The notes under the pieces are model-generated. The model saw only the letters and a list, made by a program, of their open reading frames with translations, ran no database searches and was not told the origin of the DNA. Below are positions 1 to 64,000 of a DNA stretch of 64,000 nt, piece after piece (positions within the stretch are counted from its first letter, which is position 1; every line of letters starts with the position of its first letter). Position numbers and translations under genes: made by a program. Where the stretch lies: assembly GCA_028281665.1 (NCBI GenBank), contig JANQJK010000010.1:62001-126000 (forward strand), given 5' to 3'. This DNA comes from Hyphococcus sp. GTDB lineage: Bacteria > Pseudomonadota > Alphaproteobacteria > Caulobacterales > Parvularculaceae.

Positions 1-2214
1 CGCGAAGCGCGCGAAGCCGAAGAACGCGCAAAACTCGAAGTTGAACGCCAACGCCTGGCGGAAGAAGACGCCAAGCGCGCCAAGGAAGCTGAGGAGCGCC
101 GCAAGGCCGAAGAGGCCGCGCGCCTCGCCCTCGAAGAAGAAGAGGCCGAACGCAGGAAACGAAACGCTGCGAAATCGGACGCCCGCGCGAAACCGAAGGA
201 TGCGGAGGCGGAAAAGCGCGCTGAAGATGATCCGGACAATCCGCTCGCGCAGCTCGGCGGCCGCATCAAGACGCGCCGCAAACCCGCTGGCGATGACCGG
301 ACGACGAAATCGAAAGAGCCCGCGCGCCGGCGCACCGGCAAGCTGACGATCGCCAATGCCCTTGACGATGAAGAGCGCCAGCGTTCGCTTGCGTCGGTTA
401 AGCGCGCGCGCGAGCGCGAAAAGCTGGCGCGCCAGAAACGCGGCGGCGAGTCCCGGGTCGTCCGTGACGTGACGATCCCGGAAACGATCACGGTTCAGGA
501 CCTTGCCGCGCGCATGTCCATGCGCGCCGTCGAGCTCGTCAAGGAATTGATGAAGCAGGGCCAGATGGTGACGGCGAACGCCGTTCTCGATGCAGACACC
601 GCGCAGCTCGTCGCCGAAGATTTCGGCCACACGGTCAAACGTGTCTCGGAAAGCGACGTGGAAGAAGGGCTCGGCGCCGCGCCCGATGATGAAAATGATC
701 TGAAACCGCGCCCACCGGTCGTCACCATTATGGGGCATGTCGATCACGGAAAGACATCGCTCTTGGACGCCATGCGCCAGACCGACGTTGTCGCCGGCGA
801 GGCAGGCGGCATTACGCAGCATATCGGCGCCTATCAGGTCGATCTCGGTAAGAAGGGCAAGATCACCTTCCTCGATACGCCGGGCCACGCCGCCTTTACG
901 CAAATGCGCGCGCGCGGCGCCGAGGTGACGGACATCATCATTCTCGTTGTCGCGGCGGACGATTCGATTATGCCGCAGACGGAAGAAGCGATCAGTCACG
1001 CCCAGGCCGCCGGCGTGCCGATCATTGTTGCGATCAACAAGGTCGACAAACCGGATGCGAACCCGGACAAGGTGCGTACGGACCTTTTGCAGTATGAGAT
1101 TCAGGTCGAGTCCATGGGCGGTGAAGTTCAGGATGTCGAGGTTTCGGCGCTCAAGAAAACCAACCTCGACGGGTTGCAGGACGCCATCCTGTTGCAGTCC
1201 GAGCTTCTGGAGCTGAAAGCCAATCCCGACCGCGCCGCGGAAGGCGCCGTCGTCGAGGCGCGCCTCGATAAAGGCCGCGGGGCCGTTGCGACGTTCCTGG
1301 TGGAGCGCGGCACGCTGAAACGCTCCGATATTGTTGTTGTCGGGTCCGAATGGGGCAAGGTGCGCGCCATGGCCGACGACAAAGGCCAGCAAGTTAAGGG
1401 CGCGGGACCGGCTTTTCCCGTGGAAGTTCTGGGCCTTAACGGCGTGCCGGAGCCGGGCGATCAGTTTTACGTGGTAGAAACGGAAGCGCGCGCGCGGGAA
1501 GTTGCTGAGTTCCGTCAGCGCCAGCGCCGTGAAAAGGAAGCCGCCAAAACGTCCGGCACGTCGCTGGAACAGATGATGGCGCAGCTTCAGGATTCCGAGA
1601 TCAAGGAATTGCCGGTCGTTATCAAGGGCGACGTGCAAGGTTCTTTGGAAGCGATTGTCAGCGCGCTTGAAAACATGTCGACCGACGAAGTGCGCGTGCG
1701 CGTTCTTCATACCGGCGTTGGCGGGGTTTCAGAAAGCGACGTTATCCTCGCCCAGGCGTCTAACGCCCCCGTTGTCGGGTTTAACGTGCGTGCGAACAAG
1801 CAGGCGCGGGACGAGGCTGAGCGCTCAGGGGTCGAGATCCGCTACTATTCGGTGATCTACGATCTTCTCGACGACCTCAAAGGCACGCTGTCGGGCATGC
1901 TCGATCCGGAGCTGCGCGAAACGTTCATTGGCAATGCGGAAATCCTGGAGATCTTCTCCATTTCCAAGCATGGCAAGGTCGCCGGCTGCCGCGTTACCGA
2001 AGGCAAGGTCGAGCGCGGAGCGAAAGTGCGTCTTATCCGTGACAATGTCGTCATCCACGAGGGCGAGCTTTCCCAGCTCAAACGTTTCAAGGACGACGTC
2101 AACGAAGTGCCCATGGGTCAGGAATGCGGCATGAGCTTCGCCAACTACGAAGACATGAAAGTCGGCGACGTCATCGAATGCTTCCGCGTCGAGAAGGTGA
2201 CGCGGTCGCTTTAG
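1..2214 (+). CDS. infB: Translation initiation factor IF-2 (5' end outside window)
   Basis: IF-2 is the GTPase that brings fMet-tRNA to the 30S subunit and promotes subunit joining. The frame is open from base 1, so the true start lies upstream. The first ~110 residues are a charged Glu/Arg/Ala-rich linker, followed by the [16 protein letters not shown] segment typical of alphaproteobacterial IF-2. The IF2 N-terminal fold, the G domain (GHVDHGK near 733, DTPGH near 877, NKVD near 1036) and the two C-terminal tRNA/50S domains follow, ending in VEKVTRS. It heads the usual infB-rbfA-truB-rpsO-pnp block, although two unrelated genes separate it from rbfA here. Identification is certain; only the length is unknown. 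Confidence 0.97.
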
Positions 2215-2226
2215 GCGATTTCCAGC

Positions 2227-2769
2227 ATGTCGTCCGTGGGCGAGCGGATGAAGAGACAATCTGTATTGCGGCGATTGGATCCGACGCGCGACGGACCTTC
2301 GCTGCACGATGTTTTTGGCGACGAAGCGAGTTGTCGCTACCTGCCGCAGCCGGCATTCAAAACAGTCGATGAAACCGTCGCCCAACTGGAAACGTGGACG
2401 CGGGGTTACGAAGACACGTCCTGGGCGATCGCCGATGCGCCGGACGGCGAAGCCCTCGGGCGTGTCACCTTGTATCGACCGGGTGGGGACGCCGCCGTGT
2501 GGGAAATCGGCGTGATGCTGGCGCCCGCGGCGCGCGGCCGGGGGCTTGCCCATAGGGCCCTTAGAGAAGCCGTTGCCTACGGTTTTGACGCAAAAGGCGC
2601 CCGGCGCATTGTTGCGGATATTGACCCGGACAATACGGCGTCTGTTCGCTTGTTTGAGAAGCTCGGGTTTCAGCTTGAAGGCAGGCTTCGCGCCGTGACG
2701 ACGACTCATCTCGGCGTGCGCGATTCCTTGATTTACTCCTTGATTGAAACGGACCCGCGACTGCAATGA
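2227..2769 (+). CDS. GNAT family N-acetyltransferase (RimJ-like)
   Basis: About 180 residues with the GNAT fold typical of RimJ/RimL-type acetyltransferases. An N-terminal RLDPTRDGPSL strand precedes the acetyl-CoA loop (LAPAARGRGLAHRALREA, near residues 98-115) and the IDPDNTASVRLFEKLGF motif near 140. Such enzymes transfer acetyl from acetyl-CoA to an amine; the substrate cannot be told. It begins 12 bases after infB. Its stop overlaps the ATG of the next gene (ATGA), so the two are probably translated together. No clear ribosome binding site precedes 2227; ATG at 2248 (MKRQSVLRRLD) is an equally good start. Confidence 0.85.
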   Translation: MSSVGERMKRQSVLRRLDPTRDGPSLHDVFGDEASCRYLPQPAFKTVDETVAQLETWTRGYEDTSWAIADAPDGEALGRVTLYRPGGDAAVWEIGVMLAPAARGRGLAHRALREAVAYGFDAKGARRIVADIDPDNTASVRLFEKLGFQLEGRLRAVTTTHLGVRDSLIYSLIETDPRLQ

Positions 2770-3440
2770 CGATGCGCTTCAAAGTCTGCTGTATTCAGTC
2801 GACGGATGAGGCGCAGATTGCGATCCGGGCCGGCGCATACGCTGTTGGTCTGGTCGCGGAAATGCCCAATGGACCGGGTCCGATTGGCGACGAACTGATC
2901 CTCGAAATCACTGATTTCATACGCCGAAATCACAATGGCCGCGCGCACTCTGTTCTGCTTACAAGCCGCACCGATGGCGCGGCCATTGTCGATCATGTAA
3001 GCGCCACAAAGCCCGATATGGTGCAGATCGTCGATACGCCGCAAACAGGGGCGTATGAATTTATCCGCCGGGCCCACCCGTCTCTCAAGATCATACAGGT
3101 GATCCATGTAGAGGATGAGGGCGCGATCGATGAAGCGCGCGCCGTCGAAAAAGATGTAGACTTCGTGCTGCTCGATTCCGGCAAACCGTCTTCCCCGGAA
3201 CGCACCCTTGGGGGCACGGGCGATGTTCACGACTGGTCCGTCAGTAAACGGATTGTCGATGCGCTGGTGCGCCCCGTTTTTCTCGCAGGAGGGCTGAGCC
3301 CGGAGAACGTGAAAGACGCTATAGGGCTCGTCGCCCCCTTCGGCGTCGATCTCTGTTCAGGTCTGCGTGATCGCGACAATGGCTACGCATTGATCCCGGA
3401 GCGCGCGGAAGCTTTTGCCGATGCGCTGAAGGCGATGTGA
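2766..3440 (+). CDS. Phosphoribosylanthranilate isomerase-like protein
   Basis: A 224-residue single-domain (beta/alpha)8 protein of the TrpF family. TrpF isomerises phosphoribosylanthranilate to CdRP in tryptophan synthesis. Visible family features are the N-terminal KVCC with the catalytic cysteine, LLDSG with the catalytic aspartate near residue 138, GGTG..HDW near 150, and the phosphate-binding LAGGLSPENV near 176. The substrate-loop segment that normally reads SPR is replaced by NGPGP, and the C-terminal GVDVSSGVE is GVDLCSGLR. It overlaps the GNAT gene by 4 bases and has no trp neighbours, so it may be a paralogue with a changed substrate. Family assignment is firm; in vivo role is not. 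Confidence 0.75.
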   Translation: MTMRFKVCCIQSTDEAQIAIRAGAYAVGLVAEMPNGPGPIGDELILEITDFIRRNHNGRAHSVLLTSRTDGAAIVDHVSATKPDMVQIVDTPQTGAYEFIRRAHPSLKIIQVIHVEDEGAIDEARAVEKDVDFVLLDSGKPSSPERTLGGTGDVHDWSVSKRIVDALVRPVFLAGGLSPENVKDAIGLVAPFGVDLCSGLRDRDNGYALIPERAEAFADALKAM

Positions 3441-3488
3441 GGACCCGGAGGGGTTTTCGCGGGCCTCCCGACCGCTTACATCTTTGCC

Positions 3489-3884
3489 ATGTCCAAACGG
3501 TTTTCTTCCTCCAAAGGCCCGTCTCAACGCCAGCTCCGCGCCGGCGAACTGATCCGTCACGCCCTTGTGGAAATCCTCCAGCGCGAAGGGTTTCGTGATC
3601 CCGCGCTGGCGGGGGTCTCGGTCACGGTGTCGGAAGTGCGGGTTTCTCCCGATCTCAAAAACGCATCCGTCTTCGCCTCGCCCCTTGGGGGCGAGCATCA
3701 GGGCGAGGTTATCGATGCGCTCAACCACGCTGCGCCGCACATACGCGGGCTTCTCGGCAAAAAGATCGACCTGAAATTCACCCCGGCGCTCAAGTTTCTT
3801 TCCGACGACACGTTTGCGGAAGCGCAGAGAATTGACGCCATTCTCTCCCGGCCCGAAGTCGCCCGCGATCTGAACGACGAATAG
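3489..3884 (+). CDS. rbfA: 30S ribosome-binding factor A
   Basis: RbfA is a small KH-like protein that binds the immature 30S subunit near helix 1 of 16S rRNA and is needed for late maturation and cold growth. The 131-residue product starts with a basic Ser/Lys stretch followed by RAGELIRHALVEILQREGF and later DLKNASVFASPLG, KIDLKFTPALKF and DDTFAEAQRID, all typical of the family. The length is normal for alphaproteobacteria. ATG at 3489 lies in a 48-base gap after the TrpF-like gene. It lies upstream of truB in the canonical order. Confidence 0.95.
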   Translation: MSKRFSSSKGPSQRQLRAGELIRHALVEILQREGFRDPALAGVSVTVSEVRVSPDLKNASVFASPLGGEHQGEVIDALNHAAPHIRGLLGKKIDLKFTPALKFLSDDTFAEAQRIDAILSRPEVARDLNDE

Positions 3885-4019
3885 AAACCCCTACGGTGTC
3901 GGCTGTCTGCGACGAACCTTGACGCAGGCCGCCTCGCCTGATTGAAGGCGTCCCGCTTCGGCCCGTCCCATCCGGCGCCGGGGCGCGCAGGCAAGTTCAA
4001 AAATCAGGAGCCCGTCCAC

Positions 4020-4952
4020 ATGGGCAAACGGCGTAAAAAAGGGCGGCCCGTCTCGGGCTGGCTCATCCTCGACAAGCCGCTCGATATGGGTTCGACGCAG
4101 GCCGTCGGCAAAGTGAAATGGCTGTTCCAGGCGCAAAAGGCCGGGCATGCTGGCACGCTCGACCCGCTGGCGACAGGCGTTTTGCCGATCGCCCTTGGCG
4201 AGGCGACCAAGACCGTGCCGTTCATTATGGATGCGGAGAAGACCTATCGCTTCACGGCGAAATGGGGCGCCTCGACAACGACCGACGATGGCGAGGGCGA
4301 TGTTATCGCCCGGTCCGATCATCGCCCGACCCGCGACGCGGTCGAGGCCATTCTTGATCGTTTCATTGGCGAGATCGAGCAGGCGCCGCCGCAGTTTTCC
4401 GCCGTCAAGATCGGCGGCGAGCGCGCATATGATCTCGCGCGCGAGGGCGAAGAGGTGAAAATTGAAGCCCGGATCATTTCGATACACGATCTCCGTATTG
4501 TCGATGAGCCGTCTGCTGACGAAACAGTATTCGAGGCGGTGACCGGCAAGGGGGCCTATGTGCGCGCCCTTGTGCGCGACATGGCGAAGGCTCTCGGAAC
4601 CGAGGGGCACGTCTCGTCACTGCGGCGGACCGCTGTCGGTCCGTTTCGCGCCGAGGACGCGGTGACCGTGGACGACCTCGAAGCCATCGAAACGCCGGAA
4701 GCGCGCGACGAAACGCTGCAACCCATCGCCTTTGCCCTTTCCGGCCTGCCTCAGGCGGCGATCGACGGGCCCCAGGCGGACAAGCTCCGCCGCGGCCAGG
4801 CGGCTGTAATCGCCCCGCCGGTGGCCAAGGGCCTGCGCGGGGAGCGGGCCGGCGTGATCGAGAATGTCCTTGCGGTCCTGCACGAGGATGCGGTCGCCAT
4901 CTGCACCCTCGACGGGCTGAAATTACAGCCCGGGCGGGTGTTTAACGCCTGA
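4020..4952 (+). CDS. truB: tRNA pseudouridine(55) synthase
   Basis: TruB makes pseudouridine 55 in the T-loop of elongator tRNAs. The product is 310 residues. The [14 protein letters not shown] segment and [14 protein letters not shown] (with the catalytic Asp) are near residues 15-50, and the C-terminal PUA-like region includes [13 protein letters not shown]. The frame is open back to 3942. I chose ATG at 4020 because a CAGGAG ribosome binding site precedes it by about 8 bases and the protein then begins with the usual basic [13 protein letters not shown] segment. It follows rbfA after a 135-base gap and precedes rpsO. Confidence 0.95.
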
Positions 4953-5059
4953 CCCTTGCCTTTGGCGGTCCTTTCCCCCATAAGCCGCCGCGAATTCCCG
5001 ACCCCGCTGGACGGCGTCCCGGCGTGGCCGCAATTTTTGAGACGCCGCGGAGAAATGGC

Positions 5060-5329
5060 ATGTCTATCGAAACGGCCCGCAAGGCCGAACTCATCAAGAA
5101 ATTTGCGCAAAAGGACGGCGACACCGGGTCGCCCGAGGTGCAGGTCGCGATCCTGTCGGAACGTATTTCCAACCTCACCGAACATTTCAAGGGCCACAAA
5201 AAAGACAACCACTCGCGGCGTGGGCTGCTGAAGATGGTCTCCCAGCGCCGTCGCCTGCTCGATTACGTCAAGCGGACCGACGAAGGACGCTACAAAAAAC
5301 TGATCGAAGAGCTTGGCCTGCGCAGGTAG
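5060..5329 (+). CDS. rpsO: 30S ribosomal protein S15
   Basis: S15 binds the central domain of 16S rRNA early in 30S assembly. The product is 89 residues, the family length, with the signature blocks [17 protein letters not shown] and [23 protein letters not shown] at 5060 follows a GGAG ribosome binding site. The longer frame from 5024 adds an implausible tail and was not used. S15 commonly represses its own mRNA through its leader, and the 107-base gap after truB could hold such a leader, though I see no obvious pseudoknot by eye. A palindromic repeat lies just after the gene. Confidence 0.97.
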
Positions 5330-5345
5330 CCATTTAAGCCGCTCT

Positions 5346-5363
5346 TTCCGGCGAAAGCCGGAA
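5346..5363. repeat. REP-like hairpin TTCCGGC-GAAA-GCCGGAA
   Basis: A perfect 7-bp inverted repeat with a GAAA loop followed by TCC. This is the form of the small dispersed palindromes (TTCC.GCGAAAGC.GGAATCC) common between genes of many proteobacteria. A second copy with a different stem is at 10615-10632. It lies between rpsO and the dehydrogenase gene and may also attenuate transcription or protect the rpsO mRNA end. Confidence 0.7.
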
Positions 5364-5435
5364 TCCGCGGCGGCGCTTCCAACATTGCCTTGCTGAGTTC
5401 CCGGCGTTCGACGGGATAAGCAAAGAAGGACAAAT

Positions 5436-6197
5436 ATGAACCTCAACGGCACAGCAGCCATCGTTACCGGCGGCGCCTCGGGTCTTGGCGGCGCGACCGC
5501 CGAAGCGCTTTCGAAAGAAGGCGTCAAAGTCGCGATCTGGGATTTGCAGGAAGATAAAGGAAAAGCGCACGCGGAAAAAATCGGCGGCGCGTTTTTCGAA
5601 GTCGATGTTTCGTCGGAAGAAAGCGTCGCCGCGGCGCTTTCGCAGAGTGTCTCCGCTCACGGAACGCCATGGATTCTCGTGAACTGCGCCGGCATTGCGA
5701 CCGGCGAAAAGACCTTCGGCAAAAACGGCGCCCACAATCTGGATAACTTCAAACGCACGATTACCGTCAATCTGATCGGCACGTTCAACTGCATCCGGCT
5801 TGTCGCTGCTGAAATGGAGAAGAACGATCCTCAGGCTGACGGAGAATGTGGCGTTATCGTCAATACGGCGTCGGTCGCGGCCTTCGACGGCCAGATCGGC
5901 CAGGCGGCGTATTCCGCATCGAAGGCGGGCGTCGCCGGCATGACGCTGCCCATCGCGCGCGACCTCATGTCGATCGGCGTGCGCGTGAATACGATTGCGC
6001 CGGGCATTTTCTGGACGCCGATGATGGCGGGCATGGACCAGAAGGTTCAGGACGCCCTCGCCGCCATGGTGCCGTTTCCAAAGCGCCTTGGCGCGCCGGA
6101 AGAATACGCCTCCATGGCGCTTGAAATCTGCCGTAACTCTTACATGAACGGCGAAACAATCCGGCTCGATGGAGCCATCAGAATGCAACCGAGATAA
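5436..6197 (+). CDS. Short-chain dehydrogenase, 3-hydroxyacyl-CoA dehydrogenase type II-like
   Basis: A 253-residue classical SDR close to the HSD17B10/FadB2-like type II 3-hydroxyacyl-CoA dehydrogenases, which oxidise 3-hydroxyacyl-CoA with NAD+ in beta-oxidation. Visible are the Rossmann motif TGGASGLGG near residue 12, WDL with the NAD-selecting Asp, NCAG near 88, the catalytic Ser in [11 protein letters not shown] and YSASK near 154-158. The APGIF.TPMM loop and the C-terminal [13 protein letters not shown] also fit. It has a GAAGGA ribosome binding site. It stands alone between rpsO and pnp, which are adjacent in most proteobacteria, and is closed by its own terminator. Confidence 0.9.
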
Positions 6198-6202
6198 AGC
6201 AG

Positions 6203-6230
6203 ACGCCGCTCATACGGAGCGGCGTTTTTT
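6203..6230 (+). terminator. Rho-independent terminator after the dehydrogenase gene
   Basis: A 9-bp stem (ACGCCGCTC / GAGCGGCGT) with a 5-base loop, followed by TTTTTT. It lies 6 bases after the stop, so pnp is probably transcribed from its own promoter in the following ~75 bases. Confidence 0.9.
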
Positions 6231-6307
6231 GCATTTTCGGTTACATACCCGCGCGGCGTGGCGATACGCGTCAGCCGCTAGATACGTACGAGAAAGAAGA
6301 AACGACT

Positions 6308-8428
6308 ATGTTCAACATCACCAAAAAATCGATTGAGTGGGCCGGCAAGACGCTGACGCTCGAAACGGGCCGCGTGGCGCGGCAGGCTGACGGCGCTGTC
6401 CTCGCGACCTATGGCGAGACGACCGTACTCGCGGCTGTAACGGCGGCGAAGGCGCCCAACCCCAACTTCGATTTCTTTCCGCTCACGGTGCATTACCAGG
6501 AAAAATATTACGCTGCGGGCCGCGTCCCCGGCGGGTATTTCAAGCGGGAAGGCCGCCCCACCGAAAAAGAAACCCTGACCTCGCGCCTGATCGACCGGCC
6601 GATCCGTCCGCTTTTCGCGAAAGGCTTCAAGAACGAAGTTCTGGTTGTCGCGCAGGTTCTCTCTCACGACCTTGAAAACGATCCCGATGTCGTCGCCATG
6701 GTCGCGGCGTCTGCGGCGCTGACGATTTCCGGCGTGCCCTTTATGGGCCCGATCGGGGCGGCGCGCGTCGGCTATATTGACGGCCAGTATGTGGTCAATC
6801 CGGGCGTCGATCAGATGTCCGATACGAAGCTTGACCTTGTCATGGCCGGCACGTCGGACGCCGTGATGATGGTTGAAAGCCAGGCGAGCGAGCTTTCCGA
6901 AGACGTCATGCTCGGCGCGGTCATGGAAGGCCACAAGGCCGCGAAACAGGCCATCGACCTTGTCATCTCCTTTGCGGAAGAATGCGCCAAGGAGCCGTGG
7001 GAGTTCACGCCGCCGGACAACTCCGACGTTGAACGCCAGGTCCGCGAGCTGGTGGAAAGCGATGTTCAGGCTGCGTACAAGATTCAGGTCAAGCAGGACC
7101 GGCAGGAGGCCCTCGCCGCCGCCAAGGACAAGGCGATTGAAGCCCTTTGCGACGACGAAAACGAAGACGCGCCGTCGAATTCCGTTGTTGGCGGCGCCTT
7201 CAAGACAATCGAGTCCGACATTGTGCGCGGCGGCATTCTCGACACCGGCGAGCGCATTGACGGCCGCGACACAAAAACGGTTCGTCCGATTGTGTCGGAA
7301 GCCGGCGTTCTGCCCCGGACCCACGGTTCGGCGCTGTTTACCCGCGGGGAAACGCAGGCGCTTGTCGTCGCGACTCTGGGCACGGGTGAAGACGAGCAGT
7401 TCATCGATGCGCTAGAAGGCACATATAAGGAAAACTTTCTCCTGCACTACAACTTCCCGCCCTATTCGGTCGGCGAAGTGGGGCGCATGGGCTTTACCGG
7501 GCGCCGCGAAATCGGCCACGGCAAGCTCGCCTGGCGCGCGCTGAAAGCGGTTCTTCCGACCCAGGAGGAATTTCCTTATGTGATTCGCCTCGTTTCGGAG
7601 ATCACCGAATCAAACGGCTCGTCTTCCATGGCGACGGTCTGCGGTTCGTCGCTTGCGATGATGGACGCCGGCGTGCCGGTGAAACGCCCGGTGGCGGGCA
7701 TCGCCATGGGCCTCATCCTTGAAGGCGAAAAATTCGCGGTCCTGTCTGACATCCTTGGCGACGAAGATCATCTCGGCGACATGGACTTTAAAGTCGCCGG
7801 TACCGATGAGGGCATCACCTCATTGCAGATGGATATCAAGATCGCCGGCATCACCGAGGAGATCATGAAAACCGCTCTTGGCCAGGCCAGGGACGGACGC
7901 ATGCATATCCTCGGCGAGATGGGTAAAGCCCTCGATCACGCCCGCGACGATCTCGGCGAGCACGCGCCGCGGATCGAGACCATGCAGATTGCGAAAGACA
8001 AGATTCGCGACGTTATCGGTTCCGGCGGCAAGATCATTCGCCAGATCGTCGAAGAGACCGGCGCCAAGATCAACATCGACGATGAAGGTCTCATCAAGAT
8101 CGCGTCGAGTTCCAAGGATGAAATCGAGGCGGCGCAGAAATGGATCCATTCCATCGTCGCCGAGCCAGAAGTCGGAGAGATTTACAAAGGCAAGGTCGTC
8201 AAGACCATGGACTTTGGCGCATTCGTCAACTTCTTCGGCGCGCGCGACGGCCTCGTTCACATCTCGCAACTGAATGACGGCCGGCCCGAAAAAACCACCG
8301 ACGTGGTCAAAGAGGGCGACGAGGTTTTCGTCAAACTTCTCGGCTTCGACGATCGCGGCAAGGTGCGCCTGTCGATGAAAGTCGTCGATCAGAACACCGG
8401 CGAGGAAATCAAAAAAGGCGACGACTGA
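6308..8428 (+). CDS. pnp: Polyribonucleotide nucleotidyltransferase (PNPase)
   Basis: PNPase is the trimeric phosphorolytic 3'-5' exoribonuclease of mRNA decay and a degradosome partner. The 706-residue product carries the first RNase PH domain (residues ~1-145, with [14 protein letters not shown]), the helical linker and the second, active RNase PH domain (~320-540, with [17 protein letters not shown] and [13 protein letters not shown]). It ends with a KH domain (near 560-615, [11 protein letters not shown]) and an S1 domain (near 620-690, [15 protein letters not shown]). The start is ATG at 6308 after an AGAAAGAAGAA purine stretch. A terminator follows. Confidence 0.98.
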
Positions 8429-8456
8429 CGCCGCCTTTTTCTGAACAGAACATGGA

Positions 8457-8483
8457 AGGGCCCGGCTTGCCGGGCCTTTTCTT
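8457..8483 (+). terminator. Rho-independent terminator after pnp
   Basis: A 7-bp stem (GGCCCGG / CCGGGCC) with a CTTG loop, followed by TTTTCTTT. Just upstream, the pnp stop codon sits inside a second weaker AAAAAAGGCG...CGCC..TTTTT hairpin. Confidence 0.85.
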
Positions 8484-8597
8484 TGCGTGCTGTGCGCCGC
8501 AGCGTGCGCCGGCGGCCGTTTTGGGCCCCTTTCCCGCAGATTTTCTTGCTTTAAGGTGCGCCTCAGCGAATCAGGTGAGATCCGAAGGGGGACAGCC

Positions 8598-10559
8598 ATG
8601 AAGCAATCGCAACCGAAATTACGCCCTGCCGCCCGCCGCGCCATTCTGGGCGCCGTGGCGATCTCGGGCGCGCTCGCACTCGCCGCCTGCGGCGGCGGTG
8701 ACGACGATGCGCGCGAGGTCGAAACGCCCGCCGCGGTGGAAGCGCCGGTTGAAGAAACAGCGCTATCGCCGGCCGAGGCGCTTGCCGAGATGGCGGCGCG
8801 CCATGCGCAGGAAACGCTCGCCGTATCGCCGGAACTGGCGACGTCGCTCGGCGTATCCGAAGATCTCGCCGGCGCCGGCTATCTTTCCCGGCTCGGCGAA
8901 TATGGCTTTGCCGCCAGTCAGCGCGCCCGGGAGACGAATGATCGTTTCCTCCAGGAGCTTCGGTCAATCGACAAAGCGCAGCTTTCCGGCGATGCGCTCG
9001 TCACCTACGAGATTCTCTACGACGCCTATCGGGTTGCTGCGCGCCGTAACCAGTTCGGTTTTGGCGGCGCTGCGGAGTTCGGCTCCGCCTCGCCCAACTC
9101 CGGCGCTGGCTGGGCGGCGACGCCCTATATGGTGACGCAGCTGACGGGTCCGCATCTTTATCTGCCGCGCATGATGCAGACGCAGCATCCGCTGCAATCG
9201 CGCAGCGACGTCGAAGCGTATCTTTCCCGTCTTGAGGCCATGGGCCGGGTCTTTGACGAAGTCATCGAGACCATTGGCGCCGACGCGGCCCTTGGCGTCA
9301 CGCCGCCGGCCTTTTCGCTGACCGGCGCGGCGAACGCCATCCGTGGGCTGACGGGATCCGAGCCGGCCGATCATCCGCTGGCGACGACGCTCGCTTCGAA
9401 AATGGAAGAGATCGAAGCTCTCACCGCCGATGAGCGCGGGCAATATGCAACGGCGGCGGCGGAACGGGTCGAGGCGGTCGTCTACCCCGCCTATGCGCGC
9501 CTCGCCGCGGCCCTCGAAGCGCTCGTTGATCAGGCTGGCGGCGACGCGGGGATCTGGCGCCTCGGGGAACAGGGCGAGGCCTATTACCAGTTCACGCTCG
9601 ACGCCTATGGCGGCGGCGGCATGAGTGGCGACGAGATTCACGAGTTGGGCCTTGCGGAAGTCGCGCGGATCACCGCGGAGATGGATGCGCTCCTTAAATC
9701 GATCGGGCTGAACGACGGGTCGGTCGCTACCCGGATGCAGCAACTGGCGTCTCGTGAAGACAATGTTTATCCGGATACGGATGAGGGCCGTGCGGATCTG
9801 CTGGCGCTCCTGCGCGAACAGGTCGCAGAAATTGACGCGCTGGCGCCCGACTGGTTCGGCGCGCTGCCGAAAGCCGGTCTCGAAGTGCGGCGCATCCCGA
9901 TATACGAGCAGGATTCATCTGCAGGCGGATATTATTCCAGCGCCCCGCTCGACGGGTCGCGTCCGGGGATTTACTGGATTAATCTGAAAAGCACCGCCGA
10001 CAATCCCATTCATTCGTTGCGGACGCTCACCCATCACGAAGCCGTGCCGGGGCATCACTTCCAGATTTCCCTTGCTCAGGAAAAGGAGGGCATGCCGCTT
10101 ATCCGCAACATGCTGTCCTATTCGGAATACACGGAAGGCTGGGCGCTATACGCTGAGAAGCTCGCCAAGGAGATGGGCGTTTACGACGGCCGGCCCGAGG
10201 AAGACCTCGGTCGCCTTCAGGCGGAGATCTTTCGCGCCGCGCGGCTCGTCGTCGATTCCGGATTGCACGCCAAAAGATGGACCCGCAATCAGGCGATTGA
10301 CTACATGGTCTCGGCCACCGGCGAATCCCGCGCTTCCGTGACCCGCGAGATTGAGCGCTATGCGGCGGTGCCGGGTCAGGCCTGCGCATACAAGCTCGGC
10401 ATGCTCAAGATGGAGGGCCTGCGGGCGAAGGCGGAAGAGGAACTCGGCGATGCCTTCGATATCAAGGAATTCCACGACGAGGTGTTGCTGACGGGCGCCG
10501 CCCCACTCGGCGTTTTGGAAGCGAAAATCAATCGCTGGATAGCTTCGAAGAAGGGCTGA
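8598..10559 (+). CDS. DUF885 family lipoprotein (putative metallopeptidase)
   Basis: A 653-residue protein with a signal peptide ending in a lipobox (LALAACGG, Cys near residue 33), so it is probably an outer-membrane or periplasmic lipoprotein. The rest matches DUF885, with the signature [11 protein letters not shown] near residues 479-489, [34 protein letters not shown] and the C-terminal [16 protein letters not shown]. The HE..GHH arrangement resembles a zinc-metallopeptidase centre, but the substrate of the family is unproven. ATG at 8598 follows AAGGGGGAC; the frame open from 8487 extends into the pnp terminator region and was rejected. Confidence 0.88.
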
Positions 10560-10614
10560 ATTTTCCTTGGGGAATCCACAGGGAAAATCTTGGGAAACAT
10601 TTATTGCCCGCTCG

Positions 10615-10632
10615 TTCCCGCAAAAGCGGGAA
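10615..10632. repeat. REP-like hairpin TTCCCGC-AAAA-GCGGGAA
   Basis: A perfect 7-bp inverted repeat with an AAAA loop, followed by TCCC. It has the same architecture as the copy at 5346-5363, with compensated stem changes. It lies between the DUF885 gene and dut and would be inside the dut reading frame only if an implausibly early start were used. Confidence 0.7.
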
Positions 10633-10695
10633 TCCCTTATGAGTTTGCGTCTGGCCTCCGGCTTTTACGGGGCTGAGCAGATACGGGACAAAGCG

Positions 10696-11199
10696 ATGTC
10701 AGCGACGGCCATAAAACACGACGACGACAACGAGACGCGCAGCGACATCCTCGCGGCGCCGACGGTTCGCGTCAAACGCCTGCCCCATGGGGCGGACCTT
10801 GATCTTCCCCGTTATGAGACGGCGCTTGCCGCAGGCGCGGATGTGCGCGCCGCTGTCGCCGATCCGGTGACGCTAAAGCCCGGCGAACGCCAGATGGTCC
10901 CCACCGGCATTGCGATCGCCTTGCCGCCCGGCTGGGAGGCGCAAATGCGCCCGCGTTCAGGGCTCGCGGCGAAACACGGCATATCCTGCGTCAACGCGCC
11001 GGGCACCATCGATGCGGATTATCGCGGCGAGTTGAAAGTGATCCTGATCAATCATGGGGCCGAAGACTTCACGATCAAGCGCGGCGACCGGATCGGGCAG
11101 ATGGTGATCGCGCCGGTCTGGCAGGCCCGGTTCGAGGATGTCGACGAGCTTGACGACACAGAACGCGGCGCCGGCGGCTTCGGGTCAACCGGCGTCTGA
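10696..11199 (+). CDS. dut: dUTP diphosphatase
   Basis: Dut hydrolyses dUTP to dUMP, keeping uracil out of DNA and supplying dTMP synthesis. The product is 167 residues. Trimeric dUTPase motifs are visible: ADVRAAV (motif 1), [12 protein letters not shown] (motif 2), [18 protein letters not shown] (motif 3 with the catalytic Asp and Tyr region), [11 protein letters not shown] (motif 4) and the C-terminal [11 protein letters not shown] (motif 5). I chose ATG at 10696. The open frame continues back to 10567, but that part contains a hairpin repeat and no family sequence. ATG at 10639 is an alternative. Its stop directly abuts the DUF2905 remnant on the other strand. Confidence 0.95.
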
Positions 11200-11405
11200 T
11201 TATTTCCCGCCGTTCCAGAACCGTATGATCAGTGTCAGGACGATTGAGACGATGACCATCGTCGTCAACGGGAAATAGAGCGTAAACCCGTCGCGCCTGA
11301 TCATGAAATCGCCGGGGAGGCGGTCAAGCCGAGCTTCGACAGGACCGGCCACAAAAGGCCAACTGCAAGCAGGACGAGCCCGGCAACGATCAGGAGTTTC
11401 TGCAT
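11200..11405 (-). pseudogene. DUF2905 family small membrane protein, frameshifted
   Basis: Read on the minus strand from ATG at 11405, the first frame gives a hydrophobic segment (MQKLLIVAGLVLLAVGLLWP, then VLSKLGL) and soon stops. A one-base shift near 11325-11330 continues as DRLPGDFMIRRDGFTLYFPL, then a second membrane segment and NGGK before TAA at 11200. Together these are the full two-helix DUF2905 pattern with the conserved RLPGD. The total of 206 bases is one short of 69 codons, so one base is missing. It is either a recently broken gene or a sequencing/assembly error; the rest is intact, which favours error or very recent loss. Function of the family is unknown. Confidence 0.8.
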
Positions 11406-11532
11406 GGATTTACTCTATCATGTCGGTGCGCCCCGGCGAAAGCAGGGCCCCCCCGAACCGCAGCCCGCGGGATTCGGCCATCTTGACGACGCGCCCACAG
11501 CGCGGCATTGCCAAGAAAAACGGATAGCGCTG

Positions 11533-11730
11533 ATGAACGAGCAACCGAAAACCCCGGACCCTGAAGTCATCTACACCGGCAAGCGTCGCGTTTCCTGCGA
11601 TGGCGGGGGCGGCGCGCTCGGTCATCCGATTGTCTGGTACTCCCTGGACGATGGCGAGGCCGAATGCGGCTATTGCGACCGCAAGTTCATCTACCGGCCG
11701 GAGGGCGAAGACGCCGCAAACAGCGCCTAG
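11533..11730 (+). CDS. Small zinc-finger (CHCC/NDUFS6-like) protein
   Basis: A 65-residue protein matching the zf-CHCC family, related to the NDUFS6 accessory subunit of complex I. The putative zinc ligands are in a Cys-x8-His-x14-Cys-x2-Cys array: VSCDGGGGALGHP followed by AECGYCDRKF, and the C-terminus is short and acidic. ATG at 11533 is preceded only weakly by purines (AAAAACGGATAGCGCTG); the frame is open back to 11404 without family sequence. Its TAG stop shares a CTAG tetranucleotide with the TAG of the RmuC-like gene on the opposite strand. A zinc-binding role is inferred from the ligands. Confidence 0.85.
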   Translation: MNEQPKTPDPEVIYTGKRRVSCDGGGGALGHPIVWYSLDDGEAECGYCDRKFIYRPEGEDAANSA

Positions 11731-13805
11731 CGCAAGGGGAAGGGCGGCCGCGACGCCTCGCTCGGGCCTTCGGCTTCATCGGCGGGCGCAGCGTCTGCAC
11801 CGATGATTTCAATTTCCGCTTCTTCGGTTTCGTTGATCGGCAACGGCGTTGCCTCGTGTTGCGCCGTATCGGCCTCCGGCGCTTCTTGCTGTTCGGCGAC
11901 CGGTTGATCGACCGGCGTCGTTTGAGGGATGTCTGCCGGTTCCGGCGTTGGGGCGACGGCGCGCGCCAGGCTCTCCTCCAGCGCGCCGATCCGATCCGTC
12001 AACGCGGCCACAGCGATCCGCAATTCGTCTTCATCGCCGGCCGGCGCATCGTCTTCAAGCTGCGATGCGGCGTTCATCATGTGCAGCGTCGCCATCAGCG
12101 ATGTTGGCGACGCAATCCAGATCCGCGCGCGGTAGCTGTCCTGAACGATGTCCGCAAAGTTCTGGTGCAGGTCGTTGAAGACTGTATCGTTCGGCACAAA
12201 CAGGATGGCGAAGTCCGCCGTTTCTTCGGGGGTGATGAGTTTTTCCGCGACAAAAATCATGTGGCGAAGGACGGCGCGCCGATAGGCTGTGGCGGTATGA
12301 TCGCGGGATTTTTCATCAGCGCGGGCATACCGGTCAAAGGCTTCGGCCGGATAGCGCGCATCGATGGCGAAGGGCGCGGCGCCCGGCCGTTTGATGATGC
12401 AATCCGCTTTCGCCCCGTTGGCGAGTTCCTTGTCGAACGTGAAGCGATCCGCCGGCAGCGCCGACCGCACCAGATCGCCGAGCTGCAACATGCCGGCAAC
12501 CGCCGGCGCCGCTCTTTCAGAGAGCAGTGTATTGAGACGGCGCAATTCGTCGGACCTTACAGGGTCGGCTGACTGCGCTGCGCCCAAGACGTCGATACGT
12601 TTGGACAGGTCCGTGAGCGCCGCCTCTATCGCCTTTTGCAATGCTTCGATGTGAGCGGCGATCATCAACGTGCTTTCGCTCTCGGTCCGTTCCCTGGCCC
12701 CGGCGTCCTCCTGCATCCGGTCGATTTCCGCGGCCGCCGCCTGAAGGCGACCGTGCAATTCATCGCTCAAGCCTTCGAACTTTTTTTCGAGCGCGGCGCC
12801 GATGCGGGTCTCAACGTCGTCCGTGTCTTTTGAAAGCCGTTCCGCCATCGCATCGAGCTTGCCCTGCATTGCGGACATTGCCTGCATGCGCCGCTCCAGG
12901 GCGGCGTCCGCTTCGCGCCGTTCCGATGCGGCGAGGCGCATCTCCGCTTCGCGGGCGGCTTCTTCCTGTCGGCGGCGCTCGGCGTCGGCCTCCATTCTGG
13001 CGCGTGAGGCTTCCTCCAGCGCGATCCGCCGTTCCTCCTCTGCGCGCTCATATTCCGCCGCCTCGCGGCGCTGACGCTCCGCATCCCAATAACTCTCGTC
13101 GATCTCCGGCAGGTGGTCGAGCCGGACGTCGTCGGGCGTCATTGTCAGGGCAAGCGCTTCCTGGTCGCCGCTCTCGCCGGCCTGCTCGTCCTGGGGCGTT
13201 TCGTCCCGATCCGCCTCGTTGCGGGAGAAAAGGTCGGCAAAGGGGGCCGCCTTTTTCTCTTCCGGATCCTCGGCGACAACGGCGTTGTCGATTGCGGCGG
13301 CGATCTCCGCCATCTGCGGTTCCGGCTCGCTCTCAACGACGGGGGCGTCCTCATCACGCCCGGTGCTATCCAGCGTTTCCGCCGCATCGTCAGCAGTGTC
13401 ATCGGAGACGATTTCGGTCGCCGCATCTTCGTCCTGGTCTTTGCGCTCCGGCTTCTTGTCCGCCTTTTTCTTGCGGTCTTTTTTGCGCGCGTCCTTGATG
13501 TCGGCATAAGCCTGCGCCGGATCGTCGAACGTGATGTCGGCATGAGCGCCCGCCGGCTCGAAAAAGTCTGTCTCGCGGGCCATCCGTTCGGCGGGCTTAA
13601 TAACCCGCGCGCGAATGATTGCGACAAGGATGAAAAAAAAGACGGTGATGAATGCGCCGAACCCAACCCAGAGCTGGGTGTCCGTTGCCGTCAGCCAGGG
13701 CTCCTGCGGCGGCTGTTCTGTTCCAGCCGTAGCGGCGGGCGCGTCTTCCTGCGCCGCGCTGTCCTGCGCCAACACGGCGATGCGGAAAGGCGTCAGCGTC
13801 CCCAT
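11727..13805 (-). CDS. rmuC: RmuC-like protein with long acidic linker
   Basis: RmuC-family proteins are membrane-anchored, nuclease-fold proteins that limit recombination at inverted repeats. The ~692-residue product has a transmembrane segment near residues 45-68. A long Asp/Glu/Ala-rich linker (~75-240) and coiled-coil segments (~240-420) follow. The RmuC core (~430-610) includes [20 protein letters not shown] and [24 protein letters not shown] and [17 protein letters not shown]. The C-terminal tail is again acidic. The first ATG is at 13805; a TTG at 13820 is possible. It is much longer than E. coli RmuC (~475) because of the linkers. Divergent from def, as in many alphaproteobacteria. 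Confidence 0.85.
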
Positions 13806-13951
13806 TTTCCAATCCCACAAAAACTCTACGCCACAGCCCTGATCATACGGGAAAAGCCGTTAAAATGCGAGGGGTTAGCGTTAACCATGCGCGGCGTGGA
13901 AATTCCTTGCTGATCTTGACGGGGCGCCGCCGCGCTCATACCTCAGGGCCC

Positions 13952-14470
13952 ATGGCGATCCGAAAAATCCTCACTGCGCCGGACCCCCGGCTGCGCGAAG
14001 TCTCGAAACCCGTGGACGGGGTCGACGACGATTTGCGCGCCCTGATGGATGACATGCTGGAGACGATGTACGACGCACCGGGCATTGGCCTTGCGGCAAT
14101 TCAGGTTGGCGTGCCCCTGCGGGTCATCGTCATGGATCTCGCCGGCGAAGACGAAGAGCCGGCGCCGCGCTATTTCGTCAATCCGGAGATTCTCGATCCG
14201 TCCGAAGACCTCGCCGTCTACCAGGAAGGATGCCTGTCGGTTCCGGAATTTTTCGATGATGTCGAGCGGCCGGCGAAATGTCGCGTGAAATTTCTCGACT
14301 ATGACGGCAAGGAACAAACTCTCGATGCGGAAGGATTGCTCGCCACCTGCATTCAGCATGAAATGGACCACCTTGAGGGCGTCCTTTTCATCGATCATTT
14401 GTCGCGCCTGAAGCGCGACCGCGTTTTGAAAAAACTGAAAAAGGAACAGCGCCTCGCCGCCGCGGAATAG
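13952..14470 (+). CDS. def: Peptide deformylase
   Basis: Def removes the N-formyl group from nascent proteins, using Fe2+ or Zn2+. The 172-residue product has all three motifs: GIGLAAIQ near residue 45, EGCLSV near 93 with the metal Cys, and QHEMDHLEG near 136 with the two His ligands and catalytic Glu. The C-terminal [14 protein letters not shown] helix is usual. ATG at 13952 starts the family sequence ([15 protein letters not shown]); the open frame before it does not match. It forms an operon with fmt and truA. Confidence 0.97.
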
Positions 14471-14494
14471 GCCGGCGAGCGCAGGGAACTCGTC

Positions 14495-15415
14495 ATGCGC
14501 CTCGCCTTCATGGGTACGCCGGCGTTTGCTGCGCCCGTTCTTTCGGAACTCGTCGTCGCGGGCCATGATGTCGCCGCCGTCTATACGCGCGCGCCAAAAC
14601 CGTCCGGACGCGGCCACAAGTTGAAACCGGCGCCTGTCCATGCGCTTGCCGACGAGCTGGGGCTTGCCGTGCGCACCCCGAAAAACTTCAGGTCGCAAGA
14701 CACGCTTGAAGACTTTCGCGCCCTCGATCTCGATGTCGCCATTGTCGTCGCTTACGGGTTGATCCTGCCGCGCGAAGCGCTCAATGCGCCGCGTCACGGT
14801 TGCCTCAATCTCCACGCATCTTTGTTGCCTCGCTGGCGCGGGGCGGCGCCTATCCAGCGGGCAATCATGGCCGGCGACAAGATCACCGGGGTGCAGGTGA
14901 TGCGCATGGAGGAGGGGCTCGATACCGGGCCCGTCCTGTTGTCGGAATCGGTCGAGATTGCCCATGACGACACGATGGGAACGCTGCATGACAAACTTGC
15001 GCCCGTCGCGGCAGGTCTCGCGCCGCGGGCGCTGGCGGCGCTTGAGCGGGACGCCCTTGTGGAAACCCCGCAGCCGGAAGAGGGCGTCACCTATGCTCAC
15101 AAGATCTCGCCCGAGGAAGCGAAAATTGACTGGTCGCAACCCGCTCCTGTCGTTGATCGGCACATTCGTGGCCTCGCCCCGTTTCCGGGCGCATGGTTCG
15201 AAGCTAAAGGCGAGCGCGTGAAGACCTTGATGTCTTCGCTGACGGACGGCGCCGGCGCGCCGGGCGAAATTCTCGGTACGGACGGCGCCGTCGTCGTCTC
15301 GTGCGGCGACGGCGCTGTGTCGCTGTCGATATTGCAGCGCGCCGGTAAGCGCGCGCAGGATGCAGATGTGTTTCTGCGTGGCTTTGCGTTTGCGCCGGGC
15401 GACAGGCTTTCCTGA
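14495..15415 (+). CDS. fmt: Methionyl-tRNA formyltransferase
   Basis: Fmt transfers a formyl group from 10-formyl-THF to initiator Met-tRNA, producing the substrate later used by Def. The 306-residue product has the Rossmann-type formyltransferase domain (MGTPAFAAPVL near residue 6, then the active-site blocks LNLHASLLPRWRGAAPIQ near 105 and GVQVMRMEEGLDTGP near 133) and the OB-fold C-terminal domain. It starts 24 bases after def and ends 3 bases before truA, so the three are one transcription unit. Confidence 0.97.
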   Translation: MRLAFMGTPAFAAPVLSELVVAGHDVAAVYTRAPKPSGRGHKLKPAPVHALADELGLAVRTPKNFRSQDTLEDFRALDLDVAIVVAYGLILPREALNAPRHGCLNLHASLLPRWRGAAPIQRAIMAGDKITGVQVMRMEEGLDTGPVLLSESVEIAHDDTMGTLHDKLAPVAAGLAPRALAALERDALVETPQPEEGVTYAHKISPEEAKIDWSQPAPVVDRHIRGLAPFPGAWFEAKGERVKTLMSSLTDGAGAPGEILGTDGAVVVSCGDGAVSLSILQRAGKRAQDADVFLRGFAFAPGDRLS

Positions 15416-15418
15416 GCA

Positions 15419-16165
15419 ATGCCGCGCTATAAGCTGACCCTGGAATATGACGGCGGCCCGTTTGTCGGCTGGCAGCGCCAGGAAAACGGTCCATCCGTAC
15501 AGGAAGCAATGGAAAACGCCGTGGCGGCGCTGACCGGCGAGGCCGCGCTGGTCTATGGCGCCGGCCGCACGGATGCGGGCGTTCACGCCCTCGCCATGAC
15601 CGCTCATGTGGACATCGAAAAGGACTATGGCGCGAACGTTATATGCAATGCCGTGAACCAGCATTTGAGACCGGCGCCGATTGCCGTCCTTCGCGCGGAA
15701 GAGGTAAGCGACGATTTTCATGCGCGCTTTTCCTGCATTCGCCGCGCTTACGAATATCGCATCGTTAATCGTCGCGCGCCGCTGACGCTTGAGCGCGGGC
15801 GCGCCTGGCGCGTGACGGCGCGGCTCGATGCGGAGGCGATGCATGGCGCAGCGCAGGCCCTTGTGGGCCGGCACGACTTTTCGACATTCCGGTCCGCCCA
15901 GTGCCAGTCGAAAAGCCCGGTGAAAACCCTTGATGAAATATCGGTTTCGCGGGCGGGCGAGGAAATCGTTCTGCGCGTTGCGGCGCGGTCATTCTTACAT
16001 CACCAGGTGCGGTCGATCACAGGATCGCTTGTCGAAGTCGGCCGGGGCAAATGGCGGCCGCGCGATCTGGAAACGGCGCTCAGCGCGAAATCGCGAGAGG
16101 CGTGCGGGCCGGTGGCGCCGCCGGACGGTCTCTACTTCCTGCGCGCTGACTATGAAAACAACTGA
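15419..16165 (+). CDS. truA: tRNA pseudouridine(38-40) synthase
   Basis: TruA modifies uridines 38-40 of the anticodon stem. The product is 248 residues and begins [30 protein letters not shown] with the catalytic Asp is near residue 52, and [20 protein letters not shown] is near the C-terminus. It starts 3 bases after fmt (TGAGCAATG). Its last 16 bases overlap the 3' end of the membrane-protein gene on the other strand. Confidence 0.96.
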
Positions 16166-16767
16166 TAGAGCCGCACGGCGATGTTTGTCAGGATTGTGTA
16201 AACGCCGAATGACGCCGCCGAAAGACCGACGATCAACGCGATGGCGATCGCGACCGAGATCGGCAGGTTGCGGCGGATGACCATCCAGAAAAGGTAGATG
16301 CTGAAAACGAGAACGCCGAAAAAAAGCAGCGAGCTGAGTTCCGCATTGCCCGTTGCGGCGATGGCGATTGCCGGCGCCATGACGGTGATAAAGGCCAGCA
16401 ACTGACTCCAGTTGAACGACACGATCAGCGCCGCTGTTTCGCGCGCGGCGCCAAGCTGCTTTGCGGCAAGCGCCAATACGGCGACCGTCATGAGCCAGGC
16501 GGCTAGCGAGGAGAGAAGATCCACCGGCGCCATGAGAGCCATGGGCGCCTGGGCGTAGAGGCTTGATGGAAAGGCCGGCGAGGCTTCGGCAATTTTGTAC
16601 TGCACAAGGATGCCGACAATCGCGAAGGGCGCCGAGAACGCGATCGCCCAGAAAGACGCAAAAACGCCTTCCGTCGACAGGTCCATCCCCTCGCGCCACG
16701 TCTCGTCGCCGGCGGCCAGACGCCATACGCCGCGCAGATGGCGCGCCGCATAGTCGAAACCGATCAC
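16150..16767 (-). CDS. Multi-pass membrane protein (Yip1-like), unknown function
   Basis: A 205-residue hydrophobic protein with about five predicted membrane segments (near residues 36-58, 75-100, 115-135, 143-163 and 170-195) and a short soluble N-terminus beginning [20 protein letters not shown]. The topology resembles Yip1-domain proteins often found beside dapE in alphaproteobacteria. The start is GTG at 16767, overlapping the dapE stop as GTGA, which suggests translational coupling. Its 3' end overlaps truA tail to tail. Function is not known. Confidence 0.75.
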
Positions 16768-17915
16768 GATGCGAACCGGTCGAAATAGCGTTCGATGATC
16801 AGCGCATAAATGTCCGTCAGCAGGTTGATGTCGGAAACGGCGACGTTCTCGTTGGTCTGATGCATGGTGGCGCCGACCATGCCGAACTCTGCGACCGGGG
16901 ACATGTCCTTGATGAAGCGCGCATCGGACGTTCCGCCAGAGGTTGAAAGCTCCGGGCGCCGTCCGGACTTTTCCTCAACGGCGTCCTGAAGAAGGTGGAT
17001 GAAGTCCATGTCCGTCGTCAGAAAGGCTTCGCCGGATACGATGGTTTCGAACGTATAGTCGGCGCCGGTCTCCTTCGCGACGGCGTCGGCTTTCTCGCGG
17101 GCCCATTTCGTGACGGTCTCTCCGGTCCAGTTCGGGTTGAAGCGGACATTGAAGCGCGCTGTCGCTTTTTCCGGAATGACGTTGTGGGCGGGGTTGCCGA
17201 TATGAATATCCGTTACCTGAAGGCTTGAAGGCTGAAACCGTTCATAGCCGTCGTCGAGAGGGGTTTCGGAAAGGACGAGCAGCTTGCGCATCAGGGCCGG
17301 GATCGGGTTTCGGGCGAGCGCCGGGTAGGCCACATGCCCCTGCTTGCCGGCGACGGTCAGCCAGCAATTGACCGAGCCGCGGCGTCCCACCTTGATCATG
17401 TCGCCGATGTCGGTCGGGTTGGACGGCTCGCCGACCAGGCAGTGATCGATCTCGATGTCGTTTTCGCGCATCCAGTCCAGCACCTTGCGCGTGCCGTTGA
17501 TGGCGGGCCCCTCCTCGTCGCCGGTGATCAGGAACGACAGGGAACCCTTCACCGCGCCGGTCTCTATTGCCCGCGCCGCGGCGGCCGCAAAGGCCGCGAT
17601 GGCGCATTTCATGTCAGCCGCGCCGCGGCCCCACAGATGGCCATCTTCCAGCGCCGCTTCAAAGGGCGGGCGGTTCCACCCGGCGTCGTCGCCCGGCGGA
17701 ACAACGTCGGTGTGTCCGGCGAAACAGAAATGAGGAGCAGCTTCGCCATAGCGGGCGAAGAGGTTGTCGACGTCTTCAAATTTGAGTCGCGTGCAGCGAA
17801 AGCCGAGGCCTGAGAGCACGCCCTCCAGCACGTCGAGCGCGCCTTCGTCGGCCGGCGTCACGGACGGCCGGCGGATGAGCGCGCGGGAGAGATCAATGGG
17901 GTCTATGGCGGTCAT
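16764..17915 (-). CDS. dapE: Succinyl-diaminopimelate desuccinylase
   Basis: DapE is the dinuclear zinc M20 enzyme that removes succinate from N-succinyl-L,L-DAP in lysine and peptidoglycan precursor synthesis. The 383-residue product carries FAGHTDVVPPGD (zinc His and Asp, near residue 65), WGRGAADMK (bridging Asp near 100), ITGDEEGPAINGT (catalytic and ligand Glu pair near 130) and TSGGTSDARF near the C-terminus, plus a dimerisation lid domain. It works two steps after DapD, whose gene lies just upstream on the same strand, separated by hairpin repeats. Confidence 0.96.
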   Translation of the reverse strand: MTAIDPIDLSRALIRRPSVTPADEGALDVLEGVLSGLGFRCTRLKFEDVDNLFARYGEAAPHFCFAGHTDVVPPGDDAGWNRPPFEAALEDGHLWGRGAADMKCAIAAFAAAAARAIETGAVKGSLSFLITGDEEGPAINGTRKVLDWMRENDIEIDHCLVGEPSNPTDIGDMIKVGRRGSVNCWLTVAGKQGHVAYPALARNPIPALMRKLLVLSETPLDDGYERFQPSSLQVTDIHIGNPAHNVIPEKATARFNVRFNPNWTGETVTKWAREKADAVAKETGADYTFETIVSGEAFLTTDMDFIHLLQDAVEEKSGRRPELSTSGGTSDARFIKDMSPVAEFGMVGATMHQTNENVAVSDINLLTDIYALIIERYFDRFAS

Positions 17916-17937
17916 TGAGGCGTTTTACAATCTTATC

Positions 17938-18008
17938 ATTGCCGGATTCATTCCGGCAATCCAGTTCTTATTCTGGGTCTTCTGGATCACCGGGACAAGC
18001 CCGGTGAT
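17938..18008. repeat. Pair of REP-like hairpins between dapD and dapE
   Basis: Two palindromes: ATTGCCGGA-TTCA-TTCCGGCAAT-like (17938-17960, with one extra stem base) and ATCACCGGG-ACAAG-CCCGGTGAT (17986-18008). The second is the familiar dispersed form CTGGATCACCGGGACAAGCCCGGTGATGAC. They may stabilise or attenuate the dapD-dapE message. Confidence 0.7.
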
Positions 18009-18038
18009 GACAAAAGTAACGAGCAGCAGTGGAGAAGC

Positions 18039-18884
18039 CTAATCTCGAAGCAGTTCGTTTACGGATGTTTTGGACCGGGTGCGCTCATCCACCTGTTTGA
18101 CGATGACGGCGCAGTATAGATTTGGCCCGCCCTTGGCCGATGGCATCGTGCCGGAAACGACGACGGAATAGGGCGGCACTTCGCCATAGGTGACGGCGCC
18201 GGTTTCGCGATTGACGATTTTTGTCGACGCGCCGAGATAAACGCCCATGGAAAGAACGGAGCCTTCGCGGACGATGACGCCTTCGGCGACTTCCGAGCGC
18301 GCGCCGATAAAGCAATTGTCCTCGATGATCACGGGGTTCGCCTGCAAGGGTTCAAGGACGCCGCCGATCCCTGCGCCGCCGGAGATGTGGCAATTGGCGC
18401 CGATCTGCGCGCATGATCCGACCGTCGCCCAGGTATCGATCATCGCCCCTTCGCCCACATAGGCGCCGATATTGATGAAGGACGGCATCAGCACCGCATT
18501 CGCCGCAACGAACGAACCGCGACGCACGGTGGCGTCCGGCACGGCGCGAAAGCCGGCGCGCTCGAAGTCTTCCGCCTTCCAGCCGTCGAACTTTGAGGGC
18601 ACCTTGTCCCACCAGGCGGCCGCGCCGGGCCCGCCGGCGATGAGTGCGTTGGGGTTCAGCCGGAACGACAGCAGGACCGCTTTTTTGAGCCACTGATTGA
18701 CGGTCCATTCGGTGATGTTGCCGCCGGTTTTTGCGGGCGCGGCGACGCGCGCGGCGCCGCTGTCCAGCATGTCGAGCGCCGCGGCGACGGCGTCGCGGGT
18801 TTCGCCTTGCGTCTCGGCGCCGATGTCGTTTCGGTTCTCCCAGGCGGCGTCAATGATGCGGGCAAGTTCTGCCATGTCGGTCAT
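18039..18884 (-). CDS. dapD: Tetrahydrodipicolinate N-succinyltransferase
   Basis: DapD uses succinyl-CoA to succinylate tetrahydrodipicolinate, the committed step of the succinylase DAP pathway. The 281-residue product has the N-terminal helical domain, then a left-handed beta-helix of hexapeptide repeats from about residue 120 to 230 ([49 protein letters not shown]). Start ATG at 18884 gives [16 protein letters not shown]. It precedes dapE; a nucleotidase gene lies 20 bases upstream and is likely cotranscribed. Confidence 0.97.
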
Positions 18885-18904
18885 AGGTGATGCTTTCAGT
18901 TTTT

Positions 18905-19612
18905 TCAGGCGGCGCTGGCGGCGGCCGTGCGCGCTTTTTCAAGGAATCCGGCGAGGTCGTCGGTTGTGTGATGAACATGCGCCGCTGTTTCGCCGATCCG
19001 CGCCGGGCGTTTTTCGTGGGGTTCATCGGAAAGCCAGTCCGCGTCGGAGCAGACCAGCACGGTCGTCATGCCCATGGCGTGCGGCGTTTCCAGATTGTGC
19101 GCGAGATCTTCAAACATGGTGGCGCGCGAAGGGTCGATGCCGAAGCGGCGAACAAAGGACTGATACGGTTCGGGATGGGGCTTCGGCGTATAGTCCGCCG
19201 CCTTGATGTCGAAGACGTCGTCGAAAAGATGAAACACCCCAAGCGCGCCGGCGACGTTTTCCGCGTGGGCCACCGATCCGTTCGTGTAGATATATTTCTT
19301 TCCAGGCAGGGCGTTGATGGCGCCGGCCAGCACACGGTTCTCTGAAATTGGCGCAAGGTCGATGTCGTGAACGAAGTCGAGAAAATGATCAGGCTCGACG
19401 TCATGCTCCTGCATCAGGCCCGCCATCGTTGTGCCGTAGCGCACGTAATAGTCCTTCTGAAGCTTGCGTGCATCGTCATGAGCAAGCGACAGTCGGTTGC
19501 GAATATAGGCCGTCATGCGTGCGTCGATCTCATCGAACAGGCGGCACTCCGCTGCATATAGCGTGTTATCGAGGTCGAAGACCCAGCAATCGATATGGCG
19601 GAGGTCGGTCAA
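18905..19612 (-). CDS. Pyrimidine 5'-nucleotidase (HAD superfamily)
   Basis: A 235-residue HAD hydrolase of the SDT1/pyrimidine 5'-nucleotidase type, which dephosphorylates UMP/CMP-like nucleotides. HAD motifs are VFDLDNTLY (motif 1, nucleophile Asp near residue 12), YTNGS (motif 2 near 110), KPHPEPY (motif 3 Lys near 148) and FEDLAHN (motif 4 near 170). The only start at this end is TTG at 19612, and no strong ribosome binding site precedes it, so the start is unsure. It lies 20 bases before dapD on the same strand, an arrangement often seen in alphaproteobacteria. Confidence 0.88.
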
Positions 19613-19650
19613 GGGCGCGTTTTTCCCGGGGCGGCGTGACGTGAGCGGCG

Positions 19651-20670
19651 CTATTGCGTCGGCGGATCCTGAAACATGTCGGGCGTGAATTCGAATGTGG
19701 CCGACGGCGCGCCGCCTACATCCACGCGGCGGAACAGCGCTTCGTCGAGATCCTGCTCATTGCAGCTCAGTTCGTTTTCCGCGCTGAACATGACCGCATT
19801 AACGCAAAACGACGTATCGCCGCCGGCCAGACGTTTTTCAATGGCGCCGGATTCAACTGCGCCGTATACGAAGTAATGATCGCGCTCAAGCTCGCCCTTC
19901 AGGATTTTCGAGCAGCCGCCCGGTTCGAGCTTCCACCAGCCTCTTGAAATGTAGCGTTCGTCGTCCTGCGGTTCGGCGATCGCCGCCCAGACGGAATCAT
20001 TGGTTTTGTTGCAGTAGAAAAAGCCGAGCTTGGCTTCGCGCGCATTGGCGTCCTCGATCAGCGCGTCGATCAATTCATCGTCGATGCTGTTTGCATCGGT
20101 AAGGCCCTTCTGCCGGCGATAGGACGCAAGGGCCCGCTGGGTCGACCGGCCCATGGCGCCGTCGATCCGGCTGACGTCCTTGCCGACATCCTGCAGGAGC
20201 CGCTGCACGCCGGCGACCTCCGCGGAGTAAACGGTAAAATTGCTGGCCTCGGTGAAATCCGTCTGCCAGTTTCCGCCGGCCGCCTCCGTTACGTCCACGT
20301 CGAAGAATTTGCGTTGGCTTAACGGATCGCCGCGGCAGACCTCCTGGTTGCGGAGGTTGAAAAAGCCGTAATTCTCAACGCATAACGGCGTCTCGCCGGA
20401 CCATGTCCGCAGCGGGCCGCGATGGCCGGCAATGGCCTCGGCGTAGACGAAATAGCGGCCGGGATTGGTCCGCTCGGTCAGCACCACCTTGCACTGGCCG
20501 GGCCGCAGGCGCCACCAGCCCCGCGTCGCCAGCCGATCGCCGTCCACATAGCCGATCGCGGCGGAAAGCGCGTAGCTCGATTTGTTGCAAAGGCTGTATT
20601 TCGCTTCCGCCCGCCCGGCGCCCACAATGCCGGAACAGGCGAGAATGGCGAAAAACAAAAATAAACGCAT
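19651..20670 (-). CDS. Secreted protein with two DUF1036 domains
   Basis: A 339-residue exported protein with a signal peptide (MRLFLFFAILACSGIVGAG, with an A-x-A-like site near residue 22). Two DUF1036 domains are visible: residues ~24-125 (YSLCNKSSYALSAAIGY, RGWWRLRPGQC, YFVYAEA) and ~215-325 (FFYCNKTNDSVWAAIAE, RGWWKLEPGGC, YFVYGAV). Between them lies a ~60-residue segment (GVQRLLQDVGKDVSRIDGAM, then RSTQRALASYRRQKGL) resembling a peptidoglycan-binding PG_binding_1 repeat. The function of DUF1036 is unknown; the linker suggests a cell-wall location. It is divergent from priA. Confidence 0.82.
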   Translation of the reverse strand: MRLFLFFAILACSGIVGAGRAEAKYSLCNKSSYALSAAIGYVDGDRLATRGWWRLRPGQCKVVLTERTNPGRYFVYAEAIAGHRGPLRTWSGETPLCVENYGFFNLRNQEVCRGDPLSQRKFFDVDVTEAAGGNWQTDFTEASNFTVYSAEVAGVQRLLQDVGKDVSRIDGAMGRSTQRALASYRRQKGLTDANSIDDELIDALIEDANAREAKLGFFYCNKTNDSVWAAIAEPQDDERYISRGWWKLEPGGCSKILKGELERDHYFVYGAVESGAIEKRLAGGDTSFCVNAVMFSAENELSCNEQDLDEALFRRVDVGGAPSATFEFTPDMFQDPPTQ

Positions 20671-20747
20671 TGCGATTGCACCGGCGGCTGATCAAAACAA
20701 TGCGCGGTAATTCACTCGAAACGGGTCACCGGATCAAGCGCGGGCGC

Positions 20748-22955
20748 ATGAATTCGCCAATGAAATTCGATTTTTCGGAGAAGCCGGCGGTGCAGCGCGT
20801 CAAAGTGTTGTTTCCGTTGCCGCTTTTCAAAGCATATGACTATCTGGCGCCGACGGAGGATGCGCCGGCGCCCGGGTCTTTCGTGCGGGCGCCGTTCGGT
20901 CCGCGCGAAATCGTCGGCGTCGTCTGGCCGGAGCCGGCGGACGCCTCCGTGCCTGTGGAGAAACTGAAGGCGATTGCCGACGTCATCGATGCGCCGCCGC
21001 TGGCGGCCGGCATGGTGGACTTTATCGCCTGGGCAGCCCGCTACACGATGTTTCCGGCAGGCTCGGTCCTGCGCATGACCATGCGGTCGGGAGACGGGCT
21101 TTCAGCCCCAAGGGCGCAGACCGGCTATGTGCGAACGGGCGATGCGCCGGCGCGGCTGACGCCGCAGCGCCAGAGCGTGCTGGACGCCGCAGGCGCCGAT
21201 CCGCGGACGGCCGCCGATCTCGCCGCCGCCGCCGGCGTCAGCGACGGCGTTGTGCGCGGTCTTTCCAGGGCCGGGGCGTTGCGGGCCGTCGAGATCGACC
21301 CCGATCCGCCTTTTGACCCGCCGGACCTCGACGCCAACGGGCCGGATCTTTCGGAAGACCAGCAATATGCGGCGGACGGTTTGACGGCGCCGATCCGCGA
21401 GGGGCGCCATCAAGCGCTGTTGATCGACGGCGTCACCGGCTCCGGCAAGACGGAGGTCTATCTCGAAGCCGTTGCGGCGGCGCTGGCGCGCGATGAGACG
21501 GTGCAGGCGCTTATCCTGATCCCGGAAATAGCGTTGACGGCGCCGTTCCTGAAGCGCGTGGAGGAGCGCTTTAACGCCGCGCCCGCGCCCTGGCATTCCG
21601 AAATGACGTCGGCGGCGCGCCGCCGCACCTGGCGGCGGGTTGCAGAAGGGCAGGCGCGACTGGTTGTCGGGGCGCGCTCGGCCCTCTTTCTGCCCTTTCC
21701 AAATCTGAAACTCATCGTCGTCGATGAGGAACATGACGGCGCATACAAGCAGGAAGACGGCGTCATCTATCACGCCCGCGATCTGGCGGTCGCCCGGGGC
21801 GCCAGGGCCGGCTTTCCCGTCATTCTGGCGTCGGCGACGCCGTCCCTGGAGTCGGTGGTCAACATCGATGAGGGTCGTTACGGCGCTGTCGGCCTGCCGT
21901 CGCGTTTTGCCGATGCGGCCATGCCGGACATCGGTCTTGTGGATATGCGCGAGGATCCGCCGGAAGCGGGCGCATGGCTGTCGCCCTCTCTTGTTGCGGA
22001 GGTAAACGCTAATCTTTCCGCAGGCGAACAATCTCTGCTTTTTCTGAACCGTCGCGGTTACGCGCCCCTGACCTTGTGCCGCCGCTGCGGTCACAAGATG
22101 ACGGCGCCGGACTCCGACACCATGCTGGTCGAGCATCGCTTCGAGAACCGGCTCGTCTGCCATCACACGGGTTTCTCCATGGAAAAGCCCGAGGCCTGCC
22201 CCAACTGCAACGCGGTCGGATCGCTCAGCCCGTGCGGGCCGGGGATCGAGCGCGTCGCGGAGGAAGCGCGGGAGCGATGGCCCGACGCGGCGATCGGCGT
22301 TCTGTCTTCAGACACGGCGCCGGGCGCGCGCGCCGTTCGCGAAATCCTCGCATCCATGGGCGACGGCGAAATCGATATTCTGATCGCGACGCAAATCGCC
22401 GCGAAAGGACACCATTTTCCGGACCTGACGCTCGTCGGCGTCGTTGATGCGGATCTTGGTCTTGCGGGCGGCGATCTCAGAGCCGCGGAACGCACCTACC
22501 AGTTGCTGGCGCAGGTAACGGGCCGCGCCGGGCGCGCCGAAAAGCCGGGCCGGGCGCTCCTCCAGACATATCAGCCGGACGCCGCAGTGTTTCAGGCTTT
22601 GAAAAACTGCGACCGCAACGCCTTTCTGGCGGCGGAGGCGGAGGGGCGAAAACGCGCGGGCTTCCCGCCTTACGGGCGTCTGGCGGCGATCCTTCTGCGA
22701 GGGCGAAACGAGCCGGCGCTCCATGACGCCGCGAGGGCCCTGCGCGCCGCGGCGCCCGCCGGCGACGGGATTGAGGTGCTTGGTCCGGCGCGTGCGCCAA
22801 TCTACCGGCTTCGCGGCGAGGCGCGCATGCGCTTCCTCGTGAAGGCGCGCCGGGACGTGAGCATCCAGGCTTACCTGGACGACTGGTTGCCAAAGGTGAA
22901 GATGCCCGCATCGGTCCGCCGGGTTGTCGACATTGATCCTTATTCTTTTTTGTAA
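20748..22955 (+). CDS. priA: Primosomal protein N' (replication restart helicase)
   Basis: PriA is the SF2 helicase that reloads the replisome at stalled forks. The 735-residue product has the 3'-DNA-binding domain (VKVLFPLPLFKAYDYLAP), Walker A GVTGSGKTEVYL near residue 225, DEEHDGAYKQ (motif II), SATPSLES and helicase motifs to GRAGRAEKPG. The zinc-binding region near 440-495 holds CRRCGHK, CHHTG and CPNC. ATG at 20748 gives MNSPMKFDFSE; ATG at 20760 is equally possible, while the frame open back to 20403 is shadow. It lies upstream of atpHAGDC, a common alphaproteobacterial order, with one extra gene between. Confidence 0.95.
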   Translation: MNSPMKFDFSEKPAVQRVKVLFPLPLFKAYDYLAPTEDAPAPGSFVRAPFGPREIVGVVWPEPADASVPVEKLKAIADVIDAPPLAAGMVDFIAWAARYTMFPAGSVLRMTMRSGDGLSAPRAQTGYVRTGDAPARLTPQRQSVLDAAGADPRTAADLAAAAGVSDGVVRGLSRAGALRAVEIDPDPPFDPPDLDANGPDLSEDQQYAADGLTAPIREGRHQALLIDGVTGSGKTEVYLEAVAAALARDETVQALILIPEIALTAPFLKRVEERFNAAPAPWHSEMTSAARRRTWRRVAEGQARLVVGARSALFLPFPNLKLIVVDEEHDGAYKQEDGVIYHARDLAVARGARAGFPVILASATPSLESVVNIDEGRYGAVGLPSRFADAAMPDIGLVDMREDPPEAGAWLSPSLVAEVNANLSAGEQSLLFLNRRGYAPLTLCRRCGHKMTAPDSDTMLVEHRFENRLVCHHTGFSMEKPEACPNCNAVGSLSPCGPGIERVAEEARERWPDAAIGVLSSDTAPGARAVREILASMGDGEIDILIATQIAAKGHHFPDLTLVGVVDADLGLAGGDLRAAERTYQLLAQVTGRAGRAEKPGRALLQTYQPDAAVFQALKNCDRNAFLAAEAEGRKRAGFPPYGRLAAILLRGRNEPALHDAARALRAAAPAGDGIEVLGPARAPIYRLRGEARMRFLVKARRDVSIQAYLDDWLPKVKMPASVRRVVDIDPYSFL

Positions 22956-23017
22956 ATCATAGTATCGTCATCGAAGCGGCCGATCTCGCTGGGGAGGACG
23001 ACAGCAGGGGGAGTGAA

Positions 23018-23599
23018 ATGATCAGCACACGGCGCGTAACTTCATTTGTGCGTATGCAGGCCGCGGGCCTGGCTTCCCTCGCCTTTGCAACGGCGGCGCA
23101 CGCCGAGAGCGTCATCACTGAAATCCGCGGCGGCGTTGTCGCCCAGGGGTGGGGCGGACAGGGCGTCGACAAGGAACAGGGCGCCGCGGTCAACGGCGAA
23201 ATCGTTTTTCAGTCGCCGGAGTTTCTGTCCATCGTGCTGGCGCCGCGCCCGGTTCTCGGCGCAACCATCGCCTTTGATTCCGACGCCACCAGCCAGATTT
23301 ATGCAGGGCTCGACTGGCGCTTCGATCTGACCGACCGCTTTTACGTGAATGGCGGCGTGGGCGGCGCCCTGCATAATGGCGAAACGGATCCATTCGATCC
23401 CGCAATCGACACGGGGCGCCAGAACCACACCGTGTTCCTTGGCTGCCGGGCCCTCTTCCGGCTGTCGGCGGAAGTCGGCTACCGGGTGACCGAGCGCCTC
23501 AACGCGTCGGTCTACTGGGCGCATCTGTCAAACGCGAACCTTTGCACCCCCAACGAAGGGCTGGACAATCTGGGCGTCCGGCTTGGCTGGGAATTCTGA
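23018..23599 (+). CDS. PagL-like lipid A deacylase / acyloxyacyl hydrolase, outer membrane
   Basis: A 193-residue protein with a signal peptide (cleavage likely after AHA near residue 29) and an eight-stranded beta-barrel pattern ending in a terminal Phe (LGVRLGWEF), as in outer-membrane proteins. The C-terminal block WAHLSNANLCTPNEGLDNLG holds the His-x-Ser and downstream Glu expected of the PagL catalytic triad. PagL removes the 3-O-acyl chain of lipid A and changes envelope immunogenicity and permeability. A GGGGGAG ribosome binding site precedes ATG 23018. It sits between priA and atpH, unrelated to either. Confidence 0.78.
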   Translation: MISTRRVTSFVRMQAAGLASLAFATAAHAESVITEIRGGVVAQGWGGQGVDKEQGAAVNGEIVFQSPEFLSIVLAPRPVLGATIAFDSDATSQIYAGLDWRFDLTDRFYVNGGVGGALHNGETDPFDPAIDTGRQNHTVFLGCRALFRLSAEVGYRVTERLNASVYWAHLSNANLCTPNEGLDNLGVRLGWEF

Positions 23600-23829
23600 C
23601 CGAACGACGCGTCCGCCGCCTTACGCAGGCAAATGTAAGCGCGCCAGCCATTCCGCCGCACCGCAGCATTATTGCGTCGCTTTAAGGGCCGTGCTACCGC
23701 TCGCGGCGCTCTCGCGCAGAGGGCCGGCGACGCGCGTCCTGCCGCCGCATTTTGCTAGTGATTTCAAGGATTTAGGCGGCCGCCATCAAAGCGGACGCCG
23801 TTTCCGACAGGGATGAGGAGCAGCTCTAC

Positions 23830-24402
23830 GTGTCCAGCGAAAACGCGTCAGGCGACTTCGTATCGACGACCGGCGCCGCGGGCCGCTACGCCGAGGCGCT
23901 ATTTGATCTGGCGCGCGACGAGGGCAAGGCCGATGCGGTCGAAGCCGAGCTGAAGGGTCTCCTGGCCGCGATCAACGGCTCGGCGGACCTCAAGGATTTC
24001 CTGAAAAGCCCTGTCTATGACCGCGCCGACCAGCTGGCCGCGATCACCGCGATTGCCGAACAGGCCGGCCTGTCGCCGATTTCGCAGAATTTTCTGAAGC
24101 TTGTCGCCTCCAATCGCCGGCTTTTCGCGCTGCCGTCCATGATCGGCGCTTTTCTGGCGAAAGCGGCTGAGGCGCGCGGAGAGGTCTCCGCCAGCGCCGT
24201 TTCCGCCGCGCCCATGAATGACGAGCAGATCAAGTCGATCCGTATGGAAATCGAATCCATGGTCGGCAAGGCGGTCAATCTCGAAACCCGCGTTGATCCC
24301 GATCTGCTTGGCGGGCTGATCGTTAAGGTCGGCTCGAAGATGATCGACTCATCGCTTCGAACAAAACTCAACAAACTTAAAACCGTGATGAAAGAGGCTT
24401 AA
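23830..24402 (+). CDS. atpH: ATP synthase F1 subunit delta
   Basis: The delta subunit is the peripheral-stalk connector that holds F1 to the F0 b subunits. The 190-residue product has the N-terminal helical bundle ([21 protein letters not shown]) and the C-terminal signature [25 protein letters not shown]. The start is GTG at 23830, with GAGGAG about 9 bases upstream. The preceding 230 bases (23600-23829) hold no gene and probably the operon promoter, which I could not identify with confidence. First gene of atpHAGDC, 4 bases before atpA. Confidence 0.96.
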
Positions 24403-24406
24403 AGCA

Positions 24407-25936
24407 ATGGACCTCAATGCGTCGGAAATTTCCTCCATCCTGAAGCAGCAGATCAAGGATTTCGGCAAGGACGCCGAAGTCTCCGAAATCGGTCAGGTGC
24501 TTTCCGTCGGCGACGGCATCGCGCGCATTTACGGCCTCGACAATGTTCAGGCCGGCGAGATGGTCGAGTTCGCCAACGGCGTTAAAGGCATGGCGCTGAA
24601 CCTTGAAGCGGACAATGTCGGCGTCGTGATCTTCGGCGAAGACCGGGAGATCAAGGAAGGCGACACCGTCAAGCGTACGCAGGCGATCGTTGACGTGCCG
24701 GTGGGCAAAGGCCTGCTCGGCCGCGTCGTAGATCCGCTCGGCAACCCGATTGACGGCAAGGGTCCGATCGAGGCGACGGAAAGACGGGTTGTGGACGTGA
24801 AAGCGCCGGGCATCCTGCCGCGTAAATCCGTGCACGAACCGATGCAGACTGGCATCAAGGCCGTGGACGCCATGATCCCCATCGGCCGCGGCCAGCGCGA
24901 ACTCGTCATCGGCGACCGCCAGACCGGCAAGACGGCGATCTGCGTTGACGCCATTCTTAACCAGAAAGACGTCAACGCTTCGGACGATGAATCGAAGAAA
25001 CTCTATTGCGTCTATGTGGCCATCGGTCAGAAGCGCTCCACCGTTGCGCAGATCGTCAAGACGCTCGAAGACAATGGCGCCATGGAATACTCCATCGTCG
25101 TCGCGGCGACGGCGTCAGAGCCGGCGCCGCTTCAGTTCCTCGCGCCTTTCGCCGGCTGCGCCATGGGCGAATATTTCCGCGACAACGGCATGCACTCACT
25201 GATCATCTATGATGATCTCTCAAAACAGGCTGTGGCTTACCGCCAGATGTCGCTGCTCCTTCGTCGTCCGCCGGGCCGCGAAGCTTATCCGGGCGACGTT
25301 TTCTATCTGCACTCCCGTTTGCTTGAGCGCGCGGCGAAGCTGAACGAAGACAATGGCGCGGGCTCGCTGACGGCGCTGCCCATCATTGAGACCCAGGCGA
25401 ACGACGTGTCGGCCTACATTCCGACCAATGTGATCTCGATCACCGACGGCCAGATCTTCCTCGAAACCGACCTCTTCTTCCAGGGCATTCGCCCGGCGGT
25501 GAACGTTGGTCTGTCGGTTTCCCGGGTTGGCTCGGCCGCGCAGGTCAAAGCCATGAAGCAGGTCGCCGGCAAGATTAAGGGTGAGCTCGCTCAGTACCGG
25601 GAGCTTGCGGCGTTTGCCCAGTTCGGTTCCGACCTTGATGCAACGACGCAGCGCATCCTGAACCGCGGCGACCGCCTCACGGAACTCATGAAGCAGGGCC
25701 AGTACTCGCCGCTTCAGGTCGAGGAGCAGGTTTGCGTTATTTACGCCGGCACGCAGGGTTATCTTGATGGCGTCGACAAGAACCAGGTCGGCCACTTTGA
25801 GCGCGAATGGCTTCGCAAACTCCACGCTGATCATTCGGAGATCCTGAAGGCGATCCGCGAAACCGGCAAGCTGGATGATGACATGGAAGCGAAACTCAAA
25901 GACGCGTTAGACGCGTTCACAAAGAGCTTTGCGTAA
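24407..25936 (+). CDS. atpA: ATP synthase F1 subunit alpha
   Basis: The alpha subunit is the regulatory nucleotide-binding subunit of the F1 hexamer. The 509-residue product has the P-loop [10 protein letters not shown] near residue 170, the ATP synthase signature region with [17 protein letters not shown] near 364-380, and the start [19 protein letters not shown] typical of alphaproteobacteria. It follows atpH by 4 bases. The 187-base gap to atpG carries a pair of hairpin repeats, which is unusual inside this tightly coupled operon. Confidence 0.98.
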
Positions 25937-25960
25937 ATGAAGAACTGGTGCGAGATACTT

Positions 25961-26099
25961 CTTCCCCCGCCTGCGGGGGAAGTGTCCCGAAGGGACGAAG
26001 GGGGTCTGTCGGTGTTACGACAAGTTTCTGAGTTTGCGATGAATACTGTCACCCCCTCCGACCGCTTTGCGGCCACCTCCCCCGCGAGCGGGGGAGGAG
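25961..26099. repeat. Inverted pair of REP-like elements between atpA and atpG
   Basis: Copy 1 (25961-26006) contains CTTCCCCCGC-CT-GCGGGGGAAG, then GTCCC-GAA-GGGAC and GAAGGGGGT. Copy 2 (26049-26099) is the same element reversed: ACCCCCTCC, CCGC-TTT-GCGG and CCTCCCCCGC-GA-GCGGGGGAGG. This is the CTCCCCCGC...GGGGGAGGTG family seen dispersed in many alphaproteobacteria. As a face-to-face pair it could fold into one long structure in the operon mRNA. Confidence 0.8.
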
Positions 26100-26123
26100 A
26101 AGCGCACGCATAGAGGATAGCGA

Positions 26124-27005
26124 ATGCCCTCTCTTAAGGACCTCAAAAACCGGATCTCGTCGGTTAAGTCGACCCAGAAGATCACCAAGGCAAAGCAGAT
26201 GGTCGCCGCGGCGAAGCTGCGCCGGGCCGAGGAACGCGCCAAGGAAGCCCGCCCCTATACGCAGCGGATGGAGGCGGTGCTCGCCAATCTCGCTTCTTTG
26301 GCGGAAGGCAATCCGAACGCGCCGCAATTGCTCGCCGGAACTGGCAAGGATGAAACTCATCTCCTGATCGTGGCGACGGCGGACAAGGGCCTCTGCGGGG
26401 GCTTTAACTCGTCTATTGTACGTCTTGCCCGCGAGCGCATCACAAAGCTTCAGGGCGAAGGCAAGAAGGTCAAGATCGTCGCCGTCGGCCGCAAGGCGGA
26501 CGACATGCTGAAGCGGATTTATGGGGACCTCATCGTCTGGAAGACGAACTTCATGGAAGTGCGCCAGATCGGTTTCGGCGAGGCCCATGACATCGCAGGC
26601 GAAGTGTTGAAGCGCTTCGATGGCGAAGAGTTCGACGTTGCGACCCTGTTTTACGGCAAGTTCAAAAACGTCGTGACCCAGGAGCCCACGGCGCAACAGA
26701 TCATTCCCGCCGAAGCGCCGGAAGGGGTCGAGCCGCCGGATCTGAAGGGCGCGGTCTACGAATACGAGCCGGACGAAGAAGACATCCTCCGCGAATTGCT
26801 GCCGCGCTATGTGGCGGTGCAGATTTTCCGCGCATTGCTGGAAAACGTCGCCTCGGAGCAGGCCGCTTCCATGACCGCCATGGACAATGCGACGCGCAAC
26901 GCCGGCGAAATGATCGACCAGCTGACGCTGCAATATAACCGCGCCCGACAGGCGCAGATCACCAAGGAACTGATCGAAATTATCTCCGGCGCTGAGGCGC
27001 TGTGA
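26124..27005 (+). CDS. atpG: ATP synthase F1 subunit gamma
   Basis: The gamma subunit is the rotor shaft inside the alpha3beta3 ring. The 293-residue product has the N-terminal helix [20 protein letters not shown], the Rossmann-like middle ([16 protein letters not shown] near residue 90) and the C-terminal helix with [17 protein letters not shown] and [16 protein letters not shown]. The family signature is complete. A GAGGATAG ribosome binding site precedes ATG 26124. It is flanked on both sides by hairpin repeat pairs. Confidence 0.97.
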
Positions 27006-27013
27006 TGGAATTT

Positions 27014-28632
<1,619 letters not shown>

Positions 28633-28638
28633 CGGGCG

Positions 28639-29034
28639 ATGGCCGATAAACTCAACTTCACCCTCGTTTCGCCGGAGCGCGAGCTGATGTCCCGGGACGT
28701 CGACCAGGTCGATATTCCGGGCTCGGAAGGCTGGATGGGCGTGCTCGCCAATCATTCGCCGTTGATGACGACGCTCGCGCCCGGCATGGTCAGAATCCGC
28801 GATGGTTCGGACGAAAAACGCATTTTCGTCCGGGGCGGCTTTGCGGAGATTTCTCCGACGGGCCTGACGGTACTCGCCGAGGAAGCGATGCCGGCAGAGG
28901 AACTCAACGCGGAAAAAATCGCGCAGGCGATCAAGAACGCTGAGGAAGACGTCGCGGACGCCGAAACGGACGAGAAGAAACTCGCCGCGCAACAGGCGCT
29001 CGATAGTCTGAAAGAACTTCAGGCAGCGTTGTAG
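28639..29034 (+). CDS. atpC: ATP synthase F1 subunit epsilon
   Basis: The epsilon subunit links gamma to the c-ring and inhibits ATP hydrolysis. The 131-residue product has the N-terminal beta-sandwich (NFTLVSPERELMSRDVDQVD, GWMGVLANHSPLMTTL, RIFVRGGFAEISPTG-like) and the C-terminal helical hairpin. It is the last gene of the operon. A GAACTG-GTTT-CAGTTC hairpin lies just after it. Confidence 0.96.
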   Translation: MADKLNFTLVSPERELMSRDVDQVDIPGSEGWMGVLANHSPLMTTLAPGMVRIRDGSDEKRIFVRGGFAEISPTGLTVLAEEAMPAEELNAEKIAQAIKNAEEDVADAETDEKKLAAQQALDSLKELQAAL

Positions 29035-29041
29035 GAATTGG

Positions 29042-29070
29042 GAACTGGTTTCAGTTCTGACTTCTTGTTT
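29042..29070 (+). terminator. Probable weak terminator of the atp operon
   Basis: A 6-bp stem GAACTG-GTTT-CAGTTC at 29042-29057, followed by TGACTTCTTGTTT. The T tract is interrupted, so efficiency is uncertain. It lies in the 38-base gap before the convergent hypothetical gene. Confidence 0.45.
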
Positions 29071-29072
29071 AC

Positions 29073-29531
29073 CTAATCCGCAATCAAGCCCTGGGAATTT
29101 TCTGAACTGCTGGCATTGCGACGATCGTCTTGAGCGTTCATTTTTCTCGCGAGTGTTTCGATATCGCGAAAAATGGTGATTGCCAGAGCTTGATCTGCTT
29201 GCCGTTCTTCCTCTTCAGAAGTTTCTGGCGCAAGCAGCCGCCAAACATCTATCTTGCCGCAAATATCAATAAGAGTAGTGGAGGGGGTCGTTGCCAATAA
29301 TGTTGAGCCAAAAAGAATCTCGTCCCAAATAATGTCGCTAGTGAATGCTAGGTCTGTGTTATGTGGTTCCTGCGCTATGGTTTCGAGAGTTTTGTGGAGA
29401 CTCAGGATCAGCTCGGCGATTGGTTTTGTTGGTGTGGGTTGAGGCTTGCGGCATTGTTTTGCGAGTCGTGACATTTCACGATTCGCCATCGTAAAATCAT
29501 CATCTTTGGTTTGGAGGGCCGAGTTTTTCAT
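29073..29531 (-). CDS. Hypothetical protein in AT-richer islet
   Basis: A 152-residue soluble, acidic protein that I do not recognise. It has no signal peptide or membrane segment. It begins MKNSALQTKDDDFTMANREM, is largely helical in character (LILSLHKTLETIAQEPHN), and ends in a polar low-complexity tail (RRNASSSENSQGLIAD). ATG at 29486 (MANREMSRL) is an alternative start. Its base composition is clearly more AT-rich than the atp operon and its codon use differs, suggesting acquisition. It is convergent with atpC. Confidence 0.6.
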   Translation of the reverse strand: MKNSALQTKDDDFTMANREMSRLAKQCRKPQPTPTKPIAELILSLHKTLETIAQEPHNTDLAFTSDIIWDEILFGSTLLATTPSTTLIDICGKIDVWRLLAPETSEEEERQADQALAITIFRDIETLARKMNAQDDRRNASSSENSQGLIAD

Positions 29532-29918
29532 TTCTCACCTTCGACGACATTGGCATTTTGCATGCTGAACGGGTTACAAACACTGATCAAAATTACTGCG
29601 CATCGTCGGTGGGCGCTATCGTATAAAGCTATAGGTTCAATAAAACCGGTAATTGACCAAATATTCAGAAATAACTTTGTACAAGCCAGTGCTTTTTTGC
29701 TGTGAGGCAGGCGCCTCCCTCCCCTGATTAGGCTAGGCGGTTTTTTAGTCTTCTGTATAGAGAATTTCTACAGCACTCGTCGGGCTGTGATGACGAGTAC
29801 TTGATGTTCGTGCATGCTATTGTGTGCTGCAGTCGGCAGGCATTCAAACGCCTCTCTGCGAATCGCGCGGCAACCAGCATTTATTCAGAGTCCTGATTAC
29901 TTTGTGGCGCAAAGGAAA
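29532..29918. other. AT-rich intergenic stretch without a recognisable gene
   Basis: About 390 bases between the hypothetical gene and the LuxR-type genes. I see no plausible coding region, tRNA or mobile element. A GC-rich patch followed by GGCGGTTTTTTAG near 29738-29748 is terminator-like but its stem is poor. Confidence 0.5.
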
Positions 29919-29971
29919 TTGACAAAATGGTGATTTTAGGTTACATATAAGTTGTATCACGATAGCGTGAT
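29919..29971 (+). promoter_or_regulatory. Sigma70-type promoter with dyad at the start site
   Basis: A perfect -35 TTGACA (29919-29924), a 17-base spacer and TACATA (29942-29947) as -10. ATCACG-ATAG-CGTGAT (29956-29971), a 6-bp inverted repeat, covers the expected start point. It would drive the small helix-turn-helix gene at 30094 with a ~140-base leader. A dyad in this position suits an operator, possibly for one of the two adjacent LuxR-type proteins. Confidence 0.55.
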
Positions 29972-30093
29972 TCGCGCCGTCGCTGGTTGCGGCAGGAGCG
30001 ACGTATAGTTTGGTCATGTGGCCAGCGCATAAATTTTGTTTGTTGTATATAGTTGCCTTGAAGAAGCCGTTTTTTGCTCTCTGTAGGATAATT

Positions 30094-30315
30094 ATGCGCA
30101 TTCTTTCATTGCGTGAAAAAGCGTGTCTTGTCGAAGCGGCGTTTGGCAAAACAGAAAAGGAAACCGCGAGCTGTTTAGGAATAAGCGAGCATACTGTGCA
30201 CGCCTATTTGCGAGGCGCAATTCGCAAGCTTGGCAGTCGAAATAAGGTTCATGCAGTAGTCCGAGCGCTAGTCATGCGTCAAATTTCTATTGAGGAATTT
30301 GCAGGGCAAAATTAG
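30094..30315 (+). CDS. LuxR/GerE-type helix-turn-helix protein lacking a sensor domain
   Basis: A 73-residue protein made almost only of a LuxR-type HTH: LSLREKACLVEAAFGKTEKE, then TASCLGISEHTVHAYLRGAI and KLGSRNKVHAVVRAL. Such stand-alone domains can bind DNA as dimers like GerE, or interfere with a full regulator. ATG at 30094 follows TAGGATAA, a fair ribosome binding site; a TTG-initiated frame from 30010 adds 28 hydrophobic residues with no support. The domain is clearly related to the HTH of the next gene (TEKETA, HAV shared), so one may be a partial duplicate of the other. Confidence 0.75.
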   Translation: MRILSLREKACLVEAAFGKTEKETASCLGISEHTVHAYLRGAIRKLGSRNKVHAVVRALVMRQISIEEFAGQN

Positions 30316-30392
30316 ATGCCGGCTAATTTGAAATAAGCAGTGCTAGGCGTTTAGAGCAGGTTTGACTCACGCTTACAGCGAGAATCTAAAAA

Positions 30393-31070
30393 ATGAACGT
30401 GCCAAAGGACTGTATCAATGCGTTTGCCAGCGGAATGAGCGACCCATCATTTTTGATTGGGGCGCTATGTATGGATACTGATACCGATCAACCTACAATT
30501 CTTTCCAATGAAGTTGATTTTTCTTTTAAAGTGAATGCGCTTGGTACAATGCTTGCGCGGGAAGGGCGACATCCTGGCGTTTTGTTGGTCGATCGATATC
30601 AGAAGTCGGTTGATATTATGGGGCACACAAGAGAATTTTCAGAAGACACCGAAGTCGTCGCCTTTTTCGATGCGGTTGTCGAGGAAAACGTTAGAGGTGC
30701 AGTGTATATACCCTTTGAGACAGATCAGGGCGATCAATGCGTCGTGGTTATGGCTTCCAGGCGTGAGTATTTGAATCGGGAATCTGTTCACAATATTTCG
30801 AATATTGCGAAGCGCCATTTTGCTGGGCTCTATATTCCTAAACTTGATTTGACGCGCCCTGCGTTACTGACGGAGAGAGAGCGGGAATGCCTTATCTGCG
30901 CTGCGTGCGGCCAGACGGAAAAGGAGACAGCGCGGAAGCTATGTATTAGTGAAAGCACTGTTCGAACACATTTAGCAGGCGCCCGAGCCAAGCTTAATGC
31001 AAAAAATAAATCTCATGCCGTCGCTATGGCATTTTCGCTGCATGAGTTGACTCTAAGCGATTTGTGCTAG
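30393..31070 (+). CDS. LuxR family transcriptional regulator
   Basis: A 225-residue regulator. Residues ~155-215 form the LuxR HTH (LLTERERECLICAACGQTEK, then LCISESTVRTHLAGARAKL). The N-terminal ~150 residues look like a diverged autoinducer-binding domain; the stretch RGAVYIPFETDQGDQCVVVM (~110-130) matches the last strands of that fold. The Trp/Tyr/Asp pocket of acyl-homoserine-lactone binders is not evident, so the ligand may differ or be absent. No luxI-like synthase is in the window. AT-richer than its surroundings. Its TAG stop overlaps the RluA-family stop on the other strand (CTAG). Confidence 0.78.
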   Translation: MNVPKDCINAFASGMSDPSFLIGALCMDTDTDQPTILSNEVDFSFKVNALGTMLAREGRHPGVLLVDRYQKSVDIMGHTREFSEDTEVVAFFDAVVEENVRGAVYIPFETDQGDQCVVVMASRREYLNRESVHNISNIAKRHFAGLYIPKLDLTRPALLTERERECLICAACGQTEKETARKLCISESTVRTHLAGARAKLNAKNKSHAVAMAFSLHELTLSDLC

Positions 31071-31789
31071 GGGTTGTTATGTATTGGTGCGAGCACTGCG
31101 CTGAAGGCGCTCGACGCCTTGGCCTCCACGACAACTGGGTTCCCTTTTTTGGATATCGGCACGATGACCCGGCGGGCGTGCAGCATCAGCGGTCCCTCGC
31201 GCTCAAAATCCGATAAGTTCCCATAAAGAGGGTCGCCGATGATCGGCGCGCCGATTGACGCGAGGTGAATGCGGATCTGGTGCGTGCGGCCGGTTTTCGG
31301 TTTGACTTCGATGAAGGAAAGCCCGTCCTTCCGGCTCAGCACGCGATAAGTCGTGCGCGCCTTTAAGGCGGCCTCGTTCTCTGCATCGGCGATATGCATG
31401 CGCCAGCCGCGCTTTTGCGTTCCCTTGATCAGCGGCGCGTCGATCGTTCCGGAGAGTTTCTCCGGCGCGCCGCGGCAGACCGCCCAATAGGTCTTGTCTA
31501 CTTTTCCTTCGTAAAACAGCTTGTGGAGTTTGCGCAGCGCTTTCGGGTGCCGGCCGAGGATCAGGCACCCGGTCGTGTCGCGGTCGAGGCGATGGGCGAG
31601 GGCCGGCGGGCGCGGCAGGCCGAACCGTAAGGCGTCGAAATAGTCTTCGAGGCTTTCCCCGCGATTGTCACGGCGATCGCCCGGCTTTGCATGCACGACG
31701 AGGCCCGCCGGCTTGTCGATCACCAGCATCAGCCCGTCGCGATAGAGAACGCGCTCCAGGAGAAAGTCAGGCGGACGCGACCGGCTCAT
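31067..31789 (-). CDS. RluA family pseudouridine synthase
   Basis: A 240-residue pseudouridine synthase acting on rRNA or tRNA. It has the family core VIDKPAGLVVHAKPGD near residue 25, the catalytic HRLDRDTTGCLIL near 67-79, and the C-terminal TGRTHQIRIHLASIGAPIIG with GDPLYG. There is no S4 domain, so it resembles the short RluA/RluC-like form; the exact site cannot be assigned. Its ATG overlaps the rppH stop as ATGA, so it is translated with rppH even though the two act on different RNAs. Confidence 0.9.
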   Translation of the reverse strand: MSRSRPPDFLLERVLYRDGLMLVIDKPAGLVVHAKPGDRRDNRGESLEDYFDALRFGLPRPPALAHRLDRDTTGCLILGRHPKALRKLHKLFYEGKVDKTYWAVCRGAPEKLSGTIDAPLIKGTQKRGWRMHIADAENEAALKARTTYRVLSRKDGLSFIEVKPKTGRTHQIRIHLASIGAPIIGDPLYGNLSDFEREGPLMLHARRVIVPISKKGNPVVVEAKASSAFSAVLAPIHNNP

Positions 31790-32304
31790 GCCCCGGCGCG
31801 GATGAAATCCCGCAAGGGAACGAACGCCGCCATCAGCTCGGTGTAGACGTTGCGTTTGAACGGAACGATCAGCGACGGCGCTTCTTCGAGTTCGCCCCAG
31901 CGCCAGTCGTCGAATTCCTGGTGGTCGTCCGCCTCCAGATCAATTTCCGCTTCATCGCCCTCAAACAGCATCGCCGCCCATTTCTGCCGCTGACCGATCC
32001 AGTTGCGCTTGCGATAACCGTCGGGGAACTTGTAGGCGAGCCATCCCGGCGTCACCGTCAAAAGCCGCGCGGAGACAATGCCGGTCTCCTCCTTGAGCTC
32101 GCGAAAGGCGGCGTCGGTGATCGCCTCGCCGTTATCAACGCCCCCTTGGGGCATCTGCCAGCGCCACTCTGCGGTTCGGTTCTTGTTCGCCGCGACGCTG
32201 GACGACAAAACCGCGCGATGGCCGTAGAACACGCGCCCGTCGCGGTTAAAAAGCGCGACGCCGACATTCGGCCGGTAGTTATTCAAGAAGTCCGGTTTGT
32301 ACAT
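31786..32304 (-). CDS. rppH: RNA pyrophosphohydrolase
   Basis: RppH removes pyrophosphate from triphosphorylated mRNA 5' ends and so starts RNase E-dependent decay. The 172-residue product begins YKPDFLNNYRPNVGVALFNR and carries WQMPQGGVDNGE followed by the Nudix box RELKEETGI near residues 70-80. Later blocks include WIGQRQKWAAMLF and EFDDWRW. I chose ATG at 32304; the frame open back to 32505 is a basic shadow of the upstream gene. The stop overlaps the RluA-family gene. It sits downstream of ctpA and the deacetylase, the usual order. Confidence 0.94.
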   Translation of the reverse strand: MYKPDFLNNYRPNVGVALFNRDGRVFYGHRAVLSSSVAANKNRTAEWRWQMPQGGVDNGEAITDAAFRELKEETGIVSARLLTVTPGWLAYKFPDGYRKRNWIGQRQKWAAMLFEGDEAEIDLEADDHQEFDDWRWGELEEAPSLIVPFKRNVYTELMAAFVPLRDFIRAGA

Positions 32305-32344
32305 ACGTTTTGCCGGGCGCGCGGTTTTCGTCCTGTGGACCGCC

Positions 32345-33589
32345 TTACCGGGAAGCGCGGCGTTGAGGCAAGGCTGAAGACGCCGGCGCCAACGCCACCC
32401 CCTTCTTTTCCAGGGATCCGGACCATTCGGCGATCTCGTCGATCGTTGCGGAGAACGCATAGGCCTTGGCGAGCGTTGCGCCGTCCCGTTGCGCGAGTTT
32501 TTCAAGGGCCGTCAGCTCCCGCTTGATTCGCTGACGGGCCGAATCGTCCGGCGCCGGCGGCAGGACCCGCGCAACCGACGCGACAGCGGCGCCGGTCTGT
32601 TGCGTCAGCGCGCCGGCGGCGCCGGTGTCGTCCACATAACCGACGCCTGCTTCGCGCAACCGCGAAAGGATCGGTCCCATAGCCTCGTCATCGGCGGCGA
32701 ACTTGCCGCCCTGGTAGTTCGTCGCCGCGAAATAGCCGCTGAAGCGGGACATCAGCCAGTCAAGACGTTGCAGATTTTCCGCCGGCGTGCGTGACGTCAG
32801 AAGGCCCGCTGCTCCCAGCGCCGAAGGATCGCCGCTGTAATTTTCCATGGGCAATTCTATCAGCACTTCGTGACCGGCCTTGCGTGCTTTTTCGGTCCAG
32901 AAGTCGAGGTCTTTTGCGTAAGGCGCGAAGGCGAGCGAGACTTCCGCCGGCAGCTCGTCGATCGCTCTTTCGGTGAGCGCCTTGTTGAGGCCGAGCCCGC
33001 CGAGGATCAGCGAAACCGTCGGCGCGCCGTCTCCGCCATCGAAACCGTTGCGATAGTAATGCATCGCGGTGCGCCCGTCCGGGGCGGGTTTCGGAATCTT
33101 GCCGAAGGGGGTGTCGCGCAAAAGATCCGGATCGGGGTTCGGCACCGGGCGCGCGCGCAACGGCGTCAGCGAAGCTGCGGTAGCACTGGCGGCGGGACGG
33201 TTGGCGCCGGCGATGGTGATCACAATGTCGTCGGGATCGAGGGTCGCAGGGCCCGCGCCGATATCGAAGTCGTCCGGATAGTCGAGGCGATCAAGATCGC
33301 CGCCGATCTCGGCAACATCGAAATCGGTCGCCGGCGGTTCCTTGAAGCCCGGGGCCGCGAGGCGCAGCCCGCCCGTGGCTCTGTCCGTTTCGGGCGGCGC
33401 TTCGGCGGTGCGCGCCAGCATTTCGACGCCTTCGACCGGCAATGAAATTCGCGTTTCGTTTACGCCCATCAGGGCCGGCGCAAACGCCGCGACGACCATT
33501 GCGGCGGCGGCGAAAAGGGCGCCGCTCCAGGCGAGGGTCAACCGGGAAAGGACCGGGGCTCTGAATTTTCGTCTTACTCTGGCGGCCAT
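32345..33589 (-). CDS. Divergent polysaccharide deacetylase family protein (YibQ-like)
   Basis: A 414-residue protein with an N-terminal membrane anchor (residues ~18-42) and a Pro/Ala/Asp-rich periplasmic linker to about 190. The divergent polysaccharide deacetylase domain (DUF610) follows: VSLILGGLGLNKALTERAID, EVSLAFAPYAKDLDFW, HEVLIELPMENY, and GVGYVDDTG. The family is thought to act on periplasmic glycans, but no activity is established. It lies between ctpA and rppH downstream of envC, a conserved alphaproteobacterial neighbourhood for cell-wall separation genes. Confidence 0.87.
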   Translation of the reverse strand: MAARVRRKFRAPVLSRLTLAWSGALFAAAAMVVAAFAPALMGVNETRISLPVEGVEMLARTAEAPPETDRATGGLRLAAPGFKEPPATDFDVAEIGGDLDRLDYPDDFDIGAGPATLDPDDIVITIAGANRPAASATAASLTPLRARPVPNPDPDLLRDTPFGKIPKPAPDGRTAMHYYRNGFDGGDGAPTVSLILGGLGLNKALTERAIDELPAEVSLAFAPYAKDLDFWTEKARKAGHEVLIELPMENYSGDPSALGAAGLLTSRTPAENLQRLDWLMSRFSGYFAATNYQGGKFAADDEAMGPILSRLREAGVGYVDDTGAAGALTQQTGAAVASVARVLPPAPDDSARQRIKRELTALEKLAQRDGATLAKAYAFSATIDEIAEWSGSLEKKGVALAPASSALPQRRASR

Positions 33590-33683
33590 GGACCTGTCAC
33601 CGCGCGGGGTCTTGCTTAAAAGCCGTCGCCCGCGTCGATTCGTTACTTAGTGGACGGTTTTGCGTGAATAGGGTTAACCAATT

Positions 33684-33717
33684 GAAAATGGGCCCCGCTT
33701 GCGCAAGGGCCCATTTC
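33684..33717 (-). terminator. Probable terminator after ctpA
   Basis: AAATGGGCCC (33686-33695) pairs with GGGCCCATTT (33707-33716), and a TTGCGCAA palindrome lies in the loop. On the minus strand the stem is followed by a short T-rich stretch, so it could end the ctpA message. The downstream deacetylase then needs its own promoter or readthrough. Confidence 0.65.
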
Positions 33718-33739
33718 AAACGTTTTGACGCCGTATCGT

Positions 33740-35194
33740 TTATTGAGCGCGGGCTGTGCCTGCGTCCGCAAGGAACTGCCGATAAACGGTCCGGTCAGCC
33801 AGAATTTCCAGGGCGCGGTCGAGCTGACAGTCGTTGATTGTCTCGCCGTCTTCCTCATAGCCGCACTGAATGGGCTCCGGTCCGGTGTCTTCTTCCTCTT
33901 CGTTAGCGGCCTGCTCCTCCGCGTCTTGCGCGGCGGGCTCGGCATCGGCCTCATCGACGTCGAGCGCGTTCGGCAAATCCGCCTCCGAGGGACGGTTCGG
34001 CCGGTCCCCGGCCTCCTGTCCCGGATAAATCACCGGCATATCGATATCCGGCTCAATGCCGTGCGCCTGAATGGAGCGGCCCGACGGCGTATAATATCGC
34101 GACGTCGTCAGACGCAGGGCGCCCTGTAAACCGTTCTGCAATGGAATAACGGTCTGTACCGATCCCTTGCCGAAGGAGTCTGTGCCGAGCAACAGCGCGC
34201 GGTTGCGGTCCTGCAGCGCGCCGGCGACGATCTCGGACGCCGATGCGGAGCCGCCATTGATCAACACGACGATCGGCTTGCCGTTCAACCGGTCCCCCGG
34301 CGTTCCCATTTCGCGCAAGGTATCGCGCGGTCGCCGGCCGCGGGTTGAAACAATCTCGCCGCCTTCCAGGAACATGTCCGAAACCGACACCGCCTGGTCG
34401 AGCAGGCCGCCGGGATTGGAACGCAGATCGAGGATAAGCCCCTTCATGCCGCCCGGAATTTCCCGGTTGAGCGCCTTGAGCGACTTCTTCAGGCCGTCAT
34501 CGGTCTGCTCGGAGAAGGTGGCGATGCGGATGTAACCGAAATCGCCTTTTCGTTCATGAGTGACCGACTGCACGGTCACGATGTCGCGCACGAGCGTCAG
34601 GTCAAAAGGATCCTGCTCGCGGTCGCGCACGACCTTGATGCTGACTTTCGTGCCTTTTTCACCCTTCAGATAGGAGATGGCTTCGTCGATCGACATGCCG
34701 AGCACGGGCTTGGAGTCGATCTCCACAATGAGGTCGTTGGTCTGCATGCCGGCGCGATCGGCCGGCGTGTCGTCAATCGGGGCGACGATCTTTACGTAGC
34801 CCTTGTCCGGCCCTTCATTGTCCATGGTGATCTGGATGCCGAGCCCGGCGAAGGTGCCGCGGGTCTGCTCCTGCATGGTCTGAAAATCGTCCGCTGACAG
34901 ATAATTGGAGTGCGGATCGAGAGTCGACAACATCCCGTCAATGGCGCCCTTGATCAGGTCGCCGTCTTCCGGGACTTCCACATAATTGTCGTGGACCTGT
35001 TCGAAGACCTCGCCGAAAAGATCGAGCTGGCGGAACGTATCGGCTGAAATGGATGCGCGTGCAAAAACGGCGCTTGAAAGCGCGCCGAATACGAGCGCGC
35101 CGCCAAAGGCTGCGGCGACGAGGGCGCCGGCGGAGTATCCTTGCCGCGGCGCTTTCAGCCGGCGCTTCGGAGGCGAAAACTTCTGATTTCTCAT
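33740..35194 (-). CDS. ctpA: S41 family carboxy-terminal processing peptidase
   Basis: A 484-residue periplasmic protease of the CtpA/Prc family, which cuts C-terminal tails of envelope proteins. There is an N-terminal membrane or signal segment (~20-45) and a PDZ domain (~95-185, GLGIQITMDNEGPDKGYVKI). The S41 catalytic domain has LDLRSNPGGLLDQAVSVSD, the Ser nucleophile block GGSASASEIVAGALQD near 315 and the Lys in LLGTDSFGKGSVQT near 340. An Asp/Glu-rich linker and a short conserved C-terminal helix follow. In alphaproteobacteria this protease is commonly next to the EnvC-like M23 gene, as here. Confidence 0.95.
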   Translation of the reverse strand: MRNQKFSPPKRRLKAPRQGYSAGALVAAAFGGALVFGALSSAVFARASISADTFRQLDLFGEVFEQVHDNYVEVPEDGDLIKGAIDGMLSTLDPHSNYLSADDFQTMQEQTRGTFAGLGIQITMDNEGPDKGYVKIVAPIDDTPADRAGMQTNDLIVEIDSKPVLGMSIDEAISYLKGEKGTKVSIKVVRDREQDPFDLTLVRDIVTVQSVTHERKGDFGYIRIATFSEQTDDGLKKSLKALNREIPGGMKGLILDLRSNPGGLLDQAVSVSDMFLEGGEIVSTRGRRPRDTLREMGTPGDRLNGKPIVVLINGGSASASEIVAGALQDRNRALLLGTDSFGKGSVQTVIPLQNGLQGALRLTTSRYYTPSGRSIQAHGIEPDIDMPVIYPGQEAGDRPNRPSEADLPNALDVDEADAEPAAQDAEEQAANEEEEDTGPEPIQCGYEEDGETINDCQLDRALEILADRTVYRQFLADAGTARAQ

Positions 35195-35226
35195 GCGCTA
35201 TACCTTCGTGGTCCAAAATGCGTCGC

Positions 35227-36453
35227 TCAAAGGGCGAGCTCTTCTCTATCTTTCCCGGAGAGCCAGAATGCGGGGTTAACAGGCTCGCCTTTTTTGCGGA
35301 TCTCCAGATCCAGTTGTCCGTCCCCTTGGGGCATCTGCGCCAGCGGCTCGCCGGCGGAAATTCTCTGGTTTTCCTCCACCAGAATGTCGCCCACGCCCAT
35401 CAACACTATATGATACCCGCCGCCAACGTCCAGAATCACGAGATTGGTGACATCGCCCCAGTCCCTGGCCACCACCACCTTGCCTTCGAACGGCGCCGTA
35501 ACGATGGCGTTACTGCGCGCAGCAAAACGCATGCCTTCGAAGTATCCGCCCTCAGGCCGGAGCTTGCCGAACTGGCCCGTTAACCTTCCCGCCACCGGCG
35601 GGCGCAGAAAACCGCGCGCCTCCTCAAATGACCGCAGGGCTGTGAACGGCAGCGGCGCAACTTCCTTGATGGTCGGGGGGGATGGCGCCGCCAATGCGGG
35701 CGCTGCGACTTTGGGCGGAGGCGGCTTGATCCGGGGCGTTACCGTGTGCGCCAGACGGTCGAGGCGGCGAAGCAGTTCGCGCAGCGACGTCGCCTTGACG
35801 GCGAGCCGCGCCGTCTCCCGCTGGGCGGCGCGGGCGAGACCGGCGGCGACATCGCGCTCTTTCTCTTTCTCCGCCATCAATTCCGCCAGCACGTCCCGGC
35901 GCGCAGCCAGTTCCCGGTTGGTTGCGGCGAACGCCATGCGTTCGGAATCGAGCCGGTCGGTTAAGTCCGTCAGGCGGCCGATGGCCTCACGAAGGCGCTG
36001 CGCCCGGGCCTCGACTTCCGGCGCGGCGTCGGAGAGAAGCATGGCCGCGCGGGCCGCCTTGTTCGCATCGTCCGGCGAGACGAGCAGCGCCGGCGGGCGC
36101 GACAGCTCCAGCGACTGAAGCGCCGCCAGCACATCGCTCAGATTGCGGCTCTCCGCATTGAGCGCCGTCTGGGCCGCATCTTTTTCAACTTCCAGTTCGG
36201 TGATGGAGTCTTCCAGTTCGGTAATCCGCCGTTCGGACTCCTGGATCGAGTTCGCCGTTTCGATCATCCGGTGGCGCAGGGCCGCGACCTCCTGCTCGCG
36301 CGCTTCGGCCTCCCGGCGCAGGCGCTTTTCCTCCTCGGCGCGGTCCTTGAGGCGACGCTCGACTTCGGCGAGTTCGTCCGGATCGCCCTGGGCGGCGGCC
36401 GGGGCTGCGACGAACGCGGCGGCGAGAACAAGGAGAAGGCGGGCGAGGGTCAC
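35227..36453 (-). CDS. envC: EnvC-like murein hydrolase activator with degenerate M23 domain
   Basis: A 408-residue exported protein with a signal peptide ending near APAAAQG (residue ~22). A long coiled coil (~25-235) is followed by a C-terminal LytM/M23 fold (~285-400: RPPVAGRLTGQFGKL, APFEGKVVVARDWGDVTNLV, GGGYHIVLMGVGDILVEENQ). The zinc ligands of active LytM enzymes are not preserved: the first His is replaced in the YFEGM region and the final HxH reads LDLEIR. It should therefore act, like EnvC, by activating an amidase at the division site. The start is GTG at 36453, overlapping the rlmH stop as GTGA. Confidence 0.9.
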   Translation of the reverse strand: MTLARLLLVLAAAFVAAPAAAQGDPDELAEVERRLKDRAEEEKRLRREAEAREQEVAALRHRMIETANSIQESERRITELEDSITELEVEKDAAQTALNAESRNLSDVLAALQSLELSRPPALLVSPDDANKAARAAMLLSDAAPEVEARAQRLREAIGRLTDLTDRLDSERMAFAATNRELAARRDVLAELMAEKEKERDVAAGLARAAQRETARLAVKATSLRELLRRLDRLAHTVTPRIKPPPPKVAAPALAAPSPPTIKEVAPLPFTALRSFEEARGFLRPPVAGRLTGQFGKLRPEGGYFEGMRFAARSNAIVTAPFEGKVVVARDWGDVTNLVILDVGGGYHIVLMGVGDILVEENQRISAGEPLAQMPQGDGQLDLEIRKKGEPVNPAFWLSGKDREELAL

Positions 36454-36926
36454 GAGCGGTGATAGGGGTGGCCGGCGAGAATGGTCATCGCCCGGTATAT
36501 TTGCTCCGCCAGCATCGTTCTGACAAGCATGTGCGGCCAGGTCGCCGCGCCAAATGCGATGGTTCGTTGCGCCATTGCGGTGACTTTCCTGTCATGTCCG
36601 TCTGCGCCGCCGATCAGAAATGTCGTTGCCTTGGTTCCGGTGTCGCGCAAATCGCCCAGCATCGCCGCGAATTGTTCGCTTGAAATGTTAACGCCGCGTT
36701 CGTCCAGCGCGATTGCAACGCTGTCGGCGGCGGCAGCGGTGAGCCAGTCGCCTTCTTTCCCCATGCGCGCCGGGCCGGTGAGGCCGCGCGGCGCTTCGAA
36801 TTCCGAAAGGTCAGGGCCGGAAAAGCTGCGGCTGCGTCCGAGATCGCGCGCGCGTTTCAGATAGTCGTCCGTGAGCGCGGCTTCGCCGCTGCGCATTTTG
36901 CCAATCGCCGCAACAAGGATCCGCAT
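36450..36926 (-). CDS. rlmH: 23S rRNA (pseudouridine1915-N3)-methyltransferase
   Basis: RlmH is a SPOUT enzyme that methylates pseudouridine 1915 in helix 69 of assembled 70S ribosomes. The 158-residue product has the SAM-knot segment FLIGGADGHDRKV near residue 101 and the conserved C-terminus MLVRTMLAEQIYRAMTILAG ending HPYHRS. It follows rsfS (22-base gap) and overlaps envC, giving the usual rsfS-rlmH-envC order. Confidence 0.95.
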   Translation of the reverse strand: MRILVAAIGKMRSGEAALTDDYLKRARDLGRSRSFSGPDLSEFEAPRGLTGPARMGKEGDWLTAAAADSVAIALDERGVNISSEQFAAMLGDLRDTGTKATTFLIGGADGHDRKVTAMAQRTIAFGAATWPHMLVRTMLAEQIYRAMTILAGHPYHRS

Positions 36927-36948
36927 CGGCGCCGGGCGCGGCTGTCGC

Positions 36949-37383
36949 CTACGCGTCTGCGGTCACAGGGGTGTGGGCCGCTTCGGACCAGACCCGTTCG
37001 AGGTTGTAGAAACTGCGGACCTCGGGGCGGAAGATGTGGACGATCACGTCGCCGGCGTCGATCAGCACCCAGTCCGCCGCGCTGGCGCCTTCCACGTGGG
37101 CTCGCCCAAAGCCGGCGTCCTTCAGTCGACGGACGATCTTGTCCGCCATCGCGCTCACATGGCGTTGCGACCGACCGGACGCGACCACCATATGGTCGGC
37201 AATATCGGACTTGCCGGCAAGCGGAATGGCGACAATGTCTTCGGCCTTGTCGTCTTCGAGTTCCGCCAAAATTGTTGAAAGAAGCGCCTTGCCGATTTCT
37301 TCGGGACTAAGCCCGTCGAGCGCGCCTTTACTGGCGCTGTCGGTCAAGTCTTGAGCAACCGCGTCGCCATCGCTGGCGACCAA
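36949..37383 (-). CDS. rsfS: Ribosome silencing factor
   Basis: RsfS binds L14 on the 50S subunit and blocks subunit joining in stationary phase. The product is about 144 residues with an N-terminal extension and the core DHMVVASGRSQRHVSAMADK and DAGDVIVHIFRPEVRSFYNL. The start is uncertain. TTG at 37383 has no ribosome binding site. In the same frame 51 bases upstream a CTG (37434) follows a good GGAGG at about 7 bases, with no ATG or GTG between, so initiation at CTG or another non-AUG codon is possible. In many genomes it directly follows nadD, but here egtD intervenes. Confidence 0.9.
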   Translation of the reverse strand: MVASDGDAVAQDLTDSASKGALDGLSPEEIGKALLSTILAELEDDKAEDIVAIPLAGKSDIADHMVVASGRSQRHVSAMADKIVRRLKDAGFGRAHVEGASAADWVLIDAGDVIVHIFRPEVRSFYNLERVWSEAAHTPVTADA

Positions 37384-37522
37384 TCTGACAGCGGCCTTCC
37401 CGGCGGCCGCCGATACGCCGTTCAGTGAACCCAGCGTAATCCTCCATAAACAACGCGGGCGAACTGGCCCGCCCCCAAAATATAAGCCTGTTCCGACCCC
37501 TCTCCAACCGGCCGGCGTAAAA

Positions 37523-38485
37523 TTAATTGTTGCTCAAAAGGCACGCCGCAAACCACTGGTTTTCATCGGTCCAGACGGTTTCAAGGCGCCAGGGCGTCTC
37601 CTCAAACAGGGCCTTTAGACGGTTAATGGAGTATTTGTAGGAGTTCTCGGTATGGAGCGTTTCGCCGGGGTCAAAGGAAAATTCGCGCCCGTCCAGGGAG
37701 ATCGTCGTGCGCTCTTTTGCGCGCAGATGCATTTCAATGCGACAGGCCTCCTCATTGTAAAAGGCGCGGTGTTCGAAATCCTCCATACCCAACTGTGCGC
37801 CGAGTTCGCGCTGCATGCGGGTCAGGAGATTTAGATTGAATGCTGCGGTGACGCCCGCCGCGTCATTATAGGCGGCGTTTAGAACGCTCGTGTCCTTTTC
37901 GAGATCGACGCCGAGAAGAAACTGCGCTCCCGGCCCCAGCGTTTCCGCCGCGCGCTGCAAGAAACGCGCGGCAAAGGGCGGCGTCATGTTGCCGATGGTC
38001 GATCCCGGGAAATAGCCGAGCCAGCGGGACGGCTCCGGCAGGATGTCCGGCGGAATGCGCACATGGCCGTGAAAATCTGCGCAGACCGCCGCGACCGGAA
38101 GGTCGAATTTGTCGGCGATGGCTGAGGCCGCATCGATCAGGAAGTCTCGTGAAATATCCATGGCGACGTATGCCGCCGGCCGATCGAGACCGTTCAGGAG
38201 CCACTCGATTTTCTCGCTGGCGCCGGACCCGTATTCAAAGACCGCGGTGTTCGGTCCGGGCGCTGCGGCTATTTCCGGCGCATTCGCCAGCAGGATGTTT
38301 CGTTCGGTGCGCGTCGGATAGTATTCCGGTTGTTCCGTGATCTCTTTAAAAAGCTCCGAGCCGCGCTCGTCGTAAAAATATTTCGGGCTGATGGATTTCT
38401 GCTCTTTTGCGAGGCCCTCGATGATGTCGTCGTGGAAGTCGCCAAGCGTCGGATGCAGGTCCAGAAAGAAAGCGAGGGGCCTCAT
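37523..38485 (-). CDS. egtD: L-histidine N-alpha-methyltransferase (ergothioneine pathway)
   Basis: EgtD trimethylates histidine to hercynine with three SAM, the first step of ergothioneine synthesis. The ~320-residue product has the family blocks SPKYFYDERGSELFKEITE near residue 30, EYYPTRTERNIL, FEYGSGASEKIEWLL (SAM loop near 80), PGSTIGNM near 155, and the C-terminal NSYKYSINRLKALF and DENQWFAACLL. ATG at 38485 gives the normal length; an upstream extension to 38707 is the shadow of nadD. No egtB sulfoxide synthase is visible in the window; the partner gene may be elsewhere. It sits between nadD and rsfS, where it is not usual. Confidence 0.92.
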   Translation of the reverse strand: MRPLAFFLDLHPTLGDFHDDIIEGLAKEQKSISPKYFYDERGSELFKEITEQPEYYPTRTERNILLANAPEIAAAPGPNTAVFEYGSGASEKIEWLLNGLDRPAAYVAMDISRDFLIDAASAIADKFDLPVAAVCADFHGHVRIPPDILPEPSRWLGYFPGSTIGNMTPPFAARFLQRAAETLGPGAQFLLGVDLEKDTSVLNAAYNDAAGVTAAFNLNLLTRMQRELGAQLGMEDFEHRAFYNEEACRIEMHLRAKERTTISLDGREFSFDPGETLHTENSYKYSINRLKALFEETPWRLETVWTDENQWFAACLLSNN

Positions 38486-38543
38486 CGGCGAGATGAGGTC
38501 CGGGCGGGTTTCGTCATTTGCGATGTGAGCTTCTCCAACGGGA

Positions 38544-39131
38544 TTACGGTTTCGCGCTTCTAAGCGCGGTCGATGACAATGGATTGTCGGTCTCCGGGAA
38601 ATAAATCCAGGCCGGCGGTTCCTGCGAAAGGAGATCGTCGCCGTCGGCCGTCGTTCGAAACGGCGCAAGGGCTTGGCCCGCCTCGCTGGCGAGCGCCGCC
38701 TCGCCATATCCAGGCCGGTTGAATACGGCGATCGGCGCGAGTTCGGCGATGCGCCGCCAGTCTTTCCAGCAATGAAAATTGACGAGACTGTCGGCGCCCA
38801 TCAGCCAGACAAACCTCACATTCGGGTTTGCGTCCTTGATCTGCTCCAGTGTATCGACTGTGTACTGAAGGTTTCGGCGTTTTTCGAAGTCGCTGACGAC
38901 AATGTCCGCATGATCGGCGACGGCGCGCGCATCATGCAATCGTTTCTCGTAATCGGCGTAGATGCCCGGATCTTTCAGCGGGTTGCCGGGCGTCACCAGC
39001 CACCAGACAGCGTCGAGATCAAGACGGTCGAGGGCGGCAAGGGAGATCTCGCGATGTCCGGCGTGGGCCGGATTAAACGATCCGCCCAAGAGACCGATCC
39101 GTCGGTGCGACGATGATTTCAGCAATGGCAA
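38544..39131 (-). CDS. nadD: Nicotinate-nucleotide adenylyltransferase
   Basis: NadD adenylates nicotinate mononucleotide to deamido-NAD in NAD synthesis. The 195-residue product has the nucleotidyltransferase motif GGSFNPAHAGHR near residues 16-27, the WLVTPGNPLKD substrate loop, FVWLMGADSLVNFHCWKDW and the C-terminal SSTALR motif. The frame's earliest clear start is TTG at 39131, without a good ribosome binding site; the frame is open up to the obgE stop, so a non-AUG start slightly upstream is possible. It follows obgE on the same strand. Confidence 0.94.
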   Translation of the reverse strand: MPLLKSSSHRRIGLLGGSFNPAHAGHREISLAALDRLDLDAVWWLVTPGNPLKDPGIYADYEKRLHDARAVADHADIVVSDFEKRRNLQYTVDTLEQIKDANPNVRFVWLMGADSLVNFHCWKDWRRIAELAPIAVFNRPGYGEAALASEAGQALAPFRTTADGDDLLSQEPPAWIYFPETDNPLSSTALRSAKP

Positions 39132-39188
39132 AAGCGTGTCCAGTGCGGGCTTGCGGTCAACATAGGGATTGCTGCGCGAGAATCCACC

Positions 39189-40322
<1,134 letters not shown>

Positions 40323-40344
40323 TCACGCCAACGCCGGAGTTTCC

Positions 40345-41445
40345 ATGTCTTCGACCGATGTTTTGTTCGAGCCTTTCACGCTCAACTCAATGACCATTCC
40401 GAACCGTATCGTGATGGCCCCGATGACGCGGAGTTTCTCTCCCGGCAATGCGCCGGGCGAAAATGTCGCCGCCTATTATCGCCGGCGCGCGGAAGGCGGT
40501 GTCGGGCTGATCCTGACCGAAGGCGTGTCGCCGAACGACACGACCGCGACGGGCACGCCGAACGTGCCTAATATCTATACTGACGAAGCAAAGGCCGGCT
40601 GGGCGAAAGTCGCCGAAGGGGTCCACGGCGCAGGCGGTCTCATCGGCATGCAGATCTGGCATGAAGGGCCCATGCGCCGACCGGACAAAACGGCGCATCC
40701 CGACATAGAATCATGGTCGCCCTCCGGCTTTAACGTGCCCGGCAAGCCGCGCTGGGCGCCCATGAGCGACGAAGAGATCGAACGGGCGATTACGGAGTTT
40801 GTCGATGCGGCGGTCGCCGCGAAGGCGGCGGGCTTCGATTGCGTCGAGTTTCACGGCGCCCATCAATATCTTCTCGACAGCTTCTTCTGGGACAAGCTCA
40901 ATCTTCGCGACGATAAATGGGGCGGCGACTGGGAGGGCCGGACGCGCATGGCCTGCGAGATCATCCGCCGCGCGCGGGTGAAAGTCGGTCCGGACTTTCC
41001 CCTGATCATTCGCATTTCCCAATGGAAGCAGATCGATTTTGACGCCAAGGCGGCGGCGAGCCCGGAAGAATTCGGCGTCTGGCTTGGGTTTTTGAAGAAT
41101 GCGGGCATCGACGCCTTTCATTGCTCCCAGCGCCGTTTCTGGGAGCCTGAGTTCGAGGGATCGTCGTTGAACTGCGCCGGCTGGGCGAAAAAACTCACCG
41201 GCCTGCCGACAATTTCCGTAGGTTCTGTAGGCCTGTCCGGCGAATTCACCGCCGCCTATAGCGGCGAAGCCTCTGAGCCGGCGTCCCTCGATAATCTGAT
41301 AGAGATGATGGGCCGTAACGAGTTCGATCTTATCGCGGTTGGCCGCGCGCTGTTGCAGGATCCGGATTGGGTGAAGAAAGTCCGGGACGGTCGCGAAGAT
41401 GAGTTGATGACGTTTACAAAAGAAGCCCTCGGCACGCTCTACTAA
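40345..41445 (+). CDS. NADH:flavin oxidoreductase, old yellow enzyme family
   Basis: A 366-residue FMN-dependent ene-reductase that reduces activated C=C bonds with NAD(P)H. It has the OYE barrel: FEPFTLNSMTIPNRIVMAPM (FMN binding), GVGLILTEGVSPND, MQIWHEG, FHGAHQYLLDSFFW near residue 174-187 with the His-x-x-His substrate pair, and VGRALLQDPDW near the C-terminus. The native substrate is unknown; such enzymes often handle electrophiles or nitro compounds. The glutathione transferase gene follows after 17 bases, and the pair could serve electrophile detoxification. Confidence 0.92.
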   Translation: MSSTDVLFEPFTLNSMTIPNRIVMAPMTRSFSPGNAPGENVAAYYRRRAEGGVGLILTEGVSPNDTTATGTPNVPNIYTDEAKAGWAKVAEGVHGAGGLIGMQIWHEGPMRRPDKTAHPDIESWSPSGFNVPGKPRWAPMSDEEIERAITEFVDAAVAAKAAGFDCVEFHGAHQYLLDSFFWDKLNLRDDKWGGDWEGRTRMACEIIRRARVKVGPDFPLIIRISQWKQIDFDAKAAASPEEFGVWLGFLKNAGIDAFHCSQRRFWEPEFEGSSLNCAGWAKKLTGLPTISVGSVGLSGEFTAAYSGEASEPASLDNLIEMMGRNEFDLIAVGRALLQDPDWVKKVRDGREDELMTFTKEALGTLY

Positions 41446-41462
41446 GAAAGGCGAAAACGCCA

Positions 41463-42131
41463 ATGATCACCGTTCACCACCTGAACAATTCCCGCTCCCA
41501 GCGCGTGCTGTGGCTGCTTGAGGAGCTTGAGCTTCCCTATCAGATAAAACGCTACGAGCGCGACAAGACGACGAACCTTGCGCCGCGCGAGCTCATGGAT
41601 GTTCATCCGTTAGGGAAGTCGCCAGTGATCGATGACAACGGCACGGTGTTCGCTGAGACGGGCGCCATCGTCGAGCATATCATCGACAGCCATGGCGGGG
41701 GTCGGCTGAAGCCTGATCCGGATACGGATGATTATCGCCGCTACAAATACTGGCTGCATGCAGCGGAAGGCTCATATATGCCGCCATTGGTGCTGGCGCT
41801 GATGGTTGGACGCATCGAAGCCGCGCCGATGCCGTTCTTCGCCAGGCCGATCGCCAGAAAACTGGCGAAAGGCATCAGGGACGCCTATCTCGATCATACG
41901 GTGAACGCGCTTTTTAAGTATGCAGACGGCGAGCTGTCGGCGCGAAGCTGGTTTGCCGGGGAAAATTTTTCCGCCGCCGACATCATTATGAGCTTCCCGC
42001 TGGAGGCCGGGGTGACGCGGGTTGAGGCGGCGAAGAAGTCGAAGGCCATCGCGGGGTATTTGAGGCGGATTCACGATCGACCCGCCTATTCCCGCGCCCT
42101 GGAAAAAGGCGGGCCCTACGACTACGCCTGA
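41463..42131 (+). CDS. Glutathione S-transferase
   Basis: A 222-residue two-domain GST. The N-terminal thioredoxin fold has HHLNNSRSQRVLWLLEEL with the likely GSH-activating Ser near residue 10, HPLGKSPVI (cis-Pro) and ETGAIVEHI (gamma-glutamyl binding) near 65. The all-helical C-terminal domain follows (FAGENFSAADIIMSFPLEA near 165). It resembles GstB-type bacterial enzymes conjugating electrophiles. It is 17 bases after the old yellow enzyme gene with AAGGCGAAAACGCC before the ATG, so the two are one operon. Confidence 0.92.
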   Translation: MITVHHLNNSRSQRVLWLLEELELPYQIKRYERDKTTNLAPRELMDVHPLGKSPVIDDNGTVFAETGAIVEHIIDSHGGGRLKPDPDTDDYRRYKYWLHAAEGSYMPPLVLALMVGRIEAAPMPFFARPIARKLAKGIRDAYLDHTVNALFKYADGELSARSWFAGENFSAADIIMSFPLEAGVTRVEAAKKSKAIAGYLRRIHDRPAYSRALEKGGPYDYA

Positions 42132-42222
42132 CGTCTTCACGAAGTCGTGTGGGCCCCGCCATTGATGCGCCAAGGGGTCGCCATGGTTTTGTCACCGGCG
42201 AATCCTAGCTAGGAGGTCTTGC

Positions 42223-42279
42223 ATGCGGGCGTCGCGCCATGGAACAGGCAAGCGGCCGGGACTGGAAGCGTCATTCTGA
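42223..42279 (+). other. Short in-frame upstream ORF before lolA
   Basis: An 18-codon ORF (MRASRHGTGKRPGLEASF) with a perfect AGGAGG 6 bases before its ATG, ending in TGA 12 bases before the lolA ATG. It is in the same frame as lolA and supplies the basic residues that the annotated LolA signal peptide lacks. It may be a leader peptide, or the true 5' end of lolA interrupted by a stop. Confidence 0.4.
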
Positions 42280-42291
42280 AAGGGGTGCGGC

Positions 42292-43098
42292 ATGGGACTG
42301 ACGGTGTTGGCGACGATTTCGACCATCTGTGTCGAGGCGGCGATATTCGGGAGCCCGACCGTTGCGGCTGCGACCAGCGAGCCTGTGACGACAGCGACGG
42401 TGCAGGCGACCGAAGGGCCCGCCGCGGTCGATGCGCCGGTCATAGATGATCTGACCGCGCCCCCGGTCGAGGACATTGCGGACGCGCCGGTCAGCAACAC
42501 AGATGACAATCTCATTTTGGATGAAGAACAATTCCTTGGTCCGTTGGCGTTTGAGGGGGAAAGCGACGATGCGGTCGTTGAGCGTCTGGTGTCCTATCTC
42601 GAAGGCGTCGACACCCTTAAAGGAGACTTCACCCAGATCGCCCCGTCAGGCGCCGTCTCGTCCGGGCGTTTCTTTTTGCGCCGGCCGGGCCTGTTGCGGT
42701 TTGAGTACGACCCGCCGACGCCGCTGCTGATCGTCGCCAATAGCGGGCTCGTTTATGTGCGCGACGAGGCGCTCGAAACGACGGATTCCTACCCGGTCGG
42801 GCGCACGCCGCTGAAATTTCTCCTGAGCGACACGATCGATCTCGATCGCGCGGAAATCGTCGCCGTCGACCGCGGCGTTGACACGGTGGCGGTGACATTC
42901 GCCTCTAAGGAAGAAGAGACCGAAGGAGAGTTGTCGGTGATCGTCTCGGCGCCGGAAATGCAGCTTACCCGGTGGATCGTCCGCGATCTGCACAATGGCA
43001 TTACCGTCGTGATGCTCGACAATGTCGCGGCCGGCGAACGCCTAGCCAATCGGCTGTTTCGGGCGCCCGAGGCCGGCGGCCAGTTCCTTAAAAATTAG
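42292..43098 (+). CDS. lolA: LolA-type outer-membrane lipoprotein carrier protein
   Basis: LolA chaperones lipoproteins across the periplasm from LolCDE to the outer membrane. The 268-residue product has an N-terminal hydrophobic stretch (to about VAAA, residue 27) and an acidic Pro/Ala linker to ~85. The LolA half-barrel follows: LVSYLEGVDTLKGDFTQIAP, SGRFFLRRPGLLRFEYDPPT, YVRDEALETTDSYPV, PLKFLLSD, then NGITVVMLDNV. The linker is longer than in enterobacteria. ATG 42292 has an AAAGGGG ribosome binding site, but the hydrophobic leader lacks basic residues, which are encoded in frame just upstream beyond a TGA. Confidence 0.9.
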   Translation: MGLTVLATISTICVEAAIFGSPTVAAATSEPVTTATVQATEGPAAVDAPVIDDLTAPPVEDIADAPVSNTDDNLILDEEQFLGPLAFEGESDDAVVERLVSYLEGVDTLKGDFTQIAPSGAVSSGRFFLRRPGLLRFEYDPPTPLLIVANSGLVYVRDEALETTDSYPVGRTPLKFLLSDTIDLDRAEIVAVDRGVDTVAVTFASKEEETEGELSVIVSAPEMQLTRWIVRDLHNGITVVMLDNVAAGERLANRLFRAPEAGGQFLKN

Positions 43099-43171
43099 CA
43101 ACCGCCCAGCAAAACCGGGCTTCATCCTTGTGTTGCGTAGTCACAATCAAGCAAATTCTTTCTCGACCCTA

Positions 43172-43201
43172 TTGAAAAATGGGTTGGTGATGCGTTAATG
43201 T
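43172..43201 (+). promoter_or_regulatory. Candidate promoter of the 43.2 kb small RNA
   Basis: TTGAAA (43172-43177), an 18-base spacer and TAATGT (43196-43201), matching sigma70-type hexamers. The expected start is near 43208. It lies ~75 bases after lolA, with a small GCCC..GGGC hairpin (near 43104-43120) between. Confidence 0.5.
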
Positions 43202-43207
43202 AACAGT

Positions 43208-43351
43208 ACGCGATTGGCGCTGACGTGGGCCGGCGTTGCCCCCCCGCTTGCAGGTCCAATAGCCCGTCGCGTCGCCGGAATATCCCCTCCCGGCGTAGGC
43301 GCAACAGCGCAGCTTGGCGTCCGATCTGACCAGGATCGGACGCCTTTTTTC
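43208..43351 (+). ncRNA. Candidate small non-coding RNA
   Basis: About 145 bases between lolA and the next gene, with no convincing ORF, framed by a promoter-like sequence and a strong terminator. Within it GCGCTG (near 43217) can pair with CAGCGC (near 43305), GTTGC (near 43234) with GCAAC (near 43301), and CGCCGG (near 43273) with CCGGCG (near 43290). It could therefore fold into a long bulged stem ahead of the terminator hairpin. I cannot match it to 6S, SRP, tmRNA or RNase P motifs. The 5' end is estimated. Confidence 0.5.
43316..43351 (+). terminator. Strong Rho-independent terminator
   Basis: A perfect 10-bp stem (GGCGTCCGAT / ATCGGACGCC), a 9-base loop and TTTTTTC. It is over 200 bases past lolA and before the next gene, so it most likely ends a separate short transcript. 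Confidence 0.9.
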
Positions 43352-43384
43352 TTGCCGGCGGTGCTTTATGAGCATCCGGGCCGG

Positions 43385-43415
43385 CCATTGGAGGTATGGC
43401 CCCATTGGAGGTATG
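43385..43415 (+). repeat. Tandem repeat carrying two SD-ATG units
   Basis: CCATTGGAGGTATG occurs twice with a 17-base period (43385-43398 and 43402-43415). Each unit is a Shine-Dalgarno GGAGG with an ATG. Both open tiny frames (MAPLEV and MTKDG) that chain by stop/start overlap into the ATG of the next gene at 43423. Confidence 0.8.
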
Positions 43416-43422
43416 ACCAAGG

Positions 43423-44019
43423 ATGGATGACGCCGAGTTGGATGATCTGGAGCGGGAACTGCCCTCTTTGCAGGTGCTCACCCGGTTTTCCCGCAGCCTG
43501 GACCGAATTCCCTGGTTCGCCAATCTGGGCGAACCGCTTACCCCGGGCGCGCGCGCCGCGGCGACCCTTTATGCTGATCGTCTGGGGTTTCCCCATGCCG
43601 ATATCGCAATCCTCGTCGATTGGGAGGACGCCGCGGCCGCCGCCGAAAGTCTCGACTGGCAAAGCGACTGGTGGGAGGCGGAGGAGCTGTTGCGGTCCGA
43701 TTTGACGGCGCGGGCGCTTGAAACGCTTTCCGAGGACGCCCTGCGGATCGGCATGACCCTGATCGCCGACAAGGTGTCGGAGCCCGCGCGTGAAGGCATG
43801 GAACAGGCTGCGGTAATTTTTGACGCCGAGGACGAGGCGGCGCGCAATCTCGCGGTCGGCGCTGCGGTTCAGGCCGCCCACGGCGCAGCGCTGGTCCTGT
43901 TGGCCCTGCAAGACCCGGATTTTGACGATGAGGCGCACGCCTTTGCAGCGAAGTTCCAGCTTTTCGAATTCGGGCGCTGGCCCGTCGCCATCACCGGATC
44001 GTCCTTCAACCTGTTCTGA
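43423..44019 (+). CDS. Hypothetical protein
   Basis: A 198-residue acidic soluble protein that I do not recognise. It starts MDDAELDDLERELPSLQVLT. It contains FSRSLDRIPWFANLGEPLTP and GFPHADIAILVDWEDAAAAA, is rich in Ala/Asp/Glu helices and ends FGRWPVAITGSSFNLF. It has no signal peptide or membrane span. Base composition matches the genome. The likely ribosome binding site is the second GGAGG of the tandem repeat, 11 bases upstream. Its last 14 bases overlap the TauE/SafE gene tail to tail. Confidence 0.75.
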   Translation: MDDAELDDLERELPSLQVLTRFSRSLDRIPWFANLGEPLTPGARAAATLYADRLGFPHADIAILVDWEDAAAAAESLDWQSDWWEAEELLRSDLTARALETLSEDALRIGMTLIADKVSEPAREGMEQAAVIFDAEDEAARNLAVGAAVQAAHGAALVLLALQDPDFDDEAHAFAAKFQLFEFGRWPVAITGSSFNLF

Positions 44020-44794
44020 GGGCCGCCGTCATCGGTATGACTTCGGTTGCCGCGGCAATCAGCAGGTATGTTGCGATGATCGTCAGGACATACCGGAAGC
44101 CGCGCTGGAACAGTTGCTCCGGCATGCGGCGAAGATAATGGGTGCCGAGATAGGTGCCCAGAAAGCCGAACGCCAGAATGGCGATGATCAGCCATACCCA
44201 CGGCCCGTATGCAAAGCCGAGCGCGCCGAACACCAGGATTTTCAGCCCATGCTGCGCCACCATGCAGCTGGCCAGCGTCGCGACCATGTTAAGCCGGGTG
44301 ATTTTCGTCGCCGAAAGCATGGTGGCGGCAATCGGGCCGGTGGCGCCGAAGAACATGGTCAGAAACGCGCCAATGGCGCCTGTGGAGAAAAATGTTACCG
44401 GGCCCGGGGAGAAGCTTTTCGGGCGCGGGCCCCAAATGGCGTAAAAGATAAAAAAAGCGACGCCCGCGCGGAGCGCCCATACAGGCAGCTCTACCGCGAG
44501 CCGCCCCCCGAGCAGCGCACCGAGAACGCCCCCGCCGGCGAACCAGAAGACGATGGGCCAGATGGTGTCCTTCATTTGAAGGATAAAGCGTCCAGCATTT
44601 GAACCCAGCTGCGCCACGCCATGAACGGGCACGACTGCGGGCGCCGGAAATACCACGCTCATCACCGCGAGCAGCGCCAGCCCGCCACCGATGCCGAAAG
44701 CCGCCGTTAGCGCGGACGCCAGGAAGGCGGCGATTACTGAAACGACCGCCGCCCACACAGGAACGCCTTCGGGAAGGAACTGGGCAATCTCCAT
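44006..44794 (-). CDS. TauE/SafE family sulfite/anion exporter
   Basis: A 262-residue membrane protein with about eight hydrophobic helices in two repeats, characteristic of the TauE/SafE (DUF81) family of putative sulfite, sulfonate or other anion exporters. The first repeat has the GIGGGLALLAVMSVVFPAPA loop, and the second FSTGAIGAFLTMFFGATGPI. ATG at 44794 (MEIAQFLPEGVPVW) is preferred to a TTG at 44830. The substrate is unknown, and no sulfur gene is nearby. It is divergent from xth. Confidence 0.85.
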   Translation of the reverse strand: MEIAQFLPEGVPVWAAVVSVIAAFLASALTAAFGIGGGLALLAVMSVVFPAPAVVPVHGVAQLGSNAGRFILQMKDTIWPIVFWFAGGGVLGALLGGRLAVELPVWALRAGVAFFIFYAIWGPRPKSFSPGPVTFFSTGAIGAFLTMFFGATGPIAATMLSATKITRLNMVATLASCMVAQHGLKILVFGALGFAYGPWVWLIIAILAFGFLGTYLGTHYLRRMPEQLFQRGFRYVLTIIATYLLIAAATEVIPMTAALRTG

Positions 44795-44976
44795 GGGCCT
44801 TGCGGTAGGGCCGATCGCCTGATTCGACAATGCGCCCGCTGCGAAATCTCTGCTGCGGTCTGGATCTGCACCGCGGTCTGGCCGTCGCCGGCGGCTGTCA
44901 TTGGCGGGTTGACGGCGCCGAGCGCCGGCCCTACCTCGCTGACCCCTCTCGCCGATTGGGCATCAAAGGCGCTCTC

Positions 44977-45780
44977 ATGAAAATCTCCACCTGGAACATC
45001 AATTCCGTCCGTCTGCGCATCGATCTGGTGACGCGCTTTCTCGATGAAGAAAAACCGGACGTGTTGTGCCTTCAGGAAATCAAGTGCCTTGAAGACAATT
45101 TCCCGTTCAAGGCGCTGCGCGATGCCGGGTACGACCATCTCGCCGTCTCCGGTCAGGCCGGTTATCACGGCGTCGCCATTGTCTCGCGCCTGCCGCTGAA
45201 AAAAGTCGAGAAGCGGGAGTTCTGCGGCAAGGGCGACGCCCGGCATATCGCTGCAAGTCTGCCCGGCGGTCTGCGCATTCACAATTTCTATGTGCCCGCC
45301 GGCGGCGACGAGCCGGACCCGAAGACGAACGACAAGTTCGCCCACAAGCTCGCCTTCATGGATGAGATGACGGACTGGTTTTCCGAGCTGGGCCCGCGCG
45401 CCAAGGCGATTGTGGTCGGCGATCTCAACGTGGCGCCGCGCGAACACGATGTGTGGTCGCACAAGCAGCTTCTGAAGGTCGTGTCCCACACGCCGGTGGA
45501 AGTCGAAAAGCTGGGCCGCGTCATCGACTCGCACGGCTTTGTGGATGTTGCGCGCGAGGTCGTTCCGGAGCCGGAAAAATTATATACGTGGTGGTCCTAT
45601 CGCGCGCGGGACTGGAAAGCGTCGAACCGCGGCCGCCGTCTCGACCATATCTGGGTCAGTCCGGCGTTGAAAAAGGCTGCGCTCGCGGCGGGGCGGACAA
45701 ACTTCCAGATTCACGAGGACGCCCGCGGTTGGGAGCGCCCGTCGGACCACGCGCCCGTGTCCCTCAAACTGGCGCTCTGA
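44977..45780 (+). CDS. xth: Exodeoxyribonuclease III
   Basis: Exonuclease III is the AP endonuclease/3'-phosphodiesterase of base excision repair. The 267-residue product has all core motifs: WNINSVRLR near residue 6, LCLQEIK with metal Glu near 34, GVAIVSR, GDLNVAPREHD near 149, RLDHIWVS near 223 and the catalytic SDHAPV near 259. ATG at 44977 starts the family sequence; the frame open from 44830 does not match. The TGA stop directly abuts the stop of the convergent PLP enzyme (TGATCA). Confidence 0.96.
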   Translation: MKISTWNINSVRLRIDLVTRFLDEEKPDVLCLQEIKCLEDNFPFKALRDAGYDHLAVSGQAGYHGVAIVSRLPLKKVEKREFCGKGDARHIAASLPGGLRIHNFYVPAGGDEPDPKTNDKFAHKLAFMDEMTDWFSELGPRAKAIVVGDLNVAPREHDVWSHKQLLKVVSHTPVEVEKLGRVIDSHGFVDVAREVVPEPEKLYTWWSYRARDWKASNRGRRLDHIWVSPALKKAALAAGRTNFQIHEDARGWERPSDHAPVSLKLAL

Positions 45781-46893
45781 TCAGTCGACGTGGTTTTTCA
45801 GAACGCCGATCAACGCATCGACGTCGGCCTCGTCATTATAAAGATGCATCGAAACCCGGACCGCGCCCTTTCGCGTGTCGTGGGCGATTTCGGCGTCGGC
45901 GAGATCGCGCGCCGCCGCTTCGTAGTCTCTGACGCGGATCAGCGCGCCTGAGCCGCGATGCTGCGCGCGGGTGGTGGAGAGAAAAGCCCCCGGGGGCAGT
46001 CCGGCGAACAGCCGGTCCAGCAATGCCTGATTGTAGGCGTAGATATCGTTGACGCCGCGGGCGTTGAGGATTTCATGGGCCGCGCCGGCGCCCGCAAGCG
46101 GCGCGATCGACGCCGTGCCGCCGGCGTAACGTCCTGCCCCCTCGGCGTACTCGAAGTGGTGAATGTCAAACTCGAAGGGGTCGGCGTGGGAGAACCAGCC
46201 TACATCAAGCGGCGCGGCGCGCGCCGCCGCATCGGCGTTGGCCCAAAGCCAGGCGGCGCCGGTGCCGCCGCAAAGATATTTCAGGGACGTCCCGACGGCA
46301 AAGTCAGCCCCCCAATCATTCAGGTGAACGGGTACGGCGCCGGCGGCCTGGGCGACGTCGAGGAGGGAAAAGACGCCGCGCTCGCGCGCCCGCCGGCAGA
46401 TTTCCGCGCATGGCGCCAGAACCGATGAATTCGAATAGACCTGCGTTGCGACAACGAGTTGTACGTCGTCGTGAAAAGCGGGCGCCCAGGTGTCCGGATC
46501 GGCGAGGCGTTCGCCCCCCGGCAGAAAGACAAGTTCGTAGCCCATGCGGCGCCCCTGGGCGAGGGCGAAGCCCACGGTCGGGAAGTCGTCTTCCGTCAGA
46601 ACAATCTTGGTGCGCCGCGCCCGTTCGGGCAGCGAGAACAGCACGCGCGAAACCCCGGCCGACACGTTGGGCTGGGGGCAAATGTCTTTTGCATGACCGC
46701 CGACGAGCCCGGCGACGCCGGCCTTGAACCGATCGATGGTATCGAACCACGGGGTCCACACTTCGAACCCGTCCGTACGCCAAGGATCGGCGAAGCCCGC
46801 GTCCAGCGATGAAGCCCAGTTTTTCGGCTGGGCGCCGACGGAATGCGACAGGAAATAATGCCGGCGCGGCAGGTGAAATCGATCCCGGTCCAT
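45781..46893 (-). CDS. Class V aminotransferase-fold PLP enzyme (kynureninase-like)
   Basis: A 370-residue fold-type I PLP enzyme. It starts with FHLPRRHYFLSHSVGAQP, has QPNVSAGVSRVLFSLP near residue 74, LLDVAQAAGAVPVHL with the PLP-binding Asp near 188, and the Schiff-base lysine in GTSLKYLCGGTG near 209. The closing segment with GSGALIRVRD is also present. It resembles kynureninase and related class V proteins, but no other kynurenine genes are present, so the substrate is open. The universal-stress gene lies 3 bases upstream on the same strand. Confidence 0.85.
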   Translation of the reverse strand: MDRDRFHLPRRHYFLSHSVGAQPKNWASSLDAGFADPWRTDGFEVWTPWFDTIDRFKAGVAGLVGGHAKDICPQPNVSAGVSRVLFSLPERARRTKIVLTEDDFPTVGFALAQGRRMGYELVFLPGGERLADPDTWAPAFHDDVQLVVATQVYSNSSVLAPCAEICRRARERGVFSLLDVAQAAGAVPVHLNDWGADFAVGTSLKYLCGGTGAAWLWANADAAARAAPLDVGWFSHADPFEFDIHHFEYAEGAGRYAGGTASIAPLAGAGAAHEILNARGVNDIYAYNQALLDRLFAGLPPGAFLSTTRAQHRGSGALIRVRDYEAAARDLADAEIAHDTRKGAVRVSMHLYNDEADVDALIGVLKNHVD

Positions 46894-46896
46894 GGC

Positions 46897-47403
46897 TTAC
46901 CCCGCGAGGCGGCGCAGTTCGTCGCGGCTCGCCGAGCCCGGCACGATCACGACCGGGATCGGTCTCGCCGCCAGATAGGCCGGGTCTTTCGCTACGGCCG
47001 AAACCAGCGGTCCCGGTCCGCTCGCCTCTGTTGAGGCGCCGAGAAAGATAAAAGCGATGTCGCCGTCCTCGCTGATCAGGTTGCGGATCTCTTCCGCCAC
47101 GTCCCCTTCGCGCATGACCATCTCCGGATCGACGCCGGACTGCGCTTTTACCTCCGCGGCGAATTCGTGAAGCAATCCTTCCGCCGCTTCTTCCGCTTCG
47201 GCGCGCATGGTCTCTGCGACACTGGCCCAGTGGCCGAATTCCGGCGGTTCCATGACGTGCAGCAATGTCACGAGGGCGTTGGAATTGCGCGCCCGGCGTC
47301 CTGCAAAGAAGGCGGCGCGGCGCGCTTCGTCGTGGTCTGACGCCACGACGAGGAACTTGATGCGGGACGCCGCCGCTGCTGAATCGGCATTCGATTGGGC
47401 CAT
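46897..47403 (-). CDS. Universal stress protein (UspA family)
   Basis: A ~168-residue single UspA domain. The first strand (KFLVVASDHDEARRAAFFAG) begins after a short Ala/Ser leader, ALVTLLHVMEPPEFGHW follows near residue 45, then an HEFAAEVKAQSG helix, and the C-terminal FLGASTEASGPGPLVSAVAK with PIPVVIVPG. The G-x2-G-x9-G(S/T) ATP loop is only partly matched. ATG at 47403 is preferred; 47418 is possible. It precedes the PLP enzyme closely and is divergent from the SpoU gene. Confidence 0.87.
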   Translation of the reverse strand: MAQSNADSAAAASRIKFLVVASDHDEARRAAFFAGRRARNSNALVTLLHVMEPPEFGHWASVAETMRAEAEEAAEGLLHEFAAEVKAQSGVDPEMVMREGDVAEEIRNLISEDGDIAFIFLGASTEASGPGPLVSAVAKDPAYLAARPIPVVIVPGSASRDELRRLAG

Positions 47404-47490
47404 GACAGGCCGGACCATGCCCTGAAAGGCGGCCCGCCGTCCACTTGCTTGTTGTGCAACATGGGCGCGCCTTGACGGGACGGAACGGTC

Positions 47491-48036
47491 ATGGCTACCG
47501 CGGGAGGCGGAAAGGGCATGCAAATGCGCGGTTACTTCGGGATCGGGGCCGAACGGATATCGAAGCCGATGAATCTCGGCGCCATTCTGCGCACCGGCCA
47601 CGCCTTCGGGGCGAGTTTTGTTTACTCCGTTGCCGCCCATCACCGGACCGGGGAAATCCATTATTCGGATACGGCGAAAACCGCCGGGGAAATTCCGTAT
47701 TATGACTGGGCCGATCTCGCCGCCATGTGCCTGCCGAAAGGATGCGCGCTTGTGGGGGTTGAGCTTGTCGAGCGCGCGATCGAGTTGCCGAGCTTTCGCC
47801 ATCCGCTGAACGCAGCCTACATTCTGGGACCGGAAAAAGGCGACTTGTCCGATGAAGCGCAGGCGCTCTGCGAGCACATCGTGCAGATCCCGACAAAGTT
47901 CTGCGTCAATCTCTCGGTCGCGGCGGCCATCGTCATGTATGACCGTATGTTAACCCTCGGCGGGTTTCCAACGCGTCCGGTCGCCGCCGGCGGTCCGCCG
48001 CCTGTGGATGACTGGCGACCTCCGCGAAAAGCGTAG
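47491..48036 (+). CDS. SpoU/TrmH family RNA 2'-O-methyltransferase
   Basis: A 181-residue SPOUT methyltransferase. It has motif 1 (KPMNLGAILRTGHAFGASFV near residue 26), motif 2 (AAYILGPEKGDLSDEAQALC near 108) and motif 3 (KFCVNLSVAAAIVMYDRM near 135), forming the SAM-binding knot. The target, tRNA or rRNA ribose, cannot be specified from sequence alone. A Pro/Arg-rich tail follows. The ATG at 47491 lacks a strong ribosome binding site. A hairpin terminator separates it from the convergent MarR gene. Confidence 0.9.
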   Translation: MATAGGGKGMQMRGYFGIGAERISKPMNLGAILRTGHAFGASFVYSVAAHHRTGEIHYSDTAKTAGEIPYYDWADLAAMCLPKGCALVGVELVERAIELPSFRHPLNAAYILGPEKGDLSDEAQALCEHIVQIPTKFCVNLSVAAAIVMYDRMLTLGGFPTRPVAAGGPPPVDDWRPPRKA

Positions 48037-48045
48037 CGCGCAGCA

Positions 48046-48072
48046 AAAACGCCGCCGGAAACCGGCGGCGCT
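48046..48072 (-). terminator. Terminator between SpoU and MarR genes (best on minus strand)
   Basis: GCCGCCGG-AAA-CCGGCGGC at 48051-48069. On the minus strand the stem is followed by GTTTTTGCTG, ending the marR-like gene. On the plus strand it is followed only by GCTCTTAA, so it may serve both genes unequally. Confidence 0.85.
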
Positions 48073-48105
48073 CTTAATCGTTCAATGGATTTCAGGCGAA
48101 GCGGC

Positions 48106-48642
48106 CTAACGGCGCCGCGTCTTGCGCTTGGCTTTTTTCTTCGCCGTCTTGCGCTTGGCCGGGGCTTTGCGCTTCGTCGCCTTGCGTTTGGCGGGTGCGG
48201 CGGCCGCTGCATCCAGTTTGTCGAGCGCGTCGGCGTAAGCGGTCAGCGCCTTCATGAAGGCGGCCTGCTGGGTTTTCGGCAGGGCGGCGAGGACGGCCTT
48301 GTCGGACTTGTTGACCTTGGCCTCGGCGCCTTTCAGCATTCGGCGTCCCGACGCGGTAATGGAGACGGCGTTGGCGCGCGCGTCCTCTTTCGTGCGTTTG
48401 CGCGACAAGAGGCCCTTGGCCATCATGCGGGCGATCATGTCGGCGAGGGTCGAGCGGTCGATGCCGGTGTGGCCGACGAGATCCGTCTGGCTCAGGCCTT
48501 CGTTCTGCGCGACCACATGCAGCACTTCAAACTGGCGCGGCGTCGGCCCGCTGGATCCGACATCTTTGGAGTAGAGGTCGTGAGCGTATTGCTGGGCGCG
48601 CCGCAGCAGGTGGCCGGGCGATTTCTTCAGCGAGTAAGCCAT
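48106..48642 (-). CDS. MarR family regulator with lysine-rich histone H1-like tail
   Basis: A 178-residue protein. Residues ~10-140 are a MarR winged helix (SLKKSPGHLLRRAQQYAHDL, GPTPRQFEVLHVVAQNEGLS, QTDLVGHTGIDRSTLADMIA, RMMAKGLLSRKRTKEDARA wing). The last ~30 residues are nearly all Lys, Arg and Ala (PAKRKATKRKAPAKRKTAKK onward), like histone H1 tails, and would add non-specific DNA binding. MarR dimers usually repress themselves and a divergent gene. ATG at 48642 has a CGGAGA ribosome binding site; the longer frame to 48894 is shadow. The divergent neighbour is a Nudix hydrolase. Confidence 0.88.
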   Translation of the reverse strand: MAYSLKKSPGHLLRRAQQYAHDLYSKDVGSSGPTPRQFEVLHVVAQNEGLSQTDLVGHTGIDRSTLADMIARMMAKGLLSRKRTKEDARANAVSITASGRRMLKGAEAKVNKSDKAVLAALPKTQQAAFMKALTAYADALDKLDAAAAAPAKRKATKRKAPAKRKTAKKKAKRKTRRR

Positions 48643-48692
48643 GTATGTGTCTCCGTAAAAGGCTTTTGAAACTTTGAAACAGGAAGGTCGTG

Positions 48693-48705
48693 TACATATT
48701 ATGTA
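48693..48705. promoter_or_regulatory. Palindrome TACATA-T-TATGTA, candidate MarR operator
   Basis: A perfect 6-1-6 palindrome 51 bases upstream of the marR-like start, in the size range bound by MarR dimers. The intergenic region around it is AT-richer than the genes. Confidence 0.45.
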
Positions 48706-48790
48706 GTCGCGGCGCAACTGTAGACAATCAAAAACCTGATAACGTCTTCGTTGCACTTGCGCTTGACGCGGAGCTTTTGCGCCGGCGAAG

Positions 48791-48803
48791 TTGATAATAT
48801 CAA
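48791..48803. promoter_or_regulatory. Palindrome TTGATA-A-TATCAA, second candidate operator
   Basis: A second perfect 6-1-6 palindrome in the same divergent region, 109 bases before the Nudix gene. Same geometry as the first but different half-site. Confidence 0.45.
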
Positions 48804-48911
48804 TTAAACGCTGCGTGATCGACAACTTGCCGCGCGGCGTATTGACCGTATGGGGATAGACCTTGGGCGGACGATAATTGAATTGAGATTTCAACGCGTA
48901 GCGAGCAGATC

Positions 48912-49445
48912 ATGACCGAGCATGACTTTACGGCGCCGGCTTTCAAGAAGGCGATACCGCAAGGCGACGACCGCGAGCGGGACGTCTGCGACAGGTGCGG
49001 ATTTGTCGATTATCGAAATCCGAAAATTGTCGTTGGGTCCGTCGCCCTGTGGAAAGATAAAATTCTCCTTTGCCGGCGGGCGATCGAGCCGCGCAGGGGA
49101 TACTGGACGCTCCCGGCCGGCTACCTTGAACTTGGCGAAACAGCCGAGGAAGGCGCGCGCCGCGAAGCATGGGAGGAGGCGCCGGCGCAGCTCGTTCTCG
49201 ACCGTCTGCTGGCGGTTTATTCCGTGCCGCGCATTTCGCAGGTGCAGCTCATGTTTCGCGCAACACTTGCGCGGGAGGACATCGCGGCGGGGCCTGAAAG
49301 CGCCGAGGTCGGCCTTTTCGAATGGGACGATATTCCGTGGGGAGATATCGCGTTTCCCACCGTCGGCTGGGCGCTGCGCCACTGGCGCGAGACGAAGGAT
49401 CGCGACGGCTTCGCGCCCTTTTCAAATCCTGTTGACGGCCTCTAA
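48912..49445 (+). CDS. Nudix hydrolase with partial zinc ribbon
   Basis: A 177-residue Nudix protein of the group whose members normally carry an N-terminal four-Cys zinc ribbon. Here only the second pair (DVCDRCGFVDYRNPKIVVGS) remains and the first CxxC is absent. The body has LLCRRAIEPRRGYWTLPAGY and the Nudix box GYLELGETAEEGARREAWEE near residues 74-93. The substrate is probably a nucleoside diphosphate derivative such as ADP-ribose or NADH, which is inference. Divergent from the MarR gene, which might control it. Its stop overlaps the yciB-like stop on the other strand by CTAA. Confidence 0.88.
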   Translation: MTEHDFTAPAFKKAIPQGDDRERDVCDRCGFVDYRNPKIVVGSVALWKDKILLCRRAIEPRRGYWTLPAGYLELGETAEEGARREAWEEAPAQLVLDRLLAVYSVPRISQVQLMFRATLAREDIAAGPESAEVGLFEWDDIPWGDIAFPTVGWALRHWRETKDRDGFAPFSNPVDGL

Positions 49446-50194
49446 CCGCCGGCCTCGTCCGGTTCCTCTCGCATATGCTTGGCGATCAGCGGCGCCTGCG
49501 CCGCCGTGAAGATGAGGCTTAAAATCGTAAAGCCGAAGGCCTTCAGCGTCACCCAGTCGCCTTCGCCGGCGCAACGCGCGACCTCTACGCCGCATTCGCC
49601 GAGGAGCCACGCCCACGGACCGGCGCCGGCGGCGATCGCCGGTTCCGGCGGGCAGTCTTTCGTGAGCCAGCGCCATGCGACCTCGTTGACAACGGCAAGC
49701 GCCAGAAAAAAGACCGCGTAGCGGATGGTCAATGTTCGCCAGACATCGTCGGGCAGATGCAGTGCGCCGTCGAACACAATTTTCAGAAAATTGCGTTGCG
49801 TGGCGAGGCCCGCAAACAGAATGCCGCCGAACAGCACATAGACAATTGTCGGCTTCATGTAGAAGAACGTCTTGTTGTGGAGAACCAGCGTCAGCGTGCC
49901 GAGGACGCCGATGATGACGCCGCTCACCAGAAGCATCGGCGCGATCCGGCGCTCCTTCCAGACGCTGTAGGCGAAGGCGACGGCGAATGCCGGCATGAAG
50001 GCCGCGACGGCCAGATACATTTCCGCGCCCTCGCGCATGCACCATTCCGCGCCGGCGATGTTGCCGGCGAGGCCGATGAGCCGGCCGCCCAGAAAATAGG
50101 CGACCATGAACACCAGTAGGGGCGCGAAATCGACGGCGAATTTCGCCCCGCCGGTCAGTCTCGTTTCCGATGATGCGTTGGTCACAGGTTTCAT
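49442..50194 (-). CDS. YciB/IspZ-like septation inner-membrane protein
   Basis: A 250-residue protein with five or six membrane helices. Family features are FAPLLVFMVAYFLGG near residue 23, HNKTFFYMKPTIVYVLFGGI near 107-126 and FFLALAVVNEVAWRWL near 165. Members are linked to cell division and envelope integrity. An insert of ~45 residues with CPPEPAIAAGAGPWAWLLGE and two Cys near 180-215 makes it longer than usual (~180). It lies 24 bases after ftsY on the same strand, the common alphaproteobacterial order. Confidence 0.88.
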   Translation of the reverse strand: MKPVTNASSETRLTGGAKFAVDFAPLLVFMVAYFLGGRLIGLAGNIAGAEWCMREGAEMYLAVAAFMPAFAVAFAYSVWKERRIAPMLLVSGVIIGVLGTLTLVLHNKTFFYMKPTIVYVLFGGILFAGLATQRNFLKIVFDGALHLPDDVWRTLTIRYAVFFLALAVVNEVAWRWLTKDCPPEPAIAAGAGPWAWLLGECGVEVARCAGEGDWVTLKAFGFTILSLIFTAAQAPLIAKHMREEPDEAGG

Positions 50195-50218
50195 ATTCCT
50201 TTCGTCGCCTTAGGGCGT

Positions 50219-51439
50219 TTAATCGATCCCGGCGCCGGTTAGCGCCTTGGCGAAGGCGTCGGCGCTGAAGGGCTGCAAATCCTCCACGCTTTCGCCGACC
50301 CCCACATAGTGAATCGGCAGTTTGAACTTGTCTGCGAGGGCGACGAGAACGCCGCCGCGCGCCGTGCCGTCGAGCTTGGTCATTACGAGTCCGGTGACGC
50401 CTGCGATCTCGGAGAAGGCTTGCGCCTGGCTGATCGCGTTCTGGCCGACCGTTGCGTCGAGGACGAGAACAACGTCATGGGGCGCGGTTTCATCGAGTTT
50501 TTTCAGAACCCGGACGATCTTGGCGAGTTCGTCCATCAGGGCGGATTTGTTCTGGAGACGCCCCGCCGTGTCGATCAGCAGGACATCGACGCTCGTTTTC
50601 TGTGCTTCTTTGACGGCGTCGAAGGCGAGGCCGGCCGCGTCGGCGCCGACTTCGCGTGCGATAACCGGCGCGCCGGTGCGTTCCCCCCAGGCCGTGAGCT
50701 GTTCGATGGCTGCCGCCCGGAACGTATCGCCTGCGGCGAGCATGACGGACTTGCCGTCGTCCTGAAACTTTCGCGCCAGCTTGCCGATGGTGGTTGTCTT
50801 GCCCGCGCCGTTGACGCCGATCATCAAGATAATGTGGGGCGTCCGGCTCGCATCGGCGGCCAGCGGTTTTTCAAGGGGGCGCAGCGTGTCGGCGACTTCG
50901 TCGGCGAGGGCCGCGCGTACTTCTTCGTCGCTGATTTCCTTGTCGAATTTGTCTTGAGCAAGAGCATCGGTGATGCGCTCGGCGGCGGCGACGCCAAGGT
51001 CGGCGGTGATGAGAAGCTCTTCCAGTTCCTCGATCGTCTCGCTGTCGAGCTTGCGCTTGGTGAAGATGCCGGCGACACCGTCGCTGATCTTCGTCGAAGA
51101 TTTCGACAGGCCGCTTGTCAGCCGCGCAAACCAGTTTTTCTTTTTGTCCCCGCCGGATTGCTGTGGAGGACCCGCCGGCGCTGTCGGCGCCTCTTGAGCG
51201 GGCGGCGCCGGTTGCTGCTCGGCCTTTGCGTCGTTTTGTTGGGGCGTTTCGTGGGGTGTGGGTTCCGGCTCCGCCATCGGGACAGGCTCGGGCGCGGGCG
51301 CTGCATCGGCGTGGTCCGTAGTCTCCTGCGTTGGCGCCGCTGCGTCATCGGGCGTCGTCGTTTCGTCGGGCGCCGGCGTCGCCTGATCGTCCTTCTTGTC
51401 CTTGCGGCCGAACAGGCCGGTGAGAAAATTTTTCGCCAA
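50219..51439 (-). CDS. ftsY: Signal recognition particle receptor FtsY
   Basis: FtsY is the membrane-associated SRP receptor GTPase for cotranslational insertion. The 406-residue product has an acidic Pro/Glu/Ala-rich A domain (~10-100), the N domain and the G domain with GVNGAGKTTTIGKLA near residue 207, DTAGRLQNKSALMDEL near 290 and TKLDGTARGG near 355. The start is TTG at 51439, supported by AGAGGGGATCAAGGC just upstream. It works with Ffh and 4.5S RNA, which are not in the window. Confidence 0.96.
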   Translation of the reverse strand: MAKNFLTGLFGRKDKKDDQATPAPDETTTPDDAAAPTQETTDHADAAPAPEPVPMAEPEPTPHETPQQNDAKAEQQPAPPAQEAPTAPAGPPQQSGGDKKKNWFARLTSGLSKSSTKISDGVAGIFTKRKLDSETIEELEELLITADLGVAAAERITDALAQDKFDKEISDEEVRAALADEVADTLRPLEKPLAADASRTPHIILMIGVNGAGKTTTIGKLARKFQDDGKSVMLAAGDTFRAAAIEQLTAWGERTGAPVIAREVGADAAGLAFDAVKEAQKTSVDVLLIDTAGRLQNKSALMDELAKIVRVLKKLDETAPHDVVLVLDATVGQNAISQAQAFSEIAGVTGLVMTKLDGTARGGVLVALADKFKLPIHYVGVGESVEDLQPFSADAFAKALTGAGID

Positions 51440-51526
51440 GCCTTGATCCCCTCTCAGAAAGTTCCCGCTCGGTATGGTTTCGGTTTTCGACGAACGCAGC
51501 GCCGGCCGCTCTTATCGTGTTCCCAT

Positions 51527-52789
51527 TTAGACCGGATGCGCGTCCACCATGTCGCCGCACCGGGCGCCGATGCGCAGCCGTGTAATGTCGCCCGTCGCTT
51601 CTGTTGGAGACGAAAGGCGCGCAAGAGCGAAATTGCCAAGGCGCGCGCGGCCGCCGCTTTCAACGACGGCGGTCTCTTCGCGACCTTCAAGACGGTCCAG
51701 AAACCCGTGCAACGCGTCCTTTGCCGCCCTGCGAAGGCGCGCGGCGCGCTCCTTGATGACGCCTCTTTCCAGTTGCGGCATGCGTGCGGCGGGCGTTCCC
51801 TCGCGCGGCGAAAACGGGAAAACGTGAACATATTGAAGGCCCGCCTCGGCGACGAGGTCCAGACTGCGCCGGAACATGGCCTCGGTTTCTGTCGGGAAGC
51901 CGGCGATGATGTCGGCGCCGAACGCAATATCGGGACGGCGTGCGCGTATGTCGTTGCAAAGTGCGATTGCCTGTTCGCGACTGTGCCGGCGTTTCATGCG
52001 TTTCAGGATCATGTTGTCGCCTGCCTGCAACGACAGATGAAGGTAGGGCGCGACGCGTTCGTCGCCGCAGAGCCGTTCGAACAGGGCGTCGTCAATCTCC
52101 GCACCGTCGACGGACGACAGGCGGAGGCGAAATAGATCGGGAACGCCGTCAAGGATCGCATCCACAAGCGTGCCGAGGGTCGCCGGCTCGTCGAGGTCGC
52201 CGCCATAGGAGGTGATATCGACCCCGGTGATGACGAGTTCGCGGGCGCCGGCGTCCACCAGGCGACGGGCTTCGCGGACTACGGTTTTAATCGGCGTAGA
52301 GCGCGAATTGCCCCGTCCGTAAGGAATGATACAGAACGTGCAGCGATGATCGCATCCGGTTTGCACCTGTACGAATGCGCGCGCCCGTTCGCCGTAAGAG
52401 TCGATCAGATGATCTGACGTATCGCGCACGGCCATGATGTCGTTGACCCGTATCGGCGCCGGCGCGTCCTTGTCGGAAAGCGCGCGCCATTCGGCCGGAT
52501 CGAGTTTTTCGCGATTGCCGATGACCGCGTCCGCTTCCGCCATTGCGGTGAATGCTTCTGGCGTCGTCTGCGCGGCGCATCCTGTCACGACGATGCGTGC
52601 TTCCGGGTTTTCCCGTCGCGCCCGGCGCACGGACTTGCGGGAATCGCGGACGGCTTCGTTGGTTACGGCGCATGTGTTAACGATCACGGCGTCGGTAAGC
52701 CCGGCGTCGCCCGCAAGGCGCCGGATTGCGGCGCTCTCAAGGGCGTTGAGGCGACAGCCATGAGTGACGATTTTGGGCGCGGCGGACAT
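51527..52789 (-). CDS. mtaB: tRNA t6A37 methylthiotransferase
   Basis: MtaB adds a methylthio group to t6A37 of ANN-decoding tRNAs. The 420-residue product has the UPF0004 domain with three Cys for an auxiliary Fe-S cluster (THGCRLN near residue 10, NTCAVTN near 39, VTGCAAQTTP near 70). The radical-SAM motif GCDHRCTFCIIPYGRG is near 145, and a C-terminal TRAM-like region follows. It lies upstream of ftsY on the same strand with an 87-base gap. Start ATG 52789. Confidence 0.95.
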   Translation of the reverse strand: MSAAPKIVTHGCRLNALESAAIRRLAGDAGLTDAVIVNTCAVTNEAVRDSRKSVRRARRENPEARIVVTGCAAQTTPEAFTAMAEADAVIGNREKLDPAEWRALSDKDAPAPIRVNDIMAVRDTSDHLIDSYGERARAFVQVQTGCDHRCTFCIIPYGRGNSRSTPIKTVVREARRLVDAGARELVITGVDITSYGGDLDEPATLGTLVDAILDGVPDLFRLRLSSVDGAEIDDALFERLCGDERVAPYLHLSLQAGDNMILKRMKRRHSREQAIALCNDIRARRPDIAFGADIIAGFPTETEAMFRRSLDLVAEAGLQYVHVFPFSPREGTPAARMPQLERGVIKERAARLRRAAKDALHGFLDRLEGREETAVVESGGRARLGNFALARLSSPTEATGDITRLRIGARCGDMVDAHPV

Positions 52790-52839
52790 GATGCGCGCCT
52801 ATGTGGGGCAAAGCGTGCGGGCGCACAAGGCGCTGGGCG

Positions 52840-53250
52840 TCAGGCGGAGGCGACCCTTGCATCCGCAGCGGCCTCTGCGGCGCAGGCGTCGGGCTCAGAC
52901 GCGTCCTTTATGGCGCGCATCGCCTTGTAGAATTCGCCCGCGTCCGTGTGCGCAACAATCCGCTCGCGCAATGCGTCGCCTTCGCCCGCCTTCATCTCGG
53001 AGAGCGCCTGTTCAATCAGAATTTCCGCCTGGGCGCCGGTCAGTTCGCCGGCGACCGCCAGTTGCGCGGCGTAATAGGCGCGCTTGAGCGGCGTTGTTGC
53101 GTCCTCGGGCCGCATGGCATCGCGCAGCCGGAGAATATTCGCGCCTTCGGTGCGGACCCGGAGCTTCGTTTTTCGCTCGCCGTTTTCCACGATGACCCCA
53201 TTGATCAGCAACTGCTCGCGCGGGCGAAGTTTCAATATCAGGCCGGCCAT
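52840..53250 (-). CDS. flbT: Flagellar biosynthesis repressor FlbT
   Basis: FlbT is an alphaproteobacterial post-transcriptional regulator that binds flagellin mRNA leaders and restrains translation until the basal body is complete. The 136-residue product has the family pattern LILKLRPREQLLINGVIVEN, RVRTEGANILRLRDAM and TTPLKRAYYAAQLAVAG, with a C-terminal Ala/Asp tail. ATG at 53250 is marked by a strong GGGAGG ribosome binding site; the frame open to 53604 is shadow. No flaF, flagellin or other flagellar gene is near, which is unusual. A perfect inverted repeat lies 42 bases upstream. Confidence 0.85.
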   Translation of the reverse strand: MAGLILKLRPREQLLINGVIVENGERKTKLRVRTEGANILRLRDAMRPEDATTPLKRAYYAAQLAVAGELTGAQAEILIEQALSEMKAGEGDALRERIVAHTDAGEFYKAMRAIKDASEPDACAAEAAADARVASA

Positions 53251-53291
53251 GGATGCCTCCCGTTGCCCGCCGCCTCTCATGGACGGCGGAC

Positions 53292-53320
53292 GCATTACAA
53301 CCTTAAATTGATTGTAATGC
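53292..53320. promoter_or_regulatory. Perfect inverted repeat upstream of flbT
   Basis: GCATTACAA (53292-53300) and TTGTAATGC (53312-53320) around an 11-base AT-rich centre. The half-sites lie 20 bases apart centre to centre, about two helical turns, as for a dimeric regulator. It is a likely operator in the flbT promoter region. Confidence 0.6.
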
Positions 53321-53330
53321 AACTGATAGT

Positions 53331-53352
53331 AGAAACATTCCGCGAACGGAAT
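53331..53352 (-). terminator. UUCG hairpin after lptG
   Basis: On the minus strand ATTCCG-TTCG-CGGAAT (53337-53352) is followed by GTTTCT. The stable UUCG tetraloop suggests it ends the lptF-lptG message, separating it from flbT. Confidence 0.55.
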
Positions 53353-53374
53353 CATCGAGGCGAGCGCTGGCCGG

Positions 53375-54457
53375 TCAGTTTTCCATGGCGAGAATGATGG
53401 CGAATCCCACCACCAGAAACAGCGCGAGCGGGAAAAACGCGCCGATAATCGCCGGCAGAACACCCAGCTTCCCAAGGGCCAGGGCGAGGTTTTCGGCGAC
53501 GAAATACGTAAAGCCGAGGGCCGATCCGGTGACCGCGCGCAAAAGGAGGACGCCCTGGCGGTGAACGCCGAAGCCTGCAATGGCGCCGAGCAGCGGCATG
53601 ACAAGGGTCGCCATCGGCTTTGAAAACCGGCTCAGGAACGATGTCATGGCGTCCCGCGCATCGGCCCGGTCTTCGCGCAATTGCCGGATCTTGCGGACCA
53701 GCTCGCCAAGGCTCGTCTGTTCGGGCCGCAGGGCGAGGGCAAACAGAAACTCCGGATCAAGACTGTTTGTCCAGACCGCCGTGTCGGACCGGGTGACGGC
53801 GAGCGAACCGGCTTCAAAAGAGCGGACATTGAAGAGACGCCAGACGCCGTTTTCAAATCGAGCGGACCGCGCCTCGATGCCGCCTTCGGCAAGTCCCTCC
53901 TCATCGATCGCATAAATGGTCAGATCGCGCATCAATACGAGATCCCCCGTCCGCATGGCGCTTCCGGCCTTGATGAGCTCGCCGTCGAACTTGACGCGAA
54001 TATTGGTGCGCGTTTCCTGATCTTCGGGCAGGTCGAGGGCGAAGTCGTTCGCCTCCCAGTAATCGAGCGCTTCGAAGGAGCGCACAGTCACCGTTTCGTG
54101 GAAGATGAAGTGAACGACCATGATCAACGCGCACATGACGCCGAAGGGCGCAAGAACGCGGTTCACCGACATGCCCGCCGCGCGCATGACCGTGATTTCG
54201 CTGGTGTGGCTGAGGCCCGCAAGGGTGAGCACCACCGCAAGCAACGCCGCAAAGGGCGTAAACTGACTCGCGATCTGTGGCGCGCGCAAGCTGATATAGC
54301 GCATCAGCTCCGCGCCGCCGGCGCCGTTTACCTCCAGGATATCGCTCGACTTGTTCAGGAGGTCGAGCATCTGAAGAATGATCACGAAAAAAACGAGGAG
54401 ACCGGCAAAGCGAACCAGGAACATGCGTCCCGCATAAAGGGTGAAAATGCTCTGCAT
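53375..54457 (-). CDS. lptG: LPS export ABC transporter permease LptG
   Basis: LptG pairs with LptF in the inner-membrane LptB2FG complex, which extracts LPS and feeds it to the LptC/A/D bridge. The 360-residue product has the six-helix YjgP/YjgQ architecture: three N-terminal helices (FLVRFAGLLVFFVIILQMLD, FTPFAALLAVVLTLAGLSHT, NRVLAPFGVMCALIMVVHFI), a periplasmic beta-jellyroll (~125-265) and three C-terminal helices. The SEITVMRAAGMS coupling segment contacting LptB is near residue 85. It follows lptF by 2 bases. Confidence 0.94.
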   Translation of the reverse strand: MQSIFTLYAGRMFLVRFAGLLVFFVIILQMLDLLNKSSDILEVNGAGGAELMRYISLRAPQIASQFTPFAALLAVVLTLAGLSHTSEITVMRAAGMSVNRVLAPFGVMCALIMVVHFIFHETVTVRSFEALDYWEANDFALDLPEDQETRTNIRVKFDGELIKAGSAMRTGDLVLMRDLTIYAIDEEGLAEGGIEARSARFENGVWRLFNVRSFEAGSLAVTRSDTAVWTNSLDPEFLFALALRPEQTSLGELVRKIRQLREDRADARDAMTSFLSRFSKPMATLVMPLLGAIAGFGVHRQGVLLLRAVTGSALGFTYFVAENLALALGKLGVLPAIIGAFFPLALFLVVGFAIILAMEN

Positions 54458-54459
54458 GT

Positions 54460-55665
54460 TTATTCAGCCGCCCTCGGCGCCGTTTTGCCGGCCGGCGTCC
54501 CGTCCGCGCCCGCCAGCCGCGGCGTCTGTTTCTGGCCGCGGGCGGCGACGCGGGCGGCCCGGGCCTGGTCGATGGAGCCGGCGTATAGGGAAAGAGAAAC
54601 CATGGTGAAGACCGCAAATATGCCCCACATGGAGATATAGGGCGAGATCTCGCCATTGCGCGCGACCACGGTCGCCCATTCTTCGAGCAGCTCGTGATAG
54701 ACGATCAGGATCGCGATGCCGATGACCGGTTTCAACGATGAGGCGCGCCGCCGCCCGGTCACGCCGGAAGCGATGGCCAGGATCGGCATGACAAGGAACG
54801 TTAGCGGGTGGATCAGCCGCCAGTGAAAGCCGGCGTGGTAATCGTCGTATAATGGCGACGCACGCGCATCCGGCGCCGTCAGGAGCGCGAGAATTTCTCC
54901 GAACGTCGCCTCGCGTTCGTCGCCGCCGCGTTCGGGGAAGACGGCGATGGTGGGAAGCGCGACCTCAAGATCGAAGGCGTCAAATTCGGACCGCTCAATC
55001 GTTTCGCCGTCGGGGCTGATAATCAGCGTACGGCCTTTTTCGAGTTTAAGCAGCAACGTCGAAATGTCCGGCGTCGTCGATATTGCGCCGGACCGTGCGG
55101 TGATGGTCGTCTTGCCGCCGTCCAGCGTGCGCCGTTCCAGGAAAATTTCTTCCGCGTTGCGCGTTTCCTTGTTGATGGAGCCGAGCCGTATCGTCACGCG
55201 ATCGGAGATATCGACAAACTCTCCGGCCGGAATCTTGATGCCGAGAGCGCCGCTGGTCACGTCAAAGCGTATCTGTCGGTATTCGTATCGCGCGAAAGGC
55301 TGGATGTAGGAGACCAGCAGAAAATCGAACACCATCAACAGGAACATCAGCATGTAGACGGGTCGCAGCATGCGCCCGAAAGAGGCGCCGCTGGAGCTCA
55401 GCGCGTCAAGCTCGGAGGAAAGCGACAGATTGCGAAACGCCAGCATCACGCCGAGAAAGCCGCCAAGGGGGAGCGCCAGTCCGAGATAGTGAGGCAGCAA
55501 GTTCGCCAGCATGCGCCAGACCACGCTGACCGGCCCCTGTTCGGCGAGAACGAAATCGAATAGCCGCAGCATCTGTTCCAGGAGGAGCAACGCCCCCGCC
55601 ACGCAAAGCGCCAGGATCAGCGGCGTCAGCACGGAGCGTAGGATGTAGCGGTCGATGAGACTCAT
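54460..55665 (-). CDS. lptF: LPS export ABC transporter permease LptF
   Basis: LptF is the other permease of LptB2FG. The 401-residue product begins MSLIDRYILRSVLTPLILAL and has the YjgP/YjgQ fold: N-terminal helices with LPHYLGLALPLGGFLGVMLA and SSELDALSSSGASFGRML (LptB-coupling), a periplasmic domain (~125-270) and C-terminal helices. A Lys/Pro/Gln-rich cytoplasmic tail follows. It is transcribed with lptG. The 126-base gap before it holds ACGCAGGG-C-CCCTGCGT (near 55730-55746), a short palindrome. Confidence 0.94.
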   Translation of the reverse strand: MSLIDRYILRSVLTPLILALCVAGALLLLEQMLRLFDFVLAEQGPVSVVWRMLANLLPHYLGLALPLGGFLGVMLAFRNLSLSSELDALSSSGASFGRMLRPVYMLMFLLMVFDFLLVSYIQPFARYEYRQIRFDVTSGALGIKIPAGEFVDISDRVTIRLGSINKETRNAEEIFLERRTLDGGKTTITARSGAISTTPDISTLLLKLEKGRTLIISPDGETIERSEFDAFDLEVALPTIAVFPERGGDEREATFGEILALLTAPDARASPLYDDYHAGFHWRLIHPLTFLVMPILAIASGVTGRRRASSLKPVIGIAILIVYHELLEEWATVVARNGEISPYISMWGIFAVFTMVSLSLYAGSIDQARAARVAARGQKQTPRLAGADGTPAGKTAPRAAE

Positions 55666-55791
55666 GAAGACGCGGTGGCTCGGATCAGGCTTCTTATTGG
55701 TGTCGAGCGCCGCATAACTCTTGCAACGCAGGGCCCCTGCGTCTGTAGCGAATTCCGGGCCAATGCGGAAGCGCCGCCGCTGCGCGAAGCG

Positions 55792-56745
55792 CTATCGCAC
55801 AGGCGTCGATCTGGCGAGCGGGGCCGTGGCCGCGAACAATATGGCGTTAAACAGCTGGGAAAGACCGGCCTCGGCGACCAGCATGCCCGCGACGGCGGCC
55901 TCGGGCATGCCGACGATCGGAGACAGGGTCAACGCGGCGGTGAGGTATACGACGTCCTGATTGGGCAGGAAGGGGATCCGGGACAGGACGAGCTGCATGG
56001 CGATAAAAACGAGCCAGGCCTGCAACGCGGCGCCCGGCAGCGCCGCGGCGTACATCGCTGCATGAAGGCCGATAATCAGTACCTGGCGGACGCCATGCAC
56101 CGTGAGGAGCACCGGCATGACCCCTTGCGGCAGCGCCAGCAGGCGCCGCCGGAACACCACGACCAGAACGGCGAGGGTCGCCGCGCTCAGGAAGGCGAGG
56201 GCGAATAACAGCCCGGCGCCCGGAAAGGCCTCAAGCCCGGCGCGCAAACCGTCGGTCGCCGCAAGGAAGAAGATCAGCAGTACCGTGGCGCTGTTCGAGG
56301 TAAAGGCGGAAAGGAGATTGTTGTCCTTCACGCCGACGATGATTTTCTTGTCGGAAAGGTTAAGCCGCCGGCGCGCCCAGAGCGTTAAAAACGCTTCGCC
56401 GGAATAACCCATCACGGCGAAATTATAGACGCGCTTTCTGATGAACACGAAAAAGTGTTTCAGGAGCGGGCGCTGCCAGACGATTTCATAGATCGCCAGC
56501 TCCGACACGGGCAGCGCCAGAAACCGCAATACAAAGAAAATGTAAAACCACGGCGATTGCGGCAGGTTGTCGAGAACCTCGCCCCAGCCGACATTGGTCA
56601 GCCGGTAAAGGAGGTAGGCGACGACGCCGGCGAAAATCGTATAGCGGGTGATCTTCAGGGCGCGCTGAACGTCGTCGCGTTCGCGCAAGGCGGCCCACCG
56701 GCCGCTGACGCGCGCTCCCACCGCCGTCCAGTTGATCAACGCCAT
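55792..56745 (-). CDS. Flippase-like integral membrane protein (LPG synthase TM-domain family)
   Basis: A ~317-residue protein of the lysylphosphatidylglycerol-synthase transmembrane/UPF0104 family, with about eight helices and the pattern PVSELAIYEIVWQRPLLKHF, GYSGEAFLTLWARRRL, LSAFTSNSATVLLIFFLAA and SRIPFLPNQDVVYLTAALTL. Members include glycolipid or isoprenoid-linked sugar flippases. I prefer ATG at 56745 (MALINWTAVG). The longest frame starts at 56823, but that start would overlap the ATG of the divergent glycosyltransferase. It is the first of four adjacent glycoconjugate genes. Confidence 0.78.
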   Translation of the reverse strand: MALINWTAVGARVSGRWAALRERDDVQRALKITRYTIFAGVVAYLLYRLTNVGWGEVLDNLPQSPWFYIFFVLRFLALPVSELAIYEIVWQRPLLKHFFVFIRKRVYNFAVMGYSGEAFLTLWARRRLNLSDKKIIVGVKDNNLLSAFTSNSATVLLIFFLAATDGLRAGLEAFPGAGLLFALAFLSAATLAVLVVVFRRRLLALPQGVMPVLLTVHGVRQVLIIGLHAAMYAAALPGAALQAWLVFIAMQLVLSRIPFLPNQDVVYLTAALTLSPIVGMPEAAVAGMLVAEAGLSQLFNAILFAATAPLARSTPVR

Positions 56746-56821
56746 CCGCAGTTTCTTTTCATTGTCCGACCAACTAGAAGCGGCCCGGGCGATAAGAAAC
56801 AGCAGCCGGGCGCGACGAAGC

Positions 56822-57664
56822 ATGACTGCCTACAAGACCGGGACAGATGGGGCAACGCCGGCGGACCGGACCGGGCGCTGGAGCGTCGTCATCCCCGCCT
56901 ATAACGAGGAGGTCTTCCTCCCCGCGACCCTGAAATCCCTTCTGGAGCAGACCGTATCGGACGCCGTCATTATCCTCGTCGACAACAAATCGACGGACAA
57001 GACCCGCGCCATTATGGAACAGGCCGCGGCGGACAACCCGGGCCGGACAATCCGCATTCTGTCCGACGATCGTCCCGGACGCATCCAGGCGCTTGAAACC
57101 GGGATCGCCGCCACTGAAACGGAACTGGTCGCTCTTTGCGATGCGGATACGATTTATCCGCCGGAATATCTCGCCCGCGCCGAGCGGCTTTTCGACCGGG
57201 GCGAGGACGTCGTCGCGGCCTTTGCGTTTGGCGTCTATTCCGACGCCGGTCCGTTTGCGTCGTGGTTTGCCAAGACGAAAGGGGCCGCCGTCGCATGGCT
57301 CCTGCGCAATCAGGGTCACACGGGCGGCTACGGCCAGTGCTTTCGCATGTCTGTGATGAAAAAGACCGGGGGTTATGCGCAGGCGATCTGGCCATACACC
57401 GTCGCCGATCATGAATTGTCTCATCGCGTCGCGAAGCATGGACGCATTCTGTACGATCGCGACCACTGGTGCCTGACGTCGGCGCGGCGCGCCGATCGCG
57501 GCAGAATCGATTGGACGCTGCCCGAACGGCTTATGTACAACTTCATGCCGGCGTTCGGGCGCGACTGGTTTTTCTACAGGTTTCTGGAGCCGCGCCTGAA
57601 GGCGCGCAAATTTTTCAATTCCAATCTGCGCGATCGGGACTGGGACGATAAGGCGCCTGTTTAG
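56822..57664 (+). CDS. Glycosyltransferase family 2
   Basis: A 280-residue GT-A fold inverting glycosyltransferase. It has WSVVIPAYNEEVFLPATLKS near residue 20, VDNKSTDKT, ALCDADTIYPPEYL (DxD metal motif near 105), GGYGQCFRMSVMKKTGGY near 170 and the YTVADHELSHRV acceptor-side acid near 196. There is no membrane segment, so it acts at the cytoplasmic side, perhaps on a lipid-linked acceptor. The frame is open back to 56732, so the start is not certain. The stop shares TTAG with the stop of the convergent GT4 gene. Confidence 0.88.
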   Translation: MTAYKTGTDGATPADRTGRWSVVIPAYNEEVFLPATLKSLLEQTVSDAVIILVDNKSTDKTRAIMEQAAADNPGRTIRILSDDRPGRIQALETGIAATETELVALCDADTIYPPEYLARAERLFDRGEDVVAAFAFGVYSDAGPFASWFAKTKGAAVAWLLRNQGHTGGYGQCFRMSVMKKTGGYAQAIWPYTVADHELSHRVAKHGRILYDRDHWCLTSARRADRGRIDWTLPERLMYNFMPAFGRDWFFYRFLEPRLKARKFFNSNLRDRDWDDKAPV

Positions 57665-58845
57665 GCGGCGACGCGGGCGACGCGTTTTTCTTCCGCCAGC
57701 TTCGCATAATGTCCGAACAGAATTTCAAAATGATCTGTCGGCGTATTGATGCGTTTTGCGCCGGCGCGCGCCGCTGTCGTCAGGGTGCGCCAGTCGCGAT
57801 CGGTGATACGCTTCATGGCGGCGTGAAGCGCCGACGCATCGCCTGCACGATAGGTCTCGGCATAGGTCGGATGCGTCAGCTCCGCGGCGCCGCCCATATC
57901 CGGCGTGATCAGCGGCAGGCCGGAAGCGAGCGCTTCGGCGACGACGAGGCCGAAGGTTTCCGCGGCCCCGCCATGGAGAAAGTAATCCCCGCTGGCGAGC
58001 AGGCGGGCGAGCCGGCTGCGGTCGCGAATGGGGCCTGCAACATGGACGCCGGGCGCCCCGGCGGCGCGTTTTTCCACGGAGCGCCGGTTCGGCCCGTCGC
58101 CAATAAGATAGAGCCCGGCCGGTTGATCTTTTGCAAAGGCTTCAAAGCCGCGGATCATGGCGCCGATGCGTTTTTCCGGGTGGTGACGGCTGACGGCGAC
58201 AAAGAGCTTCGCCTTCGGGTCGCGCACGCCGCAGGCAAGCAGCATTTCGTTGCGCGCCGCGTCGCTGCGCAGTTCGTAAGAGAAAAGCGCCTTGTCGACG
58301 CCCATGGGCGCATGCACCGTGCGTTTGACGCCGTAATTCTCAAGACGTTCTGCAAGCCAGTCGCCGCCGACGACAACGGAATCGAACTGGTCGGTGAGGC
58401 GGCGAAGATAGGCCCAGAACCAGAAACAGAGCCGGTCGACGGTTCGTGCACTGAGGAATGGCGTCAGGAACGTCTGCGGGTAAACCGCAACCGGGTCCTG
58501 GTGAGTGAACATGACTTTCGGCGCCGTCCCCGGCCAGCCCGCGGCGATCCATGCGCCGCGCCATGTGGATGACGCTTCGACAAGATCCGGACCGAGTTCA
58601 TTAAGGATCTGATGAACGGGCGCCGATCGCCAGAACAGATGGTAACGCGGATCCGGCGCCAGCGTCGGCGATTTCACCCAGATCACTTCGCCGCCATGTC
58701 GCGTCTCGCGGCGATCTTCCGGACCCGGCGCAATAATACTGACCCATTGTCCGAGGCGCGCAGCCGCTTCGAGCTTCTGGTCGACATACGTTTTCACGCC
58801 GCCGCCATGCTCGCTGTAGAATTCGCAGATATCGGCTATCCGCAT
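57661..58845 (-). CDS. Glycosyltransferase family 4
   Basis: A 394-residue GT-B fold retaining glycosyltransferase. The N-terminal acceptor domain begins MRIADICEFYSEHGGGVKTY (Gly loop near residue 14). The C-terminal nucleotide-sugar domain has AVSRHHPEKRIGAMIRGFEA, LIGDGPNRRSVEKRA near 245, DYFLHGGAAETFGLVVAEAL (E-x7-E motif near 290) and LITPDMGGAAELT. ATG at 58845 is chosen by the family start; the frame extends to 58938. The donor and acceptor are unknown. It is 43 bases downstream of a second GT4 gene. Confidence 0.9.
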   Translation of the reverse strand: MRIADICEFYSEHGGGVKTYVDQKLEAAARLGQWVSIIAPGPEDRRETRHGGEVIWVKSPTLAPDPRYHLFWRSAPVHQILNELGPDLVEASSTWRGAWIAAGWPGTAPKVMFTHQDPVAVYPQTFLTPFLSARTVDRLCFWFWAYLRRLTDQFDSVVVGGDWLAERLENYGVKRTVHAPMGVDKALFSYELRSDAARNEMLLACGVRDPKAKLFVAVSRHHPEKRIGAMIRGFEAFAKDQPAGLYLIGDGPNRRSVEKRAAGAPGVHVAGPIRDRSRLARLLASGDYFLHGGAAETFGLVVAEALASGLPLITPDMGGAAELTHPTYAETYRAGDASALHAAMKRITDRDWRTLTTAARAGAKRINTPTDHFEILFGHYAKLAEEKRVARVAA

Positions 58846-58888
58846 CGTCGCCCGCCCTCTTCTGTGTCGTGTCCGCCCATGATTTTTG

Positions 58889-60085
58889 TTACGCCGCCTT
58901 TGGCAGCGTGTTGTCGGGTCGCCCCGCCCCGCCCTCAAAAGTCGTCATGGCGTCGCGGTAATTGTGGATCAGGTCGTCGAGCACTGCGTCCCAGGAATAT
59001 GTCAGCGCTTTCTCGCGGCCGGCCGCGCCCATTTCCGCGCGCAGCTCCGCGTCGCCGGCAAGGCGCGTCAGTTTCTCAGTGAAATCCTCGACATTGTCCT
59101 GAGCGATGAAACCGGTCGTTCCGTCATCGACCAGCGAAAGGCTCCCGGCGGCGTTGGCGCAAAGGGCCGGCCGGCCGGACGCCATGGCTTCGAGCGTGAC
59201 CTGGCCGAAGGTTTCGGTAATTGACGGATTGAAGAAAATGTCGCCGCTGGCATAGGAGCGTGCGAGGTCTTCGCCGCCCTGATGTCCTAGGAAGACGCCG
59301 TCCGGGCAACGCTCTTCGAAAGAGTCACGCTCCGGGCCGCCGCCCACAATCAGCGCCCGCAAATTCGGATGCGCCTTGCGCGCCGCCGCAAGGCTTCGGG
59401 CGAAATGGTCGATGCCTTTTTCCAGGACGAGCCGTCCCACAAACAGCACCGCGATGTCGCCGTCATCGAGCCCCATAGACCGGCGCCATTCCACGTCGCG
59501 CTTTTCCGGGTTGAACAGCGCGCTGTCGACCCCGCGGGTCCACAAGCGCATCTCGCGGCCAATGCCGTCGCGCAAAAGTTCGTCGGCCATGGACTGGGAC
59601 GGCGGATAGACATGCTCGCAGCGGCCGTAGAAATACCGCATGTATTTCGTCAGGTACTTTTCCGCCCAGGCGGCGCCGTAATAGCGCGGGTAGGTGTCAA
59701 AGCGCGTGTGAAACGACGCGACGGCGGGAATGTTGTTCCTGCGCGCATAGTTGAGCGCCCCGAGCCCGCCAAGATCGGGCGCGGCGATATGGATAAGGGT
59801 CGGCGCGAAATCGGCCAGGCGTTTTTTTGATGCGCCGTGCAGACCGATCGCGATCCGGTATTCCGGCCGGCGCGGCGCGGGGCAGGACGGCAGCGATACG
59901 AGCTCGCCGGCGTGGTCGAGATAGCTGTCCTTCGATGTCGGCGCGAACACCAGCACGTCATGGCCGCGCTTTTCCAGATGCGCCACCAGCTTGTTCAGCG
60001 CGCGCACGGGCCCGTCCATCACGTAATTGTAGTTGCCGGAAAAGAGCGCGACGCGCAGCTTGTCCGTTGTGGGCTCCGTTGTCAT
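58889..60085 (-). CDS. Glycosyltransferase family 4
   Basis: A 398-residue GT-B enzyme. It begins with VALFSGNYNYVMDGPVRALN and has LIHIAAPDLGGLGALNYARR and SFHTRFDTYPRYYG, which is similar to SQD2/MgtA-like transferases that glycosylate diacylglycerol. The donor domain has FVGRLVLEKGIDHFARSLAA near residue 215, LIVGGGPERDSFEE and FFNPSITETFGQVTLEAMAS (E-x7-E near 295). A glycolipid product is a reasonable inference. It is upstream of the other GT4 gene in the same direction, and gshB lies 64 bases further upstream. Confidence 0.9.
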   Translation of the reverse strand: MTTEPTTDKLRVALFSGNYNYVMDGPVRALNKLVAHLEKRGHDVLVFAPTSKDSYLDHAGELVSLPSCPAPRRPEYRIAIGLHGASKKRLADFAPTLIHIAAPDLGGLGALNYARRNNIPAVASFHTRFDTYPRYYGAAWAEKYLTKYMRYFYGRCEHVYPPSQSMADELLRDGIGREMRLWTRGVDSALFNPEKRDVEWRRSMGLDDGDIAVLFVGRLVLEKGIDHFARSLAAARKAHPNLRALIVGGGPERDSFEERCPDGVFLGHQGGEDLARSYASGDIFFNPSITETFGQVTLEAMASGRPALCANAAGSLSLVDDGTTGFIAQDNVEDFTEKLTRLAGDAELRAEMGAAGREKALTYSWDAVLDDLIHNYRDAMTTFEGGAGRPDNTLPKAA

Positions 60086-60149
60086 GGCGCCTCGCTGACG
60101 TGATGCAGCGCCGCATCCGGTTGCAGAGAGGGAGTGTGGCGCGCGTCGA

Positions 60150-61094
60150 TCATTTTTCCAGTCGTCCCTCTACCCAGTCCCAGAGCAGGGCGGAAATGTC
60201 GGCGCCGCCGAAGCGGCGGACTTCCTGCACGCCGGTGGGAGACGTGACGTTGATTTCGGTCAGATAGTCGCCGATGACGTCAATGCCGGCGAATACGAGG
60301 CCGCGTTCCTTCAGCGCCGGCCCGATGGCGTCGCAGATTTCCTGATCGCGCGCATTCATCTCCACCGCTTCCGCACGGCCGCCCACATGCATGTTTGAGC
60401 GGGTCTCGCCTTTTGCAGGCACGCGGTTGATCGCGCCCACCGCCTCGCCATCGAGGAGAATGATTCGCTTATCGCCGCTCGACACAGCCGGAATGAATTT
60501 CTGCGCAATCATCGGTTCGCGATAGGTCTGTACAAAGAGTTCCAACAGGGCGTTGAAATTCCCGTCGTCCGGCTTCACCCGAAACACCCCTTCGCCGCCA
60601 TTGCCGTAAAGAGGCTTTACGATGATGTCGCCATGTTCACGCCGGAAATCCCGCACTGAATTCATATCACGGGTGATCATCGTCGGCGGCGTCAGGCCTT
60701 CAAATTCTGTTACGAAAAGTTTCTCCGGAGCGTCTCGAATGGCCCGCGGATCGTTAAGAACCAGTGTTTCGGGCGTCAGTCTCTCCAGGATTTGAGCGGC
60801 CGTGATGTAGGCCATGTTGAAGGGCGGGTCCTGCCGGATGAGGACGACGTCGGTTTCGCGAAGATCGTGCAGCGCCGGGTCGGAAAGGTTAACGTGGGCG
60901 CCCTGTTCGCGCTTTATGGCGTCAATGCGCTGGGTGCGGGCGCGCACGGCGCCGTCATAGAGATAAAGGGAATCCGGTCCGTAAACGGAGACTTCGTGGC
61001 CGCGCGAGAACGCTTCGAGCGCCATGTCGAAGGTCGTGTCCGCATGGACGTCTACATGCTCGATCGGGTCCATCTGGATAGCGATTTTCAACAT
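60150..61094 (-). CDS. gshB: Glutathione synthetase
   Basis: GshB joins gamma-glutamylcysteine and glycine with ATP. The 314-residue product has the N-terminal KIAIQMDPIEHVDVHADTTF, the hinge VLIRQDPPFNMAYITA near residue 85, and the ATP-grasp domain with IIVKPLYGNGGEGVFRV near 155, MIAQKFIPAVSSGDKRIILL and ITEINVTSPTGVQEV near 280. Its product glutathione is used by the GST at 41.5 kb. Placement next to BON-yraN-rsmI is conserved in alphaproteobacteria. Confidence 0.96.
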   Translation of the reverse strand: MLKIAIQMDPIEHVDVHADTTFDMALEAFSRGHEVSVYGPDSLYLYDGAVRARTQRIDAIKREQGAHVNLSDPALHDLRETDVVLIRQDPPFNMAYITAAQILERLTPETLVLNDPRAIRDAPEKLFVTEFEGLTPPTMITRDMNSVRDFRREHGDIIVKPLYGNGGEGVFRVKPDDGNFNALLELFVQTYREPMIAQKFIPAVSSGDKRIILLDGEAVGAINRVPAKGETRSNMHVGGRAEAVEMNARDQEICDAIGPALKERGLVFAGIDVIGDYLTEINVTSPTGVQEVRRFGGADISALLWDWVEGRLEK

Positions 61095-61154
61095 GGGCCG
61101 GCTCCTTGAATGGTTGAATGGTCATTGGCGTGCTGTCTCGCCCGCCATTTGCGG

Positions 61155-61703
61155 CTATTGCGGATCGTCCGGGGCGCCCACGGCGACATAGCTGACGACC
61201 CTGTCGACGCCCCCGATGGTCCGGGCGAGCGACACGGCCTCTTTCAGTTCTTCTTCAGTGCGGGCCGCGCCGATCAGATAAACGGTCCCGCGCGAGACGG
61301 CGACCTTGTATCGGGTCGACACGACGTCGCCGTCGGCGATCAGCTTTGCTTTCAGCGTTTGGTCGATGCGCGTATCGGCAAGCCCCTGTCCGAATGACGT
61401 TCGCTCGCCGACGATCACTTCATCGATCACCTGATCAACGCCGTCTGCTTTCCAGGCGTTTTCGATCAGCTTGGCGCGTCCGGTTTCCGTGCGCATGGCG
61501 CCGGTGAGCATCAGGCGGCCTTCGTAAAGGGTGATGTCGATGTCGCCATAGTCATGGGTGCGATCGGTGAAGAGAATGCCTTTGAGGTCGGCATTGCCGG
61601 CAATGTCGGAGAAGCTCTCATCGAGGGAACGGCTGGATGCGCAGGCCGCGGCGGCAAGCATCGCGAAAAGAGCGAGGGCGGTGCGAAGAGGGGTCTTGGA
61701 CAT
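61155..61703 (-). CDS. Lipoprotein with two BON domains
   Basis: A 182-residue lipoprotein: signal peptide with a lipobox (AAAACAS, Cys near residue 21), then two BON domains (~38-98: YGDIDITLYEGRLMLTGAMR; ~112-172: STRYKVAVSRGTVYLIGAAR). BON domains bind phospholipid head groups, and the DolP/OsmY group helps keep the outer membrane intact. ATG at 61703 has AAAGGTGATGTA before it; the extension to 61814 is shadow of yraN. DolP (YraP) is likewise encoded near yraN, rsmI and lpoA in E. coli. Confidence 0.9.
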   Translation of the reverse strand: MSKTPLRTALALFAMLAAAACASSRSLDESFSDIAGNADLKGILFTDRTHDYGDIDITLYEGRLMLTGAMRTETGRAKLIENAWKADGVDQVIDEVIVGERTSFGQGLADTRIDQTLKAKLIADGDVVSTRYKVAVSRGTVYLIGAARTEEELKEAVSLARTIGGVDRVVSYVAVGAPDDPQ

Positions 61704-61732
61704 TACATCACCTTTGGTTTGTTTGGGTTGCG

Positions 61733-62116
61733 TCATTCGCCGAACCGCCAGGCGGCGCGCAAATGCCGAACACGCCAGGGCGCGACGGCGACGATATCGT
61801 AACGCATCTCGCAATCGGCAAGGCGGGGGTGGCGGGCGATGAACATGTCTGCGGCCCTTTCGATCCGGCGACGGGCCTGCGCCGTCACAGCGCCGGCCGC
61901 ATTATCGAGCGCAGCGCGGCTTTTCACTTCGACGAAGACGACGATGCGGTTCCGCCGAGCGACGAGATCGATCTCGCCGCTATGGGCGCGGTAACGGCGC
62001 GCCAGAATGCGGTAGCCTTTGAGTTGCAGAAAAAGGCCGGCGGCCCATTCGGATCTCCGGCCGAACCGCTCCGATCGACGCCGCGCCGCCTTTTCGTTCG
62101 TTGCTCCCGCCGTCAC
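61733..62116 (-). CDS. YraN/UPF0102 family nuclease-fold protein
   Basis: A 127-residue protein with the restriction-endonuclease-like core: RRSEWAAGLFLQLKGYRILA, RYRAHSGEIDLVARR and VVFVEVKSRAAL, giving the E...D...ExK arrangement. The biological role of the family is unsettled. The start is GTG at 62116, overlapping the rsmI stop as GTGA, so the two are translated together. Confidence 0.9.
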   Translation of the reverse strand: MTAGATNEKAARRRSERFGRRSEWAAGLFLQLKGYRILARRYRAHSGEIDLVARRNRIVVFVEVKSRAALDNAAGAVTAQARRRIERAADMFIARHPRLADCEMRYDIVAVAPWRVRHLRAAWRFGE

Positions 62117-62979
62117 GGTTTTTCGCCCGGCGCCGCATTATCGCGAAGGGCGAGGGCGCGCTCATAAGCGATGCGTCTCGGCATGCTGAACTTTTCCGCG
62201 GCCGCCGCGGCCGCTTCCTTGACGCTCATTTGCGAGAGTGCGCCGCACAGAAAGGAGTTGACTTCACTCTCGTCCGGCGCCGCTTCAGCCTTTGGAAACA
62301 CGAGAACCACGATTTCGCCCTTCGGCGTTGCGTCTGCAAAGTCCGATGCGAGGGTTCCGAGGGCGCCCCGGTAAAAAGTTTCATGAATTTTTGTCAACTC
62401 GCGCGCGACGACAGCCTCGCGGTCGCCCAGCGCGTCCTTCATGTCGGCAAGGCTGTCTCCCAGCCGGTTGCCGGTCTCGTAAAAAACCAGCGTGCCCCGC
62501 GTATCTGCGAAGCCATCGAAAAACTTCCGCCGGGCGCCTTTTTTCGGCGGCGGAAATCCGCCGAAGGTAAAACGGTCGGAAGGCGCGCCCGATGCGCTCA
62601 AGGCTGCAATTACGGCAGACGGCCCCGGAACCGGAAACACGTCAACGCCCGCCTCTACCGCTTCGCGCACCAGTTTAAATCCGGGATCGGCGATCAGCGG
62701 CGTCCCGGCGTCGGAGACGAGGCAAACGGCCCCGCCGCTCTCCAGACGTTTCACAATCTCCGGCCGGACCCGCGCCGCGTTGTGTTCCTGATAAGCCGTG
62801 CGCGGGGTTTTGATGTCGTATGCGGCGCAAAGCTTTGCGGTCTGGCGGGTGTCTTCGCAGAGGATCAGATCGGCGCCCTTCATAATTTCAACGGCGCGGT
62901 AGGTGATGTCGCCAAGATTGCCGATGGGCGTCGCGGTCACATAAAGGCCGGGTTTCAGGGATATCGCATCCTCTCTCAT
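62113..62979 (-). CDS. rsmI: 16S rRNA (cytidine1402-2'-O)-methyltransferase
   Basis: RsmI 2'-O-methylates C1402 in the 30S decoding centre. The 288-residue product has the tetrapyrrole-methylase fold: LYVTATPIGNLGDITYRAVE near residue 11, LCEDTRQT near 38, CLVSDAGTPLIADPGFKLV near 82 and VPGPSAVIAALSASG near 112. A small C-terminal helical domain follows. I prefer ATG at 62979 (MREDAISLKPG); TTG at 63015 would add 12 residues. Divergent from the LpoA-like gene. Confidence 0.94.
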   Translation of the reverse strand: MREDAISLKPGLYVTATPIGNLGDITYRAVEIMKGADLILCEDTRQTAKLCAAYDIKTPRTAYQEHNAARVRPEIVKRLESGGAVCLVSDAGTPLIADPGFKLVREAVEAGVDVFPVPGPSAVIAALSASGAPSDRFTFGGFPPPKKGARRKFFDGFADTRGTLVFYETGNRLGDSLADMKDALGDREAVVARELTKIHETFYRGALGTLASDFADATPKGEIVVLVFPKAEAAPDESEVNSFLCGALSQMSVKEAAAAAAEKFSMPRRIAYERALALRDNAAPGEKP

Positions 62980-63176
62980 GGGCTCTTGATGGGACCGGCG
63001 CAGGGTCTTCGTCAAATGGCGGGTTCCGCCAAAAGGGTTCGCGCGCCGCGCCTGCGTTGTTTACCGGCGCGGCGGGGCGGGCTAGTTTCCGCCGGGCCGC
63101 GCCCGGCGCGGCGATCAGGGCAGCGACCAGGGATGTCGCCGGGCGCCGGCGGATTAGGGACAGAGGGACTTCGGAT

Positions 63177-64000
63177 ATGGGATTGAGACTGGCGGCGCTG
63201 TTAAAGGCCGGCGTAGTGATTGCGGTCTCCGCCGCGCTTCTGGCTTGCGAGACCTCCGCGCCGACACGGACCACCGGACCGGTGATTTCCCAGCCGGACG
63301 ACCGCCCCGTCGTCGAGCCCCTTCCGGAACCGGAATTTGAAGAAAAGACGCGCTATGACCGGCGCGGCTTTGTCCGCCCCCGTCATCTGCGCGATGACGA
63401 GCCGGTGCGCGTTGCGCTGCTTCTTCCGTTCACTGCGCCTAATGAGGCGGCCCGGAAAGTCGCCTCGGCGATGTTCGATGCGGCCCAGCTTGCCGCTTTT
63501 GACGCCGGCGACAATCGCTTTCTCCTGATCCCCAAAGATACGAAGGGCCGGCCGGACGGCGCCGCCGCGGCGGCGCGCTCGGCGCTGGCCGACGGCGCGG
63601 AGATCATTCTCGGGCCGCTTTTTTCTGAATCGACTGCGGCGACTGCGCCCGTCGCGCGTGCAGCGGATGCGCCGATGATTGCGTTTTCGTCGGACCTGAA
63701 AGTTGCGGGCGACGGCGTTTATCTTTTGAGCTTCCCGCCGGAACTCGAAATCCAGCGCGTCACCGATTTCGCCATGCAGCAGGAAATCTCGCGGTTCGGT
63801 CTCCTGGCGCCGCTCAGCGAATATGGATCGCGGGTCTCAGGCGCCTTTGCTCAGGAAGTTTTTTCCCGCGGCGGCGTCATTGTTCATGAGGAGCGCTATC
63901 AGCAGGAGCCGGAACTCATGCTGGAGCCCGCCAAGCGGCTTGCGCGATACTCAAAGCAGATCGTTCCCCTTGAACTGCGCCACGAGTTTGACGGCGACCG
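63177..64000 (+). CDS. LpoA-like penicillin-binding protein activator (3' end outside window)
   Basis: The frame is open from ATG 63177 to the window end (274 codons seen). It is a lipoprotein: basic MGLRLAALLK start and lipobox LLAC near residue 23. A Pro/Glu-rich linker follows, then a periplasmic-binding-protein-like domain from about residue 80 (VRVALLLPFTAPNEAARKVA, ILGPLFSESTAATAPVARAA, RFGLLAPLSEYGSRVSGAFA), as in the C-terminal half of LpoA/YraM. LpoA activates PBP1A from the outer membrane. The TPR-like N-terminal half of enterobacterial LpoA is absent, as usual for alphaproteobacteria. The rsmI neighbour supports the call. Confidence 0.85.
   Translation, partial: MGLRLAALLKAGVVIAVSAALLACETSAPTRTTGPVISQPDDRPVVEPLPEPEFEEKTRYDRRGFVRPRHLRDDEPVRVALLLPFTAPNEAARKVASAMFDAAQLAAFDAGDNRFLLIPKDTKGRPDGAAAAARSALADGAEIILGPLFSESTAATAPVARAADAPMIAFSSDLKVAGDGVYLLSFPPELEIQRVTDFAMQQEISRFGLLAPLSEYGSRVSGAFAQEVFSRGGVIVHEERYQQEPELMLEPAKRLARYSKQIVPLELRHEFDGD

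Follow-up and report, generated by a model that had tools for sequence, protein, structure and literature searches.

Does the DNA between lolA and a gene for a hypothetical protein in Hyphococcus sp. (Parvularculaceae) encode a small RNA and, if so, to which family does that RNA belong? The original prediction, made for the 64,000-nucleotide stretch of DNA analysed here (hereafter the window), had proposed a putative small-RNA gene equipped with a promoter and a terminator of its own; conservation, covariation and homology now support this proposal. It had left the RNA itself unidentified; on the basis of covariance model matches to rusT loci, we could assign it to the family of RusT (CCNA_R0199), a 118-nt, Hfq-bound and NtrX-repressed iron-stress RNA of Caulobacter whose gene in C. 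crescentus follows lolA and precedes xth (PMC11005374). Judged by sequence comparison, the element is a real conserved small-RNA gene and a homologue of RusT.

The RNA, of about 145 nt, would occupy positions 43206-43351 on the forward (+) strand (start placed by the -10 element, ±3). Its syntenic upstream neighbour is lolA (42292-43098, +; Pfam LolA, 81.5 bits). Downstream are a gene for a conserved hypothetical protein of 198 amino acids (43423-44019, +), for which a Pfam search gave no match and whose homologues lie 3' of the RNA in other families, then a TauE-like gene on the opposite strand, and xth (44830-45780, +), which encodes exodeoxyribonuclease III (Pfam Exo_endo_phos, 103 bits). 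Equivalent lolA/xth arrangements were found in relatives and in other families. Like RusT, the RNA lies after lolA, on the same strand, and before xth. Here the hypothetical and TauE-like genes intervene before xth, whereas in Caulobacter, and in all Caulobacteraceae loci that we read, the RNA directly precedes xth. Several families of the class also have the gene for the 198-residue protein as a conserved neighbour, placed after the RNA and before xth.

Known RNAs were screened for matches to the element, for which the original prediction had left 6S, SRP and others open. A search of Rfam 15 gave no family above the gathering threshold, and at E values up to 10 it returned only a P11 match, a chance terminator match; this agrees with the earlier statement that the element could not be matched to known housekeeping RNAs. 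Rfam has no model for a RusT-type RNA. 6S RNA (RF00013), which is of similar length, did not match at the element, and the true 6S RNA was found elsewhere in the genome (G000:C2, 64.6 bits). ChvR was also rejected, as it adjoins recF and is specific to C. crescentus. With regard to coding potential, no forward frame resembled a conserved gene, and indels between relatives were not multiples of three; the original prediction had already remarked that no ORF explains the region.

A DNA search of 60 genomes revealed the element in its own genome, in 26 of the 27 others of the genus (27/28 when its own genome is counted) and in four further genera of the family, with matches extending from near the -35 element to the terminator. 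The promoter, the C-rich segments and the terminator were conserved, and the spacer to lolA and the sequence past the terminator were not. The predicted promoter, TTGAAA-18-TAATGT, is present as described: the -35 element TTGAAA (43172-43177, +), whose TTGA is conserved in relatives, is followed after a spacer of 18 bases by the -10 element TAATGT (43196-43201, +), which is nearly invariant in relatives and lies inside the conserved block GATGCGTTAATGTAAC. Among same-genus genomes, the whole promoter block TATTGAAA...GATGCGTTAATGTAAC was nearly invariant. It should be noted that a generic sigma-70 promoter scan did not list this pair, because TAATGT matches TATAAT at only three of six positions.

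These upstream sequences bear on an alternative in which the element lacks a promoter of its own and simply belongs to the lolA mRNA as its 3' end, either as a structured 3' UTR or as an RNA derived from that UTR by cleavage. Our terminator scan found no terminator-like site in the interval from the lolA stop (43098) to the promoter, and therefore lolA transcripts probably read into the element, as this alternative would have it. However, the promoter block is nearly invariant at a fixed distance from the RNA start, whereas the lolA-proximal spacer is not, and the Caulobacter homologue is driven by its own regulated promoter, for which reporter activity and NtrX binding have been shown (PMC11005374). 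We consider a mere lolA 3' end improbable.

The consensus fold of the RNA consists of four stem-loops, the last being an intrinsic terminator, and four stem-loops were also found when RusT was probed (PMC11005374). Stem-loop 1 (43225-43259, +) carries a C-rich loop (C7 at 43239-43245), and six of the seven pairs in its outer helix showed compensatory changes. Stem-loop 2 (43273-43295, +) carries the loop CCCCUCCC (43284-43291), the equivalent of the RusT seed region around C53; it is nearly invariant, and therefore its own covariation is slight. Stem-loop 3 (43299-43310, +) is a small GCGC/GCGC hairpin with compensatory changes in three of four pairs. Over the whole alignment, such changes occurred in 18 of 33 pairs, and 94.7% of the cells were paired. 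None of 500 shuffles reached any of the five measures, a comparison in which related sequences can beat shuffles even without structure; the compensatory counts were large in stem-loop 1 and the terminator. When partners were slid as a control, pairing fell from 94.7% to at most 43%, although the structure was derived from the same alignment and is favoured in this control.

Stem-loop 4 (43316-43350, +), the terminator, reads GGCGTCCGATCT-GACCA-GGATCGGACGCC-TTTTTT. Its 12 pairs, the last of them G-U, make the stem slightly longer than the perfect 10 bp originally claimed, and the claimed run of six T was borne out. The mere presence of a terminator-like site is not significant, because four were found in the 3-kb region and shuffles give 2.9; the significance of this one lies in its strength and in its covariation (compensatory changes in 8 of 12 pairs). 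Against dinucleotide shuffles, the folding energy of the whole transcript had a z score of -4.0, and that of the transcript without its terminator was ordinary (-0.4). Therefore, folding energy alone is no proof of a structured RNA, and the case rests on comparison.

Such a structured element 72 bases before the gene at 43423, on the same strand, might also be a cis-acting leader or riboswitch-like element of that gene, which is indeed its conserved neighbour in many genomes. But a complete terminator closes the element, in Caulobacteraceae the RNA is retained immediately in front of xth, no riboswitch in Rfam matched, and the two C-rich loops show the conservation that would be expected of an RNA acting in trans by pairing. 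A leader of the hypothetical gene is thus very unlikely.

DNA downstream of lolA was collected from 40 genomes in four families of the order other than Parvularculaceae. The assignment to RusT was based on a covariance model (R1) built from an alignment of 37 sequences that included no Caulobacteraceae. The copy in the window, a member of the training set, scored 146 bits. At the held-out Caulobacteraceae rusT loci, R1 scored 34-44 bits in most and about 23 bits in two smaller genomes, with E values for most of about 1e-8 to 1e-10 over 55 kb, and it scored 38 bits at the rusT locus of the named C. vibrioides record. The Caulobacteraceae copies read GCCGGA...ATCCCCTCCCGGCG or close variants, followed by the terminator and xth. 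Among these loci, L068 has the sequence of the C. vibrioides DSM 9893 record and L066 that of C. endophyticus 774, a strain within the published RusT alignment (PMC11005374). Ten of the 35 lolA-downstream loci searched gave no match. In eight members of the order (L076, L078, L079, L088, L089, L091, L095 and L097), there was no R1 match 3' of lolA, and their RNA may have been lost, moved or diverged.

The two RNAs share the locus and its strand relation, the four stem-loops ending in a terminator, stem-loop 2 with its CCCCUCCC loop, and the presence of hfq and ntrYX in the genome; TonB-dependent receptors, whose mRNAs RusT targets, are likely targets here as well. In RusT, the seed is in stem-loop 2 (nt 45-57), where seed mutations including C53 were tested (PMC11005374); numbering of the C. 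vibrioides RNA from its inferred start places C53 within the CCCCUCCC loop, which is identical in the window. On the other hand, RusT has 118 nt as against about 145 nt here, it is without the additional C7 loop that stem-loop 1 has in the window, its stem-loop 3, through which RusT binds Hfq, differs in sequence, and its Hfq-binding patch (nt 72-87) is neither conserved in sequence nor recognizable here. A relationship instead to the CCUCCUCCC-loop RNAs of Rhizobiales (the SmelA075/SmelA099 families of Sinorhizobium), which likewise have several hairpins with anti-Shine-Dalgarno-like loops (PMC3927594), or to another anti-Shine-Dalgarno RNA, is extremely unlikely, as the RNA in the window has CCCCUCCC and C6-8 loops instead of CCUCCUCCC, the Rhizobiales RNAs are present in multiple copies whereas this one occurs once per genome at a different locus (lolA-xth), and the R1 matches to rusT loci already point to RusT.

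RusT has been described in Caulobacter and close relatives (PMC11005374, the one paper that we found), and the present results show a widespread alphaproteobacterial RNA with a fixed locus. In a scan of 289 genomes of the class, about eight families not belonging to the order contained strong R1 matches (42-99 bits); matches below about 33 bits were not counted as homologues. By tblastn, nearly all strong matches had one or more of lolA, the hypothetical gene and xth as neighbours; for L113 and L115, none of the three was found in the flanking DNA compared. Named records with full-length matches include Maricaulis, Marinicaulis, Parvularcula, Caulobacter, Phenylobacterium and strain SO-S41. 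Short DNA pattern matches in unrelated phyla (Streptomyces and Clostridiales) aligned to stem-loop 2 only and look like chance. The model and alignment are now available for finding RusT-type RNAs.

Further comparison of these copies revealed that the commoner form of the RNA has a second C-rich loop. In this form, stem-loop 1 presents C6-8 within GCGUUG-C7-GCUUGC and stem-loop 2 presents CCCCUCCC; most of the families that we examined, also beyond the order, have both loops. Caulobacteraceae have kept loop 2 and are without loop 1; the reverse holds for one genus of Parvularculaceae (L054-L056 and relatives), in which a shortened RNA retains loop 1 alone. Two other loci of that genus, L050 and L052, have a C-rich segment and no R1 match. 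The distribution across families suggests loss rather than gain of loops, the two-loop variant probably being the older form. The chances seem to us about equal that RusT is a reduced Caulobacteraceae form of an RNA found across several orders of Alphaproteobacteria, whose two anti-Shine-Dalgarno-like loops, each with its own outer-membrane or other targets, would have been lost independently (loop 1 in Caulobacteraceae and loop 2 in one Parvularculaceae genus). Lineages that lack one loop or the other in nature could be compared directly to assign targets to each loop.

RusT-type RNAs are thought to mask the ribosome-binding sites of outer-membrane transporter genes and thereby shut them down. 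We are confident, short of certainty, that the element in the window is a Parvularculaceae member of the RusT family with its own promoter, that loop 2 together with Hfq would block receptor translation, and that control by NtrX and iron would follow by analogy. Transcription from the promoter would run to the intrinsic terminator and yield about 145 nt of RNA, whose two C-rich hairpin loops are C7 (stem-loop 1) and CCCCUCCC (stem-loop 2). Assisted by Hfq, the latter loop may then pair in trans with ribosome-binding sites that are rich in G, such as GGGAGGGG, on TonB-dependent receptor mRNAs, and pairing there would block their translation. As in Caulobacter, NtrX might hold the gene off and disturbed iron homeostasis might switch it on; if so, iron and envelope signalling (NtrYX) would be coupled to receptor synthesis in bacteria other than Caulobacter. 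The conserved gene, its promoter, fold and synteny, the homology to rusT, the presence of hfq and ntrYX and the enrichment of the loop-2 complement were observed, and we infer transcription, Hfq binding, repression, NtrX control, the iron response and any role of loop 1 here.

With regard to targets, we compared the start regions of 32 TonB-dependent receptor genes with those of 565 other ORFs of this genome (G000). The background came from selected regions totalling about 0.75 Mb, in which receptor loci are abundant, and start codons were assigned by a simple rule biased towards strong Shine-Dalgarno sites. The duplex energy of loop 2 was -12.4 kcal/mol for receptors and -9.0 kcal/mol for other genes (p 9e-5); none of 300 shuffled seeds gave as extreme a difference, and the effect persisted after correction for anti-Shine-Dalgarno energy and G content (p 2e-4). 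Found without reference to the RNA, the most enriched 6-mer before receptors was GGGAGG (11/32 versus 11/565), and GGGAGGG, the complement of loop 2, preceded 7 of 32 receptors and 3 of 565 others. The genome contains ten GGGAGGGG-N2-9-ATG sites, five of which precede long ORFs, three of these being TonB-dependent receptors. Based on homology and this enrichment, TonB-dependent receptors are likely the target class. Loop 1 was rejected as a receptor seed, with no energy difference in this genome (p 0.12) or, for its own loop, in G028 (p 0.68).

Part of the receptor signal may be a receptor-specific style of Shine-Dalgarno sequence. In G028, which is without loop 2, receptors still favoured AGGGAGG (GGGAGG in 6/22 versus 9/284); GGAGGGG preceded none of the 22 receptors there, and no energy difference was seen (p 0.25). 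In C. vibrioides, the receptor enrichment was modest (p 0.005) and the anti-Shine-Dalgarno control was stronger. Receptor genes of both G000 (L240-L279) and G028 (L290-L309, loop 2 lost) were observed to favour AGGGAGG-type ribosome-binding sites and to avoid AGGAG.

The proposed partners are encoded in the genome: hfq is present, and NtrX (716 bits, cut-off 600) lies with NtrY beside it in the order ntrY-ntrX-trkA-trkH-aminotransferase-hfq-hflX. In Caulobacter, RusT is induced by DIP or zinc, and NtrX was found bound to the rusT promoter by ChIP-Seq and acts as a repressor, its site being unmapped there (PMC11005374). Upstream of the promoter in the window is a conserved, partly dyad-symmetric element of the type GTNAC-N3-GTCACA-nGCAAG (43130-43151, +), a candidate regulator site; nearly all relatives within the Parvularculaceae have it too, similarly spaced. 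Its counterpart in the C. vibrioides rusT promoter is a perfect dyad, TTGTGA-N5-TCACAA, and in both promoters the element is about 55-78 bases before the RNA start. As a guess, it is possibly an NtrX site. A second conserved and partly symmetric element (43190-43205, +) overlaps the -10 element and is another possible regulator site. Both elements recur in rusT-like promoters of several families.
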